This document shows positions 1 through 64,000 of a stretch of 64,000 nt of DNA, piece by piece (position 1 is the first letter of the stretch; each line of letters opens with the position of its first letter). The notes beneath the pieces are model-generated. The model saw nothing but the letters and a program-made list of their open reading frames with translations, had not been told where the DNA came from and did no database searches. Source of the DNA: Buxus sempervirens (Eukaryota; Streptophyta; Magnoliopsida; Buxales; Buxaceae); the NCBI GenBank assembly GCA_947561395.2, contig OX387184.1, positions 24,418,766 to 24,482,765 of the forward strand, in the 5' to 3' direction. The position numbers were made by a program, and so were the translations under genes.

Positions 1-909
1 TACCCAAAGATTTCTTCCTAAGCATCTAAGAATGGAAGAGAGCCAAGAAAAAATAACAAAAACAAACAATAAGAACAACAAACCAACCACATGTTAGATT
101 AAGATAACATGTAAAACACACTAATTAAGCTACATACTAAGAAAGAAAAAAAAATGCATGAGAGAAAACAAATTAGGTAGATCAAACCAAAAAAAAAAAA
201 AACACAGTCGAGCAACGTTCGACAAACGTTGAAGAAAAAACGAACCCAGATTTTGGGGGTTTTCTATCAAAACTGCAATATTAAACCAATCGACCAAAAA
301 ATGGTTTGAAATCAACAATATAGGAAGAATAAAACATTTTGAAACTCATTTGAACTCAAACAAACCAAAAATCACGAAGTAATCAAAGATTGAACATGAA
401 AACCCTAAAAAACCTAGCCGATGATGAATAAGGAGAGAAAAACAAAAAATAATGAATGAAAACTAACATACATACCTTGGATCACGATGAGCAAGCACGA
501 AACAAAGAAAGAAGACCCCGAAAATAAAAAACCCTAAAATCGCTAGACGTTCGAACGACTAACGCTCAAAAAACCCTAATGCCTTTTACGCACGCGACCT
601 ATTTAAAAAAACGGATTTTTAAATGAACGTTCGAACGTTCGGCGAACACGGGGGCGAACGTTAAACGAGAATTTTGTTTTAAAACCAACGTTCGACACGC
701 GTTCGCTGTACGTGAGAGAGAATCACCAACGTTTGTTAACGTTCGATAGGCCGTTCGAACGTTCATCAATAGTTCAGAAAAATTTCCAGAATTCAGCAAG
801 AAAACTCATCTCTTTTCAACCAAAAACACTCCAAACATATGTAAAAACATGCAAGACATACATACAACTATAAATCAAGTATAAACTCCTGAAAACTCAA
901 TTTTTGACA
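1..909 (-). repeat. LTR-like sequence with an AACGTTCGAAC-type motif array
   Basis: This stretch has no gene. From about 545 to 770 it is studded with AACGTTCG and CGAACGTT words, the same vocabulary as the 5' LTR at 7450-7860. On the minus strand the array lies just upstream of an AT-rich TATA-like tract near 598-612. It probably is the U3/promoter part of the 3' LTR or of a related LTR. The bases outside the motif do not align convincingly with the right LTR, so identity as the partner LTR is uncertain. Confidence 0.45.
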
Positions 910-1784
910 TATTTTGAGAACCATTTTTCTCTAAAAATCAGATTTAGACAAATCTACCTTCAAAACTCCCAAATAATGACACAACAACTCAACCAAATTT
1001 CCAATTGTGTTTGTGTGCATGTGCAAAGCCAAATACAACAAGATTTGCCTATATGAGAACTTGGTGAAGAGGAGTTGGCCATTTATCAAGAAATCCAATA
1101 TTACCCAAGCCTCTCTAAAATTGAAAAGAGCCCTTTTCATGACCTAAGCATCAAGTTTTTGAAATTTTCTCCCCCTGTTTCTTACAATTCTTTTTGCACA
1201 AAGAGTAGTGTTCCTTAGAATATCTGGGTTTACAGCTTATGCCATGGTTATACTCCTTGTGATTCTCTTTCTTTTTGAACTCAATATTGCTGGGGTATAC
1301 ATTTCATCCCAAAGTTCTTTTCATATACTTTTTCTTTTTAAACAAAAGGGAGAAATCTCTTTTTAACACAAGATCATATGCTTTGGTCTTTTCAACTTAA
1401 GATAGACAAGAGTAAACCCAGGATTGCCTATCCACACAACACTGAAAATAAAAAATAAGCCTCCTCAAATGTATTTGGTATGTGTATGTGATAAACAAAC
1501 CACAAAGAGAGTTTAACAAGATGATTGGAAACTTTTGAAATCACATATGAAAAATCATCTTTGAAGAGTTTATAGGGTCTCAAAATATATCCAAAAGATA
1601 AATATTTTCAAAAACTTATACTTATCCTATAGTTGCCATATGTCAAGACAAGAACTCATACAAAAACGAAAACACCACACATAAAAAAAAAACAAAAGCA
1701 AAATACAAACAAAAAAAACAACAACTAAGCATGCTAAAGAAAAAAAAATGCATGAACACCCTAAAGCATGCTACAAAGTCCTTC
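910..1784 (-). other. SIRE 3' region between pol and the LTR, with polypurine tract
   Basis: No convincing gene. On the minus strand a purine run (AGGGGGAGAAAATT) at about 1165-1180 looks like the polypurine tract that primes plus-strand synthesis. The rest is AT-rich sequence of the kind SIRE elements carry downstream of pol. Short frames here lack recognisable domains. Confidence 0.5.
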
Positions 1785-4700
1785 TTAATGAAGAGGACCA
1801 ATACCAATAGCTTTCCTAAGAAACTCAAACCTAAGAGCATCTAAAGGTTTGGTAAAGAGGTGAGCTAATTGATTTTCAGATGGGATGTGTTCAAGAGATA
1901 TTACATGATCTTCTACCAACTCTCGAATAAAATGATGACGTATGTCAATGTGCTTGGTTCGAGAGTGCTGAACAGGGTTTTTGGAAATATTAATAGCACT
2001 TGTATTATCACAATACAAGACAATAGTCCCCTGTTCAATCCCATAATCACTCAACATTTGCTTCATCCAAAGCAATTGAGTGCAACCACTACTAGCTGCT
2101 ATGTACTCAGCTTCAGCTGTGGACAAGGAAATAGAGTTTTGCTTCTTGCTCATCCATGCCACAAGATTGTTCCCCACATAGAAACAACCTCCAGTTGTGC
2201 TCTTCCTATCATCTGCATTTCCAGCCCAGTCGGCATCAGAATAGCCTGCTAGAATTGCAAAAGTGTCTCTAGAGAACCATATACCATGATCAACAGTACC
2301 GTTAACATATCGTATGATACGTTTGACGGCAGACAAATGAGACTCTCTAGGATTTGCTTGGAATCTAGCACATACTCCTACACTAAAGGCAATATCAAGC
2401 CTACTAGCTGTAAGATACAAAAGACTACCTATCATGCTTCTATAAAGAGTGTTGTCTACACTCTTTCCAGATAAATCAGAATCAAGTTTCAAGGTAGTGC
2501 TCATAGGGGTTCTAGTGTGTTTCTTGCTATCCAACCCAAATCTCTTCACAAGGTCTTTAGCATACTTAGATTGAGATATGAAAATCCCATCTATAGATTG
2601 AGAAATTTGGAGACCTAAGAAAAAATTCAATTCTCCAACCATACTCATCTCAAATTCATGTTGCATAGCTTTGGCAAAACTTAAAGCAAGAGAGTCAATT
2701 GGAGAACCAAAAACAATGTCATCCACATAAATTTGAGCAACAGTGAAACTGCTCTTATCCTTTCTAATGAACAAGGTTCTATCAACTCCTCCTCTTGTGA
2801 ACTTGTGATCTAAGAGATAAGCAGTAAGTCTCTCATACCAAGCTCTAGGAGCTTGTTTCAACCCATACAAAGCTTTCTTAAGCCTAAACACATGATGTGG
2901 GAACTTTGGATCAACAAACCCCTTAGGTTGTTCAACATATATCTCTTCATGAAGTATCACATTCATAAAAGCACTTTTCACATCCATTTGATGCAATTTA
3001 AAGCCCAAGTGACAAGCTACAGCAAGTAAAATCCTTATTGATTCAAGTCTAGCTACAGGGGCAAAAGTTTCATCAAAATCAATACCCTCAACTTGGGTAT
3101 ATCCCTGTGCAACCAACCTAGCCTTATTTTTCACTATAGTACCATGTTCATCTGACTTGTTCTTGAAAATCCATTTGGTTCCAATAACATTATACTTTTC
3201 AGGTCTAGGAACAAGATACCACACATCATTCCTAATGAATTGGTTTAATTCATCATGCATTGCATTAATCCAACACTCATCAGCAAGTGCTTCTTCTACC
3301 TTCTTAGGTTCAAAAGTTGAGACATAGGATGCAAATGACATCTGATTTAGGACTTTCCTACGAAGTCTCATCCCTTCATTCAAATCACCAATCAACAACT
3401 CTTTGGGATGATTCAATTTCACTCTAAAGGAAGGGTCTTTTGTAGGACCTGGAGTTAAGGTAGGACCCTCTTTAGAAGTTGAAGAAGATGACTCTGGATT
3501 TTGACTTTCAATAGACAAGTCATTTTCTCCTACTTCTAGACTAGTCTCCCCCTCAACTTGAGACTTCTCACTCCCTTCATCCACAACCACATTTATGGAT
3601 TCCATGACAGTGTGTGTACGTAAGTTATACACACGGTAAGCCCTGCTATTCTTAGAGTAACCTAGGAATATTCCTTCATCACTCTTGGCATCAAACTTAG
3701 CCAAATTCTCCCTATCTCTCAAAATAAAACATTTACTTCCAAAAACACGAAAGTACTTGACAGTGGGCTTTTTACCATACCAAATTTCATAAGGAGTCTC
3801 AGTACTCCCAGGCCTTAAATAAACTCTATTTATCACATGGCAAGCTGTGTTAATAGCTTCTCCCCAGAAATACATGGCCACACCCTTGGCATGTATCATG
3901 ACTCTTGCCATCTCTTGAAGAACCCTGTTTTTCCTCTCAACTACTCCATTTTGCTGTGGAGTGATAGAAGCCGAAAACTCACGATGAATTCCCTCTTCAA
4001 GACAATAGTTTTCAAGGATTGAGTTCTCAAACTCTTTCCCATGGTCACTCCTCATCCTAACAACCTTAGACTCTTTTTCAATTGAAAGTCTTCGACACAA
4101 AGACTTAATCAATTCACTTGCTTTAGATTTTTCTCTTAATAGCTCAACCCAAGTAAATCTAGAGAAATCATCCACAATGACCAAGATGTACCTCCTACCA
4201 CCAAGACTTTCAGTCCTAGACGGACCCATAAGGTCCATATGCAACAATTCAAGAGGTTTGTTGGTTAAACACTCAGAGATCTTTTTGTGACTAGATCTAG
4301 TTTGCTTTCCCAACTGACATGGCCCACACACATTTGGTTCAACTTTGGCAAGCTTAGGAAGGTCTCTAACAAAATCATGCTTGGACAATTCATTCAAGTT
4401 TTTAAAATTCAAATGACCAAGCCTTTGATGCCACAATTCATGCATATCAACTTTGGAAGAGTTACACACAGCATGAGAATTAGGAATCACACCATAACAA
4501 TTATCCGGAGTTCTTTCTCCTTGAAGCACACACAAACCATTAGCATCAAACACAGAACATATATCTTTTGCAAATTTAACTTCCATGTTTGAGTCACACA
4601 ATTGACTTATACTAATCAAGTTAGCTTTCAAGCCATCAACAAATAGAACTTCACTCAAAGTAGGCATACCAGAAATTTCAATAATACCCTTACCTACAAT

Positions 4701-4838
4701 AGGAGCTTTACTTCCATCACCAAAAGTAACAGTGCCACAAGAATAATCCTCAAAAGATTTAAACAAAGATTTGTCACCACACATGTGACGAGAGCAAGCA
4801 CTATCAAGATACCACATAAGACTATTTCTAGCCTTCAA
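1785..4838 (-). CDS. Copia pol: GAG-pre-integrase, integrase, reverse transcriptase, RNase H
   Basis: A 1017-residue frame. In order: a zinc-binding GAG-pre-integrase segment around residues 130-175 ([14 protein letters not shown], then C-x2-C at VCGPCQLGK); the integrase core at about 195-370 (HMDLMGP, later [11 protein letters not shown]); an acidic serine-rich linker; Copia RT at about 540-790 ([18 protein letters not shown], catalytic IYVDDIVFG); and RNase H at about 880-1010 ([27 protein letters not shown]). It begins close to the protease active-site region ([11 protein letters not shown]). The domain order integrase then RT is diagnostic of Copia, and the RT motifs are closest to SIRE/Maximus. 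This long frame looks open. Confidence 0.92.
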
Positions 4839-4985
4839 AGCAACATGAACTACATGGCAAGTTAATTCACTTCTTTTAACCCAGATTTACTTAGGCTCAG
4901 TGGTTTTCTTGGTCATTGAAGCTAATTGTTGACTTAAGAGCTTTGTCTGATTTGAAAGTTCTTTCACTTGTTTAGACAAATTCTC

Positions 4986-5759
4986 TTAAGGTTTTCTAGG
5001 TGAGGATCTCCTAGAGTTTTGGTTCAAGTCCCAACAATTTGGTCTAATGTGTCCAGAAATACCACAATAATGACAAGTAGGGATAAAATTCTGAGATTTA
5101 GAACTCTTGGTTGGAACACCCCTAGGTTTTGACCAATTAGATTTTTGACCACAATTTCTACCTTGGTTTGTCTTACCCTTGGAAGAATTTGATCTATTCT
5201 TTCCTTTGGTATTCACAACTTGGGTCTCAGAAGACGATGGATTATCATTTGAGACTTCCTTGTATCCTAAACCCCTTTTATCAGTTCCTAATTGACTCAT
5301 CCCTAGCATATTGTCCAAATTTGCAGACCCTGTAGAGAATTTCTGGAGTTGAGATTTGGTTCTTTCAAGTTCTTCCTTAAGAGACTTATTCTCAGATTCT
5401 AGGGATTCTATCTTCAATTTGTGTTCACCTAGACGAGAAGTAGACTCTTCAAATTTTGCTTGAAGATCTTCTTTCTTGAGCTCTACATCATTTAGCCTTT
5501 TGAGATTTGACTTCAACTGTTTCTTTGCTTTCAAACACTCCCTAAACAATTTATCATAAGCCTCTTGAATGCTTTCCTCATCATCATCAGACTCATAATG
5601 AGAATCAATTGCCTTCTCACTTGGTGGAAAGTCTTCATAATTGCTTGAGTCACCACTCCCAACAATAGAGGTGAAAGCCATGTAATTTTGACTTTCTTCT
5701 GTTTTGAAGTCCTCACTATCCCTATCAGATGCACTCTCATCAGAAAGAGTAGCATTCAT
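4986..5759 (-). CDS. SIRE gag, C-terminal part: coiled coil and zinc knuckle
   Basis: 257 residues. The first 60 are acidic and serine-rich, residues about 70-150 form a charged heptad-like coiled coil (EESTSRLGEHKLKIESLESE), then comes a basic Asn/Ser-rich stretch, and a CCHC zinc knuckle at about 228-243 (CHYCGISGHIRPNC) that would bind the element's RNA. It lies between the gag N-terminal frame at 5823-6770 and pol at 1785-4838, all on the minus strand. The coiled coil is typical of SIRE gag. It is a part of a fossil element. Confidence 0.75.
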   Translation of the reverse strand: MNATLSDESASDRDSEDFKTEESQNYMAFTSIVGSGDSSNYEDFPPSEKAIDSHYESDDDEESIQEAYDKLFRECLKAKKQLKSNLKRLNDVELKKEDLQAKFEESTSRLGEHKLKIESLESENKSLKEELERTKSQLQKFSTGSANLDNMLGMSQLGTDKRGLGYKEVSNDNPSSSETQVVNTKGKNRSNSSKGKTNQGRNCGQKSNWSKPRGVPTKSSKSQNFIPTCHYCGISGHIRPNCWDLNQNSRRSSPRKP

Positions 5760-5822
5760 GGCTTTCCCTTGAAGCTTCTTAAATGTGGGACACTCCGACC
5801 TAATGTGACCAAAACCCTGACA

Positions 5823-6770
5823 CTAATGGCATCTGATTTGTTGGAGTTTTTGCAACCTAGAGTCCTTCGGATGTTTGGACTCCTTAGATTCAGATTTGAT
5901 TCTTGACTTTTGATCTCTACCACTATAACTCCCCTTGGATTTATATCTCTCATTGTCACCCCTTGGTTTCCTCCTTCTAAACATTTTCCTAAAATTCTTC
6001 ACCAACAGGGCAATATCTTCATCTCCCATGGATTCCTCACTCGAATCATTATAAGCCTTTTCTTTACTGGATTTGAGAGCTATTGACTTATTTTTCTTAG
6101 TAGGAGGAAGAGTGAGTTCATAAGTTTGAATTGATCCTATGAGATCTTCAACCCTAATACCATTGATATCCTTACTCTCTTCTATAGCAGTCACTTTGGG
6201 TCTATATTTTTCAGGAAGAGACCTAAGGATTTTTCTAACCACTATATTTGGAGGAATTCTTTCACCAAGATTAAAACTAGAGTTCACAATATCACTTAGT
6301 TTTGCATAGAAGGAATCAAAAGATTCATCATCTCCCATTTTTAGTTCTTCAAACCTAGTGATAAGCATTTGTAATTTTGAATTTTTCACTAGGACAGTTC
6401 CATCATGAGTGGTTTGGAAAATTTCCCAGATTTCTTTGCTGGTTTGACAAGTGGACACTCGTTTGAATTCATCAGCAGAGATTGCACTAAAAAGTGCATT
6501 GACACCCTTAGAGTTGTAGTTAACATCAATTAACTCTTCTCTAGTATAGCTATCTGGATCTTTGGTTTTTGTCTCACCATCTATAATCACAGTTGGAGGA
6601 TTCCATCCTCTCTCCACACTTCCCCAAACTTTTTCATCAATAGCCTTCAAATAGGCTCTCATTCTAACTTTCCAGTAGGCATAATTGCTGCCATCAAAGA
6701 AGGGTGGGGCAGTGGAGGACTTGTCCATGACTAGTAGAGTCAAGGATCTGGTTACCCACTCCGATACCAA
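5823..6770 (-). CDS. SIRE gag, N-terminal part (UBN2-type)
   Basis: 315 residues. The usual gag start lies at about residue 16 (MDKSSTAPPFFDGSNY), so the first residues are probably leader. Residues 20-200 are the UBN2/DUF4219-type Copia gag domain: FFDGSNYAYWKVRMRAYL, EIWEIFQTTHDG, LITRFEELKMGDDES, and ILRSLPEKYRPKVTAIEE. A basic tail (RRRKPRGDNERYKSKG) follows. Gag packs the retrotransposon RNA into cytoplasmic particles. The frame begins right after the primer-binding site. Confidence 0.8.
   Translation of the reverse strand: MVSEWVTRSLTLLVMDKSSTAPPFFDGSNYAYWKVRMRAYLKAIDEKVWGSVERGWNPPTVIIDGETKTKDPDSYTREELIDVNYNSKGVNALFSAISADEFKRVSTCQTSKEIWEIFQTTHDGTVLVKNSKLQMLITRFEELKMGDDESFDSFYAKLSDIVNSSFNLGERIPPNIVVRKILRSLPEKYRPKVTAIEESKDINGIRVEDLIGSIQTYELTLPPTKKNKSIALKSSKEKAYNDSSEESMGDEDIALLVKNFRKMFRRRKPRGDNERYKSKGSYSGRDQKSRIKSESKESKHPKDSRLQKLQQIRCH
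6752..6769 (-). other. Primer-binding site, initiator-tRNA-Met type
   Basis: On the minus strand TGGTATCGGAGTGGGTAA lies two bases downstream of the LTR's terminal CA. It matches the plant initiator methionine tRNA 3' end (TGGTATCAGAGC...) with a few differences, and fixes the LTR boundary and the element's orientation. Confidence 0.75.
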
Positions 6771-6771
6771 T

Positions 6772-7963
6772 TGAAAAACAAAGTTTAGACTCTAAATCAC
6801 CTAGAGGGGGGGTGAATAGGTGAAACCGATTGCAGAATAAAAAATCTATCAATTAAAAACAAGTTCTTAATTAATAGGCATGCACAAGTCTGAACAAATA
6901 TCAATTCATCACACACAATTGCAAAATAGAGAAGAACCAACACAAGCAATTTGGTGACGAAGGGAAAACTCTAAGAGAACTCTCAAAGAGAAAAACCGTC
7001 CGGGCTACGAGGTGCCACCTCTGGAAATCACTATAAGAAGAAGACTTACAATAGTGGTTCAGACGACCCAACAATGACTCTGACTCACAATGTAAATATC
7101 TGAAGAACTCTTCAGATTTGCATCCTTGCAACGATTCAGAACTCTGAATATCTCCTTAGTGAAGTGCCAAACGAACTCGCTCAGCAACCGTAGGAACTCC
7201 CACGAGCAAACTCTTCAATCCGGAACTCCAAGGTGGAAAAGAAAGAAGAAGACTGGTTTTGATGGCTCAAAGAAGAAGAAGAAAGAGGAAGAAGATCTCT
7301 CTCTCTTGCACACGTTTTTAGGGTTCTCTAAAACGTCTTGGGTAACCCTCACAATAGGCTAGACACTCCTTAAATAGGTTAGGAGAAAGAAGGGAACGAA
7401 AAGGAAACAAATCAGAAAAGATCTGATTTCTAAAATAGAAGTTTGTTCACGAACGTTCGAACGCTCAGCGAACGTGGCTCGAACGTTCGATATAACAACT
7501 CACTTTTCTTCTTCTCGTTCGAACGACCAGCGAACGTTCAGCGAACGCTACTCTCAGGTTTCTCTGTGGAACCTCAACGGTCGAACGTGCAGCGAACGTG
7601 AAGCGAACGCTGCTCTCTGGTTTCTCTGTGGAACACCAACGGTCGAACGTTCAGAGAACGTTAGGCGAACGTTGCTCTCTGGTTTCTCTGTGGAACACCA
7701 ACGGCCGAACGTTCAACGAACGTGAGGTGAACGCTGCTCTCGGGTTTGTCTGTGGAACACCAACGGTCGAACGTTCAGAGAACGTGAGGCGAACGCTGCT
7801 CTCTGGTTTCTCTGTGGACCCTCAACGGTCGAACGACCAGCGAACGTTCATCGAACGTTGGATGTAACTTTAACAATTTGACTCCGATCAAAACCCCGTT
7901 TGAACCACACAACCTATAACCTATCCCAAATACATTGACCATATTTAAACTACCTTTTTGACA
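6772..7963 (-). mobile_element. SIRE 5' LTR with promoter and expanded motif array
   Basis: Plus-strand ends are TG (6772) and CA (7963). Near the U5 end is the run of C followed by TCTAGGTG (minus strand) seen in many plant SIRE/Tork LTR ends. A TATA-like CTATTTAAGG sits near 7365-7380 on the minus strand, and upstream of it (7450-7860) is a dense array of AACGTTCGAAC-type words, part of which is tandemly repeated. Length 1192 bp, of which about 280 bp is tandem expansion. Confidence 0.7.
7530..7862 (-). repeat. 62-bp tandem repeat, about five copies, in the SIRE LTR U3
   Basis: The phrase GGTTTCTCTGTGGAAC recurs at about 7557, 7619, 7681, 7743 and 7805, an exact 62-bp step. Between the phrases each unit has two or three copies of a GAACGTTC/CGAACGTT word. 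The position, upstream of the TATA-like box, is that of an LTR enhancer. The small differences between units suggest duplication inside the element rather than an assembly artefact. Confidence 0.85.
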
Positions 7964-7990
7964 CGGAATAAAGCCAAAACAAAATAATCC

Positions 7991-8941
7991 TTACAAATTG
8001 AAACTGAATGATGGAACAACAAGAACATTTGTAAGTAGTAGGGTAGAAGAAACCCGAATGGTACCAATATGAGTGACTGGTACAAGGGCACCATTAGGTA
8101 ATTTGACAGAGGTGAAAATCGAAGAGGTAATAGTGGTAAAAGAATGGACAAAAGTTACCATGTGGTCAGTGGCACCCGTGTCAATAATCCAAGTAAGATC
8201 AGATTGTTGATCTGCAGCATTAGGATGTACAGTAGAAAGACAAAAAGAGATACCTGCCATACTGGTGAACAAACGATCTTGTGAAAAAGGACCTAGAACT
8301 TGAGCTGCAGACGACTGAGGAGTTGATGAACCAGAAGGTTGTACAATAGCCAGAATTTGTTTGAATTGTTCTTGAGTAAAAGAATGCTGCAGAACTTCAC
8401 CTGGCTGATCAGTATTGGCTGCTAAGGCAACCTGATTCACTATGGCCGAAGAGGTATTCTTAGATTTTGACCTATAGCCAGTTGGATAACTATGCAATTT
8501 GTAGCATTTGTCCATAGTGTGACCCAATACTCCACAGTGTGAACAGATTGGCCTATCTCTCTTTCCATGACTCTGCTTAGAATAAGATTTCCCCATAGTC
8601 TTGCCGATCATAGCAGCTGAATCATTAGTGACCATTGAGAAAGAACTAATCTCCCTTTGTCTCTCTTCTTGAATTAACAAAGCAAAAAATTTGTTTATAG
8701 GAGGTAAAGGATTACTCAGCAATATTTGGCTCCTAACATGAATGTAAGACTCATTAAGTCCCATCAAGAACTTCATAACATAGTCTTGATTTTGATAATC
8801 TGTCAAAATCTTCAAAACATTGGCAGAGACTTCTGGAATTGGTCTAAAGTTCATCAACTCATCCCAAAGTGATTTCAATTGAGAAAAATAATCACTAATA
8901 GTCATCTGGCCTTGTGTTAGAGTAGAAATAGATTGTTGCAA
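7991..8941 (-). CDS. RE1-like Copia gag C-terminus, zinc knuckle and protease start
   Basis: 316 residues. Residues 1-100 are a UBN2-type gag segment (LKSLWDELMNFRPIP, VMKFLMGLNESY, RSQILLSNPLPPINKFF). A zinc knuckle lies at about 133-146 (CSHCGVLGHTMDKC) followed by YKLHSYPTGY, the usual Copia arrangement. Then a Gln/Ser-rich linker, and at about 250 the aspartic protease active site WIIDTGATDHM. It lies directly downstream of the gag N-terminal frame at 8988-9335. Confidence 0.82.
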   Translation of the reverse strand: MQQSISTLTQGQMTISDYFSQLKSLWDELMNFRPIPEVSANVLKILTDYQNQDYVMKFLMGLNESYIHVRSQILLSNPLPPINKFFALLIQEERQREISSFSMVTNDSAAMIGKTMGKSYSKQSHGKRDRPICSHCGVLGHTMDKCYKLHSYPTGYRSKSKNTSSAIVNQVALAANTDQPGEVLQHSFTQEQFKQILAIVQPSGSSTPQSSAAQVLGPFSQDRLFTSMAGISFCLSTVHPNAADQQSDLTWIIDTGATDHMVTFVHSFTTITSSIFTSVKLPNGALVPVTHIGTIRVSSTLLLTNVLVVPSFSFNL

Positions 8942-8987
8942 CTAAAAAAACCTAGGAGCATTGGTTTGGCAAAAGCGATCCTCAAGA

Positions 8988-9335
8988 TCAAGCCACAAAG
9001 TCTCTAGCAGATTCAACATATAGAACACTGGAAGAAATATCTGCAGATAGAGAATTCAAGATCCACGAGTTTACCATGGCATTCCCGCGCTTCCAAATGC
9101 TATAGTTTGGATCATCAATTGCTGGCTTCGGTAGTGATCCATCAATGAATCCGAGTTTATTCTTCGCACTTAAGGCTATGGTGATTGATCTGCCACATGC
9201 TTGATAATTATCCCTTGTTAGGATTTGATTAACCAAATGCATGTTGGGACTATCACCACTCTGGAAAAAATAAGGATTCAAACTCGAATCAAGAGTTGTA
9301 GTTGCGGAAGTATAAATTGTTGCAGAGGAAGCCAT
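8988..9335 (-). CDS. RE1-like Copia gag N-terminus
   Basis: 115 residues starting at a good ATG 12 bases past the primer-binding site. It contains the Copia-like N-terminal retrotransposon domain: SSLNPYFFQSGDSPNMHLVNQILTRDNYQ and GFIDGSLPKPAIDDPNYSIW, then a position-typical MVNSWILNSLS. It belongs with the frame at 7991-8941 in the same fossil element. Confidence 0.82.
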   Translation of the reverse strand: MASSATIYTSATTTLDSSLNPYFFQSGDSPNMHLVNQILTRDNYQACGRSITIALSAKNKLGFIDGSLPKPAIDDPNYSIWKRGNAMVNSWILNSLSADISSSVLYVESARDFVA

Positions 9336-9362
9336 TAGAACAGCTTCAGTGCTCTGATACCA

Positions 9363-9749
9363 TGAAGAAAATACTGGAAGAAAGAAATCAAGAGTAGATC
9401 AAGAACGGCAGAGAGAAAACTTTGAACTGGAGAAGAGAAAAATGATCTCTGTATTCTCATTTCTTGAAAATCTTATTTCTTCTCTGCAAGATCAGCTTCT
9501 CAATAGAGTGGGAGGTGGAGGGATTTTTGTTCCAATTCTTAATTTGATTGCTGGGTTCGATACTAATTTGTTGCTGCTCTTAACGTAATGTTCTCCCTCT
9601 CTTCCTTTCATAGTTTTTTCCCTTTCTTTTGGGGATAAAGAAATAGGGAACAACAATGGTGATTTTTCTGATAAAAGAACTGTTAGATTTTCCAATGGAT
9701 CTAACAGTGGTACAAGAGGTGGCAACAAATGGGGAAGGGGGTTGTAACA
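9363..9749 (-). mobile_element. 5' LTR of the RE1-like Copia element
   Basis: Plus strand begins TGAAGAAAATACTGG and ends GGGTTGTAACA, so on the minus strand the LTR reads TGTTACAACCCC...CTTCA. The primer-binding site TGGTATCAGAGCACTG lies immediately beside it at 9347-9362. Length 387 bp, normal for this lineage. The five bases outside (TCAAT) would be one half of the target duplication; the other half is not visible. Confidence 0.75.
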
Positions 9750-10949
9750 TCAATTAAAGTACCACCAGGAGTTACCTTCATTGGAGGATGAAAGAAATGA
9801 AAGTTGTTCTGTAATAATCTGCAGTGGACGGGGATGAGATAATATGGCATTGTATGGAGCATGGCAATAGCACCAAGTTTTCCCCTTCTGAATTATGAAT
9901 TTTGTTATTGAGGTCAATTAATTCATTTGACTGGATTTTGCCTGTCCCAGTTTTTGTTCAGAATTATACTCATACCAAGTATGGTATAACTTGTTGAAAT
10001 ATAGTAATTAATCGGTCCTCTATTTATTCAATTATATCAATAGTATCTCATGATGGATTCTCTTGATGTATTTAATGAAATTTATGGTTACCATTAATCG
10101 CTAGATGCCTCTATGCAGGGGATACATGCATTAGAGAATAAAAGTCATGAAAATGCTTGCAAAAGGTAGATATATTTCCTGTATTAATCACAGGAACACG
10201 CTTTGCAATGAGAGTGACCCAAGGAAAATTTTGTTCAATTGTGTATGACACAAGTATCATTCTGTTCTTCCAAAGGTAAATTAGAATTGTCCATTTGACG
10301 TGGTCCTTCGGATTAAGGCGTTTATAAAACATCTTAACTTATTTAAACCTCAATAATATACATGTATACGATTTTATCATGAGTATAATGGTTGTCCGAT
10401 TAAACTGTACAAATGACAATTCTTGGCATCTCTTGAATAGGTATGACAAGAATGTACCCAGGAAGGTGCACGGCCTGCAAAACACGGAAGAGGTGCTGCA
10501 GACAACAGAGCTGGCTTGCAAAACATGTAATGTTCCAGTTCTAGCTTTAGTTGAATAAATCATTTCTTCCTTGAGAATCTTCACAACTTCTCCAACTCCA
10601 TCCTGGAAATTACAGTAGAAATTTTTATCATGGATTTATGAAGTCTTGGAAAATTTGGTTAGAATGGACCTAAGAGAAAAAACAGAGCCATATTACAGCT
10701 CACCTGAATGGGTTTTGGGCAGAACAAAACAGAACAAAGTATGAGAATCTATGAGGAAAAACTAAAGGAACAATTACCAAGTAACTTCAAGAAAGAAGCC
10801 AAGCAACTTCAAGAAACTAACATCAAAAATTAATAGTTCAGAATTTAACACTGAAGGCAGTGCTTTCCTATCAGAAGTCTATTCGAGCTAGGAGCATCTT
10901 CAAGAGACTAACATAACCAAGAAATTAATAGTTCAGAATTAAACAATAG
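9750..10949. other. Anonymous AT-rich DNA
   Basis: No gene with recognisable homology over most of this stretch. It contains several short frames with no domain, and a possible exon remnant described separately at 10400-10602. The last bases (10945-10949, AATAG) are the left target duplication of the solo LTR that follows. Confidence 0.5.
10400..10602 (-). pseudogene. Possible exon remnant, unrecognised
   Basis: On the minus strand a clean acceptor-like tract (TTTCTACTGTAATTTCCAG) ends at 10603 and is followed by an open frame reading DGVGEVVKILKEEMIYSTKA. The phrase GV-x-x-V-x-x-(I/M)-L-K-x-E faintly recalls the C-terminal helix of plant 2-hydroxy-acid oxidases (for example GVRRVIEMLKNELEL), but downstream residues do not follow that family. 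It may be chance. No neighbouring exons were found. Confidence 0.2.
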
Positions 10950-11827
10950 TGTAAGACCCCAGTTTTGAGTAGAAAAAAAAATAATAAAAATAAAAATAAT
11001 AAACAATATAAAATAGTAGGTAAAATAAAATATATGCAAAAGTATGAACACATGGATTTATGGACAGGCTTAATCAAAATTTGTTTATTGCTGGAGATTT
11101 GTGGTCATTAGTTGTCAAAGAGAATAAGCTTAAGTGGATGCGGGAAAATGTAGGGTTTTCAGTGGGCGAGCATGCACAGGATCAAGGCTTTTAAAAGGTT
11201 GTCGTGCGGCAATACGCATGGGAGCGTGTGGAAGGTATATATACTAAAGGGGAAATTAGGTTTTTGGTTTGGAATGCTCGCATCATATTTTTATAACTGA
11301 AGAGGTTTGGTGTTTTGCGGCTACTATGGCGATTAGGGTTTCTCTGGGAAGAGATGAGAACCGCGAGAGCTACGACTGGATTAGTGGAGTTGGAGATCCA
11401 GATTTCAGTGGGTTTTTCCTCTCGCGAGCAGGGGATCAGTTCGGCGACCTTCGCATCCACGCGCGCAGCCGGAAGTCATGCTCGGCCGGCTGTGGAATAA
11501 GCTTTTGTTTCTCGGATTAAGCGTATACTTGTGAGTAGCACTGATTTACAACTGGGGTTTTGTGTTTTATGTTTCTCTCGAGATTATTCTGATGCATGGG
11601 TTATATATAAAGTGATAGTGTGAGTTTTCTGGTTTTTCTGGTTTTCGGGAAATTACATGAACAGAGTCTCCGGATTTAATTTTATATTTGAAAATGAAAG
11701 TGTTTAGATTAATTCCAAATATGGTTGGGAAGTCTTCTGGGAGTATTAGGAGTGTAGTAGAACAATTACAGAGGTTCACAAACCGGCCAGTCATGTAGAT
11801 CTCGAAATAACAGAGAAATGAAAATCA

Positions 11828-12105
11828 CAGGGGGTATCCGCTCACCTCGCGCTCACCTCAGAGGTAGGCGCCCCGTTAAAAACGACCCACCGCCGAGCTC
11901 GCGCCCGGCTGCCGCTCAGCTCGCGCTCAGCGGAAAACTATGCGCCCATCTCGCGCGAATCTCGCGCCCACCTCACGCCCATCTCGCGCTCAGCTCACGC
12001 TCACCTAGCGTCAGGTGAGCGGCAGGTCGATTTTACCCTTTTTCTTCACCGCCGACCGGCGCTCACCTCGCGCCCACCTCAGTAAGTGAGCGGCAGACCT
12101 ATTTT
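11828..12105 (+). repeat. GC-rich CTCACCTCGCGC motif array inside the solo LTR
   Basis: About twenty copies of variants of CGCTCACCTCG, CGCGCCCACCTC and GCTCAGCTCGCG stand in a local GC island within otherwise AT-rich DNA, several paired with GAGCGG or GTGAGCG in opposite sense (such as GGTGAGCGGCAG). The array lies downstream of the TATA box, in the presumed transcribed leader. The second solo LTR has a weaker GC patch at the matching place (23735-23850). Confidence 0.7.
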
Positions 12106-12701
12106 GCTTATTAAATTGGAGATTTGAATTAACTAAGGGTATTTGGGTTACCTGAGGATTAAACCACTTCACTATTCACTTGTTTAGGAACCCTGGAAAT
12201 CTATTTTGCCTAGGAAACTATTAGAGGAAAATTGAGTGAATTTCTTAAAAGCTTTCAAGTTGAGTTTAGGTTATTCATGAATATTATGCCGGATACCAAA
12301 CCACTAAGAGTCACTAATTATACTTCCTCTGTTTTATACACTGTTTTGATTGAGGAGTTATTCTATTCTGGTTTCACTGGTTTGGAAACTTTAAATCTAT
12401 TGTAAAGATTTCCTTGGTATGAATGAATTGAGTTTTACTTTCATATGACTTGTGTTACGGAAATGAGAAAATACTGAATGTACTTGAGGTACTGCTTGGT
12501 CCAGAGGGACAGGTGACGAATTGTGATGAGTTTTACATGATATGAGATGAATGGTTTTTCTTTGATATTGGTATTGAGATTATACGATGTTTTACTGTTT
12601 TGGTCTAGCTTGTCCTGGATCCAGAGTCTAAGCTTAGTAATGTGATGTTATTGTTGGTTGTTGAAATTGCATGGCCTTGTGTGTTGCCACGACCGGTGTA
12701 G

Positions 12702-12832
12702 AGCAGCCAGAAACCCTGAGTAGGCCTGGTTGTCAATGCAGAAACCCGGGGAGTAGGCCTGCATTGGATGACGAAACCCTGAGTAGGCCGTCATTTCAGA
12801 GTTTCCGAAACCCTGAGTAGGCCGGAACTGTG
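12702..12832 (+). repeat. Hairpin array with constant GAAACCCTGAGTAGGCC loop, copy 1
   Basis: Four consecutive hairpins share the loop GAAACCCTGAGTAGGCC (second one GAAACCCGGGGAGTAGGCC). Their stems differ: GCAGCCA with TGGTTGT, AATGCA with TGCATT, ATGAC with GTCAT, and TTCC with GGAA. Stems are perfectly paired if G-T wobbles are allowed. Followed by TGTGTACATGGAGG. The array recurs at 13015-13134 in this LTR and at 24460-24593 in the other solo LTR. Confidence 0.85.
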
Positions 12833-13014
12833 TACATGGAGGTGTGGAGTGTCTACTTGGCATGTTTAATTTATCAACTGAACAATAGTCATGACATTGA
12901 CCAATGTTGGTATTTGATTTTGTTTGACGTGATATGTTTTATTCGCTGGTTGTTGGTATTTATGGTTCATGGAATATTGTTTACCGATTATTGGGTATTG
13001 TTCTTCCCGCCGGT

Positions 13015-13134
13015 GTAGAGCAGCCAGAAACCCTGAGTAGGCCTGGTTGTCAATGCAGAAACCCGGGGAGTAGGCCTGCATTGGATGACGTAGTCATTTC
13101 AATATCCGAAACCCTGAGTAGGCCGGATATACAT
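13015..13134 (+). repeat. Hairpin array, copy 2 in the same LTR
   Basis: A repeat of the array at 12702-12832, about 310 bp downstream. The first two hairpins are identical to copy 1. The third has lost its loop but keeps both stem arms (ATGAC-gta-GTCAT). The fourth has a new stem, ATATCC with GGATAT, in place of TTTCC with GGAAC; both sides changed together while the loop stayed the same. Confidence 0.85.
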
Positions 13135-13710
13135 TTGGAGGCGTGGGCATGGTTATGAGAAGACTTTGTGTTATATGACATTGGGGTATCTGGAATTACA
13201 TCTTGAGATACGAAATTATGGTTATTCGCTATGCTGTTGTTAGTTAATCTTTATTTTATCGCATTCTTCGGGATTGGAAACGGATTGTTATTGTTTGACT
13301 TACCTGATGGTTTTCCCGCACTGATATGAATTGGATTATTGAAGTTTAGTCGGCTTATTCGGAATATGCGTATTATCGTCATTGTACATGGTTATAATCG
13401 TGGCATGTTTTAGAACTGAAATAAATGTATTTGTGCATGCATGTGCTGCTCACTGGGATATTCGTATCTCATTCCGTATTGTTTTGTTTTGTTTTCAGCT
13501 GCTCCTGGAGAGGACGATACTTGCGGGTAGTTACTTGGTCATGTGAGTTTTATTTTAGTTTGGGAAATATTTTAGCGCACTCTGTTATATAGTTATTGTT
13601 GTATTCGTGTTTTTCCTTCACTCTGATATTGCGATCCTGTGTTTTATAATAACCTCTGGAGACGAGTTACAGGTTTTTCATGTGACTCGGATCCGGGGCG
13701 TTACAAATAG

Positions 13711-14204
13711 AGATTAAAGTAAACATAAAAATATTCTATTCTTGGCCTTCTTCAATAGCTGAACTGGTTTTTCTTCATGGAACTTCAAATCAACTTGGTT
13801 ATTCATCGAATAAATTCATCCATGTGATCCTGTCAACACGATGAAAAAAATTGAAGCCAATTTATTAATCATCACAACCAGTTCTTTATATTAAAATGCA
13901 TCCACCCTCTTTATTAGATCTTTAAATCAAACAACATATATAACAAAAAAAAATAATTAAGCTTGATATTTTGAGAAAGGGATGTTGATTGCCCCTTTAC
14001 CATTTTTTTCATTCTTATCATTTGTTTGACCAATTTATAACTGATTATTTAAATCAAAATCTTGAGATAATGCAATTTTTTAATATCTACAATCAAAACA
14101 ACATAGCCAAAGGCCCATGTTATCATGGTTTAAATAATTTATCAGTTAGCTCCTTATATAGGTAACTATTCTCACATGAGGGTAAAAACAAAGGAATAGT
14201 AAAA
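13711..14204. other. Anonymous AT-rich DNA
   Basis: No gene or repeat could be recognised between the solo LTR and the Mutator-type remnant. Confidence 0.5.
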
Positions 14205-14475
14205 CAAGTTAGTGTGCTCACAATGCCCTATATTGCGGCTCTACATGTAGTCTGGTTGTGCCCCACCTCATTCATCTGCTACAGTGTAACTCCCTTCTCT
14301 TAATGGGCTGTGACTCAATCCTTTTCTTTCTAGACCTATTGGGAGGTCGACGTACACGAGGAGGCCAAACTTTAATAGATTGAGGGGGAGTGGACCCATC
14401 ACTATCAGAAGCAAACAATATGTTACTAGAGTCCACGTTCTTCACAGACAACAGATGTAAGGGGACCCCATGCAT
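14205..14475 (-). pseudogene. Mutator-like transposase C-terminal remnant
   Basis: The frame from 14475 reads toward the left with ...VWPPRVRRPPNRSRKKRIES, then QPIKRRELHCSR. This matches the C-terminal linker of plant MuDR-type transposases, a Pro/Arg-rich PPRTRRPPGRP(K/R)KKRIES-like segment before a zinc knuckle. The knuckle itself (CNEVGHNQTTC, ending RAAI and a stop) appears in a neighbouring frame immediately downstream, so one frameshift near 14272 separates them. No SWIM domain or catalytic core was found upstream. It is a decayed plain DNA transposon or a decayed domesticated relative. Confidence 0.5.
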
Positions 14476-14847
14476 TAATGTTCCATAACATCACAGTTGT
14501 GCATCCCTGTGAAAACAAGGATCAGTAAAGGGTTGTCTAGGAACTTCCAAGCATCTACTTTAGTGATCAATCAAGAACATCATGCATCTACATGTGTGTC
14601 TTATATAAGGATTTACGCCATGGAAAATAAGGAATTACATTTCCCATTCTGAGAAGTGGGTGTAATAAAAATTTAAAAAGAAAATCCTCAAATTCCAATA
14701 TAGTTCTTGCAATTTTGAATTTTAGAATGAGTAACAGGATACAATGAATTCCTATAGAGATGAGTATTGCCAAATAATATAATAGAGCTCATTTAGAAAC
14801 TTTACAGGATGAAAGTGATTTAGTTGCTGCTCTATTTTTTCAATGAT

Positions 14848-15131
14848 TGATCGTGCTCAATACTATGAGGCTTACGAGTCATTGGGAATGCAAACCTGTG
14901 GACCACGAATCAATGTCGCAGTTACTCACTTGACTACACATCAATACACAAATAAACCGGGACAACCTCAGTAGTTTGGTGGTTGGGTGGTCGCTCCATG
15001 TTTAAAAGGGTATCATTCATTTAGTAGCATCTTTGTAAGTTTAACTTTAAGATACAAAATTGTTTCCTAGTTTCTTACGAGTCACTGAGAATGCAAACCT
15101 GTGGACCACAAATCAATAGCACAGTTACTCA
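14848..15131. repeat. Repeated segment with GCTTACGAGTCA and AAACCTGTGGACCAC
   Basis: The phrase CTTACGAGTCA followed by TGGGAATGCAAACCTGTGG occurs near 14868 and again near 15076, each followed by AATCAAT and CAGTTACTCA. A third copy, split by insertions, lies at about 26506-26538 plus 27302-27340. These look like short tandem copies of anonymous host DNA that later served as target for the outer LTR (after ACTCA, 15127-15131) and for the hAT-like element. Confidence 0.6.
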
Positions 15132-16585
15132 TGTAAGACCCCAAAAATTTCCAGAATTATTAATTAATTAAAAATCTAAATATAATTAGTAATTTTTTCT
15201 AAATCTATGCTTTGATTTATATAGGTGAACTCACGGAAGAAGGAGATTCGGAGTTTGAGGCAAATCTGACCGTTGGATCTTGAGACATATGGTGAGCATT
15301 ACTTAAAGCATTATTTTTTATTTAACTGGTTAGGTGTATAGTGAACGGTATAGATGAGAAGCATGGGGACACAATTAATAAAATAGGGTTTTAATATGGC
15401 ATACGCATGAAATCATATTCTTCCTCTGTCTTTGTATTTGATGGCTGAAGGGAGAAGGGAAAAGAGAGAACTCCATTCATACACACCAGATAGAGCAACT
15501 TGGAGAGCTTCAAATCATTTAGAAGGCTTCTGATCAGTTGTAGAAGTAGGATCTGATTGTGAGTTTGAGAGGAAATAGAAGAAGAAGTAAACAGGAAATT
15601 TGAGCGATCAAGAGGTAGGTAGTAAACTGTTTAGTCATTAATTGCAAGATTTATTGTGTTTAAATCGTTTCGCATGATTTGGTATGAATTATAGATAATA
15701 TTGGTTGTGTTGGAAGTGATTCTAATTGATGAAATAGTGTTTAAAATAGAGAGGAAACGAATCGAAATTTCAGAATTTTGCCGCAGTTAGACAAGCACTC
15801 GACATGATCACTCGAGCAATCCTGTTAAGCTCCTCGCCTACAAATATCTTGTGAACGACTGCTCAACAATAATACTTGAGCGATAGGATTGAGCGCCCTT
15901 TCAATTCATATAATTATTTGACTGCTAAATGTGACCACTTGAGCACCCCTTGTCAAGCGCCAATTGTATTTTCTATTAAAATTTTAGCTCTGAGACTGCC
16001 CAACCACAAATTTGATTTCTGAACTTTTGATCAAATTTTCATTTTAGAATGATTTTTAATAGAATTCAACCCATGTACCAATATGAATTAGGTGTTTACA
16101 ATTTGTTTTCACTAACTGTTCGTTTAAAGATAATTCAATACAGATTTTGGGTACGTTCTACTGAAATAGGTCATTTTTTGGGTTTGAATGGAGTTGTGGT
16201 TGTCAATTTTGTTTTAAGTCTAACTGATTGATTTCAAGACCTGCATAAGTATGTTTTGAATGTGATTTAACCATCAGAATTGATTGAAAAGGTTTTGCAC
16301 CGGATTTGGTTATTACTGCATTGATATTGAACAAGCTTTACACCCTATATGACATTAGGCACTATTGTTAAATGCTTTGATATTAAGAGAGATATTTGAG
16401 TGTTTCTAGTGGGAATAGCTGCATATGGATCCATAGGATTAAACTAAAAAGAGAAGAAGTCTTTCCTTTGGTTGATTACTCCTAATTTGTGTTCGCACTT
16501 CCTTTACGAGTTAGCTCATATTGGGAGGTCTTCATGTAACATAGGGTCTCATTTTAGATACCAGTTGCTGGTGAGGTATCCTGTA
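15132..16585 (+). mobile_element. Tekay-type LTR, 5' portion
   Basis: Begins TGTAAGACCCCAAAAATT. From 15780 to 15960 it carries a loose array of GAGC words (CACTCGAGC, CTTGAGCG, GAGCGCCC, CTTGAGCACC), comparable in kind with arrays in the other LTRs. No LTR 3' end or primer-binding site is seen before gag-like coding sequence begins, so this LTR is incomplete here. Confidence 0.6.
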
Positions 16586-16689
16586 TGTGTTGATTAGCAG
16601 CCATCCCCATGTTCAAATTTATGTGGCTACATTCTTGAATGGTACACGCCAACTCCATACTTCAAATTTATGTAATTGCATTCTGTTAT

Positions 16690-17309
16690 TTATGACATGG
16701 GATGGATTCCGCGAGGTGTTTTATGAGCAGTATTTTTCTGAGGAGGTTCGACTTAAGAAAGAGCAGGAATTCATGGACATCACCCAGGGCAGCCAGACAG
16801 TGGCACAGTACGAGGCCAGATTTGTAGCTTTGTCTCATTTTGCACCCCATATGACTCAGGATGAGAGGAGACTGACGTCGCACTTTGAACGAGGTCTGAA
16901 GTTTGAGATTCGAAGTATGCTGACGGTATTCATGTGCACCGAGCTCAAGGATATTGTACGTCGAGCCACCAGGGCTGAGAGTGACCTTGAGACCAAAGTC
17001 AGTCAGAGCAAGGCTAAATAGCAGATGAGGCCAGTTGAGCTGCGAGGTTTCTTTAATGGAGGCAAGAGGCCTAGAGAATGGACTAGAGGAGAGCCTTTTG
17101 GAGGTCAGTACAGGCCAGCTCAGAAGGGATGTGTCAGATGTGGCAAGAATCATGTACCGGGTCCATGTGTTGCAGCTCTAGGTACTTGCTACAGGTGTGG
17201 TCGGACAAGCCACACGATGAAGGACTGTAGGTTTCCTTCGAGCTATCAACCGTTGGCAGTGACACGGCCGGATGGACTATTTCTAGCACCAGCACCCGCC
17301 GCACCATAG
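16690..17309 (+). pseudogene. Tekay-like gag with tandem zinc knuckles
   Basis: The gag segment contains FREVFYEQYFSEEVRLKKEQEF and GSQTVAQYEARFVALSHFAP, the retrotransposon gag capsid region of Gypsy elements, with FERGLKFEIRSML after it. Downstream are two knuckles: CVRCGKNHVPGPC and CYRCGRTSHTMKDC. The double knuckle is typical of Tekay/Del gag. Part of a broken fossil element. Confidence 0.75.
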
Positions 17310-17519
17310 AGGCAGTAATTTCAGCAGCCAGCTCAAAGAGCATCCATGGGACAGAGACCCCAAGGCTGAGGAGCAGCTCAGAGAGGAGGACAAAGGCAAG
17401 CAGTACCTCCTTAGTAGCCTCAGTAGGCTAGAGCATTTGCTGTAGAGGCATATGAGGAGGAGCATGAGCCTGAGCATGTAGAGGAGATCGAGGCTGATCA
17501 TGAGGCACCCAAGCTGATT

Positions 17520-18115
17520 GTAGGTATTCTTTTCATCTGTGGTAAATCAACATGTGTTTTATTTGATTCTGGTGCTTAGCATTCCTTTATATTGCCTGTT
17601 TGTTCGCGACGGATTGGATTGTCACCTATTGACTTGGATCTTGTATTGACTGTGCATACACTATTAAGAGAGTCCACTAGAGTTGAATCGGTGTATAGAG
17701 ACTGTATGATTAGATTGGGAGATTGGAGTTGCCTGGTGATTTGATTGCCTTGGAGATTGAACGGTCTGATGTGATACTGGGGATTGATTGGTTATTCAGA
17801 CATCACGTCACCCTAGATTGTTATGCTGGGACTATTACAGTCAAAGGGCCAGATCAGACCACCCATTGTTTCAAATGTGAGGGATTGAAGTCACGTATTG
17901 GTCTAGTAGCATCTGTAGTGGTAGAGGAGTTTGGGAGTGACATCTCTGATGTACTTGTAGTTCAGGAATTTGCTGATGTATTTCCAAAGGAGTTACCTGG
18001 ACTACCACCTGCTCGAGATATTGAGCTTAGGATTCAGTTGATGCCTGGTATAGCTCCAATTTCGAAGCCACCCTATAGGCTTGCGAAACCTGAACAGGAG
18101 GAGTTGAAGAAGTAG
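17520..18115 (+). pseudogene. Tekay-like protease region and start of RT
   Basis: Around 17740-17800 the product reads LEIERSDVILGIDWLFRHH, the conserved end of the Gypsy aspartic protease (VILGMDWL). It is followed by KGLPPARDIELRIQLMPG-like sequence (LPGLPPARDIELRIQLMPG) and PPYRLAKPEQEELKK, the conserved lead-in to RT. Part of a broken fossil. Confidence 0.75.
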
Positions 18116-18124
18116 ATAGATGAA

Positions 18125-18547
18125 TTGCTAGAGAAGGGATTTATCAGGCCGAGTGTGTCTCCATGGGGTGCACCAGTTCTGTTTGTGCAGAAGAAGGATG
18201 GTAGTACGCGAATGTATATTGATTGTAGGCAGCTAAATCAAGTGACAGTGAAGAACAAGTATCCGTTATCTAGGATTTATGAGTTGTTTGACCAGTTAAG
18301 AGGTGCATCCTGGTTTTACAAGATTGATTTAAGGTCGGGCTACCATCAGTTGAGAGTAACAGAGGAGGATGTAGAGAAGACAGTTTTCCGTACACGCTAT
18401 GGGCGTTATGAGTTCCTGGTTATGCCTTTTGGGCTGACCAATGCCCCAGCTATTTTCATGGACCTCATGAACAGGATTTTTCATGCATACTTCGACAGTT
18501 TTGTAGCTGTATTTATTGATGACATCTTGGTATATTCTAAGACCTGA
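18125..18547 (+). pseudogene. Tekay-like reverse transcriptase core
   Basis: 140 residues: [76 protein letters not shown] and the catalytic [11 protein letters not shown]. This covers fingers and palm of Gypsy RT. Its neighbours are protease upstream and RNase H downstream. Part of a broken fossil. Confidence 0.85.
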
Positions 18548-18897
18548 GAGGCACATGTTGGGCATTTGAAGTCAGTATTGCATACTTTGAGAGACCACAA
18601 GTTGTATGGAAAATTTAGCAAGTGTCAGTTCTAGCTGAGGCAGATTTCATTCCTAGGTCGTATTATCTCAGATGAGGGTATATCTATGGACCCAGAGAAG
18701 GTTAAGACAGTGGCAGATTAGCCTAGACTCACTACAGTGACAGAGGTCAGGAGTTTCCTTGGCATGGAAGGGTGCTACAGGAGATTCGTCGAGGGATTTT
18801 CTCGTATAGCCGCACCCTTGTCTAACTTAACCAAAAAGGCAATGAAATTCCAGTGGGATGAGAGGTGTGAGCAGAGCTTCTAGGAGTTGAAGAGAGG

Positions 18898-19470
18898 TTG
18901 ACTACTGCCTCAGTGTTGATTGTGTCATCCATGGATGAAGCATTTGCAGTATATTGTGATCCTTCTAGGATTGGTTTGGGATGTGTTTTGATGCAGCAAG
19001 GTAGAGTTGTAGCTTATGCCTCAAGATTGTTGAAACCACATGAGAAGAACTACCCTACTCATGATTTGGAGTTGGCAGCCATAGTATTTGCACTGAAGCT
19101 ATGAAGGCATTACCTTTATGGAGTAGAGTTCGAGATTTTATCTGATCATAAGAGCTTGAGGTACTTGTTTTCTCAAAGAGACTTGAACATGAGGCAGCGT
19201 AGGTGGATGGATCTGCTTAAGGACTTTAAGTTTACTTTGCAATACTACCCAGGTAAAGCAAATGTAGTGGCAGATGCCTTAAGCAGAAAGGGTGCAGTTG
19301 ATGATCAGGTAGCTACTTTAGCAGCCCTTATGATGAGTCAGTGTAGATTGGTGGATTCAGTCAGAGATTGGCAAGGAGAGTTCAGCTTGCCACAGGACGG
19401 AGTGATTATAGTTGCTCGTGTTCAGATAGAGCCAGATTTGGTACAGTTGATTCGGGAGAGACATAACTGA
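18898..19470 (+). pseudogene. Tekay-like RNase H and connector
   Basis: [42 protein letters not shown] and, after 19156, [20 protein letters not shown] and [16 protein letters not shown]: the Gypsy RNase H and its C-terminal connector. Part of a broken fossil. Confidence 0.8.
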
Positions 19471-19477
19471 CCCACAG

Positions 19478-20107
19478 TTGAATCAGACTAGAGAGTTGAT
19501 TAGTAGAGGATCTGAGGTTGCTACAAATTTTTCAAATAGAGATGGACTATTGAGGTTTAGAGGTCGTATTTGTGTTCTGACTGACGAGGAGATTAAGGAG
19601 AAGATATTAACCAAGGGACACAAATTGAAATATGCAGTGCACCCAAGGAGTACAAAGATGTATAAGAATCTGAAGGAGATCTATTGGTGGTCAGGAATGA
19701 AGAGGAAGATTGCAGAGTATGTGGCTAAGTGTTTGACATGTCAGCAAGTGAAGACTGAACATCGTAAGCCACCTGGGCTACTTCAGTCACTTCCTATTCC
19801 AGAATGGAAGTGGGAACATGTGACCATGGACTTTGTGTATGGATTGCCTTTGACAGTGAAGAAGGAGGATGCTATTTGGGTTATTGTCGATAGACTAACT
19901 AAGTCAACACATTTCTTTCCTATCAGCACTAAACAACAGTTGAAGTCTCTAGCTGAGTTGTATGTCAGGAAGATAGTGAGACTTCATGGAGTGCCAGTTT
20001 CCAGAGTGTCAGACAAAGATGCACGATTCACTTCACACTTTTGGTCTGCATTTCAGGCAGCCATGGGCACGAAGTTTAGTTTCAGCACCAGCTATTATTC
20101 TATTTAG
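19478..20107 (+). pseudogene. Tekay-like integrase, N-terminal and core parts
   Basis: HHCC zinc-binding region (HPRSTKMYKNLKEIYWW, CLTCQQVK) then the catalytic core (EHVTMDFVYGLPLT, IWVIVDRLTKSTHFF, HGVPVSRVSDKDARFTSHFW). The chromodomain-containing end expected of Tekay is not present; an LTR tail follows directly. Part of a broken fossil. Confidence 0.8.
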
Positions 20108-20111
20108 GTTT

Positions 20112-20712
20112 ATACGAGCTTGTTTGCTTGAGACTGCTTATTCGAGCATGAACATCTATTTTAATGATTATAAACTATTTCATAGCATGCATGTGTTGTC
20201 TATTGAGATATTCGTATTTCACCTTACTTCTTTATCTTATTTTTTTCAGCTGATACACAAGAGGGGGATCATAGTGGTGATTTTCAGGGTGATCTTGTTG
20301 ACTATTCACTGGAGGAGTATTATTATCCTGATTTGATTTGAGGTGAGGAAAGATGATTGATGAGACTTTAGACAGTTTATTTTATTTATTTGGTTGATGT
20401 ATCTGAGAGATTGAGTGATTAGAACCTTTTGATTATTACCAGACTTAAATGATCATTTGGATTGGATGGTTTATTTGACTTCTTTTTATGAAGATGTTAG
20501 ACTACACTTCCGCACATTGATGTTTCCGTACTCTGATAGTTTATTAATAAATGATTTATTTAATTCTTCAATCTGGTTAATTATTGATGAATATTTGATT
20601 TGGACCAGTAGCATCTCAAATTCGGTTGTTGAGCTGGATTCGGGTTGTTACAGTAGCGAACCAGATTCGTGTCAGGTACTGGTTTGCATTGACCCTGGTT
20701 TGGAGCGTTACA
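20112..20712 (+). mobile_element. 3' LTR tail of the inner Tekay-like element
   Basis: The phrase CATGCATGTG...GAGATATTCGTAT and the TTTTCAGCTG that follows align with the last 270 bp of the solo LTRs at 13430 and 24800. The tail ends GAGCGTTACA at 20712. Immediately after it the CACTA transposase frame resumes. Confidence 0.7.
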
Positions 20713-21312
20713 TCAAAGAGTCAGAATAGTAGTGTTGTGGTAAAAGCAAGCACTACTAGCTACGCTAGTACGAAAGATAAAAATCCAATAACAAGTTACA
20801 TGTCTTTTTACGAGCGTCTGACTGATGTGCTCGAATTGGCATATTCAGAGCAGCTTAGACATGTGCTGTTTAAGTGTGATTGGGTTGATATCATGACACA
20901 AGGAAGAAGCATTAAGACAAATGAGTTAGGATTCACGCTTATGAACTTCAAACGGTTATTATATACTGGTCAACACGTCATGGATGATCCGTTTGTGTTC
21001 GCATCTCAAGCTGAGCAAGTTTTCTTTGTGGTGGATCCAATCGATGAAGAGTGGAATGTTGTTGTGAAGACTAAGCCAAGGGACTTGTTTGAATTGATCA
21101 CGAATGATGATCAACCCATTGATTGTGAGCCATATGCTACCCAACTTGTAAAAAATAATGAAAAAGAGGTTGATGGGTTGAGTTGGGCAAGGGAAGACGT
21201 ACCTGGCACAACAGTTGATGCTCATTCTCATATGAGCACAGAACAGCTCGCATCTTCTAGTGATCCTGTTCCTGACGAACAGAGATCGGATTCTGATGAT
21301 GACCAGGAATGA
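20713..21312 (+). pseudogene. TNP2-like CACTA transposase, C-terminal end
   Basis: The open frame reads SQNSSVVVKAST, NPITSYMSFYERLTDVLEL, VLFKCDWVDIMTQG, ELGFTLMNFKRL, PFVFASQAEQVFFVVDP and WNVVVKTKPRDLFEL, and ends with an acidic serine-rich tail and a TGA. This is the DUF4216 region at the end of plant CACTA TNP2 transposases. The upstream catalytic part is missing because a Tekay-like LTR ends at 20712 directly before it. TNP2 would cut the terminal inverted repeats; this remnant lacks the catalytic core. Confidence 0.85.
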
Positions 21313-22954
21313 AATGTATTTGAATTGTATTTGATAAATTTACAAAAATGCTGAACTTCGCACTTCATTTTTTGTCTTGAATTGTGTAGTATACGACACG
21401 CTATTTTCTCCTATTAAAAGATATAGGTCAAGAATCCAATTAAACTAACTAACAATCAATGCCTCTATCTGTTCAGCTTGTTATTGACTTGTATGATTTT
21501 ATTTTCAACAGCATATAGTGTATTTTATTAATGGCAGAGGGTGGAGTAGCTAGGAGGGGTAGAGGCCCTACTAGATGCCTTAATTTACAAAAACTTCGAC
21601 CTGGAGAAAAGTTCAGCATCGATGTAGATGAATTGGGGCAGCCAATTGGACCAAATGCCTCCAAATTGGCTAGTTTTTGTGGGATACTAGCACGTGATAG
21701 ACGTGTTATACCCTTGAACCACTTTGGCTGGCGAGAAGTTACAAATAGGGAGAAGGACCGAGTGTGGTCACTTATAAAGGCAAATAATCTATATTTTAAT
21801 GTAGTTCCTTGCTCAAAATGTTCACATATTTAGTGAATTGGTGTTAACTTTTAAAATTCAATTTGTTATGCACCGTAGGAAAAGTTTGAGGTTGAAGATA
21901 GGTTACGAGATGTTATCATGCAATCAATTAATAAAAAATGGAGGGACTATAAATCCAATTTGAAACTGGACCGTTACGATCCATATAAAACAAATGCTGA
22001 ACGTATAAGTGATCGCCCACCAGATGTGGTGGAGGAGTAGTGGGCAATTATAGTAGAGTACTGGAACTCGCAAAGCGCACAGGTAATTTGTTAATTAGTT
22101 AATATGTCTTCTAAAGCTACTGCATCCTTGTTTATTGACTTTGTATGATTATATGTTGTAGAACGCATCAGCAAGGAATAAAAGTAATTGTGCCAACCAG
22201 ACACTTAGCATATGGCTGGGACAAAGAGCTTTGCCAGGGTCAGAAACGAATAGGTATAACAAATGGCCACTTATTAATGTCTTGATATACTATTATAAAT
22301 CTAGTCACCTCATCAACTTGATGATTGGTCTTCATAGTTTACTTGCACTTCACCTCTTCTAAGTTTGGTCTTAAAAGTTATTCCAAGGAAAATAATAGCA
22401 CTGCAGTTAAAATAATATGTATGATAAGATTAAATGTTTATGTGAATGAGTATTGTATATGAATGCAATGTTTGCGCTCTTTTTTTTTTTGTTTTTAAGT
22501 TCAATGGCTTTATTTTAGACCAATTTGGTCTGGAAAATGCTCTATTTTTAGGGGAGTTGCTGTCGAAATTTGTATTATTTTTTCTTTATTTATCTCTTTC
22601 TTTGCACTTCATTTTTATATTTCTTTATCTTTTTAATCGGGTCAATTGTATTAATGTCTGCTTGTGGATGTTTAAATGATTTATGATGAATTAACACCAT
22701 ACTTTTTTTAGTAGGGATTAGTGGGCCGTGCTGAGACTTTTATAAGAACGCATACTTGAAAAGATGGCACGCCAATCAATGATGAAGTGGCTGACAAGAT
22801 AGTAATTTATTTCCTCTTATTGTAGGTGTAATGGTACAATACGATTAAATTTATTAGCATCTATTTTGATACCTCAATGATTGCATAAATATTTTTTCCA
22901 AGATCAAATGCGAACTATCATGAAACAAGGCACGCCAAATTTGACGACCGAGAT

Positions 22955-25075
22955 GATGTTGTAAAACCCCAGTTTTAGCGAGTATTTATTTAAAAAATTA
23001 ATTAATAAACTTAATTAAAATATTGTGAGTGGAGATTTCGGGCTATCGAGTAGCAAAGGGTAATTTGAAATTTTTATTTAAATTAAGTATGTAAGTATGT
23101 AAAATATAATTAATGGTGATTAAAATTCTTAAATCCAAACTAATACTATTGTTAACATTAATGGAGGGTAAATATGAAATTTCTAAGATTAAGCTAGGGC
23201 GAGCAATAAATCAAATTGGTTAAGTGTGGACCTCTGTATAAATAGGCTGCTAGGTTAAAATTTTGGATCAGGGGAAAGAAACCAAAAGCCAAGCTCTGAT
23301 AACCGGATGGCGAGAGGAAGGAGAAATATTCCAAGGGTGTTACGTAGGGCCGAGCTCAGATCTAATTAGATTTGGATGTTGCGATGGACCTGAGGACATA
23401 GGGCGTTAAATCTTTCTTTCCGGAGGTGATTATCAGAAAGGTTGGAAGCTAGAAGAAATCCTCAATAAATTAGGTGAGTAGCATCCTTTTCCTCAGTGTT
23501 TTGGATTTATTTTCCTAGGATTAGCCGAACTGCATATTTGAGGATGAATGTTAGTTGAACGTGGTTTATTAAAGAAATTTTGAGGCGTGATATGAAGTGT
23601 GTTAGATTAATTTCATTTTGTATTGAATCATCTATTGAATGTGGTAGGATCATAGAAAAATTGTTACAGAGGCTTGAAACTAGGACAATCATCGATATTT
23701 TGAGTTAACAGTGAGTCGTAAAAATACAGGGAGTGTCCGCTGAGCTGCTGCCAACCTTTTTCTCCTCAGCGGCTGCTTAGTGCAAGTCAATTTTTGGATC
23801 CACCGACCTGGCACCAACTAAGCCGAGGTCAGCGCAACCTTCTCTTTTTCCAGGGAATGTGTGACTGCCCATTTTGAACCCATTTTTGATACTTTGAGGC
23901 TTAAACCTCTTAGCCAAAAACCATATTTGGATGTTAGAAGTATTTTAATCTGCCCCAAACACTTGGAGATCTTTGGGTAAATTAGTGGTGGGTTTTATGA
24001 GTTTCCAAAGTGATATTCGAAGGACTGTTGTAGTCTTATTACTGTTCTTGATACTTAAATTAGTATTATAGTTCTATCCATGCTTTACAAATATTTTCTG
24101 GGTTGTGCACTTGGTTTAACTTGAGTTTTAACGGATTGCAAGGTGTTGAACCGGATTATAAAAATTGTCTTTGTGTGAGTAAATGATTATACTATTGGTA
24201 TGGATTTGTGTTTTTGGGTTAGAATGTTTACTGAAGTTCCATGAGTTATGTTTCTGGTCCGGAGTGACCTGTGTTGAGTTGTATTATAATATACATGATG
24301 ATGGAAATGGTTGGTCTAATATGTTGACAGTGGTGAGTTTATGCGATTGTTTTCTATTTTGGTTTAGCTTCACCTGGATCCATGTCTAAGCTTAGTAATG
24401 TGATGGTATTGTTTGTTAGTGTAATTGCATGACCTTGTGTGTTGCCACGACCTGTATAGAGCAGCCAGAAACCCTGAGTAGGCCTGGTTGTCAATGCCGA
24501 AACCCGAGGAGTAGGCCGGCATTGGATGACGAACCCCTGAGTAAACCGTCATTTCAGAATTCTGAAACCCTGAGTAGGCCGGAATTGTGTACATGGAGGT
24601 GTGGATGTCTCCTTGGCATATCAATTAACCAATTTAAACAATAGGCATGACATTGACCATTCGTTGTTTAATCGGCATTGTGGTTGGTCTATGATTGGAA
24701 ACTGTTATTGAGATGTTGGTTTTCAATTTCGGAGATTATCTCTATTGATTATTTGTGCTGGTTATTTATCGTGGCATGTTTATAACTGAGGATAACTATT
24801 TCTGCATGCATATGCTATTCGCTGAGATATTCGTATCTCATTCTATTGTTTTCGTTTTGTTTTCAGATACTCTTGGAGAGCTCGATACTTGCTGGTAGTT
24901 ATTTGGACATGTGAGTTTATTTCAGTTGGGATTATTTTAGCGCACTCTGTTATATAGTTATTGTTATATTCATGTTTTTCTTTCACTCTGATATTGCGAT
25001 CCTGTGTTACATGCTAACCTCTGGAGACATGTTAAGGTTTAACTACGTAACTCGGATTTGGGGCATTACAAATGT
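22955..25075 (+). mobile_element. Second Tekay-type solo LTR, inserted in a CACTA exon
   Basis: The LTR is 22960-25070 (2111 bp). It begins TGTAAAACCCCAG and ends GGGGCATTACA. Flanks are GATGT (22955-22959) and AATGT (25071-25075), a 5-bp target duplication with one change. A TATAAATA box near 23238 sets the plus orientation. It shares the hairpin array and the last 270 bp with the solo LTR at 10950-13705 but is clearly diverged from it. The altered duplication suggests it is older than the first. Confidence 0.82.
24460..24593 (+). repeat. Hairpin array with GAAACCCTGAGTAGGCC loop, copy in second solo LTR
   Basis: The same four-hairpin series as at 12702. Here the second stem is AATGCC with GGCATT, where the other LTR has AATGCA with TGCATT, and the fourth is AATTCT with GGAATT, where the others have TTTCC/GGAAC and ATATCC/GGATAT. 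Changes on one arm are matched on the other while the loop is almost constant. Confidence 0.85.
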
Positions 25076-25879
25076 ATATACCCAAGTCATGGGGCATAAC
25101 ACACATGGCAAGGTGCGGTGTTGTGGGCTAGACCACACTCCCACTAGGCTGTGGGGTAGCGCATCCTCGAGTACGTCATCTCAGTATGTCGATATGGATG
25201 AGTTTAATAGGATGTGAGAACAATTGCAACGTATGGAAGAGCGGCTAGAAGAGGAGAGGCGACAACAAGAAAAAATTGAAGCAACTGTTGCACAACATGC
25301 CAGAGAATTTGCAGAGTTTAGAAACTTAATGGCGAGTAACCTTCAAACACAGGTATTATATAAATGCCTCAAAAAATACATATAGCACAAGATCATATCA
25401 ACTTTATATTTAAATACCACACTTAATGATCTTTGTTACAATGTATAGCCTCCTGGCGAAACTTCTGCAAATGACAATCCTCCTCGGGATTTTAGCTAGA
25501 CACTCTTATTATTTGAGGTGAGTAATACAAGATAGCTTCGGTCCTATATATATATTTTGGCTAAATTGATTTGTCTACTTATGATTTTAGAATTCAAAAT
25601 TATTATATTACTGATGCATGATTCATTGCTATTTTCATGTAGGGCTATTAAATTGATACGAGTTACAATCTCACTTGTTAATGGAAACCACCAATTTACT
25701 TTTATTTAGTTTAATTTATATGACACGCATGTTTGCAGTACTTTAATTGTACTGGAATCTCTTCTAATTCAATTTGTTTTTGTAATTCTCTTGTTCTATT
25801 TATTATAAAATTTTCCACGAAATCAGGTATTTTACAGGATTTTCTATGGCATTAATTATAGATTTTATGTTTGCAGGTA

Positions 25880-26349
25880 TAGGTCTTTAGCAGCGGTAGC
25901 AATCTCCGCGTAAACCATGAAACATAATGTGGTTTCACGGCGGTAGCTACCGCCCCAAAATATATAGCAAGTATTAGCGGCGAGAAGTATCACCTCTAAT
26001 AAATAAATGGAAGCACGTGAGGTTTTTAGCAACGGTAATTACCGCCAATGATACTACGTATTAGCGGCGGGAATTATTTCCACCGTTAATATTTTCTTAT
26101 TAAGCGGCGGTAGTTAGCGTCGGTAAAACGACTTTTGGCGGCACTAGTTACCGCCACCAAAGGCGCGTTGACTATTTCTCAGAATTGCCGGCGGTAAATT
26201 TCGTACCACCGTTGAGACTGTCACAAATTGGTTTAGCTGCTGGGTATTAAGTGGCGGGAGGCTTTACTGCCGCTTAAAGATTTAACAGCGATAATCCGAC
26301 TTTTACCGGCGGTAGGTTACCGCCAGTAAAAGTCCCAATTTTGGTAGTG
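25880..26349 (+). repeat. CACTA 3' subterminal repeat array and terminus
   Basis: About a dozen copies of GGCGGTA and TACCGCC in both senses, including the perfect 16-bp palindrome GGCGGTAGCTACCGCC at 25939-25954, GGTAATTACC near 26034, and GGCGGTAGGTTACCGCC near 26310. The array runs to the terminus CCAATTTTGGTAGTG. Such subterminal arrays bind the accessory transposase protein in En/Spm-type elements. Confidence 0.85.
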
Positions 26350-26500
26350 ATTGGTGAATTAGATGCTTTATCTTCTGCACTCTGATATTAACTGGAATTG
26401 TTTGAATTTAAATGTCTAGTATTTAGTTGCTTTGGGGCAGTAGCAGTTCAGGTACGGGTTTGGAGCATGTTTTGCATACACCCGGATCCAAGGTGTTACA
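26350..26500 (+). mobile_element. 3' end of the outer Tekay-type LTR
   Basis: After the CACTA terminus the sequence has GCACTCTGATATTAACTGG, as in the other Tekay LTRs (TTCACTCTGATATTGCG), and runs to CCCGGATCCAAGGTGTTACA at 26500. It is the right end matching the LTR start at 15132. Confidence 0.6.
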
Positions 26501-26530
26501 ATTCACTTGATCATGCTTAATACTATAAGG

Positions 26531-27309
26531 CTTACGAGCATGGTTTAACGGACCGGTATTATCGGCCGGTCCGTACCAGGATCGGATGATCCTGGTCAGG
26601 TATTTTGGTCCGAGATCATCCCATTCATCGGATGGTAACAACTTAGGCGATCCCGAGTTGGGACTGGACCATCCGAGTTGGAACGGAATAGACGGTACCA
26701 TTCCAACTCTTTGTTGTCTCTAATTTAGTTAAAAATATATATATAGAAGTACCCACATCACAATTTTTAGGCTTTGCCTGCAAAGCTTTTTACTTAGCTG
26801 ACAGGAGAGGGGCTGTGACGTCAGGTCCCTATCCTGTCAAAAAGGCTTTTGATTTTTTAGGAAAAAAAGGGGAAAAAAAAACGAAACCTGTGTTCAATGC
26901 ATTGAGAGAAGAGGAGAGAGGGAGGGAGTGAGGAAGAAGATGAGAGGGAGGGAACAAGATGAGATCATGAGAGACAAAAGGAGAGGGAGAGAGACCAAGA
27001 GAGAGAAAGAGAGAGGGAAGGAACGAGACAGAGAGAGTGTGTGAGAGAGGAAGGGAAGGGGATTTAGAGAGAGACAAAGGGAGTGATGAGGGAGGAAGAC
27101 CAAGACTTGAAGAGGGAGGAGAATGAGACCTGAAAGAGAGAGAGAGCGAAGGAAAGAGAGATATAGAGAAGATTTACTTGGGTAGTGCTATAATGGAGTA
27201 CTAGCAGTGGGATGAAATGGCGGAATCAGTGCAACGTTTTAACTTTAATCCTTTTTTGGGATTGGCCGGTCCAATCTCTGGTTCCGGTCTAGAAAACCTT
27301 GCCTACGAG
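26531..27309. mobile_element. Non-autonomous hAT-like element with 8-bp target duplication
   Basis: The element is 26539-27301 (763 bp). It begins CATGGTTTAACGGACCGG and ends so that the complement reads CAAGGTTTTCTAGACCGG: imperfect terminal inverted repeats with the shared core C-A-x-GGTTT...ACCGG. Flanks are CTTACGAG (26531-26538) and CCTACGAG (27302-27309), an 8-bp duplication with one change. Inside is a purine-rich GAGAGG tract (26880-27170) and no coding frame of note. Eight-base duplication and CA-GG ends fit the hAT superfamily. Confidence 0.7.
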
Positions 27310-29371
27310 TAAATGGGAATGTAGACCTGTGGACCAAGATAAAAACGAACAATCTGTGAAAATGCGAGTGTGATTAATTGAGGTAGAAGCAGGGAGATAA
27401 AAGAATAAAGATCAAAAGAAGATGAGAACTTACCTGATGTTTGTGAACATCGGCGGCGAACTCTCTGAGGCGAAATGACTTCGGTGACAATCGTGGTATA
27501 AATATTAATTAGGTTAAAAGGTTGAAAAGGGGGTGAAGATCGAACATAGGGCCTAAGTTTTTTTTTTTTTAAATGGACCGGTTGGTTCATTTTTGGGCGG
27601 TTCATACGAACCAAAATTTTGAATATAAAACCGTATATGGACCATATATCAAGGGGCGAAATGGGTATTTTAAGTCTTCTGACATTTGAAATGGGGTATC
27701 TGGTCTCTTTTCTTTATAAAAAAAACAGTGTAAAGTAGGTATTTAATAGCTAGGGTAGTATTTTGTGAAAAAAAGTTTTGAAAGCAAGGGTGTACGGTAA
27801 TTTTCCCTACAAATAATACAACTTTTCAAAAGATAAGGGTAACATCCACTGATTTGACCCTTCTAGGCAGCATTGGTTGAATCTAAAATGTGGGGCCTAC
27901 ATGAGTTTTGAGGTGTGGAGGAGAATTAATAAGGATTTAGATGTAGTCACTGGGTGAGGTCCAAATCAAAGAAAAAAACGTCATAAACGACATAATTTAG
28001 ACGATTTGCACAGACTCCTCAATGATTGTGCTAATAGAGGAGAGATTTTTTTCTTGATGAAGTGACAATGGCTCAGTGTTATCTAATTATATGTTCAAAG
28101 TAATGACAAACAATATCATCACTACAAAGGCTATGCATAGAGGATATAAATAAGGGGATTTTTTGCTCCTTATACAAGGGATTAATCGAGTATCCATTCC
28201 ATACATCTCAAGACCCTTTTTATAGGCTCTAGAGTGATAAATATGGGAAACAAAATACAATGCATACTGAAAGAGGTATATGGAGTACATAAATGTGGAA
28301 TTTCAAAGAGATGTATTCTTAAAGAGGTGCAAGTTCAATGTTTCCCAATGGTCATCCATATTTAATGGATTCATAACATCTTTTAACATGTTTACGAGGT
28401 AAGAGTTCTAGTGTGGTCCGGCGGAACCTTTCAGGTTATCCTTTTTTTTTTTTTTTTTTTTGATAAAGGCCTTGCCTAGACAATTTCATTCCAAAAGAAC
28501 ACTGTTACACTAGCAGAGGCCGCACTCATATACATACACATTGAACAAACAACAAAGGCCAGAGCCACATAAACAGAAACTGAACAAAAGCATATAAAAA
28601 TATGCACTAAACCAAATCCAACGATTGGGCTATAGCATGACATTAATATATCCGCAGACTCTTAAAAAATCGTTTTATAGCAATGATGTGATATGGTTTT
28701 TTTTTTTTTTTTTAAAGTTTTTTAAGGTATATCTAGTAAGCATAGCACCGGTGCATGGCTTTCTAAATCCCAAATCCATGAAAATTAAGAATAATTAACA
28801 AAACAATTCGTTTATATTTTTGAATTTTAAAATTATCATCCGATACTTATGATTGAATCTTTTGATATGTAAAGATTATATTTCTTGAGATTCCAAATTA
28901 TACTCTCTCATGATAAAAATGAAGTGTGATTCTGAAATTTAAGAGTCTAGAATAACCTCTTTTTGTATTATTATCTTTTTCTTATGAATCGTGAATTTCA
29001 AAATTCTTTGATAAGTTTTTTGTAAGAAGCTCAAACTGAATTACTAGAAAATTTTGCCTTTTGTTATTAAACTAATAACAAATGAAACACAACAGTAATA
29101 AGAATTACTATTTCATTATCAAAAAAAAAAATAAATAAATAATTACTATTTATTTATATTACTTTAAATCAATTTTTAACAAAATAAATTAAATTAACTT
29201 AATCATTTCCCTCAAATGCAAATCATGTGATAAAAAGAGAAGTGATCATATTTTGATGCATTTAATTAACAACTTTCATTGTCTTACTATTTTCGCCTCT
29301 ATGAACTCCTTTGTTCCGGTGCAGTGTTAGATGAAAAAAACATGTTAAATTTAAAACAATATGCTTAGCAC
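27310..29371. other. Anonymous AT-rich intergenic DNA with poly-T tracts
   Basis: No gene recognised. A 21-nt poly-T run near 28441-28461 is followed by GATAAAGGCCTTGCCTAGAC, which looks like the reverse complement of a retroposon 3' tail (poly-A on the minus strand), but neither element length nor target duplication could be set. A second poly-T run lies near 28697-28713. Confidence 0.4.
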
Positions 29372-29639
29372 GGGTAAAACGGGATGAAATAGTCAGCCGC
29401 CGGATTGGTGCGGCAGATGATGCAGCACCGTTGGATGCTGTCATGTGTAGTATCCAACGGCAGTTGCTATCTTCACATTTTTCAATGTGAACTTACTTTT
29501 CACATTGAGTAGCAGCTACTGTTGGATAATGGATACTACACGTAGAACATTCAACGGTGGCTGCATCGTCTGCCGTACCAACCCGACAGCAGACATGCCA
29601 CACCAGCCCGACAGCAGATGATTTCAACCCGGGTAAAAC
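29372..29639. mobile_element. Mutator-type MITE, 250 bp, 9-bp target duplication GGGTAAAAC
   Basis: Element 29381-29630 flanked by GGGTAAAAC on both sides (29372-29380 and 29631-29639). It begins GGGATGAAAT and ends ATTTCAACCC. Long imperfect inverted arms pair CGGCAGATGATGCAGCACC with the complement of GGTGGCTGCATCGTCTGCCG, and GTGTAGTATCCAACGG with its complement, leaving a short AT-rich centre that is itself dyad-symmetric (TTCACATT...AATGTGAA). Exact 9-bp duplication and GGG ends indicate a Mutator-like origin. It ends about 200 bp upstream of the TATA box of the methyltransferase gene. Confidence 0.85.
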
Positions 29640-29832
29640 ATCTTAGTGGCAGAGACCAATGCACGTCGTCTGCAGCGGCCGGTGTAAACAGCAAGACACA
29701 TAACTGTGGGCCCCACTGTAATGTCTCTTGTTGTTTACAAAAATGCTGCAGAGGATGAGAGGCCGGCGGAGACAGGAGGCAGATTGCGCCGTTGATCTAG
29801 TACAAGTACAATAGGTGCTCTCCACTGGTTTC

Positions 29833-29840
29833 TATAAATA
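29833..29840 (+). promoter_or_regulatory. TATA box of the O-methyltransferase gene
   Basis: TATAAATA lies 87-94 bp upstream of the start codon at 29927, the normal spacing for a plant promoter with a short 5' leader. Transcription would start near 29865. Confidence 0.65.
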
Positions 29841-31295
29841 GGAGATGAGTTTTCCACCATTTTTCCATTCCTCTGCTCTTAAACCTTTTCCCTCATCCAT
29901 CCACAGCACCCCACCAGATTTCTGACATGGGTTCAGTCCATATTGAAGGCAATGAAGAGGAAAGCTACGCGTCAGCCATGGTTCTTTCAGGGGCTTCAGT
30001 TCTGCCCATGGTGTTGAGAGCATCAATCGAGCTCAATTTGCCGGAGATCATGGCGAGAGCAGGACCAAATGCTTTGCTCTCACCCACCGAAATCGCTTCT
30101 CAGCTGGGCACACACAACCCAGATGCTCCAAGAGTCCTTGATCGCCTTCTCCGTTTCCTTACTTGCTACTCTGTTCTCAGATGCGTTGCCGACGACGCTC
30201 AAGGCCAGAGGCGCTATGGCTTGGGTCCTGTCTGCAAGTTCCTCACTCCGAACCAGGATGGTGCGTCTCTTGCACATCTTCTGCTATTTGTTCAAGACAA
30301 GGTCTTCACAGAAAGCTGGTATTGTGTACTGTTCCATTTTCATTCTTTATGAGACTGGTCTTTAGAATATATATGAAGCAGTTTTTAGTGTTTTAAGAGT
30401 GCATCTAGAATCATATTAATGCAACTCCTTTCAGGTACCACTTAAAAGATGCAATCCTAGAGGGTGGAAGTTCTTTCAACAGGGCTCATGGGATGACACC
30501 GTTTGAATACTCTAGTAGAGATGCTAGGTTCAATAGTCTTCTCAACCTGGCCATGGCAAACCCCACCACCATGACTATCAAAAAGATGCTTGAGACATAC
30601 AAGGGATTTGAAGGGCTTAAAGAGGTGGTAGATGTGGGTGGTGGGATTGGAACGGCGCTTCATATGATAACTTCCAAGTACCCACATGTCAAGGGTATTA
30701 ATTTTGATTTGCCTCACGTGGTAGCGGACGCACCATCTTATACTGGTACTCATTGATTTTCCTTCATATATATGAATCAATAAGACTCTTAATGTTTCTA
30801 ACCCAATTGTATTGATCATGTTCAAGTCATTTAACATGGCACATAATTTAGTTTACTGTTTACTGCCATTTTGGGCTTGAGTTGGCAGCCCCCTTCTGTT
30901 GGCTAGCTTCACCCAAAATAAGCAAACCAAAAGGGTAAATCTATTTGATATTTACAGTCAACCATGCCCTTGTGTTCCTGCTACCCTACAATGAGAAAGA
31001 TAGAGAGGAGACTGATACATTAAATATATTCATGATTATATGGTTTAAATGTGGTGCAGGTGTGGAGCATCTTGGGGGAGATATGTTTGTGAGCATCCCA
31101 AGAGCTGAAGCCATTTTTTTGAAGGTAACGTTTTGTAAAAAAAAAAGTTTTTAGTTGCTTTTTGTTTGTGTGTGTTTTTTTTAAGTAGACATTTGGGATA
31201 TGGATTGAGGATGTTTGATCCAGATGTTGGAAATGACATCCATTGACTTTAACCGCTGGAATAAGCCACTGCCCTTATCTATACATTAAGCGAAT

Positions 31296-31377
31296 GGGGG
31301 GTGGCGATTGACGTGTCACCCCCCCGTTGCTTCGGAGGCTCGGGACAGCCTCGGGTGCTTCGGCGTTCCCGAGCCTC
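31296..31377 (+). other. Two stem-loops just inside the Helitron 5' end
   Basis: First stem GGGGGGTG (31296-31303) with CACCCCCC (31317-31324). Second stem GAGGCTCGGGA (31335-31345) with TCCCGAGCCTC (31367-31377), an 11-bp perfect stem whose loop contains TCGG repeats. Helitron hairpins are usually noted only at the 3' end; strong structures 20-100 bp from the 5' end are unusual. Confidence 0.75.
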
Positions 31378-31734
31378 GCAAGAAATCAGAAAAAAAAAAG
31401 CGGTCGTAATTTTTTATTTTGGTTTAAAACGGCAAAACTAATTCAGATTCAGTGTTTAAGTTTTTTTGTAATTTTAAATCAGTCATATCATCTTATAAAA
31501 CGACAATTTTTGCCGCAACTTTTGACTTTTCGGTTTTTAAAAATAATTTAAATTTAGTCATTAAGTTTTTATATTTCCAGATGAGGTATAACCAATTCGT
31601 AACTTTTGACCTTTTTTTTTTCTTCGGTTTAAAACGACAAAACTAATTTAGATTTAGTCATTTAAGTTTATAAACAATCTTTATTCCTCTCTTTCTCTCT
31701 TCTCGCGTCCTCCGGCGTCTTCTCCCGTTTCTTC

Positions 31735-32140
31735 CTCTTCTCGCGTCCTCCGGCATCTTCTCCGTTGTTCCAGAACCCAGCGCAAAAAACTGTAAATCAA
31801 CTCTCTTTCTCTCTCATCTTCCCTCTCCAGTCGAAACCCCACATCTCTTCTCTCTCTTTCAATTCGCCGGCGACCCCCACCCCCTCTTTCCCCTCTGTTG
31901 CTCTCTCGCAACCCCATCCTCTCCTTTCTCTCTTTCTCCACTCTATTCCTCTTTTCTTGAACTCTTCTCGCGTCCTCCGGCGTCTTCTCGGTTGTTCCAG
32001 AACCCAGCCCAAAAAACTGCAAAATCAACTCTCTTTCTCTCTCATCTTCCCTCTCCTGTCGAAACCCCACATCTCTTCTCTCTCTTTCAATTCGCCGGCG
32101 ACCCCCACCCCCTCTATTCCTATTTTCAATTCGCCGGCGA
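31735..32140 (+). repeat. Direct duplication of about 170 bp, step 227 bp, in the Helitron 5' region
   Basis: GTTGTTCCAGAACCCAGC occurs at 31764 and 31991, and both are followed by AAAAAACTG, CAACTCTCTTTCTCTC, CGAAACCCCACATCTC and TTCGCCGGCGACCCCCACC. The pyrimidine-rich text resembles a plant 5' leader, so it could be a duplicated promoter/leader or a captured fragment. Confidence 0.75.
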
Positions 32141-32956
32141 CCCCCAAATTTCCTATGCTAGAACCCCAGAAAAGCCCTAAATTTCCTATACCCAAACCTT
32201 CGGGTGTTGCTATTTGGGAAAAGTTTTCCTGAGGAGAAGAAGACGAATTGGAAATGGTGGAGTTATTGGACTTTTCAGATCAGCCCAATATTTGTTGAAT
32301 TTGGATCTGTCTAGAAGAGTTGATCTCAATCAAGCTTTCGATTTCTGCCCAAAGAAATCGCTCGAGGGGTGACGACATTCTGCAGGAGTTGATAGCATCA
32401 AACCATCTCAACTCTCTGATATGTATTCAACCCTTTCTTTGGTAAGTCCGATTTCATGATATTGCCAACTTCAAAGGGAGAGGAAAATTGCGAAAAGGGG
32501 GATAAAGAGCAGAAAATTGCGAAAAGTTTGTTTTCCAATAGATTGGGTGGTTTTAATCGCTCCATCAAGTAAATTTTGTGTCGGATTTTTGTGATGAAAT
32601 ACCATGAATCAGGCTATACACTCACTTTTATGAGATACAATTGTATTATGAAATCATTTTGGGTTTTCAATAGTCTTCTCATTTTTTCCCAAAGTTTCAA
32701 ACGGAATTGCTGTTTCCCATTATTCAGATTTCTCTTGACAGGATTATGTGATTTGTTGAGAATTACTCACAGACAATCCCATTTGTCCCTTTAGATAGAT
32801 GTGCTTTTGGTCTTCGTGTTCAGCTTGCTTCCTTCTTTCGTTTTTTTTTTTTTTTTTTAAGATTTATTTTATTATAAGATGCATCGATTGGAGCACTTCA
32901 TTATGATTTATTTTATTCCGGTTCATTTGGCAACGAAAGAAAGACTTTCTTACGGG

Positions 32957-33225
32957 AGTTTCTTATGCAGCAAGTTTTGACCTGCTGCTGTAGTCTGACT
33001 GAGCACATGGAAAAAATGGAAGCAAGTTTCTTATGCAGCAAGTTTTGACCTGCTGCTGCAGTCTGACTGAGCACATGGAAAAAATGGAAGCAAGTTTCTT
33101 ATGCAACAAGTCTTTACCTGCCGAAGGCTGACCGAGCACATGGAAAAATAGAAGCAAGTTTCTTATGTAGCAAGTTTTGACCTCTGAAGGCTGATTGAGC
33201 ACATGGAAAAATACAAGCAAGTGAA
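32957..33225 (+). repeat. Four-copy tandem repeat, 64-68 bp unit
   Basis: CAAGTTTTGACCT or a close variant recurs at 32971, 33039, 33107 and 33171, each followed by a GCTGACTGAGCACATGGAAA-like phrase and preceded by AAGCAAGTTTCTTATG. The first two units are nearly identical, the later two shorter and more diverged. Confidence 0.85.
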
Positions 33226-36200
33226 GCAGGCAAGCGTATTGGTGTGCCAATCCTTCAAATGTAGCTGAGCCACGTGTTCTGTTGACGATCACCATCTCTA
33301 ACATCCAGAAGAATCGCTCCGCCGGCTCTTTTGTCCAACAATAAGGACCACTGGTTTGGATGAACACCGACTATCTTAATCGTTTCATCGAAGAAGAAGC
33401 CTCTTTTTTCTTCGTGCAGCGTCTCTTTTTGAGCTTGATCGAAGCGTTTGTCCTTATTTGGTTGAGGTTATTCACCTGCATTAGACGTGCTAAATCAGTT
33501 CATCGAAGGCTCTGTGTTTATTTGGCTGAGGTTAGTCACCTTTGTTAGAGGTGCTAAATCAATGGCTGTGCTTCTGTTATTTGGTTATTCTCTGTTGTAT
33601 TCGGGTTATTCGGCATCGTCTCCTTTCTGTAACTTCCGAGTAGGAAGATGTATCTCTTTTGTATAATTGGAATATAAATGGTTCAATGACGTCTTTCATC
33701 TTGCTTTGTTTCTTATACGATGTGCAAAATGGTGTTACTTTGTCCGTTTTATTTATCTACTGTATTCGAGAGAGGGCTCCAAATCTATCTAATGGTACGA
33801 TATGTTCGGTTTCTAATTTGAGCAGGGTACCAACGACTCCCTTGCTATTGGTCTCTTTAATATTGGTTTTTTTCCATGTTATGTTCTCCACACAGCGATA
33901 ACACAGAAGCTTTAAAGATGAAACTGCCTCATGTATTATTTCGGGCTTCTTTATCTTTCATTATGACATCACTACACTGATATTGGTCTCCTTCATATTG
34001 GTTTTGCCTCCTGTATTATTTGGAGCTTCTTTATCTATCATTATGACATCACTACACTGATATTGGTCTCTTTCATATCGGTTTTTTCGATCTTATGTTC
34101 TCCGCACAAACAATGACAGGGAAGCATTAAAGATGAAACTGATGTATTATTTGCGGCTTCTTTTAATTCTCCGATTTAGAATATCTTTATCATAAGTTGT
34201 GTTTTACTAATGATGTTGCACATTTGCCTGCATTATTATTGCCTAGATGCTATTTTTGCCTAGATGTTATTTCTTTCTTTGTCGTTATTATTACTTTGTC
34301 TCTGTTATATCTACTGCATTTAATTTTGTTGCTCAGTTCAATGGTTATATTTATTATATTTTAGTCTTTTGTCTCCATTATTATTGTTGTTATTAATGAT
34401 ATGTTTATATGATTAGTCATACTCCATGTGTTTAATTTGATTAGAACATAATTTTATTCATATAAATGTTTAAGTATAGCATGTGGAAGTTTCTCTTTTC
34501 ATTCATCTTATAACGTGGTCCTTTGCTTAATTCAAGTGTTCAATTCGCCCCATTATGGCTTTCTCCTTGCATTGTTTTTGCACTTATTTATAGCTTCCAT
34601 GAGCTTTACTTCATTCTAACTCTATTTGATTCTTATCCCATTTCATTTTTCTACCGGGTCTTCCACAACTGTTTCAAGGAGCTCCTGATCTGTTTATATC
34701 AACGCAATGCTTACATCTACACTCACTCACACTTTTGAAGTTTATTCCTCATATGACTAATCAAGATACTTATATAATTATTCTGACATTTATGTAACTA
34801 TATCACATCTATGACACCATCTTTACTTTAAAGTTCTTGCCAAATAAAATCACTTCTCAAAAAAACTTCCTTTCCTTAAAATAAGACACTAAACACTTTT
34901 AAAAAGTAACAACCAACATCTTTACGAGTTGGTTTATTTTTTATATTAAAAGAAGTCTTAAAATGAAAAACTACTAACATTTATTTATTATCAAAGTATG
35001 TTTATTACATTTTAGTAATTTCTCTGTATTATTATTGTTGTTATTATTGATGTGTTTATATGATTAGTTCATCATTATTGTCTTTGTTATTTTTCTCTCT
35101 TTGTTATTATTGTTCGGCCTGATTTTTTTGCCCCCCTCATTATCATTATTTCTCTCTTTGTCCTTAACATTACTTGATCTCTATTATACCTACTACGTTT
35201 ATTTTTTGTTTATCAACTCAATTGTTATATTTATTACATTTTGGTATTTTGCCTGCACTATTATTGTTGGTATTATTCATATGTTTATATGATTAGTCAC
35301 TGTACTTCATGCATTTCGTTTCATTAAAACATGGTTTCAGTTATATTAGAATTATATTACATTTAGTTCACAAAAAAGTTCCTTTTTTCACAAATAACAG
35401 AACATCCTATTGGATTTATTTTTGTGATATTTATTATTATTATTATTTTTAATTACTGTAATTATTGTTATTTTTTTCCTTCGTTATTATTTTCATGCCC
35501 ATTATTGCTTTTTTGGTTTGTTATTATTGTCATTATTCTTATTGTTTCGATTTAATTTCTATTTTGGATAAATAAGACTCAATCATTTTTGTCTATGCTT
35601 TAGGTGCTATTCATTATTCAACAGTTCATTTAGACTCTTTGTCGTTCAGTGACACTAACTTTTCTTGGTTATCTACCTCTACAATATTGTGTCAACTGGT
35701 GACAGGTTAGTTCCTTTCAACCTTCATTGTTAATTTTTCCAACATAATCATTTTTTTTGGTTATTCACTTCAATGGTTATATCTATTGTCTTCATTTTTT
35801 GTCCATGTGACTATTCCTATATATATATATATATATATATATTAATTATAATTGATGTTACCCGCACTATTATCATTATAATTGTAATTTCCATCTTCAT
35901 TATTATTGTTATTATTATTGTTATCATTTTTTCCCATGCTTTTTCTTTCCATTATTATTTTTCTCTGCCATATTACCATTATTTCTCTCTTCATTCTCAT
36001 TATCAATTCATCTCTGTTATATCTGCTGCATTTACTTTTTTTGCCAAATGCAATTTGTCAATATAATCTAGATTTACTTTGTCTCCATTATTATTGTCAT
36101 TATTTTGATTTCTTACTTTTTACGCATTTATTTCGTCTCTATTATATCTCCTTCATGTGTTTACTTTCATTACAACATTATTTTATTCACATAAGTGTTG

Positions 36201-36996
36201 CAGTATACCATGGTGTAAGTTTGTCCTTTCATTCATATTACTTTTTATCTAATAACGTTTCTATAAGACACGTAATTATAATTCTATGAAGTCTCAATTA
36301 ATTTCTTACTTATTAAATGACCAATACACTTTATTATTATTGGCAAGCAAAATCTCCAACAGTACATTAATCTATTATGAAAGTATCATTTTTACATGAC
36401 GCTGATAATGTAAATTTTTTTTTTTAATATAAAGCAACAATATTTCAAACAAAACATAACTTTTTTAAAAATACATAAACTATATGCAATACATTTCAAA
36501 ATAAAATTAACAAAGCGTGCATAACTTGAATAAAAGCAACTATATATATTTTTTTCCTAAACTTATTCCCACAAAATATTATATGAGCAAAATCTTGAAT
36601 ATCTTTCTTCATACATAAAATATGTTGGCATCTTACATATAGGTAATTATATTCTTTGAAATTTCCAATTTCTAAGTCTTTCCTAAAATCGTAAGTTGTG
36701 CTATACCTCTTTACCATCTTCCTTTAGCGCTTAGTTTTTCTTTTTTTTTTTTAGTCAAAATTACCTTAAATTTCAACAAACAAGTTATAATCATACTTAT
36801 GTTTCACTCAATCATTTTCCTTCCCGATTTTCAAGCAAGTAGATAGAAACACAAATACCTCACATTTGAATAGCACTCTATTCTATTATCTCAATTGAAA
36901 CATTAGTAAGTAAAGTCTTAAATCTTATGAAAATAACATTGCTATCAGTAATTACCACACTGAACCAACTTTTGTTATCGATAACTTCATGTATAG
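33226..36996 (+). other. Helitron 5' non-coding region, T-rich with degenerate repeats
   Basis: No gene recognised. From about 34240 to 36240 the text is full of TTATTATTGTT, and a longer phrase (TATTATTG-TTGTTATTA, then ATGTTTATATGATTAGT) recurs near 34380, 35026 and 35258; a phrase TGATATTGGTCTC follows ATGACATCACTACAC twice, at about 33965 and 34045. Short frames here are low-complexity and not credible as genes. It may hold the promoter and untranslated exons of the Rep gene. Confidence 0.5.
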
Positions 36997-37297
36997 GTAC
37001 ACAAAATATAAACATGAACTCTACAAACAACTTACCTCGACATCGTAGAAGACAAATTCTACGACAAAGGGCAACCAATCCGAACATAAGATCTTCTACA
37101 AGTAAGTCTATTTAACTTTATGAATCCTTCTTCTCACATTCCTTCCTTATTTTGCTCTTTGTTCAATTCATACCTAGGTATTCAAAATACAAATGTAACT
37201 TCTAGCCATAACTTGGCTCGAAATCATAGAATGCAAGTTATCCACGAGAGGAGAAACAGTACAAATACTGGATTTCCTACAGTTTCTCTATCTACAA
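36997..37297 (+). CDS. Two duplicated short exons in frame upstream of the Helitron Rep frame
   Basis: Exon-like blocks 36997-37101 and 37178-37297 each follow an acceptor (TATAG, CCTAG), begin GTA-x-x-CAAAATA-x-AA and end CTACAA before GTAAGT. Their products resemble each other (NINMNSTNNLPRHRRRQI and NTNVTSSHNLARNHRMQV). Splicing 37101 to 37178 and 37297 to 37389 keeps one open frame into the Rep protein; starting at the ATG at 37014 this would add 70 basic residues. Whether these exons are used is not known from sequence alone. Confidence 0.5.
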
Positions 37298-37390
37298 GTA
37301 AGTTTATTCAAACTTATAATAATATTTTACTTTATCTTTTTCGAACTTTTTTAATCGACCAATTTCTATGTCGGTGTTGAAAATGCAGCC

Positions 37391-40300
37391 ATGAATCCCA
37401 GACGTAGGAGAAGATTCACTGCACGTTTAGACTTTGGCCAACCACAACACACTTGCCCAAAATGTGGGGCCAAAATGTGGATTCATGAACGATCATCACA
37501 AAGTAGAATAACAAATCCTGAGTTTCTTCTCTGCTGTCAAAATGGCAAAGTAGATTTGCCATTATTATTAGAGACACCTCCACTGTTGCAAGAATTGTAT
37601 GATGGCAGGCATGATATTGGACGATCAAAGTTCAAAGATTTGATTCGCGTCTACAATTCAATGTTCTCCTTCACTTCTATGGGTGGGAAAATTGATTATA
37701 ACTTACTTAATGGCAGAGGTCCTTACACTTTTCGAATCAGTGGAGAAAATTATCATAACATTGGATCACTTCTACCCACTCCTGAATCTTCTCCAAAATT
37801 TGCTCAGCTCTACATCTATGACACTGAAAATGAAATTCGAAACCGGATATCATCGGTTCGTCACAACATCTCCACAACAGAAGTAAATCCTTCCGTTGTA
37901 CAAACCTTAAAGGAAATGCTTGACAACACCAATCCTTATGTTAGCATTTATCGAAAAGCTCGCGACTTCTTCAGTATTAACAATATTGTCAATTTACAAA
38001 TCAGAATATTAGAAAATAGAGGGGAAAATTGGAGACAATACATCCGTCCATCAAGCAATGAAGTTGCAGCTCTAATGGTTGGAGATGGTTTCGAAGATTG
38101 CAACCATCGTGACATTGTCGTTTCAACAGTTGACCATTCTTTGCGTAGAATTAATGAAACACATCCAAGCTACATGCCACTGCAATATCCTTTACTGTTT
38201 CCATATGGCGAAGATGGATGGCGAATAGGTATAACTTGCAGACGAAGAAGTCCTCATCCTAATTCTGCCAGAGATACTGTTTCAATAAGAGAATTTTATG
38301 CATTTCGAATTCAATACCGGTCAATTGAAGGCAAAACTATCTTGCAAGGTGGACGCCTTTTTCAACAATTTGTAGTTGATGCTTATGCTGCAATAGAAGA
38401 AAACCGTCTAAGATGGATAAGAAATAATCAAAAGCAATTGCGTTCTGAACTTTATCAAGGATTACATGATGCTGTAACAGCTGGAGATAATTTAGCTACT
38501 GCAGTTGGCAAACGATTTATTCTTCCATCTTCGTTCACTGGTGGTCCACGAAACATGATCCAGCATTATCAAGATGCAATTGCAATCTGTAGATGGGCCG
38601 GCTCTCCAGACCTTTTCATTACATTTACATGTAATCCAAAATGGATCGAAATTGAGCACGGCATACATCTTATAAATGGTCAAAGACCAGAAGACAGACC
38701 GGACATAATTGCTCGAGTTTTTAAAATGAAGTTAAAACAACTGCTACATGATGTTAAAGAAACAAAAATATTTGGAAAAATAATAGCAGGTAAATATTTC
38801 TTTATACAACTCATTTCTCCTATATGAAATCGAAATTACTTTATTTAAACCTAACTACAACACACAAATTTTCTTGCAGACCTTTATGTTGTAGAATTTC
38901 AAAAGCGTGGGCTACCTCATGTTCACATGCTATTCACTTTGTCAACAGATGATAAGCCTACATCAATTGAAGACATTGACAAAATAGTCAGTGCAGAACT
39001 TCCTGATATAGAGATTGATCCATTAGCATATGAAACAATAAGCAAGTGCATGATACATGGACCTTGTGGTGCAATAAATCCTTTTGCACCATGCATGATT
39101 GATAACAAATGTTCAAAAGGATATCCGAAACAATTTTCCAATGAAACAACAATTGGACCTAATGGATTTCCCATTTATCGGCGCCGAAATGATGGCAAAA
39201 CAGTCATGATTAATGGTATTCATTTAGACAACCGATGGGTTATTCCTTATAACATTGAATTGTTGACACGTTACGATAGTCACATAAATGTCGAGATTGT
39301 TGGTTGTCCAACAATGACAAAGTATTTATTTAAGTATATTCACAAAGGTCCTGATAGAGCAACTGTTGTGATAGAAAATGACAATGTCACACAGAATATC
39401 ACAGAAGGCCAACAATTTGATCATGTTGATGAAATCAAAAAATATCTAGATTGTCGTTATATATCAGCGTCAGAAGCATGTTGGCGCATTTTTGAATTTG
39501 ATTTACATCAAAGACATCCAGCTGTTGAAAGACTAGAATATCATTTGGAAAATCAGCAAGTCGTAGTCTTTAGCGACACTGATGATCTCCATCATGTCCT
39601 ATCAAGACAAAATATTCAAAAAACCATGTTCACTCAATGGTTTGAAGCAAATAGAGTATACTCAGATGCTCGAAATTTTACATATGTTGAATTTCCAAGG
39701 TCTTGGGTTTGGAATAGAAAAAATAAAGAATGGACAAGACGACAATCTTATGATACAATAGGAAGATTATATTTCGCTCACCCAGCATCTGGTGAACGAT
39801 ATTATTTGCGCATGCTGCTACACATTGTTCGTGGTGCTACTTCTTATAAGGATATACGAACAATCAATGGAGTTGAATATTCAACCTTCAAAGCTGCTTG
39901 CATTGCACTTGGCCTTCTTAATGATGATAATGAATGGAACGAAGCTCTTTCTGAAGCTAACACATGGGCATCTTCATATCAACTTCGTCATATGTTTGCA
40001 TCGATGCTCATGTTTTGTGAAATCTCCAATCCGCATGACTTGTGGAATACTCATTGGGAAAAATTTACAGACGATTTCCTCTTACAAGCAAGGCGCCAAA
40101 CACGTAACCCATCATTGAACCCCTCATCTGATGAGTTACGAAATCTTGCTTTGCATGAAATTGAAAAAATCTTGAATAAAAATGGAACATCATTGAAGGA
40201 TTTTCCTGGCATGCCATTGCCTATATTTGAAAGTAACATACTCCTTCAAAACAGGCTTATCCTTGAAGAATTGAATTACGATGCAGCACTATTAAATGAC

Positions 40301-41812
40301 CAATTTGACCAAATGCATCGGCAATTAAATCATGAGCAAAGATTGGTTTTTAATACCATTCTAAATGCATGTAACAACATGTCAGGCGGGTTATTCTTTT
40401 TGTATGGCAGTGGTGGAACAGGAAAAACATTTTTATGGAAGACAATCACTGCTAAATTACGAAGCGAAAGAAAAATTGTACTTACTGTTGCATCTTCTGG
40501 AATTGCTTCACTACTACTACCTGGTGGAAGAACAGCGCATTCCCGTTTTAAGATCCCGCTACAATTACATGAAGGATCAACTTGCGCGATCAGTCAACAA
40601 ACGCACTTGGCAGAGCTAATACGAAGAGCACATTTAATAATTTGGGATGAAGCACCAATGATGCATCGACATGCTTTTGAAGCTGTTGATCGAACACTGA
40701 AAGACTTGATGAAAGTAGTAAGCCAGCATGCAATAAACTTACCTTTTGGTGGAAAAGTTGTGCTTCTTGGAGGAGATTTTAGACAAATCTTACCAGTAAT
40801 ACAAAAAGGAGCAAGGGAAGAGATTGTTTCTTCTTCAATCCAAAAATCAAACATTTGGACACACTGCCAACTATTCCATTTAAGTATTAATATGCGCCTA
40901 TCTTCTGCTAATCTCTCCAATGAAAGGCGCTTAGAAATTGAAAATTTCACAAAATGGATACTTGATGTTGGAAATGGATCCATAGCTGGCCTTCCGTTAT
41001 CAACAAATGGGGAATCTGATTGGATTAAAATTCCGGATGATCTCTTAATCAAAGACGGAAGAACAAGTGTAGAATCACTAATTGCTCATGTTTATCCTGC
41101 TCTGCATCAAAGATACCATGAACCTTCGTACTTGCAGGAACGTGCAATCTTGGCACCAAAAAACGAAGATGTTGATGTCATAAATGATAAAATTCTTTCG
41201 ATCATCCCTGGAGATATTCAAAATTATTTCAGTGCTGACAACAGCAACCCTATTGAAGGTAATCCAATTCTTGAAGATAACATGTATCCCATGGAGTACC
41301 TAAATTCTTTAACCCTTAGTGGCATGCCAAAACATCATCTACAATTAAAGGTCGGTGCTCCTATCATATTACTACGAAATCTGAATCCTTCAATAGGCCT
41401 TTGTAATGGTACGCGCCTCATTGTTCAAAAGCTCCAACGGCGAGTTATTGAAGCAAAGCAAATAACAGGAGCAAATATAGGTGAAACCGTCTTAATCCCA
41501 AGGATTGTAACATCTTCATCAAATGTAGATTTGCCTTTTACCTTAAAGAGAAGACAGTTTCCTGTTCGCCTTGCTTTCGCCATGACAATCAACAAAAGTC
41601 AAGGACAAAGTTTCAAAAGTGTTCGCATATATTTACCAAATCCGGTATTCACACATGGTCAACTCTATGTTGCACTCTCACGTGTTACATCACGAGAAGG
41701 ATTAAAGATACTAATCATTAATAAGGACAAACCATATGGATACACAAGAAATGTGGTTTTCAAAGAAGCTCTTCAAGATATACAAAGTGAACAACCACTA
41801 TACCATTGCTGA
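37391..41812 (+). CDS. Helitron Rep-helicase (HUH endonuclease plus PIF1-type helicase)
   Basis: Exons 37391-38789 and 38880-41812 joined by a 90-bp GT-AG intron give 1442 residues from this start. Residues about 18-60 have a Cys-rich zinc-binding segment (CPKCGAKMW, LLCC). The Helitron-like N-terminal and Rep domain covers about 280-640: the HUH motif is GLPHVHMLF (His480, His482) and the two catalytic tyrosines are in KYLFKYIHKG (Tyr615 and Tyr619, three residues apart). The helicase has Walker A GSGGTGKT at 976-983, LIIWDEAPM (Walker B), GGDFRQILPV, and near the end LAFAMTINKSQGQS and YVALSRVTS, as in PIF1/RecD helicases. It would nick and unwind the element for rolling-circle transposition. 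No internal stops. The intron cuts just before the HUH motif. Confidence 0.95.
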
Positions 41813-42135
41813 TCAACTGCACCAAAACAAAACAGGTTAGAATACTTTAAGAATTCATCTTTCTATTTTTGAACCACTTGCAAGTACGTTTACTCTGCTT
41901 TACATACAGTTCTTTCATTTCATATCATATTCTCCGTACTTATATATAATTTTCTCTTTTATTACCTTGCTATTTCATTTACTTTGATTTACATAAGTCC
42001 AACAACACACGTATTTGTTTAATTTATCACTTGCTCATCACTGTTACACTAGCATTTCAACTTTTATCTTCCATCACTATAAAAAAAAAAACTTTTATCT
42101 GCCATGCTAACTTACTACTTTCTTGATTATATCAG
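41813..42135 (+). other. Spacer between Helitron genes
   Basis: AT-rich, no coding frame. It probably holds the Rep gene's 3' end and the promoter or an untranslated exon of the RPA-like gene, since an acceptor-like ATATCAG stands directly before the ATG at 42136. Confidence 0.5.
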
Positions 42136-44985
42136 ATGCCAACAATCCATGTCTACAACCCTAATTGGCGAATTTCAATTAAGATGCCAATAACACAGTT
42201 CAAGAAGTTAATTTCTCCCGATATCACAGAAATATTAAAAGAACAGTACGTACAATAATCCTACTCTTTTATATATATATATAGTCATTTGCTGCTGATT
42301 AATACATTTAAACTTTTCTAAATCCTACTTTCTTTATAAATTGCATTTACCATAAATTACAATTACAATTGACCTTCTATTTACTATAAATCACTTTTAC
42401 CATAAATTCCAAAAAACTTCGAACACATTAACACTTTCTACTTCCTCCACTTTCACTTCAATTTGCTTATTATTAGTATAATCATATCCTAACTTTTATT
42501 TCTTATATATGCAGGATGGCGCTACAGCCTTACACACCATTTCAGTATTTGCACCAGTACAGCCCATTTTGGAAAATCAAAGCTCAAGTCATTCGTCTTT
42601 TAAATGTTCATACATTTTGTAGAGAAAACTCAACAAATCAAGTTTGGAAGATCATCTTCATGGATCAAAATGTAAGTTCAACCATTTATACATTTCCATA
42701 TTACATTACACAACCATTTCTCACTAACTTTAATAATTGTCTTCTAGGGAGAACATATGCAAGGAATTCTATGGAATGAAGCAATTCAGAAGTTTCAACC
42801 ACAATTCGAAGAAGGAAAGATTTATAGCCTTTCAAATGTAAAAGTAATACCATCTGACAAAAAATTCAGAATTGTGGAAAATCAATTACAGCTTTTACTC
42901 ACCAATCAAACATCAATCGATGAGGTGCTTGACAGTCACCCAGAATTCCCATGCTTCAAATACAATTTCGTTCCATTGAATGAAATCAGACGCAGCTCCA
43001 ACTTGGAACGAAACTGTATAGGTACTATTCCCTCTTTTCATAATGCTTTCATTAAATATGAATATCAATTTAATATACAAAGCAACTGCTTGCAGACATA
43101 ATTGGAGTCGTCGTTTATGTATCCTCAATTTCCTCAACACGTTCACAATCATCTTCCAGTACCTTAAAGAGAGACGTGATACTCCTTGATAACAGGTAAA
43201 ACAAGATGTCATTCATTTTTTTTATTAAAACACTTCACCAATGATTAAACACATACTATTCTTTCATTTCAAATAAACTACAAATTTTATTTCTATTTTT
43301 TCATTACTACAGCATGTCTCCACGAGTTTTGACTTTGTGGAATAACTTTGCTACAAACGAAGGAGAACAGTTGCAACACACAATTCCACATAATGCAATT
43401 TTGCTTTGCTTCTCAGTTACAACAAACAATTTTCGAGGTACTAAACCCTCTTCTCAAATTCAACATTTAAAACATACAATAATAGTCACTAACTATTAAT
43501 AATTACCTTTGCAGGAATATCTGTCTCAACAACAAGAAATTCCAATCTCCTCATCAACCCAAACATAAATGAAGCAAATATTCTATCATCATGGTAATTC
43601 CAGTTCCTACACACTTTCAAAGTAAATATCATTAAAACTCTTCATAAAAATGCAATAATATATGAGTCATAAAATTTCAGGGTTTCTTCTGATCAGACTG
43701 CCATCAATTTCATCACATGGATTCAAAAACCATGTCTATCTGAACAATGGCATGTCATGTTCGCAAGGTCAAAAAAGATATCAACAATGGATCTTGACAA
43801 TCAATCGAACTTTCAATCACCTGAGGTACAAATTCATTTCTTTTACAAATATTACACATTCAGTACTACTTATACTAACAAATCTTACCTTTCATTTAGG
43901 TCTATTACTATCACATATTGGCTTACATAACAGAAATCAAAACAAATAAGCCATTGTGGTATGATGCATGCAAACACTGCAACAAAAAGGTCCAATTCTT
44001 AGAAGGAACATATCACTGTAACACATGCAACAACGACAATCCAGATCTTATCCTCAGGTAAATTCAAAATAAATTATACTACAATTTCATTTAAAATTGT
44101 ACAAACCTAAATAAATTATACTACAAGTCTATTTAAAATTGTACAGACCTTAACGTTCATAAACTCAATCTTTCAGGTACATCATTCGTATCGTTGTCAA
44201 AGACACATTCAAAGAGACAACTTTAACACTCTTTGACAAAGAAGCAGAATTCGTCCTTGGATCTCCTGCACAACAGTTAAAAGAACTATTAACAAAGGTT
44301 AGTTGCACAACCTCAACAAACAATTGCAATTATTACACCCATATTCATTCCATGCTAAACGTAAAACTTAAACAGGAGAATGGACTTTATTTATTGGAGA
44401 ATCACATCAGAACAACAATATGGAAGCCATACATATTTATCATCACACCTTCCACACTTGCTACCACATCCACTTCACAACACTCCTTTGTAGCATGTGG
44501 TGTTTTACAGCCAAATTGGTCATATGAATCTCTGCAACTTCTGAGACTTATCGACAGCTATCAACAACACCAAATGGTAAAACTCACTCTCACTCAATCA
44601 ACACTTTTCGATTATAAATCTTTCTACAATCAACATACCAATGTTTATACTTCACATTCAATTCAAGGTCGAAGGAGCTGTATCAGAAACAACACAACAA
44701 TCCATCCATGAAGAAGACAATTCACAACAGGTACAATTACTTATCCTTCTTCTTCTACTAAGGGATATTTTCTTTCTTTTAACTTTTTTCCTTACAAAAT
44801 AAATAAATATAGAGTAATTCAACATTGAAATACACTAACAACCTTTAAAAAATGTAAAAACTATTATACGATATCTCCAATTCTAGCTATTCATGTTTGC
44901 ATTGTGCCAAACATCATTGTTTCTTTTATACCTTGCTAACACCCTCAATCTACAGGGCCCACTTGAACACTCACTCAATGCATAG
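42136..44985 (+). CDS. RPA1-like single-strand DNA-binding protein of the Helitron, 12 exons
   Basis: Exons 42136-42245, 42515-42671, 42748-43021, 43096-43195, 43313-43437, 43515-43593, 43681-43825, 43900-44057, 44177-44297, 44376-44576, 44668-44730 and 44956-44985, all GT-AG and in phase, give 520 residues ending in TAG. Residues about 40-180 resemble RPA70 DNA-binding domain A (FWKIKAQVIRLLN, GILWNEAIQKFQPQFEEGK). Next comes domain B (DIIGVVVYVSSIS, RDVILLDNS, LTLWNNFA), and from about 330 domain C with the zinc ribbon CKHCNKKVQFLEGTYHCNTC. The usual N-terminal protein-interaction domain of host RPA1 is absent. Plant Helitrons commonly carry such a gene; it probably protects single strands during transposition. 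No frame breaks seen. Confidence 0.88.
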
Positions 44986-45669
44986 AGCCATAAGCAGTAT
45001 TGGTCCAAACTCTGTAAGTACACATTTCTTCCACTATAACATTGCCTCAACATCATATTACATATTTCAACTGCAACCTTCTGTTTGTCCTAGCTTTCAA
45101 ACAACGAAGCATCAACCCATAATGACTCACAATTTTTTCACTCCTTATCTATAAGTTTTATAATCTTTACTACATTCTCAGTATATTTCTTCCTTATCCT
45201 ATTTCATTCTTATTCCAGGTCTTCCACAATCGTTCCATGGAGCTCCCAATCTACTTATATGCTGTTTTTTCACATGTATATAACTAAATGGCATGTATAC
45301 TAACAGTTTTTTACATGTATATACTGTTTTTTGGCATGTATATGCTGTTTTTTGACATGTACATAACTAAATGCCATGTATACTTACAGTTTTTTGACAT
45401 GTATATACTGTTTTTTGGAATGTATATACTGTTTTTTGACATGAATACTTATAGTTTTTTCCACTATCTCCCTACGATGAGCATGCTCCAAACAATATGT
45501 AAGAGTACATCTAAGTTACAAGAGCATGATTTACTTGATAGCACATGCATAGAGTTGCTTATAATTTCGAAATTATTTAAATACATAAACTGACCAAAAA
45601 ATCAGATTTGCAATGTTGAACGGGCTTCTTGCTACAAATAACCAGGTCCAACTCTACCTTATAAACAAT
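44986..45669 (+). repeat. Helitron 3' region with ACATGTATATACTGTTTTTT tandem repeats
   Basis: Between about 45265 and 45460 the phrase TGTTTTTTGACATGTATA recurs about eight times at irregular 20-44 bp steps with single-base variation. No coding frame. It lies 200-400 bp inside the 3' terminus. Confidence 0.7.
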
Positions 45670-45698
45670 GCCCGTGCATCGCACGGGCTTCTTGCTAG
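45670..45698 (+). terminator. Helitron 3' terminal hairpin and CTAG end
   Basis: GCCCGTGC, three-base loop ATC, GCACGGGC, six bases, CTAG. The perfect 8-bp GC-rich stem close to CTRR is the signal that ends rolling-circle replication of a Helitron. Confidence 0.93.
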
Positions 45699-46088
45699 TA
45701 ACAAATATGATGCCAAAACAAAGTGGGGTACCTTTTTGTTATATATTTTAATCATTGTAATATAAAACATCAAAAGTAAAAAAGTGACCCTCCGTTATAA
45801 TACCACCACGATTGTAATTCGCTATATTATATTGCTTTTATTTCTCTAACGTAATTAAATCTTAGCATAATAGATCAATATCTTTGTGATTGTTAAATAT
45901 GTGCAAGAATATTAGTACTCTATTTTGTTCATTTCAATTTACATCCAGAAATCATATTTCCTTCTTATTTTCATGATTTTTCTTTCTTTAGACTAGCAAG
46001 GTGCACGTGTAATACTTCACGTGAATGGAGGGAATAGTTTTGCAACTGTCCAAAACGAATAGTTAGAGTTTTGACTGTTTTAACCCTA
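45699..46088 (+). other. Remaining intron 3 of the methyltransferase gene
   Basis: AT-rich, no coding frame; continues the intron interrupted at 31277. No other element recognised before the MITE. Confidence 0.5.
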
Positions 46089-46467
46089 TATTAATTAGGG
46101 AAAATTGGTTTTTAGTGATATTTTTTTTAAAATAATTCAAATTCAGTCGATCAACTCTTGAAAATTGGGAATTAGTGATACTTCTTTCAAATAATTTGGA
46201 TTTAGTATCATTTTACTGTTCAAAGGAACTTTCTTCCGATAATGCCCTCAAAAGACTTTATAAACCTTTTCATTCATTTAGGTACAAGTGAGGTTTGCAA
46301 CTCTTTTTTAGGGTATTTTTGGAAGAAATTTTTTAGGAATAATAAAATGATTCTGAATCTCAATTATTTGAAAAAAGTATCACTAATTCCTAATTTCAAG
46401 AATTGGTCGATTGAATTTGAATTATTTTGAAAAAGTAACACCAGAAACCAATTTTCCCTATTAATTA
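46089..46467. mobile_element. Mutator-type MITE, 361 bp, 9-bp target duplication TATTAATTA
   Basis: Element 46098-46458 with TATTAATTA on both sides. It begins GGGAAAATTGGTTTTTAGTG and ends with the complement of GGGAAAATTGGTTTCTGGTG. Inverted arms of about 115 bp also share AATAATTCAAATTCA and GAATTAGTGATACTT. No coding capacity. Exact 9-bp duplication and GGG ends point to the Mutator superfamily. It sits in intron 3 of the methyltransferase gene. Confidence 0.85.
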
Positions 46468-46936
46468 TGCTTATCAAAGAATGGTAAGGACTTTTCGGAG
46501 AAGTCATGCATAGTTCTTGGCATGCTTTCCAAGGGGCCTACGCCTATTCTCATTATATATAATATAGATTTAGATCATGTATATTCATGGTAGTCTCTCA
46601 AAAAAAAAAGTATCAAATTTAAAGAGCCATTTGGATGCAACCCCTTTTGTTAAAACTGATGTCACCCCACTTTAACCAAATAGAGGTTCTTCAAAATGAA
46701 TATTTTCAATTCCCAATCATTCGTTATAAATTCAGTTTGCTGACACTTGTTTATTTGAAATGTGCAGTGGATAATTCATGATTGGGGTGATGATGATTGT
46801 GTAAAACTCCTGAAGAAATGTTTTGAAGCTTTACCTGTCTCTGGAAAGGTGATCATCTTTGAATCAATTGTGCCAGAGGCCCCAGAGGACCACTCAATCC
46901 GACGAACATCGATCTGATACTCTTTAATCGTCTCTC

Positions 46937-47140
46937 TTACTGCTTCAGGAAGGCAACCAGAGAGACTGCAAGAGAAGAGCAAAGAACAGTGCCGGAGATC
47001 GGCAGTGAGAATGCCGATCCGGTGTCCTTTGACGGAGAAGGCGATGGCGAAGTATCCTGAGCTGAGACGGTGCCGACCGCAAAGAATACTGCGATGATGA
47101 AGACAAGAACGACAGCCTTGGCAATGCAGAGTGGCTGCAT
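46937..47140 (-). CDS. Arabinogalactan peptide (GPI-anchored AGP precursor)
   Basis: 67 residues from the ATG at 47140. A hydrophobic signal peptide (residues about 1-27, ending VGTVSA, cleaved before QD) is followed by a short mature peptide with SPSPSPS, the alternating Ser-Pro that is hydroxylated and glycosylated with arabinogalactan, then KDTGSAFSLP and a hydrophobic C-terminus (SGTVLCSSLAVSLVAFLKQ) fit for a GPI anchor. Product acts at the outer plasma membrane and wall. The frame stays open upstream of the ATG, but that part is pyrimidine-rich leader-like sequence. No intron. Its 3' side meets exon 4 of the methyltransferase gene within 50 bp of the stop, and a Tat-type LTR starts 340 bp upstream, so regulation may be disturbed. 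It could be a retained gene or a moved copy. Confidence 0.72.
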   Translation of the reverse strand: MQPLCIAKAVVLVFIIAVFFAVGTVSAQDTSPSPSPSKDTGSAFSLPISGTVLCSSLAVSLVAFLKQ

Positions 47141-47479
47141 TGATGAAAGATCTAGAGCAGGAATCGTATTGCGTGAATAGGGAAAGAAGAGGACGAAGAC
47201 GCGGACAGTTTCAAGGGTTTGTTGGAATCGTGCAAGGGATGGAGAGGTCAAGAAAAAGAAAAAAAGAGCAGAAAAAAAAAGAAAGAAAGCAAAAGTGAAA
47301 AAATAGTGGCCGGAGATCAAGTGAAAAAGAAGAGGGACAATGTGACCTCTTTGTAAAGTGCATTGGAAAAGGCTACCTATTACCGGGGCTTGAAAGAGAA
47401 AAAAAAAAGAAGAAGAGAAACAACGAATAAGGCATTTGCTAATCAATAAAAGGCCTTTTGTAGTGTCATAGCGTGAAAG
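47141..47479 (-). promoter_or_regulatory. Upstream leader/promoter of the arabinogalactan peptide gene
   Basis: On the minus strand this is a pyrimidine-rich stretch with CTTCTTCTTTTTTTTTCTC and TTTCACTTTTGC runs, typical of a plant 5' leader. A clear TATA box was not found. It is cut short at 47480 by an LTR. Confidence 0.35.
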
Positions 47480-49288
47480 TGTGAGACATGGGAAAATCAA
47501 TCCTAATGACTTCCTTGATCATCACGCGGGATTCATTAAAAACACAGAGTCGCCACCATTCAATCTAGGTGTGAATGGACACCAAAAATATCAAATAAAC
47601 ACAAAAGGCAATTTTAGGGCAAAATATCCCTCCTAAAAAAAACAACCAGAGATGGGTAAGGGGATTAAGTTATGAACAGGGGAAGGTGTTAGGCACCCTT
47701 ATTCATCCACGCAAGGTGGTTGCCAGGTATTGTTCATGTTAAAATAAAGGAAAAAGGCTTGCTATAAAAATCACGAAAAAAGACAAACATGTATGGTTTT
47801 CTCATAAGAATAGTCTGATTGATCCAGAACTTTCAAATATGATCATATCATTCCTAGGGTTTCATGATCAACACAAAATCAAGATAAAATCAAATAAAAC
47901 CAAAATCAAGTGAAAAATCCAAAAATCCAGCTTCAAGTCAAATTCTAGAAATCTAGAAAAATATGATTTTTATAAAATATTTCAGAATTGAACTTGAATA
48001 GTCCAGGACATAGATAAAGCCTAAATTTCATGTTAAATCCAGAAATAAAAACCAAAAATACTCACATTAATGAAAAACATAAAAAAAGGAGAACTTAGAC
48101 CGTAGGGTCTTCTCAAAAAAGTGGAAAACAACTCAAAAACCACAACATGAAACCCTAGAATTTACTTTCAGGCTTCTAGATCCAGATCTATCATATTGAT
48201 CATGATAAATCCAGAATCTTAGCCTAAAATCCCAAAAATCACGAAAACAGTGCTGTAGGTGCAAAAGTGGTGAAAAATCCAAATTTTGGAAAAAGAGCGG
48301 ATCTCATGCTATAATCACCATGAACTCATAAGATTAATCCAGATATAAAATATAATCATTAAAACCTTATCAGGATATCAAAAACAGCCATATCTCACAG
48401 ATTAGAGCACATGAGGGCCTACCCTACGGATCCACCTGTTCTCTTTTCCCCTAGCTCTCTCTTCACGTTTTACGGCTGGAGAGACTCTTGAGGTACTTGG
48501 AGATAGGTTTGGGTACACAAACACAATCAAAGGCCTTATTCTATGAAAAAAAAGGAGAAAAACATATATGGGGTTCTATTCTAGGGATCCACCTGTTCCC
48601 CTTTCCCCTAGCTCTCTCTTCACGTTTTACGGCTAGAGAGACTCTTGAGGTACTTAGAGACAAGTTTAGGGATACAAAATAAAATAGATGGCCTTATTCT
48701 ACAGCAATAGAGATGATCCTATTACTTCTAGAATTGAAAATATGAAATAAAAGGGAAAAGGGACTTACCTGGATTCAGCAAGCAAAGCAACAGGGAAGCA
48801 GGGATTCCTTTCCTTCTCTTGGAGCTCTTCAGTATTCAAAATTTCGTGGCCCCTAGCCTAAGAATCTCACCTCTATTTATAGGCAAGCACAGGGGCAAGG
48901 CTGGTCCAGAAGGATATATCCTGATCCTCAGGATAGAGTGAAAGTTGGAGATAATGCCCATCCATAGCCAACCAAGGTGACTTCAGCGAATAAAAGACCT
49001 AATCTACTCATGAAAAGGATATTGGACTAAAGATAAAGCTCGGAAATCGAGAGAAGAATCAAACTCGCACGAGTCTTTAGTGACCGTAAATGATCCACGG
49101 TCCAATGGTGCCCGTAATTCCAATACGGGCGCGCCTGACCGTAGAGTGTTTTCGGGCGCGACCGGCCCGTGAATGTAATACGGGCAAAGCCTGCTTAGTC
49201 ACGTTTTATTCATTTTTGACCTCTTTTAAGCTCTAATTACATGTTTTTATTATTTTCTCACTCTGTAGTGCAATTTGGGGTGTCTACA
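47480..49288 (-). mobile_element. 3' LTR of the Tat element
   Basis: Plus strand starts TGTGAGACATGGG and ends GGGGTGTCTACA; read on the minus strand it begins TGTAGACACCCC. 1809 bp. The TATA box CCTATAAATAG (minus) lies at 48873-48883 and sets the orientation. Two imperfect copies of a phrase with CCTAGCTCTCTCTTCACG and TTTTACGGCTGGAGAGACTC lie at 48450 and 48605, downstream of the TATA box. Bases outside the left end are GAAAG. Confidence 0.85.
49079..49200 (-). repeat. GCCCGT...ACGGGC hairpin array upstream of the Tat LTR TATA box
   Basis: Successive small hairpins: GACCGT with ACGGTC around AAATGATCC, GCCCGT with ACGGGC around AATTCCAAT, a looser GACCG/CGGGC, and GCCCGT with ACGGGC around GAATGTAAT. 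Loop of about nine AT-rich bases. A-T versus C-G differences occur on both arms together. Confidence 0.8.
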
Positions 49289-51109
49289 GCTGCCCCCTCT
49301 TTGCTGGTAATTGGAACCAATTACAAGCAGAGAGCAAAAAGACCCACCAATTGCACTTTCTGAGATTTTTGTCTAACCAATTGCACTTTGCAAGGATTAA
49401 ATGGGTGATTTTATAAAAAAGAATTTATTTTGGAAGATCTGCTAAAAGGTCCCTCAGCTTAAGGGCCAAATCCTCCTCTCTCCTCTCACTGAGCACTCGT
49501 GGCTATGAAGTGAGATTTGAGTCAAAATATTTTTAAACAAAAGTGAGTATGGTGGCAATCCTTGCAACTTACAACTAATATAGACATTAATTTTCTGAAA
49601 AATGTGGAGAACATGATAAAATATGCAATTTTTGGCTTTGCCCGTATTTTTATCACGGATCAACTCTGCCTGTATATTGAACACGGTCAAACGGGACCAT
49701 ACTACTTTCACGGTCGTCTGATGCCCGTACTGAGTTTATGGATTTTACTCTCTTCTTAAGTTCGCGACCGCGGCTTTTCTTCATTTCTGCTCGTATTCAA
49801 ACCCTTATTTCTTCTCGACCGTATCCTCTTCTACGGTTATTCTTCTTCTTCTTCACTAGTCCGATTCCTCCTGTTGTTCTCCGGCGACTTTCTCCCACCG
49901 GCGACGACTTGCTCACTCCGGCGACTGTTCCCATTTCAGACGACCACAATACCTTCAGCAACCATCGACTGTTCCAGGATTTGAGCATTGCCGTGGCCTT
50001 GATCAATTCATTGGAGTGTTTCCTCTTCTATCAATCGACTGTGGACATTCTCTGCAGCTTCGGTAGAGTAAGGGCTTTCCATTTTGCTTGCCACATTTCA
50101 TCCTTTTCGATTGAACCAAGTGAGTGGCCGAAACCCCAAATTACTTCGCATTTTGAGATGCTGATTGTATCTATACCATGCTTATGATATTCCATGCTCA
50201 TTGTTATTCTTGCTTTTGCTTTGAATTTCTTCCATGTGATCTTAATTCCTGCTTGATTTTTCTGTTTAGCCGAAATTTGATCTTGTGCTATCACTCCTTT
50301 AGTCTAGGTTCCTGAATGGAGGAAAGCTTAATTTCCATAACTCTGTATTGTCTGATTGTAGGAAATTCCCAAATGCTACTGGTTTATTCATCAATTTGGC
50401 TTGCTGAGTCCTTTTTGCACATTCTACATGATGTTTGAAACTTTTTGATTTCTGTTTTGAATTTCTGCTTATACTTTCAGTTGGACTTCTGACCTTCTTT
50501 TCCGTTGATCTTTATGGAGCAATTTTGCCATTGTCATTGGGTCATCTCCACTTAGCATGTTGTTTGCATTTGTTCATGCTTCCATCTCAATGTTCGGGTT
50601 GTAGTAACTATCTTGGCATGATTTTTGCTTTGAAAACTTTATCTTGAGTCGAACACTAATTTTTGACTGGATTTGTTGTTGAACATCTTGTCTACCTATC
50701 TTGGCATGAACATAATAGATTTTTGACTTTGCCTTTCTTCTGTTACCCCAGTATCACCACAAATAGGCTTGAACTTCTATCCTGCAACCAAGTAAACTTA
50801 AATGATCAGGTATCTCTAGAAAATGCAAAGGACAAATTAAAACTAATCTTTAGCACACATTTTTTCTTTTTTTTCTTTTCTTCATATAAAGAGAATATAC
50901 AAGAAGCCTATGCTTCTTATATAATATCACAAGATAGAAAAATAAAGTCCTTCAGTTATCTTCCGATTTGATTGGGAGCTTCTAAAGCACTTTCTTTCAT
51001 TTCCCAATTTTTTCTTTTTCCTGCCAATCAATTAAACTTGGTTAGAATAATAATCAATCAATAAAAATTTTAACAAGAATAATTAACATCTCCCTGTCTT
51101 GAACCTTAG
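49289..51109 (+). other. Region between the Tat 3' LTR and the first antisense ORF
   Basis: On the plus strand, 49637-49720 repeats the hairpin words of the LTR (GCCCGTATTTTTATCACGG, CCTGTATATTGAACACGG, CGGGACC...CACGGTCG). A pyrimidine-rich leader-like stretch follows (49770-49950; CTCCGGCGACTTTCTCCCACC). The remainder is AT-rich without a credible ORF. It has the look of a promoter and 5' leader for the plus-strand gene that starts at 51110. Confidence 0.55.
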
Positions 51110-51365
51110 ATGGCCCGCCTTAGGTCAGCTTCCAGAGATCCTGCAGATGAGCCTTCCTCTTCGAGGGTTAGGCGTGATCATTCTGATGTGGCCACTTCTT
51201 CGAGGGCCGAGAGGGATTCTGATTCAGACATTCCTGATCTCCCTTCTGGGGATTCGCGTGAGGCGACCCCAGAGGTATTCTCTAACTCCATTGAATTTAA
51301 CATTCTTTTACAAAAAAAACATCTCCTTGATCCTTTCTTCTCTCCAATTGTTCCTTTAGCCGGCA
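51110..51365 (+). CDS. Antisense ORF of the Tat element, Ser/Arg/Asp-rich N-terminal part
   Basis: Starts at ATG 51110 with MARLRSASRDPADEPSSSRV and continues with acidic SDSDIPDLPSGDSREATPE, after which a plant donor-like site occurs. No known domain; low complexity and charged. It lies on the strand opposite to gag-pol and just upstream of the plant-mobile-domain-like frame at 51492-52121. Confidence 0.5.
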
Positions 51366-51491
51366 GTTGAGGCTTCGGGCAGAGATAGGAGCCGTAGCAG
51401 GCACAGGGCTGGAGGCCGAGATGAAGGCCATGATGAGGGCCGTAGAGGAGGCCGCAGAGGTGGCCGTGGCAGAGATGAGGCCAAGACCAGA

Positions 51492-52121
51492 GTGGAGGTC
51501 TCTGAGGAGGTGGCTGCCCAGATTAGGGATACCGACCTCTTGCATGGCTTGAGGACTCATCCCTCAGCGTGCATTAGGGCGGATATCCCTTTGGAGTATC
51601 TGATGTCCCATTTCAGAGGGAGCTGGGCCAGCTTCATTAGGTTCTTGGGAGCCTGCAGTTCAGCCTACCGCAGGGAGCTAGGCTTGTATGGCTTCGGTCT
51701 GTTTATCACCATCCCAGATGTTCGCCTGGATCGGGCCCTTATTGCTGCATTGCTTGAGAGGTTCTTCCCCGAGACGTTGAGCTTCCTCTTCCCAGATATT
51801 GAGATTGGGATCAGGCCTTCTGACTTCACCCTTATCACCGGGATTAGGATGACCGGTGATATTATTCCCGAGATGGTGATGCCAGATGCAGAGGAGGTCG
51901 CATCTTATCTTGGATATGTAGTTCTTCCTCCTGAGGCCTGGGATAGAGGGAGAGCTAGATTGTCTCTGACCTGGTTGAGAGAGACTTTCTTGAGGAGGCG
52001 ACTAGGACAGCTGGTTGCTGGGGATCCTGTCTTCCCCTTCGCCTTCAGATTCATTTTTCTGTATAGATGGGATCCTGCTTCTTCCCAGAGGACACGACTT
52101 CAGTTAGTCCTCATTTTCTGA
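51492..52121 (+). CDS. Antisense plant-mobile-domain-like ORF (first)
   Basis: 209 residues: LLHGLRTHPSACIRADIPLE, FIRFLGACSSAYRRELGLYG, LDRALIAALLERFFPETLSF, DIEIGIRPSDFTLITGIRMTG, and WLRETFLRRRLG. The pattern of helix, ERF-P-ETxSF, then DF-x-x-ITG is like the plant mobile domain (aminotransferase-like PMD) of MAIL/MAIN proteins and of transposon-borne relatives. It lies antisense to the retrotransposon's own genes, between integrase and the 3' LTR, where Tat elements are known to carry extra ORFs. Confidence 0.65.
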   Translation: MEVSEEVAAQIRDTDLLHGLRTHPSACIRADIPLEYLMSHFRGSWASFIRFLGACSSAYRRELGLYGFGLFITIPDVRLDRALIAALLERFFPETLSFLFPDIEIGIRPSDFTLITGIRMTGDIIPEMVMPDAEEVASYLGYVVLPPEAWDRGRARLSLTWLRETFLRRRLGQLVAGDPVFPFAFRFIFLYRWDPASSQRTRLQLVLIF

Positions 52122-52614
52122 GTCTTCTGGGAGATCTGCAGCGAGCGAGGAGGTACGCTTGGGGCCCGCTCATTTTTGGCACTATTTTGGCTGGGCTACG
52201 CCGATCAGTGAGCGGCCTCTCTACTTCCAGAGGGGCTGGAGTTGGGTGCAGGTTCTTCTGGCCCTTCTTGCAGGTGAATCTTATTTCCCTTCTTTTTCTC
52301 TTTCTCTCTTTCTTTCTATCTCTCTTTCTATATTCCTCTGACTCTTTTCTATTTTCTGCAGTTTTTTGCTAGGGTTTATATACCCTATTTCCGCCCTACC
52401 TCTACGATGCCTGAGGAGACGTATCCCATGGCACGTAGATGGTGTCATGTAGAGCACGACTCTGAAAAGAGTCGTCCCAGGTCCGCCCGGGCCCACTTGG
52501 ACAGGCTTTACCGATCTGAGGTAATCTACTTTAACTCCTCTCCTTTCTTCTTTCTTTCTCTTCCTGAATCACATATCTAATATCCATTCTGTTTTTCAGC
52601 TATTTGTCCCCCGG

Positions 52615-53945
52615 ATGGAGGATATTCATGAGGTGCTGGCCCTGCATGCAGCCAGAGATGATACATTTGTCCCTGACCAGAGACGACAGAGATATCAATT
52701 CTTTATTGGTCAGATGGGCAGCATCTGGTACTACGGCGAGTGCTTCTTCTTTCAGCATGTGGGAGAGCCGCGGATTCCTGCCATTCCTCCATATACTGCC
52801 CCTTCCTTTCCTCCTATGCCTGTAGATCCTGCCCAGTTCTTAGATTGGACTGAGGCAGAGACACTTTTAGAGGAGGGTGACTATGATGCCTGGTTCAGGC
52901 AGGCTTCAATTGGGTGCCTCATGCCACCCATGCCTGTCCATGGTGGAGTCACCGAGATTGGAGGGGTAGTGATCAGGGCCTATGACACGATGGTATGCCT
53001 TCTTCTTTTGTGATCTTCTATTTCCATTTCATTAGAACTTAGCATTTTTCTGACTTCTTTCTTTTCTATTTCAGGAGGCTCAGTTGGCAGAGATCCGGTC
53101 TCGTTATGCTGATTTAGAGCGCTAGCGTGATGCTGCGATTGCTGAGTAGGACGCCCTCTATATCACCATTTCAGACCTCCGGGGGCAGCTAGCCAGAGCC
53201 CAGGGCCAGGAGGGTCCATCTCATACACAGGTTATTTTCTTTTTCCATTCCTGCTCTTGTATTTGGTTTATCTTGTTCTGACTGAAGCTTCCTTTCTTAT
53301 TTTCAGGAGGATACAGCTGGCCCTTCTTCACTTGCTTCAATTGTGCCCATGCATCTTCGAGGTGAGGTATTTTCTGTGGCACGGGTGGAGTTTGTGACTT
53401 CTCCCAGTCCAGTGGAGGCACCTGCAGCAGAGCCTGAGATAGAGGCTGATATTGCTCCAGCTGCTGAGGATGTGCCAGAGTCTACCCCAGTTCCTGAGAC
53501 TGCTCCTGTGGCATCTGCGGATGTAGATATGGAGTCAGCTATGGTAGAGCCTGCTGTGGAGGCGGTGGTGATGGAGGAGGCTACAGTTGATCCCGTGGAG
53601 CCTGGTCCTGATGCTGATATACCAGAGACATCTGCTCCTGCTGATCCTGCTATGGAGGCTATAGAGGAGACGCTTGCTGCTGCTGGTCCTTCGGTGGACT
53701 CATCCCGTACTGATTCGGATACGGAGTCTACCGGATATGTAGATACTTCAGGGTACGTTCCTCCTGATCATCCCACTGCTGGCTTTGTGCCCTTATACAT
53801 GTGGTATGATATTCAGTCTGTTTTGAGCAGGATGACTCGCAGCACCGCCCGCAATATTGTGCCGCATGTCTTTGAGCGCAGGCGATCTTCAGGCCGTGGT
53901 CGGGGCAGAGGACGAGGCCGTGGCCGTAGGGGTGGACCTGCATAG
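52615..53945 (+). CDS. Antisense ORFs following the first mobile-domain-like ORF; acidic repeats and RG-rich tail
   Basis: Two frames with donor- and acceptor-like sites at their ends. 52615-53013 (132 residues) has FIGQMGSIWYYGECFFFQHV and PPYTAPSFPPMPV. 53343-53945 (200 residues) is Pro/Glu/Ala-rich (AAEDVPESTPVPETAP and similar), followed by MWYDIQSVLSRMTRS and an Arg-Gly tail with RGRGRGRGRR ending at a TAG at 53943. An RG tail suggests nucleic-acid binding. Same strand and spacing as the mobile-domain-like ORF, so possibly one spliced gene; that is inference. Confidence 0.5.
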
Positions 53946-54164
53946 GCATTAGATTAGGATTCTTCCATGTACTTGTATTTATTTTTTTTTTTTTGTAAAA
54001 GTGATGTAAACATTCATATATATAAAAGAAGTTTGATTTATTTCCATTTGTGTTCTTTTCTTCTTTACTTTCAATATTTAGTACATTATGAATGTTAAAA
54101 CAGGGACAGGTGAAGCTTAGGGAAACAAAGAAATTAAAACTGCCCATTTTTGGCCTTTTTCTGG

Positions 54165-54320
54165 AAGTAACCGTATTTAACATACGAGCAAGCGGTGCCC
54201 GTAATTTTTATACGGGCGCACTGTGCCCGTAAATGTTTCACGGTCACAGTGTGTCCGTATTCTTTATACGGGCGCGCTATGCCCGTATTTTAATCACGGA
54301 TTTTACTGCCTTACGATTTT
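54165..54320 (+). promoter_or_regulatory. Hairpin array upstream of the second antisense gene
   Basis: GCCCGTAATTTTTATACGGG and its C form a 7-bp stem; others are GCCCGT...CACGGTC, GTCCGTA with TACGGGC around TTCTTTA, and GCCCGT...ACGGA. They are the same words as in the LTR at 49079-49200. TATATAAA follows at about 54328-54335 and the first ATG of the second antisense ORF is at 54424. Confidence 0.75.
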
Positions 54321-54423
54321 TTCTATATAAAAACATGGGGAACATCATTGTGACCCTTCTAATAGTTTGAAAACTCCCTGGGCACGTCGTTTCTCGCTTT
54401 CCTTGGCTTCCTTAGGTGCTTCC

Positions 54424-55140
54424 ATGGCTTCCCTTGCACCGTTCTCTTCTTCCATTGAATCACCTCCTGCAAGACAACATGTTAGATCCAAACCTCCTAA
54501 TCTCACCAGATATAACGTTGTAGACTCTTTCTATGACAGATGGGTTAACTCCATGACTCTTGCTAAAGAAAGTCGATGGGATTCCATCCACTTAGGGCAT
54601 ATCCTGCACATCCCTAAAATTCCCTTCAAGTGGGAAATCATTGAAGCTCTTATTGGGCATTGGGTTCCTGAACTCAATCTCTTCCGTTTTGATGATAAAG
54701 AGTTGACTCCTACTATAGAAGAGATTGAAACCATCCTTGGTTTAAGATTTTCTGAAAAAGTTGTAAACCCACCCCTAAAGCCTAGCTACAAAAAGGAAGC
54801 TTCCACCTTCTTAGGTATAGGGAAGAAAGACCTAGGGGATTCTGACGCACTTCTGACCTTGTCTAAAACCTTTTTGACTGAAAAGCTTCTAAGGGGTGAG
54901 GACAAGGATGCCAGGTTCAATGCATTGACCCTAATAGTGGTTAATCAACTGTTTTTTCCACGGGGTGACGACCAGGTTGACTTGGCTCTTATCTTAGTTA
55001 TCTGCCAGGTTAGGGAAGGTGAGAGATTGGCTCCTATGATCTTGGCAGAGATGTATCAAGCTCTAACTGACTGCTATTTTAGGAAGAAGAAGCGTTTCCT
55101 TACATGTGCCCCTATCCTGCAGGTAAGAAAAATAACATAA
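54424..55140 (+). CDS. Second antisense plant-mobile-domain-like ORF, first part
   Basis: First ATG at 54424 (MASLAPFSSSIESPPARQHV). Then YDRWVNSMTLAKESRWDSIH, WEIIEALIGHWVPELNLFRF and ELTPTIEEIETILGLRFSEK, a second example of the PMD pattern (helix, IEALIGHW-x-PE-x-x-F, TPTIEEIETILGL), and VNQLFFPRGDDQVDLALILV. It ends near a donor-like GTAAGAAA at 55122. Antisense to gag-pol, with its own TATA box 90 bp upstream. Confidence 0.65.
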   Translation: MASLAPFSSSIESPPARQHVRSKPPNLTRYNVVDSFYDRWVNSMTLAKESRWDSIHLGHILHIPKIPFKWEIIEALIGHWVPELNLFRFDDKELTPTIEEIETILGLRFSEKVVNPPLKPSYKKEASTFLGIGKKDLGDSDALLTLSKTFLTEKLLRGEDKDARFNALTLIVVNQLFFPRGDDQVDLALILVICQVREGERLAPMILAEMYQALTDCYFRKKKRFLTCAPILQVRKIT

Positions 55141-55326
55141 AAATTTTTCTTTTTTCTCTTTTTTTTTTCTTCTCTTTCTTCTCTTTTTTCTTTTTCTTTT
55201 TTTCTTTTTTCTCTTTTTTTTCTTTTTTTTTTCTTTTTGGAATTAAAATACATCCTTTTTCTGCAGCTTTGGTTATTGGACCACTTGAGTTAGGTTGAAG
55301 AAATAACTCGCCGCTTCTTTCCACGA

Positions 55327-56160
55327 TTGAAAGTTCCTGTTTTGATGAGCAACAGGGGCTGTCCTAACATCCATGGTGGTAAGCAAGGTTGGTTCACCTT
55401 CTTAGGTACTCTTCAGGATGATCAGGTGAGATGGCGTGGCACTTATCAGCCTAATCCAGAGACGGTGATCAGCTTCAGAGATAGAAATTTTCTGGTCCTA
55501 GCAGGCTTGAAATCTGCTATGCTTTATCTCCCTTTGAGAGTTCTTCAACAGTTTGGAGCAACACAGGGGATTACGATCCCATCTGGATATGAGAACTTCA
55601 TTGGACCACTTACACCAGCCACCATGGGGCTGAATGCTCGATTAATGAATGAGTGGTCTTATGTCCGTTTTCTGCGGGGTCCAGTCTTTTCTGAGTCTCA
55701 TGTAAAAGACTATTTCTTTTGGATCAAAGAGCAGGTGCAGAGTCATGCCCCAGTACCCGAAGAGCCTCCTGCAATTCTTCCCCCTACGTATGAGGATATC
55801 CTGGAGTCTGAAAGAGCAACCCACAAACGTCTTCAAAAAATATGGGTACGAGAAGCCCAGGAACTTAGGATAAAGGGCATTGATGTGGAGAGGCAGCTTA
55901 AAGAGCAGACATCTCGCCGCATTGCCATGGAAAAGAAGCTTGAAGAACAAAAGCAAGCTCGTTGCTTTGAAGTTCGCTCGATTCGCAGGAAATATCAGGA
56001 TGCTTTGACTGACATTAAGACTTTAAAGCTCAGGCTGTCACTTTCAGATGAGGTCTTCTCCTTTCTAGGCAATCCAGATGCACCAGGAGCTTCAGGGATA
56101 ATTGCAACACAGGCAGCACGGATTCATGAGCTTGAGGAGCAGCTAAAGCATAGGGATTAG
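55327..56160 (+). CDS. Second antisense gene, later part with coiled coil
   Basis: 277 residues. N-terminal GGKQGWFTFLGTLQDDQVRW and FLVLAGLKSAMLYLPLRVLQ look like the C-terminal half of a plant-mobile-domain-like protein. Residues about 155-275 are a charged coiled coil (ERATHKRLQKIWVREAQEL, RRIAMEKKLEEQKQARCFEV), ending HELEEQLKHRD. Lies directly after a T/C-rich intron-like stretch at 55140-55260. Confidence 0.6.
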   Translation: MKVPVLMSNRGCPNIHGGKQGWFTFLGTLQDDQVRWRGTYQPNPETVISFRDRNFLVLAGLKSAMLYLPLRVLQQFGATQGITIPSGYENFIGPLTPATMGLNARLMNEWSYVRFLRGPVFSESHVKDYFFWIKEQVQSHAPVPEEPPAILPPTYEDILESERATHKRLQKIWVREAQELRIKGIDVERQLKEQTSRRIAMEKKLEEQKQARCFEVRSIRRKYQDALTDIKTLKLRLSLSDEVFSFLGNPDAPGASGIIATQAARIHELEEQLKHRD

Positions 56161-56350
56161 ATTCTTTTATCATTCATTTTTTTTCTTTCTTTCTTTTTTC
56201 ATACCTTTGTACAAAAGTAAACTCCAATAGTGGAAAGACAAAGGATTTTAATACAAAAGTAGGTTTTATATTATTGGCCTCAGAATTCTCAGATGCTTGT
56301 AAAAACCAAAGTTTCATGAAGAGTATTTGATTTCTCATCACTGGCCAAAA

Positions 56351-56410
<60 letters not shown>

Positions 56411-57145
56411 AAAAGCTAGTCCAAAGCATTTAATCACATATAATCAAAGGAATTAAAATCAGGTTGCATAATGAAAAGGGTGGCCCAATCAATAGGGAAA
56501 GACCAAATCTGTCTATCCTACGGCCCTTAGAATCATCCCCTAATGGCTTTTCCTTCATGGCTAATCTTGCTAATCTGCTCCTTTGCTTATGCTCATGCTG
56601 TCTTCAACTTGAGCCACATGATCAACTCAATCCTTTGAATTTTTTTTTTTTTCATCATGCCCTTATCGCCCCTAGTGCCAATTATGGTTTTCACTAGGGC
56701 TGGCTTCTGTATTCCGTCATTACCAATATTACTCTGATATTTGAATGAATATACTAAAATCACCAAGGGCTTAAGAATAGGACGAAACAAAGGCTAAGCT
56801 CGGTTTATGAAATAAAAGATATTAAAGGCTCAAAATTTTCTATGTGTGAAAATAGGTCAACCGGACTTACAGTCATGATGATTTCAATCCCATTTCCCTT
56901 TTTTCCTTGTATTTGGCTTTCATTTGCCATTATTTTTCTTTTCTTTATTTTTTCTCTTTTTGCCCCTATTGGCTTTTGCCCCTTATTGGCTTTGCCCTTT
57001 ATTGGCTTTGCCCCAGTATAAAACTGTAAGTCCAGCTTAGGTTTATCAAATAAGACGAACAGGCTCAAATTGGCTTAACTAGGGATAAATTTTTTTTAGG
57101 AAAACAAAGAAAGATGGCCTCAAATCATTTCCTAGTAATATTCAT
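56161..57145. other. Spacer with (AT)n microsatellite between antisense genes and integrase
   Basis: An uninterrupted run of TA dinucleotides of about 54 bases lies at 56352-56406. The rest has TTTGCCCCTTATTGGC repeats near 56965-57010 (three imperfect copies of ATTGGCTTTGCCCC) and no credible gene. Confidence 0.7.
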
Positions 57146-58000
57146 TCATGGAAAATATCTCTTTACTGCATCAGAGTTTATTGGCTCAGGAAAATCCTTC
57201 CCATCCATTTCTATTAAGATGAGAGCACCTCCTGATAGGACCTTCTTGACAACATAAGGCCCTTCCCAATTTGGTTTGAATTTTCCACGTGGGTCTTCCA
57301 AAAAGGGTAAGATCTTCTTTAATACCAAATTTCCTTCTTGGAAAGTTCTGGGCTTTAACTTCTTATTGTAAGCCCTAGCCATCCTCTTCTGATACAATTG
57401 GCCATGAGAAAGCGCCTTCAAACGCTTTTCTTCTATTAAATTGAGTTGATCATGTCTTGACTGGATCCATTCAGCTTCTTCTAATTCCACTTCCATTAAC
57501 ACTCTTAGTGAAGGTATTTCCACTTCTACTGGTAATATTGCTTCCAATCCATAAACTAGGGAATATGGGGTTGCCCCTGTAGAAGTCCGAATTGAGGTTC
57601 TGTAGGCATGCAAGGAAAGTGGCAACATTTCATGCCAATCTTTGAAGCTCACCACCATCTTTTGAATAATCTTCTTTATGTTCTTATCTGCTGCTTCCAC
57701 TGCCCCATTCATCTTTGGTCTATAAGAAGCTGACTTATGATGGGTAATCTGGAACTGTTCACACATTTTCCTCATATCCTTGTTCTTAAGGTTTGAAGCA
57801 TTATCTGATACTATGGCACTTGGCAAGCCATAGCGACAAATGATGTTATGCTTTACAAACTTAAGAACGTGACTACCTGTGATGTTTGCATACGAAGCTG
57901 CTTCTACCCACTTGGTAAAATAATCGATTGCTACAAGTATAAATCTGTGTCCATTTGATGCCTTTGGAGAGATCATTCCAATGACGTCTATGCCCCACAT
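57146..58000 (-). CDS. Tat integrase core and C-terminal part
   Basis: 284 residues: WGIDVIGMISPKASNGHRFI, FTKWVEAASYANITGSHV (catalytic D and region), IVSDNASNLKNKDMRKMCEQ, HKSASYRPKMNGAVEAADKN (the catalytic Glu region), then ATPYSLVYGLEAILPVEVEI and a C-terminal ENLVLKKILPFLEDPRGKF-like tail ending PINSDAVKRYFP. This is Gypsy integrase after RNase H. Part of a fossil element. Confidence 0.85.
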   Translation of the reverse strand: MWGIDVIGMISPKASNGHRFILVAIDYFTKWVEAASYANITGSHVLKFVKHNIICRYGLPSAIVSDNASNLKNKDMRKMCEQFQITHHKSASYRPKMNGAVEAADKNIKKIIQKMVVSFKDWHEMLPLSLHAYRTSIRTSTGATPYSLVYGLEAILPVEVEIPSLRVLMEVELEEAEWIQSRHDQLNLIEEKRLKALSHGQLYQKRMARAYNKKLKPRTFQEGNLVLKKILPFLEDPRGKFKPNWEGPYVVKKVLSGGALILIEMDGKDFPEPINSDAVKRYFP

Positions 58001-58193
58001 AGAGAAGGGCCATGTAATGCCCCTGGAGGTGCATTCTTATTATCAGCATATACTTGGCATAAATGACACCTTTTGACATGTATATAGCAATCGTGTTCCA
58101 TAGTCGACCAGTAATATCCCAATCGCAGAATCTTCTTAGCAAGCATGTGCCCGTTCATATGGGGTCCACAAACTCCTCCATGTACCGTATCAA

Positions 58194-59354
58194 TTAACCT
58201 TTCTGATTCAGTCTTGGCAACACATCTAAATAGGATGTCCTTATGTGATCTCTTGTATAACTGCCACCACTTAGTAAGAACTGTCCTGCCAACCTCTGTA
58301 TTGTTCTTTTCTCTGTAGAAGTAACATTCTCAGGCAAACTCCGATCACTTAGGAAATTCTTAATGTTTTGGAACCATGGTACTTCTTCCTCTGATGCCCC
58401 TTCTAGAACAAGGCAATAAGCAGGTTTATCCCTGACTTCAATTTCTAGTGGTTTAATATCAACACTTTCTGGCATACTAACCATTGAAGCCAATGTTGCT
58501 AAAGCATCTGCGAATTGGTTCTTGGCCCTTGGCATATAATTAAAAGAAATTCGAGTGAACTTGGTGCTTATTTCTTCCAAATACTGGTGATAGGGGATCA
58601 ACTTGTGATCCTTAGTCTTCCATTCACCAGTTGTTTGGAAGATGATAAGACTCGAATCTCCATATACGTCAAGTTCCTCTACTTCATGATATAAGGCTGC
58701 TTGTAACCCAATTATACACGCTTCGTACTCTGTTATATTGTTTGTACACTGGAATCTTAATTTTACTGCGATTGGGATATGTGACCTATCTGGCTTAACC
58801 AAAACAGCCCCTATTCCATTTCCATTCATATTGGCGGCCCCATTGAAGAACATTTGCCATGAGCTTTCATTTTCCTCTTCTTCTGTGAACAGTATTTCTT
58901 CATCAGGAAAATTGGTCTTTAAGGGATGGTATTCTGGTAGAGGATGTGCAGCTAAGTGATCAGCAATGGCTTGACCCTTAATGGCTTTCTGCGTGATATA
59001 GGTGAGGTCAAATTCAGATAATAACAACTGCCACTTTGCTGTTCTGCCAGTTAAAGCCGGTTTTTCAAACAAGTATTTCAAAGGATCCATTCGGGATATC
59101 AAAAAGGTAGAATGGCTAAGGAAATAGTGTCTCAGTCTTTGGGTTGCCCATACTAAAGCACAACAAGTCTTTTCCAAAGGGGAATACTTTCCTTCATATT
59201 CTGTGAACTTCTTGCTTAGGTAGTAAATCGCCCTTTCCTTTCTTCCTGTCTCATCATGCTGCCCTAAAACACATCCCATTGACGTCTCCAAAACTGACAA
59301 GTATAAGATCAATGGTCTTCCTGGGGTTGGTGGCACTAGCACAGGTGGGTTCAA
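58194..59354 (-). CDS. Tat tandem RNase H domains (gRH and aRH)
   Basis: 386 residues. First domain about 10-130: LYLSVLETSMGCVLGQHDE, YYLSKKFTEYEGKYSPLEKT, and QKAIKGQAIADHLAAHPL. Second domain about 165-300: SSWQMFFNGAANMNGNGIGA, NITEYEACIIGLQAALYHEV, LDVYGDSSLIIFQTTGEWKT and RAKNQFADALATLASM, the archaeal-type RNase H found in the Tat lineage. Two RNase H domains in a row are the best lineage marker here. Part of a fossil element. Confidence 0.88.
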   Translation of the reverse strand: MNPPVLVPPTPGRPLILYLSVLETSMGCVLGQHDETGRKERAIYYLSKKFTEYEGKYSPLEKTCCALVWATQRLRHYFLSHSTFLISRMDPLKYLFEKPALTGRTAKWQLLLSEFDLTYITQKAIKGQAIADHLAAHPLPEYHPLKTNFPDEEILFTEEEENESSWQMFFNGAANMNGNGIGAVLVKPDRSHIPIAVKLRFQCTNNITEYEACIIGLQAALYHEVEELDVYGDSSLIIFQTTGEWKTKDHKLIPYHQYLEEISTKFTRISFNYMPRAKNQFADALATLASMVSMPESVDIKPLEIEVRDKPAYCLVLEGASEEEVPWFQNIKNFLSDRSLPENVTSTEKRTIQRLAGQFLLSGGSYTRDHIRTSYLDVLPRLNQKG

Positions 59355-59483
59355 TAGATATTCCTTTATTGTGTCAAAGGCTTCTTGGCAATCATCATTC
59401 CAGACCGTTGGGTTATTCTTTCTTAGAAGTTTGAAAATCGGTTCACAGATAGCAGTGAGCTGTGCTATGAACCGACTTATGTA

Positions 59484-60755
59484 TTAAATCCTTCCAAGAA
59501 AACCACAAACTTCCTTTTCCGTTCTAGGTGATAGCATTTCTATGATTGCTTTAGCTTTGGATGGGTCAATCTCAATTCCTTTTCTGCTTACAATAAATCC
59601 CAACAACTTTCCTGATGTAGCCCCAAAGACACATTTTGCCGGGTTAAGCCTTAGACTGTATTTCCTAAGTCTGTCAAATACCTTCTTCAAGTTAATCAAA
59701 TGGTCTTCTTCCTTACATGATTTGGCTATCATATCATCCACATAGACCTCCATCTCCTTATGGATCATATCATGGAATAATGCTGTCATGGCCCGCTGGT
59801 AGGTTGCCCCTGCATTCTTAAGCCCAAATGGCATGACAGTGTAGTGGAAGGTACCCCAAGATGTAATGAAGGCTGTCTTCTCTTGATCTTCCTTAGCCAT
59901 CTTAATCTGATTGTACCCTGAAAAGCCGTCCATGAATGAGAACATGCTATGTACTGCAGTGTTGTCTACTAATATATCTATGTGTGGAAGTGGAAAATCA
60001 TCCTTTGGGCTTGCCTTATTCAAGTCTCTATAGTCTACACACATTCTGACTTTTCCATCCTTCTTTGGCACTGGTACTATATTTGCAAGCCATTCAGGGT
60101 ACGTGGAGACCACCAAGAATCCGGCTTGGAATTGCTTAACCACTTCATCTTTGACTTTCAGTGTCCATTCAGGTTTCAACCTTCTCAGTTTCTGCTTAAC
60201 TGGCTTAACATTTGGCAGAATTGGTAGCCTATGTACAACCATGTCTGTGTCTAATCCCGGCATATCTCGATAGGACCATGCAAACACATCTTTGTAGTCA
60301 GCTAAGAACCGTATCATTTCATCCCGTTGTACCTCAGATAAGCATACCCCCATCTTCATTATTTGTGGGTCCTCTTCGGTCCCTAGGTTCACAGATATGG
60401 TCTCTTCAATATTGGGTTGGACCCCCTTTTCATGACGCTCTAATTGATATATGATTTCTTTTGGAGGGTCGTCTTCTTCGTCCTCGGTCTCTTCTTCAAC
60501 CCCCATTAGGTCAAAGTCGAGCTCGAGGTCGAAGTCATACTCAACCCGATCCAATTCCGTTTGCTTATATGGTTCATAAATGGTTTGGACCTTTTTGAAA
60601 AATTTATCTTTTCTATAAAAACTTGAAAAATCTTTTTGTATTTTTTGAGAGCCTTCTAAAAAGTCTTTTCCTGAAGACGAAGGCTCATTAAAACCTTCAG
60701 GAAAAGGGCCTTCCACTAATGGAGTTTTTTTTTGGAAGCCATGTCTGTTTGCCAA
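59484..60755 (-). CDS. Tat reverse transcriptase with acidic upstream linker
   Basis: 423 residues with no ATG at the left end of the frame. Residues 1-135 are a linker with a strongly acidic patch (GVEEETEDEEDDPPKEI), then CLSEVQRDEMIRFLADYKDV and FAWSYRDMPGLDTDMVVHRL. RT covers about 200-400: KKDGKVRMCVDYRDLNKASP, FSFMDGFSGYNQIKMA, YTVMPFGLKNAGATYQRAM, catalytic EVYVDDMIAKS, and KCVFGATSGKLLGFIVS. Part of a fossil; a solo LTR begins 30 bp upstream of the frame. Confidence 0.88.
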   Translation of the reverse strand: MANRHGFQKKTPLVEGPFPEGFNEPSSSGKDFLEGSQKIQKDFSSFYRKDKFFKKVQTIYEPYKQTELDRVEYDFDLELDFDLMGVEEETEDEEDDPPKEIIYQLERHEKGVQPNIEETISVNLGTEEDPQIMKMGVCLSEVQRDEMIRFLADYKDVFAWSYRDMPGLDTDMVVHRLPILPNVKPVKQKLRRLKPEWTLKVKDEVVKQFQAGFLVVSTYPEWLANIVPVPKKDGKVRMCVDYRDLNKASPKDDFPLPHIDILVDNTAVHSMFSFMDGFSGYNQIKMAKEDQEKTAFITSWGTFHYTVMPFGLKNAGATYQRAMTALFHDMIHKEMEVYVDDMIAKSCKEEDHLINLKKVFDRLRKYSLRLNPAKCVFGATSGKLLGFIVSRKGIEIDPSKAKAIIEMLSPRTEKEVCGFLGRI

Positions 60756-61230
60756 ACAAATGCAGCTTCATAAGTAAGGGGAGTTTGTAGACACCCCAAA
60801 ATTGCACGATTTTTGATAAATCTTGAAGGAGAGAAATATTTTATTGGAATTTCCAATTCTTTGCATTGGGTTTGAGATACTTAACCCATTTGAATCAAAG
60901 CCGTAAAGTAAAAGACCCGAATTCAATCTTTTGTGCAAAGTCAAACTTTTTCCGGTTGAATTTTGTTGACTTTTGACCCCAGAAAATGAAATATTTTTTA
61001 AAGCCAGATTTCAAGATAATTTTTCCCGGTAATCAGGTTTTTAGCCATGTTATTGCATAAAAGAATTTTTAAAGATTTTAAATCTTGGCGAATACCTTGG
61101 TTTTAACATATTGAACTTTTTTTCCAGACCTGAAAAATCGGAATTTTGCCTAGAACTGGAAAGTTGACTTTTTATTCACTTGGAATTTGGGTCTGGAACT
61201 ATTTTTAATGGATTCAAATGGGGGGGTGTT

Positions 61231-61315
61231 TGCTTATTTACATGTAATATCTTAAGTAAATGGAGATTAAAAAATACGAGGACATTTACTTAAACGATAT
61301 TACATGTAAATAAGT
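61231..61315. repeat. Inverted repeat in the solo LTR U3
   Basis: CTTATTTACATGTAATATC near 61233-61251 pairs with GATATTACATGTAAATAAG near 61296-61314, and AAGTAAATG with CATTTACTT inside, leaving a 20-base centre. It may be a tiny foldback element inserted in the LTR. Confidence 0.7.
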
Positions 61316-61352
61316 ATTGCCTGTGTTAAAATTCGAAAAAAAGGCTTTTTTC

Positions 61353-61500
61353 CTTGTATCCGGCAACTCAGGCCGAATACAAGTGTCCTTCTTTGTATCC
61401 GGTGGAAAATGCCGGATACAAGTAGACCTTAGTGTATCCGGCATCATAGACCGGATACATTAAGGTACTTGTGTATCCGGCCTGACATGCTGGATACGCT
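61353..61500 (+). repeat. TGTATCCGGC...GCCGGATACA hairpin array upstream of the solo-LTR TATA box
   Basis: Four hairpins follow one another: TTGTATCCGGC with GCCGAATACAA; TTTGTATCCGG with CCGGATACAAG; GTGTATCCGG with CCGGATACAT; and TGTATCCGG with a less perfect GGATAC. Loops are about 8-11 bases and of different sequence. The array ends 165 bp before the TATA box. Confidence 0.85.
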
Positions 61501-63579
61501 AGTTTTGCTCAAAATTAGAGTTTTTCGAGAGCTTTTCACTTTTACCATCATATCCCTCATTAAATGAGGGGAAATCTCAGAAATAGCCTTAGGGTTAAGG
61601 TTGGTGGGCTATAGACATTATGTTGTGTCTACCATTCTCACCAACCCTAACCCTAACCTTTGCCTATAAATAGGAGGCTCCTCCTTAAGCAAAAGGCAAT
61701 CAACTCTTGTTTTGAATTCTCGCAAAGAAGAACTCCAGGAGAAGAAGAAAACCGCTGTGGAATCGCCTCCAGAACTCAGGTAAGCCTCAACTTTTCTTTT
61801 TATTTTCTGTCTTTACATTCCTAGATCTAGATCTCTTCTTCTACCTTTCTGTAGTGTAAAGCCTTGTTTGTATGTGTGGAAATCCTTCCCCGGCTCAAAG
61901 TATCTCAAGACTCCCCTAGCCGTAAAACGTGAAGGCGGATCTAGGAGAAACGAGACTGGGGATTGACCCTAGCGCTAGAACCCATGTAGCATAAGGCCTT
62001 TTTGATTGATTGTAAACCGTTCCATATTCAAAGTACCCTTGATTATCTTGAAGAACCGTGTTTAACGGGGAGAGAGAACAGAGGGAAACGATAATGGAAC
62101 GGAACCCTAGGCTGTCTTAGAACCCTATTTGGATGAATATGTATGCATGCTATTGATCTTGTTTGGTTTTTTACACTTGCACATACATATCACTATTTTG
62201 GCGGGATAGGCTCATATTTGGGGGTTTATTGCATTTATTGTGATAAATCTCAAATAAATAGCCTCAATCAATTCTGGAATGTCTTTTGGATGATTTTAAA
62301 GTATTTGTGTTCATCTTGCACGAATCACATATTTTTATCAATTTTCGGATTTGGTTTTTCTTCAAGGATGGCTTAGCTTGACAGCACCTGTACCCTTACT
62401 TCGGACGCCCATAACTTCATCATCCGGATGAATTTTGGGGTGATTCCAGAACCATGGGAAAGGTGAGGCTGTCTAGTTTACGTCCACCAAATTTCATAAA
62501 TTTCCATCGAACGGATTTTTGACACCTCTCTGTAGAAGTTAAGTAGACAGTTCAGGTTCAAATACAGAACTTGTCACTTCGACGGAGCGCCATGTGTTCG
62601 ATTTAAGTCCGATTCGAGTGATTTTTGTTTCTGAGTATTCCTTTATGAGTCTATTTTCAAATCCAGTTGGTCTCATAATTTTTGGATTCCATTTGAATTA
62701 TTGGTAGCCGATTTACTCAGAACTGTTCATTTGTACTTTTCTGGGTAAATCTGTGATCTTCGGGGCCTGTTCGGGAGACCACCCAAGGCACATCCGAAGG
62801 GATTTTTGTATGAGGCTAGTTTCTATGGAAAGATGGCTCTACAGACTTCAATCACACCAAATTTCGTGGACTTTTATGTAGTGGATTTTTCTAGACAATT
62901 TTCCAAAGTTGCCCACTTACCACTTTTAAAAATCCCCAGCAGCAACTTCAAAGGAGCATAACTCCTAGATTTTTTCATCGGAATGAAGTGAAATTTTGCA
63001 TGAGACTCTTATTTACCCTAATCTTTCAAATGGATCTGGTTTGGTTCAATTTAGAATTGGATTTGAATGATTTCAAGACAAATGGCATACTTTTACCGAA
63101 TTTTCCGGATTTGATTTAACTTGGTTTTTGAGCAACTTGTGCTTTGCTTTCCATCTTTTGAGATATTCCAGAAGTGATATTGACATAAGAGAAGATCTAA
63201 AATCCATTTGGATCTTCATGTGAATATGTCATACACTTGTTCTTTTTTCAAGGTTTTTTCATGATTTTTAGCAAGCTTCTTATTTTCTTTTTAGCATGAA
63301 CATACACTTGGCAACCACTTCGTGTGGATGAATGGGGGTGCCTAACACCTTCCCCCGTTCATAATCTAATCCCCTTACCCATCTCTGGATGTGATTTTCA
63401 AGTAGGATTATTTTTATCCTAGAATGTTTCTTTTGCACTTTTTAATTATTTTTGATCTTTTGGTGTCCATTCTCACCCCAAAATCATGAATGGTGGCGAC
63501 TCTCCCAATTTTTGCGCTGAGCCCGTGTGTTGACGGAGGGATGATCATTCCGGTGATTTTTCCCATGTCTCACAGAGTT

Positions 63580-64000
63580 TCCTCCCAATTATTCAGAATA
63601 AAAGAATCTGGGGCAGGGATACTAGCCTGCTCCTTAAGCTCAAGATCGGCATAAAAAATCACCAATACTGGGTGAGTTGCATCGCCTGCTTCTTCTGTAG
63701 GGCTGGTCCCAGATGGAACCTGTATTGCAGCCCAATCAATAAAAGGTAGCTCCTCTGCTCCTTCTTTGTTGCCTTCAGTCATGGCAAAAAAGGCTCCGAT
63801 GTCCTCAGAAAAGTCCTGCTCCTGTTCTGTTTGTGGTTCAGGTTCAACCAATGCTTGGGTAGGTGGAGGTGGAACATATGGTTGCAAGGTAGGGACATAG
63901 GGCTTTTGAAAAGGATTGAAATTGTAGTATGGTGGTTTGGACTGATCTTGAGGAGGAGACAGCTGAATCTTATGAGAAAGCTTTGGAAAAGTCTCCCTAA
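63580..64000 (-). CDS. Tat gag/protease-region fragment, continues beyond window
   Basis: Minus-strand frame entering from the right edge: ...QPYVPPPPTQALVEPEPQTE, DFSEDIGAFFAMTEGNKEGA, FIDWAAIQVPSGTSPTEEA and SIPAPDSFILNNWEE. The Pro/Gln-rich then acidic text is typical of the low-complexity section between gag and protease/RT in Tat elements. Cut at 63575-63579 by the solo LTR. Confidence 0.6.

Follow-up and report, generated by a model that had tools for sequence, protein, structure and literature searches.

Little is known of how plant LTR retrotransposons, which account for most of the genome in many species, recognise RNA of their own. The window analysed here, a stretch of 64,000 nucleotides of Buxus sempervirens DNA (G000:C4:24418766-24482765, from a genome of 676.5 Mb), raises the question of whether the LTRs of one such group carry a selected structure and what that structure might be for. 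An earlier note on this DNA had described hairpins at three places in LTRs, labelled Tekay-type, that share a loop on differing stems, one of them having lost the loop and kept both arms. All of these hairpins are present and their coordinates were confirmed, including the loop-less one (Table 1), a short form of H3 that is found in 5 of 97 parsed arrays. Both LTRs hold four consecutive hairpins, H1-H4, the array being doubled in LTR 1, where the second copy lies ~317 bp downstream of the first. The order of features is the same in the two: TATA-like box, 5'-splice-site-like motif, H0, H1-H4, H5, 3'-splice-site-like motif and LTR end.

Table 1. Positions of LTR features, hairpins and shared loops, counted from the first nucleotide of the window
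Feature	Position	Strand	Sequence or remark
LTR 1 (solo)	10950..13705	+	TGTAAGACCCC...GCGTTACA ends; perfect 5-bp target duplication
TATA-like box, LTR 1	11236..11243	+	
5'-splice-site-like motif, LTR 1	11530..11540	+	TGTGAGTAGCA
H0, LTR 1	12499..12510	+	GTCC-AGAG-GGAC
H1, LTR 1 array 1	12703..12733	+	
H2, LTR 1 array 1	12734..12766	+	A-T closing pair
H3, LTR 1 array 1	12767..12795	+	
H4, LTR 1 array 1	12800..12829	+	one-base bulge
H1, LTR 1 array 2	13020..13050	+	sequence identical to array 1 H1
H2, LTR 1 array 2	13051..13083	+	
H3 without shared loop, LTR 1 array 2	13085..13097	+	ATGAC-GTA-GTCAT
H4, LTR 1 array 2	13102..13130	+	ATATCC/GGATAT
H5, LTR 1	13454..13471	+	TGGGATA-TTCG-TATCTCA, one G.U
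3'-splice-site-like motif, LTR 1	13487..13498	+	TTTTGTTTTCAG
H5-like hairpin, third partial LTR	20204..20221	+	TATTTCA arm, one G.U
LTR 2 (solo)	22960..25070	+	TGTAAAACCCC...GCATTACA ends; 5-bp duplication with one mismatch
TATA-like box, LTR 2	23237..23244	+	
5'-splice-site-like motif, LTR 2	23473..23483	+	GGTGAGTAGCA
H0, LTR 2	24256..24269	+	GGTC-CGGAGT-GACC
H1, LTR 2	24461..24491	+	
H2, LTR 2	24492..24524	+	C-G closing pair
H3, LTR 2	24525..24553	+	decayed loop
H4, LTR 2	24557..24586	+	AATTCT/GGAATT
H5, LTR 2	24823..24840	+	TGAGATA-TTCG-TATCTCA
3'-splice-site-like motif, LTR 2	24855..24866	+	TTTTGTTTTCAG
Exact 17-nt loops	12710, 12773, 12807, 13027, 13108, 24468, 24564		
Degenerate loop	24531		3 mismatches
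19-nt form of shared loop (H2)	12741, 13058, 24499		

Judged by sequence, the elements that bear the array can be assigned to Ty3/gypsy. Their LTRs have the TG..CA ends and target-site duplication of LTR retrotransposons; with ends picked so as to minimise mismatches, the duplication is a perfect 5-bp one in 26 of 36 LTRs, has one mismatch in 5 and has 2-5 mismatches in 5. The assignment draws on a primer-binding-like site, TGGTATCA(G/A)AG, after the LTRs of L015 and L043, on gag-like frames following the L043 LTR, with a Retrotrans_gag match of 7e-5 (just below the Pfam cut-off) and a zf-CCHC knuckle, and on an SH3_Tf2-1 integrase end (2e-10) preceding the L044 LTR, the evidence from gag or a Ty3-type integrase coming from one element only. 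We take the TGGTATCA site to be linked to initiator tRNA-Met. The orientation of the LTRs is supported by this site and by the gag-like frames of L043, which lie on the same strand as its LTR. The Tekay label is a putative one; the two L044 pieces scanned gave no match to a Chromo domain. Most of the loci L009-L048 appear as solo LTRs, L015 and L043 alone having the primer-binding-like site, and a TATA-like box is found in 22 of 35 LTRs.

The 17-nt loop has 10,236 exact copies genome-wide and its reversed control has none; within the window, 8 matches with at most 3 mismatches compare with 0.08 expected from shuffles. The note had named loop words lacking flanking complementarity as an observation that would count against a structure. 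Of 83 exact loops, taken from the window and from 40 loci for which the loop was the sole criterion of choice, 70 show four or five canonical pairs out of five in their flanks, as against 7.2% of 3000 random positions; the mean number of flanking pairs, 4.54, falls to 2.66 once 3' flanks are exchanged between these loops. The hairpins are not due to chance. Of the 13 loops below this level of pairing, 11 belong to H4, where the 5' arm mostly has a bulge of one base; the other two are a recombinant hairpin (L018) and an H1 with a deleted base (L011); in H4 the 5' arm AGT-N-TCC pairs with GGAACT, and the bulged base is A, T, G or absent among copies. A search for new hairpin contexts, at the 39 places where the exact loop is preceded by T or G and followed by A or C, yielded only known ones (28 H3-like by eye, the others H4, H2, H1' or recombinant). 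At one further site the same array occurs three times on one strand, ~61.03 kb apart (G000:C1:8882523, 8943550 and 9004578), either by tandem duplication or as an assembly artefact.

The claim that the loop stays constant while the stems vary holds within the main subfamily; in divergent copies the loop changes as well, at times in several hairpins within an array. One form of the loop, GATACCC, is found mostly in H2-H4 of one lineage, and a TTGGTA-type loop is common to H1 and H3 of L055, L061 and L062, which keep the usual loop in their H2. The loops of H1' take the forms ACC-CTGAGT-GGT and ACT-ATGAGT-AGT, the inner pair (C-G or T-A) being changed on both sides, in a set of 90 sequences of length 43 out of 100, 60 of them unique. 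GAGT itself survives in 339 of the 383 full-length loops (84/97, 85/97, 82/92 and 88/97), a figure inflated by the choice of loci by their loop. The persistent part of the loop is a GAGU(A) core with its inner pair. In the distant LTR L039, a 118-bp tandem repeat of 4.7 copies contains this long hairpin too, here with ATTCC/GGAAT as its stem. This LTR also has 14 short tandem mini-hairpins of the form GGTC-NNNNNN-GACC, with one substitution allowed, of which 13 have GAGT in the loop, 12 an intact GGTC/GACC stem and 11 both. The repetition of the apical core suggests that one binding site is offered in several copies, on stems that differ.

Whether the stems themselves are held by selection was addressed through their arms. 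The 97 arrays parsed come from the window and from 100 fetched loci, of which 40 were found by the loop, 20 by C-G type H2, 11 by mixed H2 arms and 8 by A-T type, with 1 overlapping L049 and 20 divergent H1' loci whose search pattern fixes several outer H1' positions. A curated set was made from 84 arrays less 9 second, 4 recombinant and 2 spurious or fragmentary ones, 5 of 10 anchorless matches being added by hand. H1 occurs with stems such as CAGCCA/TGGTTG, CAGCCCG/CGGGTTG, CAGCAT/ATGTTG, CAGCACCG/CGGTGTTG and CAGCATCAT/ATGGTGTTG, and H4 with stems such as AGTTCC/GGAACT, ATATCC/GGATAT and AATCCG/CGGATT. Genome-wide, the closing pair of H2 is A..T in 1811 copies and C..G in 714, with only 5 + 6 mixed. 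The pair is linked, where the note had named arms that vary independently as a refutation; such linkage alone could reflect one or a few old double changes. The closing pair of H3 is T..G in 98 copies, C..A in 126 and T..A in 17. An excess of G.U over A.C, sought here as proof of selection on RNA, is thus absent, and these single changes look like the ordinary decay of dead copies.

In a tree-aware null, each inferred substitution was moved to another column on the same branch, giving 300 null sets on each of two trees. Covariation in H1 (97 arrays) exceeds all 300 sets on both trees. That in H2 falls short of significance (27 and 31 of 300 sets reach the observed value) and H3 has none (120 and 153 of 300), in a sample that includes the 11 loci picked for mixed H2 arms. 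Pairing as such tells differently: the stems of H2 and H3 are paired in 95% and 96%, against null means of ~0.68-0.71, a level reached by none of the 300 sets, and the 78% of H1 is reached by 4 and 8. When 3' arms are swapped among unique sequences, sets as good as the observed arise in 0 of 5000 cases for H1 and 1 of 5000 for H4, with no effect on H2 (2334 of 5000) or H3 (4305 of 5000). The H1 signal lies mostly between the H1 and H1' classes; swapping within classes gives 47 of 5000 for H1 and 1972 of 5000 for H1', the latter not significant. A pair-specific test on the 60 unique H1' sequences gave 4 of 2000 by shuffling and a borderline 29 of 500 on the tree. A plain G-test with a similar null is not significant in 72 unique arrays for the closing pairs of H2 and H1, which nevertheless rank first and third among all column pairs (E 7 and 10), and for the 60 unique H1' sequences the stem pairs are not at the top. 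The proposition that paired changes preserve the stems is borne out in part: the closing pair of H2 is linked and the arms of H1 and H4 covary, and the differences lie mostly between hairpin positions and among few lineages, not in many independent changes per stem.

Paired changes may also arise without selection, and the main neutral rival is template switching or quasi-palindrome correction in the course of reverse transcription or replication, in which one arm is rewritten from the other. This mechanism can create and maintain hairpins (PMC8794818). It would fit the double changes of H2 with few intermediates (11 mixed of 2536 copies), and exchange within arrays is evident from hairpins of L009, L018, L054 and L077 in which the 5' arm of one hairpin is joined through the loop to the 3' arm of its neighbour downstream, with the intervening piece lost. 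Repeated rewriting should, however, erase the G.T pairs that persist in H1 (87 of 97) and H3 (90 and 96 of 97), as well as the variable bulge of H4, and it leaves the conservation of the whole block unexplained. We regard it as very unlikely.

No argument for function is stronger than this conservation. In 36 aligned full LTRs, compared in 40-bp windows, the array block is the most conserved of all: mean pairwise identity is 0.82-0.95 across 24340-24619 and mostly 0.42-0.73 elsewhere. Selection of these LTRs by their loop inflates the conservation of the array, and the peak nevertheless spans ~100 bp before it. The H0 stem is GGTC/GACC in the main families, the same kind of short hairpin as the mini-hairpins of L039, and GTTC/GAAC with a different loop in 7 of the 36 LTRs, all of the GATACCC lineage. 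A second conserved island, at ~24800-24880, consists of H5 and a pyrimidine tract, and 36 of 42 matched copies of H5 have a TTCG loop. Conservation, together with covariation in H1 and H4, supports the proposal that the LTR has a selected structure downstream of its TATA box, and we hold it to be highly probable that the hairpin array is such a structure.

Conservation might also be read at the level of DNA, with the 17-bp word acting as an enhancer or protein-binding site in repeated copies, or with cruciforms arising from the inverted arms; the word is indeed directly repeated within each array, in the most conserved block of the LTR. Yet the arms of H1-H4 are of unrelated sequence and so offer no common half-site, the loop word changes in divergent copies while pairing stays, and in DNA the fixed G.T pairs would count as mismatches. 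Such an element is quite unlikely.

If the structure acts as RNA, the strand has to be considered. Predicted folding of 94 unique arrays is slightly better than that of shuffled sequences (mean z -0.84, against -0.58 for 108 other LTR windows; -0.61 and -1.68 for the window arrays). The antisense strand folds better still (mean z -1.55), the sense strand being the more stable in only 12 of the 94 arrays, which contradicts the use of sense-strand stability as support. H2, H3 and H4 likewise fold better as antisense and H1 better as sense. An antisense LTR transcript might accordingly carry the structure, a reading which the fixed wobble pairs of H1 and H3 oppose. So does the third pair of H5: a pattern leaving both bases free on each side has 4080 matches in the genome, and the first 100 matches listed, read by eye, have A-T in 54, G.U in 46, and neither A.C nor G-C. 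This variation favours the sense strand, and few lineages may underlie it. We consider antisense function highly improbable; sense-strand RNA may be the selected molecule, with folding against it and the wobble pairs and H5 variation pointing towards it. None of the Rfam covariance models matched the hairpins in 10900-13760 or in 17 loci at E values up to 5. A separate long inverted repeat, L108:41-188, resembles models of microRNA precursors, with scores short of the gathering threshold (MIR4371 the best, 60.3 vs 110 bits), and is perhaps a small inverted-repeat transposon.

The array is flanked by motifs resembling 5' and 3' splice sites, the former kept in 33 of 35 LTRs, and H5 directly precedes a pyrimidine tract and CAG, with the first AG inside its stem. 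Splicing of the LTR leader is suggested by these motifs. A single pattern covering several exon ends found no intron-less copies, its 5 matches all being read as mutated acceptors; the lack of such copies agrees with packaging of the unspliced RNA, or with splicing that does not take place at all. Many retroviruses, but not all, have a packaging signal that is absent from spliced RNA. Placement of a poly(A) site, and hence of R and U5, was abandoned, as only 2 of 35 LTRs have AATAAA immediately ahead of H5.

These features would also suit a selected RNA structure with another task, be it control of leader splicing (by holding it back or by hiding AGs), nuclear export of unspliced RNA or translation. 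H5, with its pyrimidine tract the second conserved island, could hide AGs before the true 3' site, and the array lies between the splice-like motifs, whose use would be putative, the one-pattern search having found no intron-less copy. Mouse retrotransposons are known to have structured export elements (PMC12786077). Any of these tasks alone leaves unexplained why several hairpins share one apical core, and we judge them, taken together, possible but somewhat unlikely.

The explanation we prefer is that the leader of these Ty3/gypsy LTRs holds a module serving as a multivalent RNA recognition site, likely for Gag, in unspliced RNA; we put the probability of this explanation as a whole at roughly 0.35. 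The conserved structured module between the TATA box and the LTR end would comprise H0, H1-H4 (sometimes doubled) and H5. Each of H1-H4 would be an irregular hairpin in which a small internal loop separates the outer stem, of any pairing sequence, from an inner pair (C-G or T-A) and a GAGU(A) apical loop. In full-length RNA, if the LTR is transcribed, the array would offer several sites to one ligand, most probably the element's own zinc-knuckle Gag, and the contact might be used in selecting or dimerising genomic RNA. Were the splice-like motifs used, spliced mRNA would lack the array, and only unspliced RNA would be marked for packaging. More specifically, the array may be an RNA address with exchangeable stems, a GAGU loop being read on any stem that pairs, expandable in tandem (as in the 14 mini-hairpins of L039), with loops changing together with the ligand and a leader intron confining the mark to genomic RNA; this stricter version is unlikely. 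To our knowledge, it would be the first such packaging module in a Ty3/gypsy element of plants. The array is compact and has thousands of natural variants, many of them ready-made stem or loop mutants, which makes the question testable, and it warns that LTRs annotated as plain repeats can hide selected structure.

The step from paired and conserved to Gag-bound and packaged is taken by analogy with Ty1 (PMC5454406) and Ty3 (PMC11381356), where hairpin apices take part in dimerisation and Gag recognises such leaders. Retroviral Psi leaders and the 5' RNA domains of Ty1 and Ty3 likewise place several hairpins towards the 5' end of the element's RNA. In contrast, the Buxus array has at least four hairpins with one loop core and lies inside the LTR; the dimer sites described for the other systems are complementary or palindromic loops, and the GAGU core is not self-complementary. 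The packaging sequences of yeast Ty3 are themselves called not precisely defined (PMC11381356). By such analogy a role of the array in Gag binding or packaging is conceivable, though doubtful.

The packaging sites of satellite tobacco necrosis virus 1 are reportedly joined by a common loop motif. One study describes a proposal of several short degenerate packaging sites dispersed over one RNA of this virus, and finds no discernible role in vivo for the loop-sharing model in a plant satellite virus (PMC6475782). This failure of a related idea weakens the case for packaging, with the difference that the viral sites are dispersed in the genome and the LTR hairpins here are adjacent and conserved. 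In the long R regions of retroviral LTRs, residual conservation has been linked to stem-loops (PMC3601003); the available part of that account deals with gammaretroviruses, class III elements/spumaviruses and lentiviruses rather than plant Ty3/gypsy elements, and includes no shared-loop array of the kind found here. Among plant elements, BARE sets a precedent for keeping translated and packaged RNA in separate pools, and Ogre and EVADE set one for introns with a function (PMC12786077). Within the open-access literature searched (subscription journals and preprints being outside its scope), neither a description of the array nor the loop word was found.

Structured RNA in plant LTRs also brings to mind retrozymes, which are said to be plant LTR elements with hammerhead ribozymes. 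They share with the LTRs described here the word GAAAC, and differ in that a hammerhead has no match up to E 5 in LTR 1 or the 17 loci.

Elsewhere in the window, 18300-20655 holds Ty3/gypsy pol-like sequence (by eye) that switches abruptly near 20105 to the 3' part of a related LTR; this part includes the H5-like hairpin of Table 1 and ends in TTACA, the whole being a truncated or recombinant element. Directly after LTR 2, a frame at 25190-25400 resembles by eye the end of a protein that we take to be of the plant CACTA transposon type, and LTR 2 was seemingly inserted into it. Tandem repeats unrelated to the array lie at 7519-7847, 32957-33222, 33925-34085 and 54195-54299, with periods of 62, 68, 80 and 28 bp, the 28-bp unit being itself an inverted repeat.
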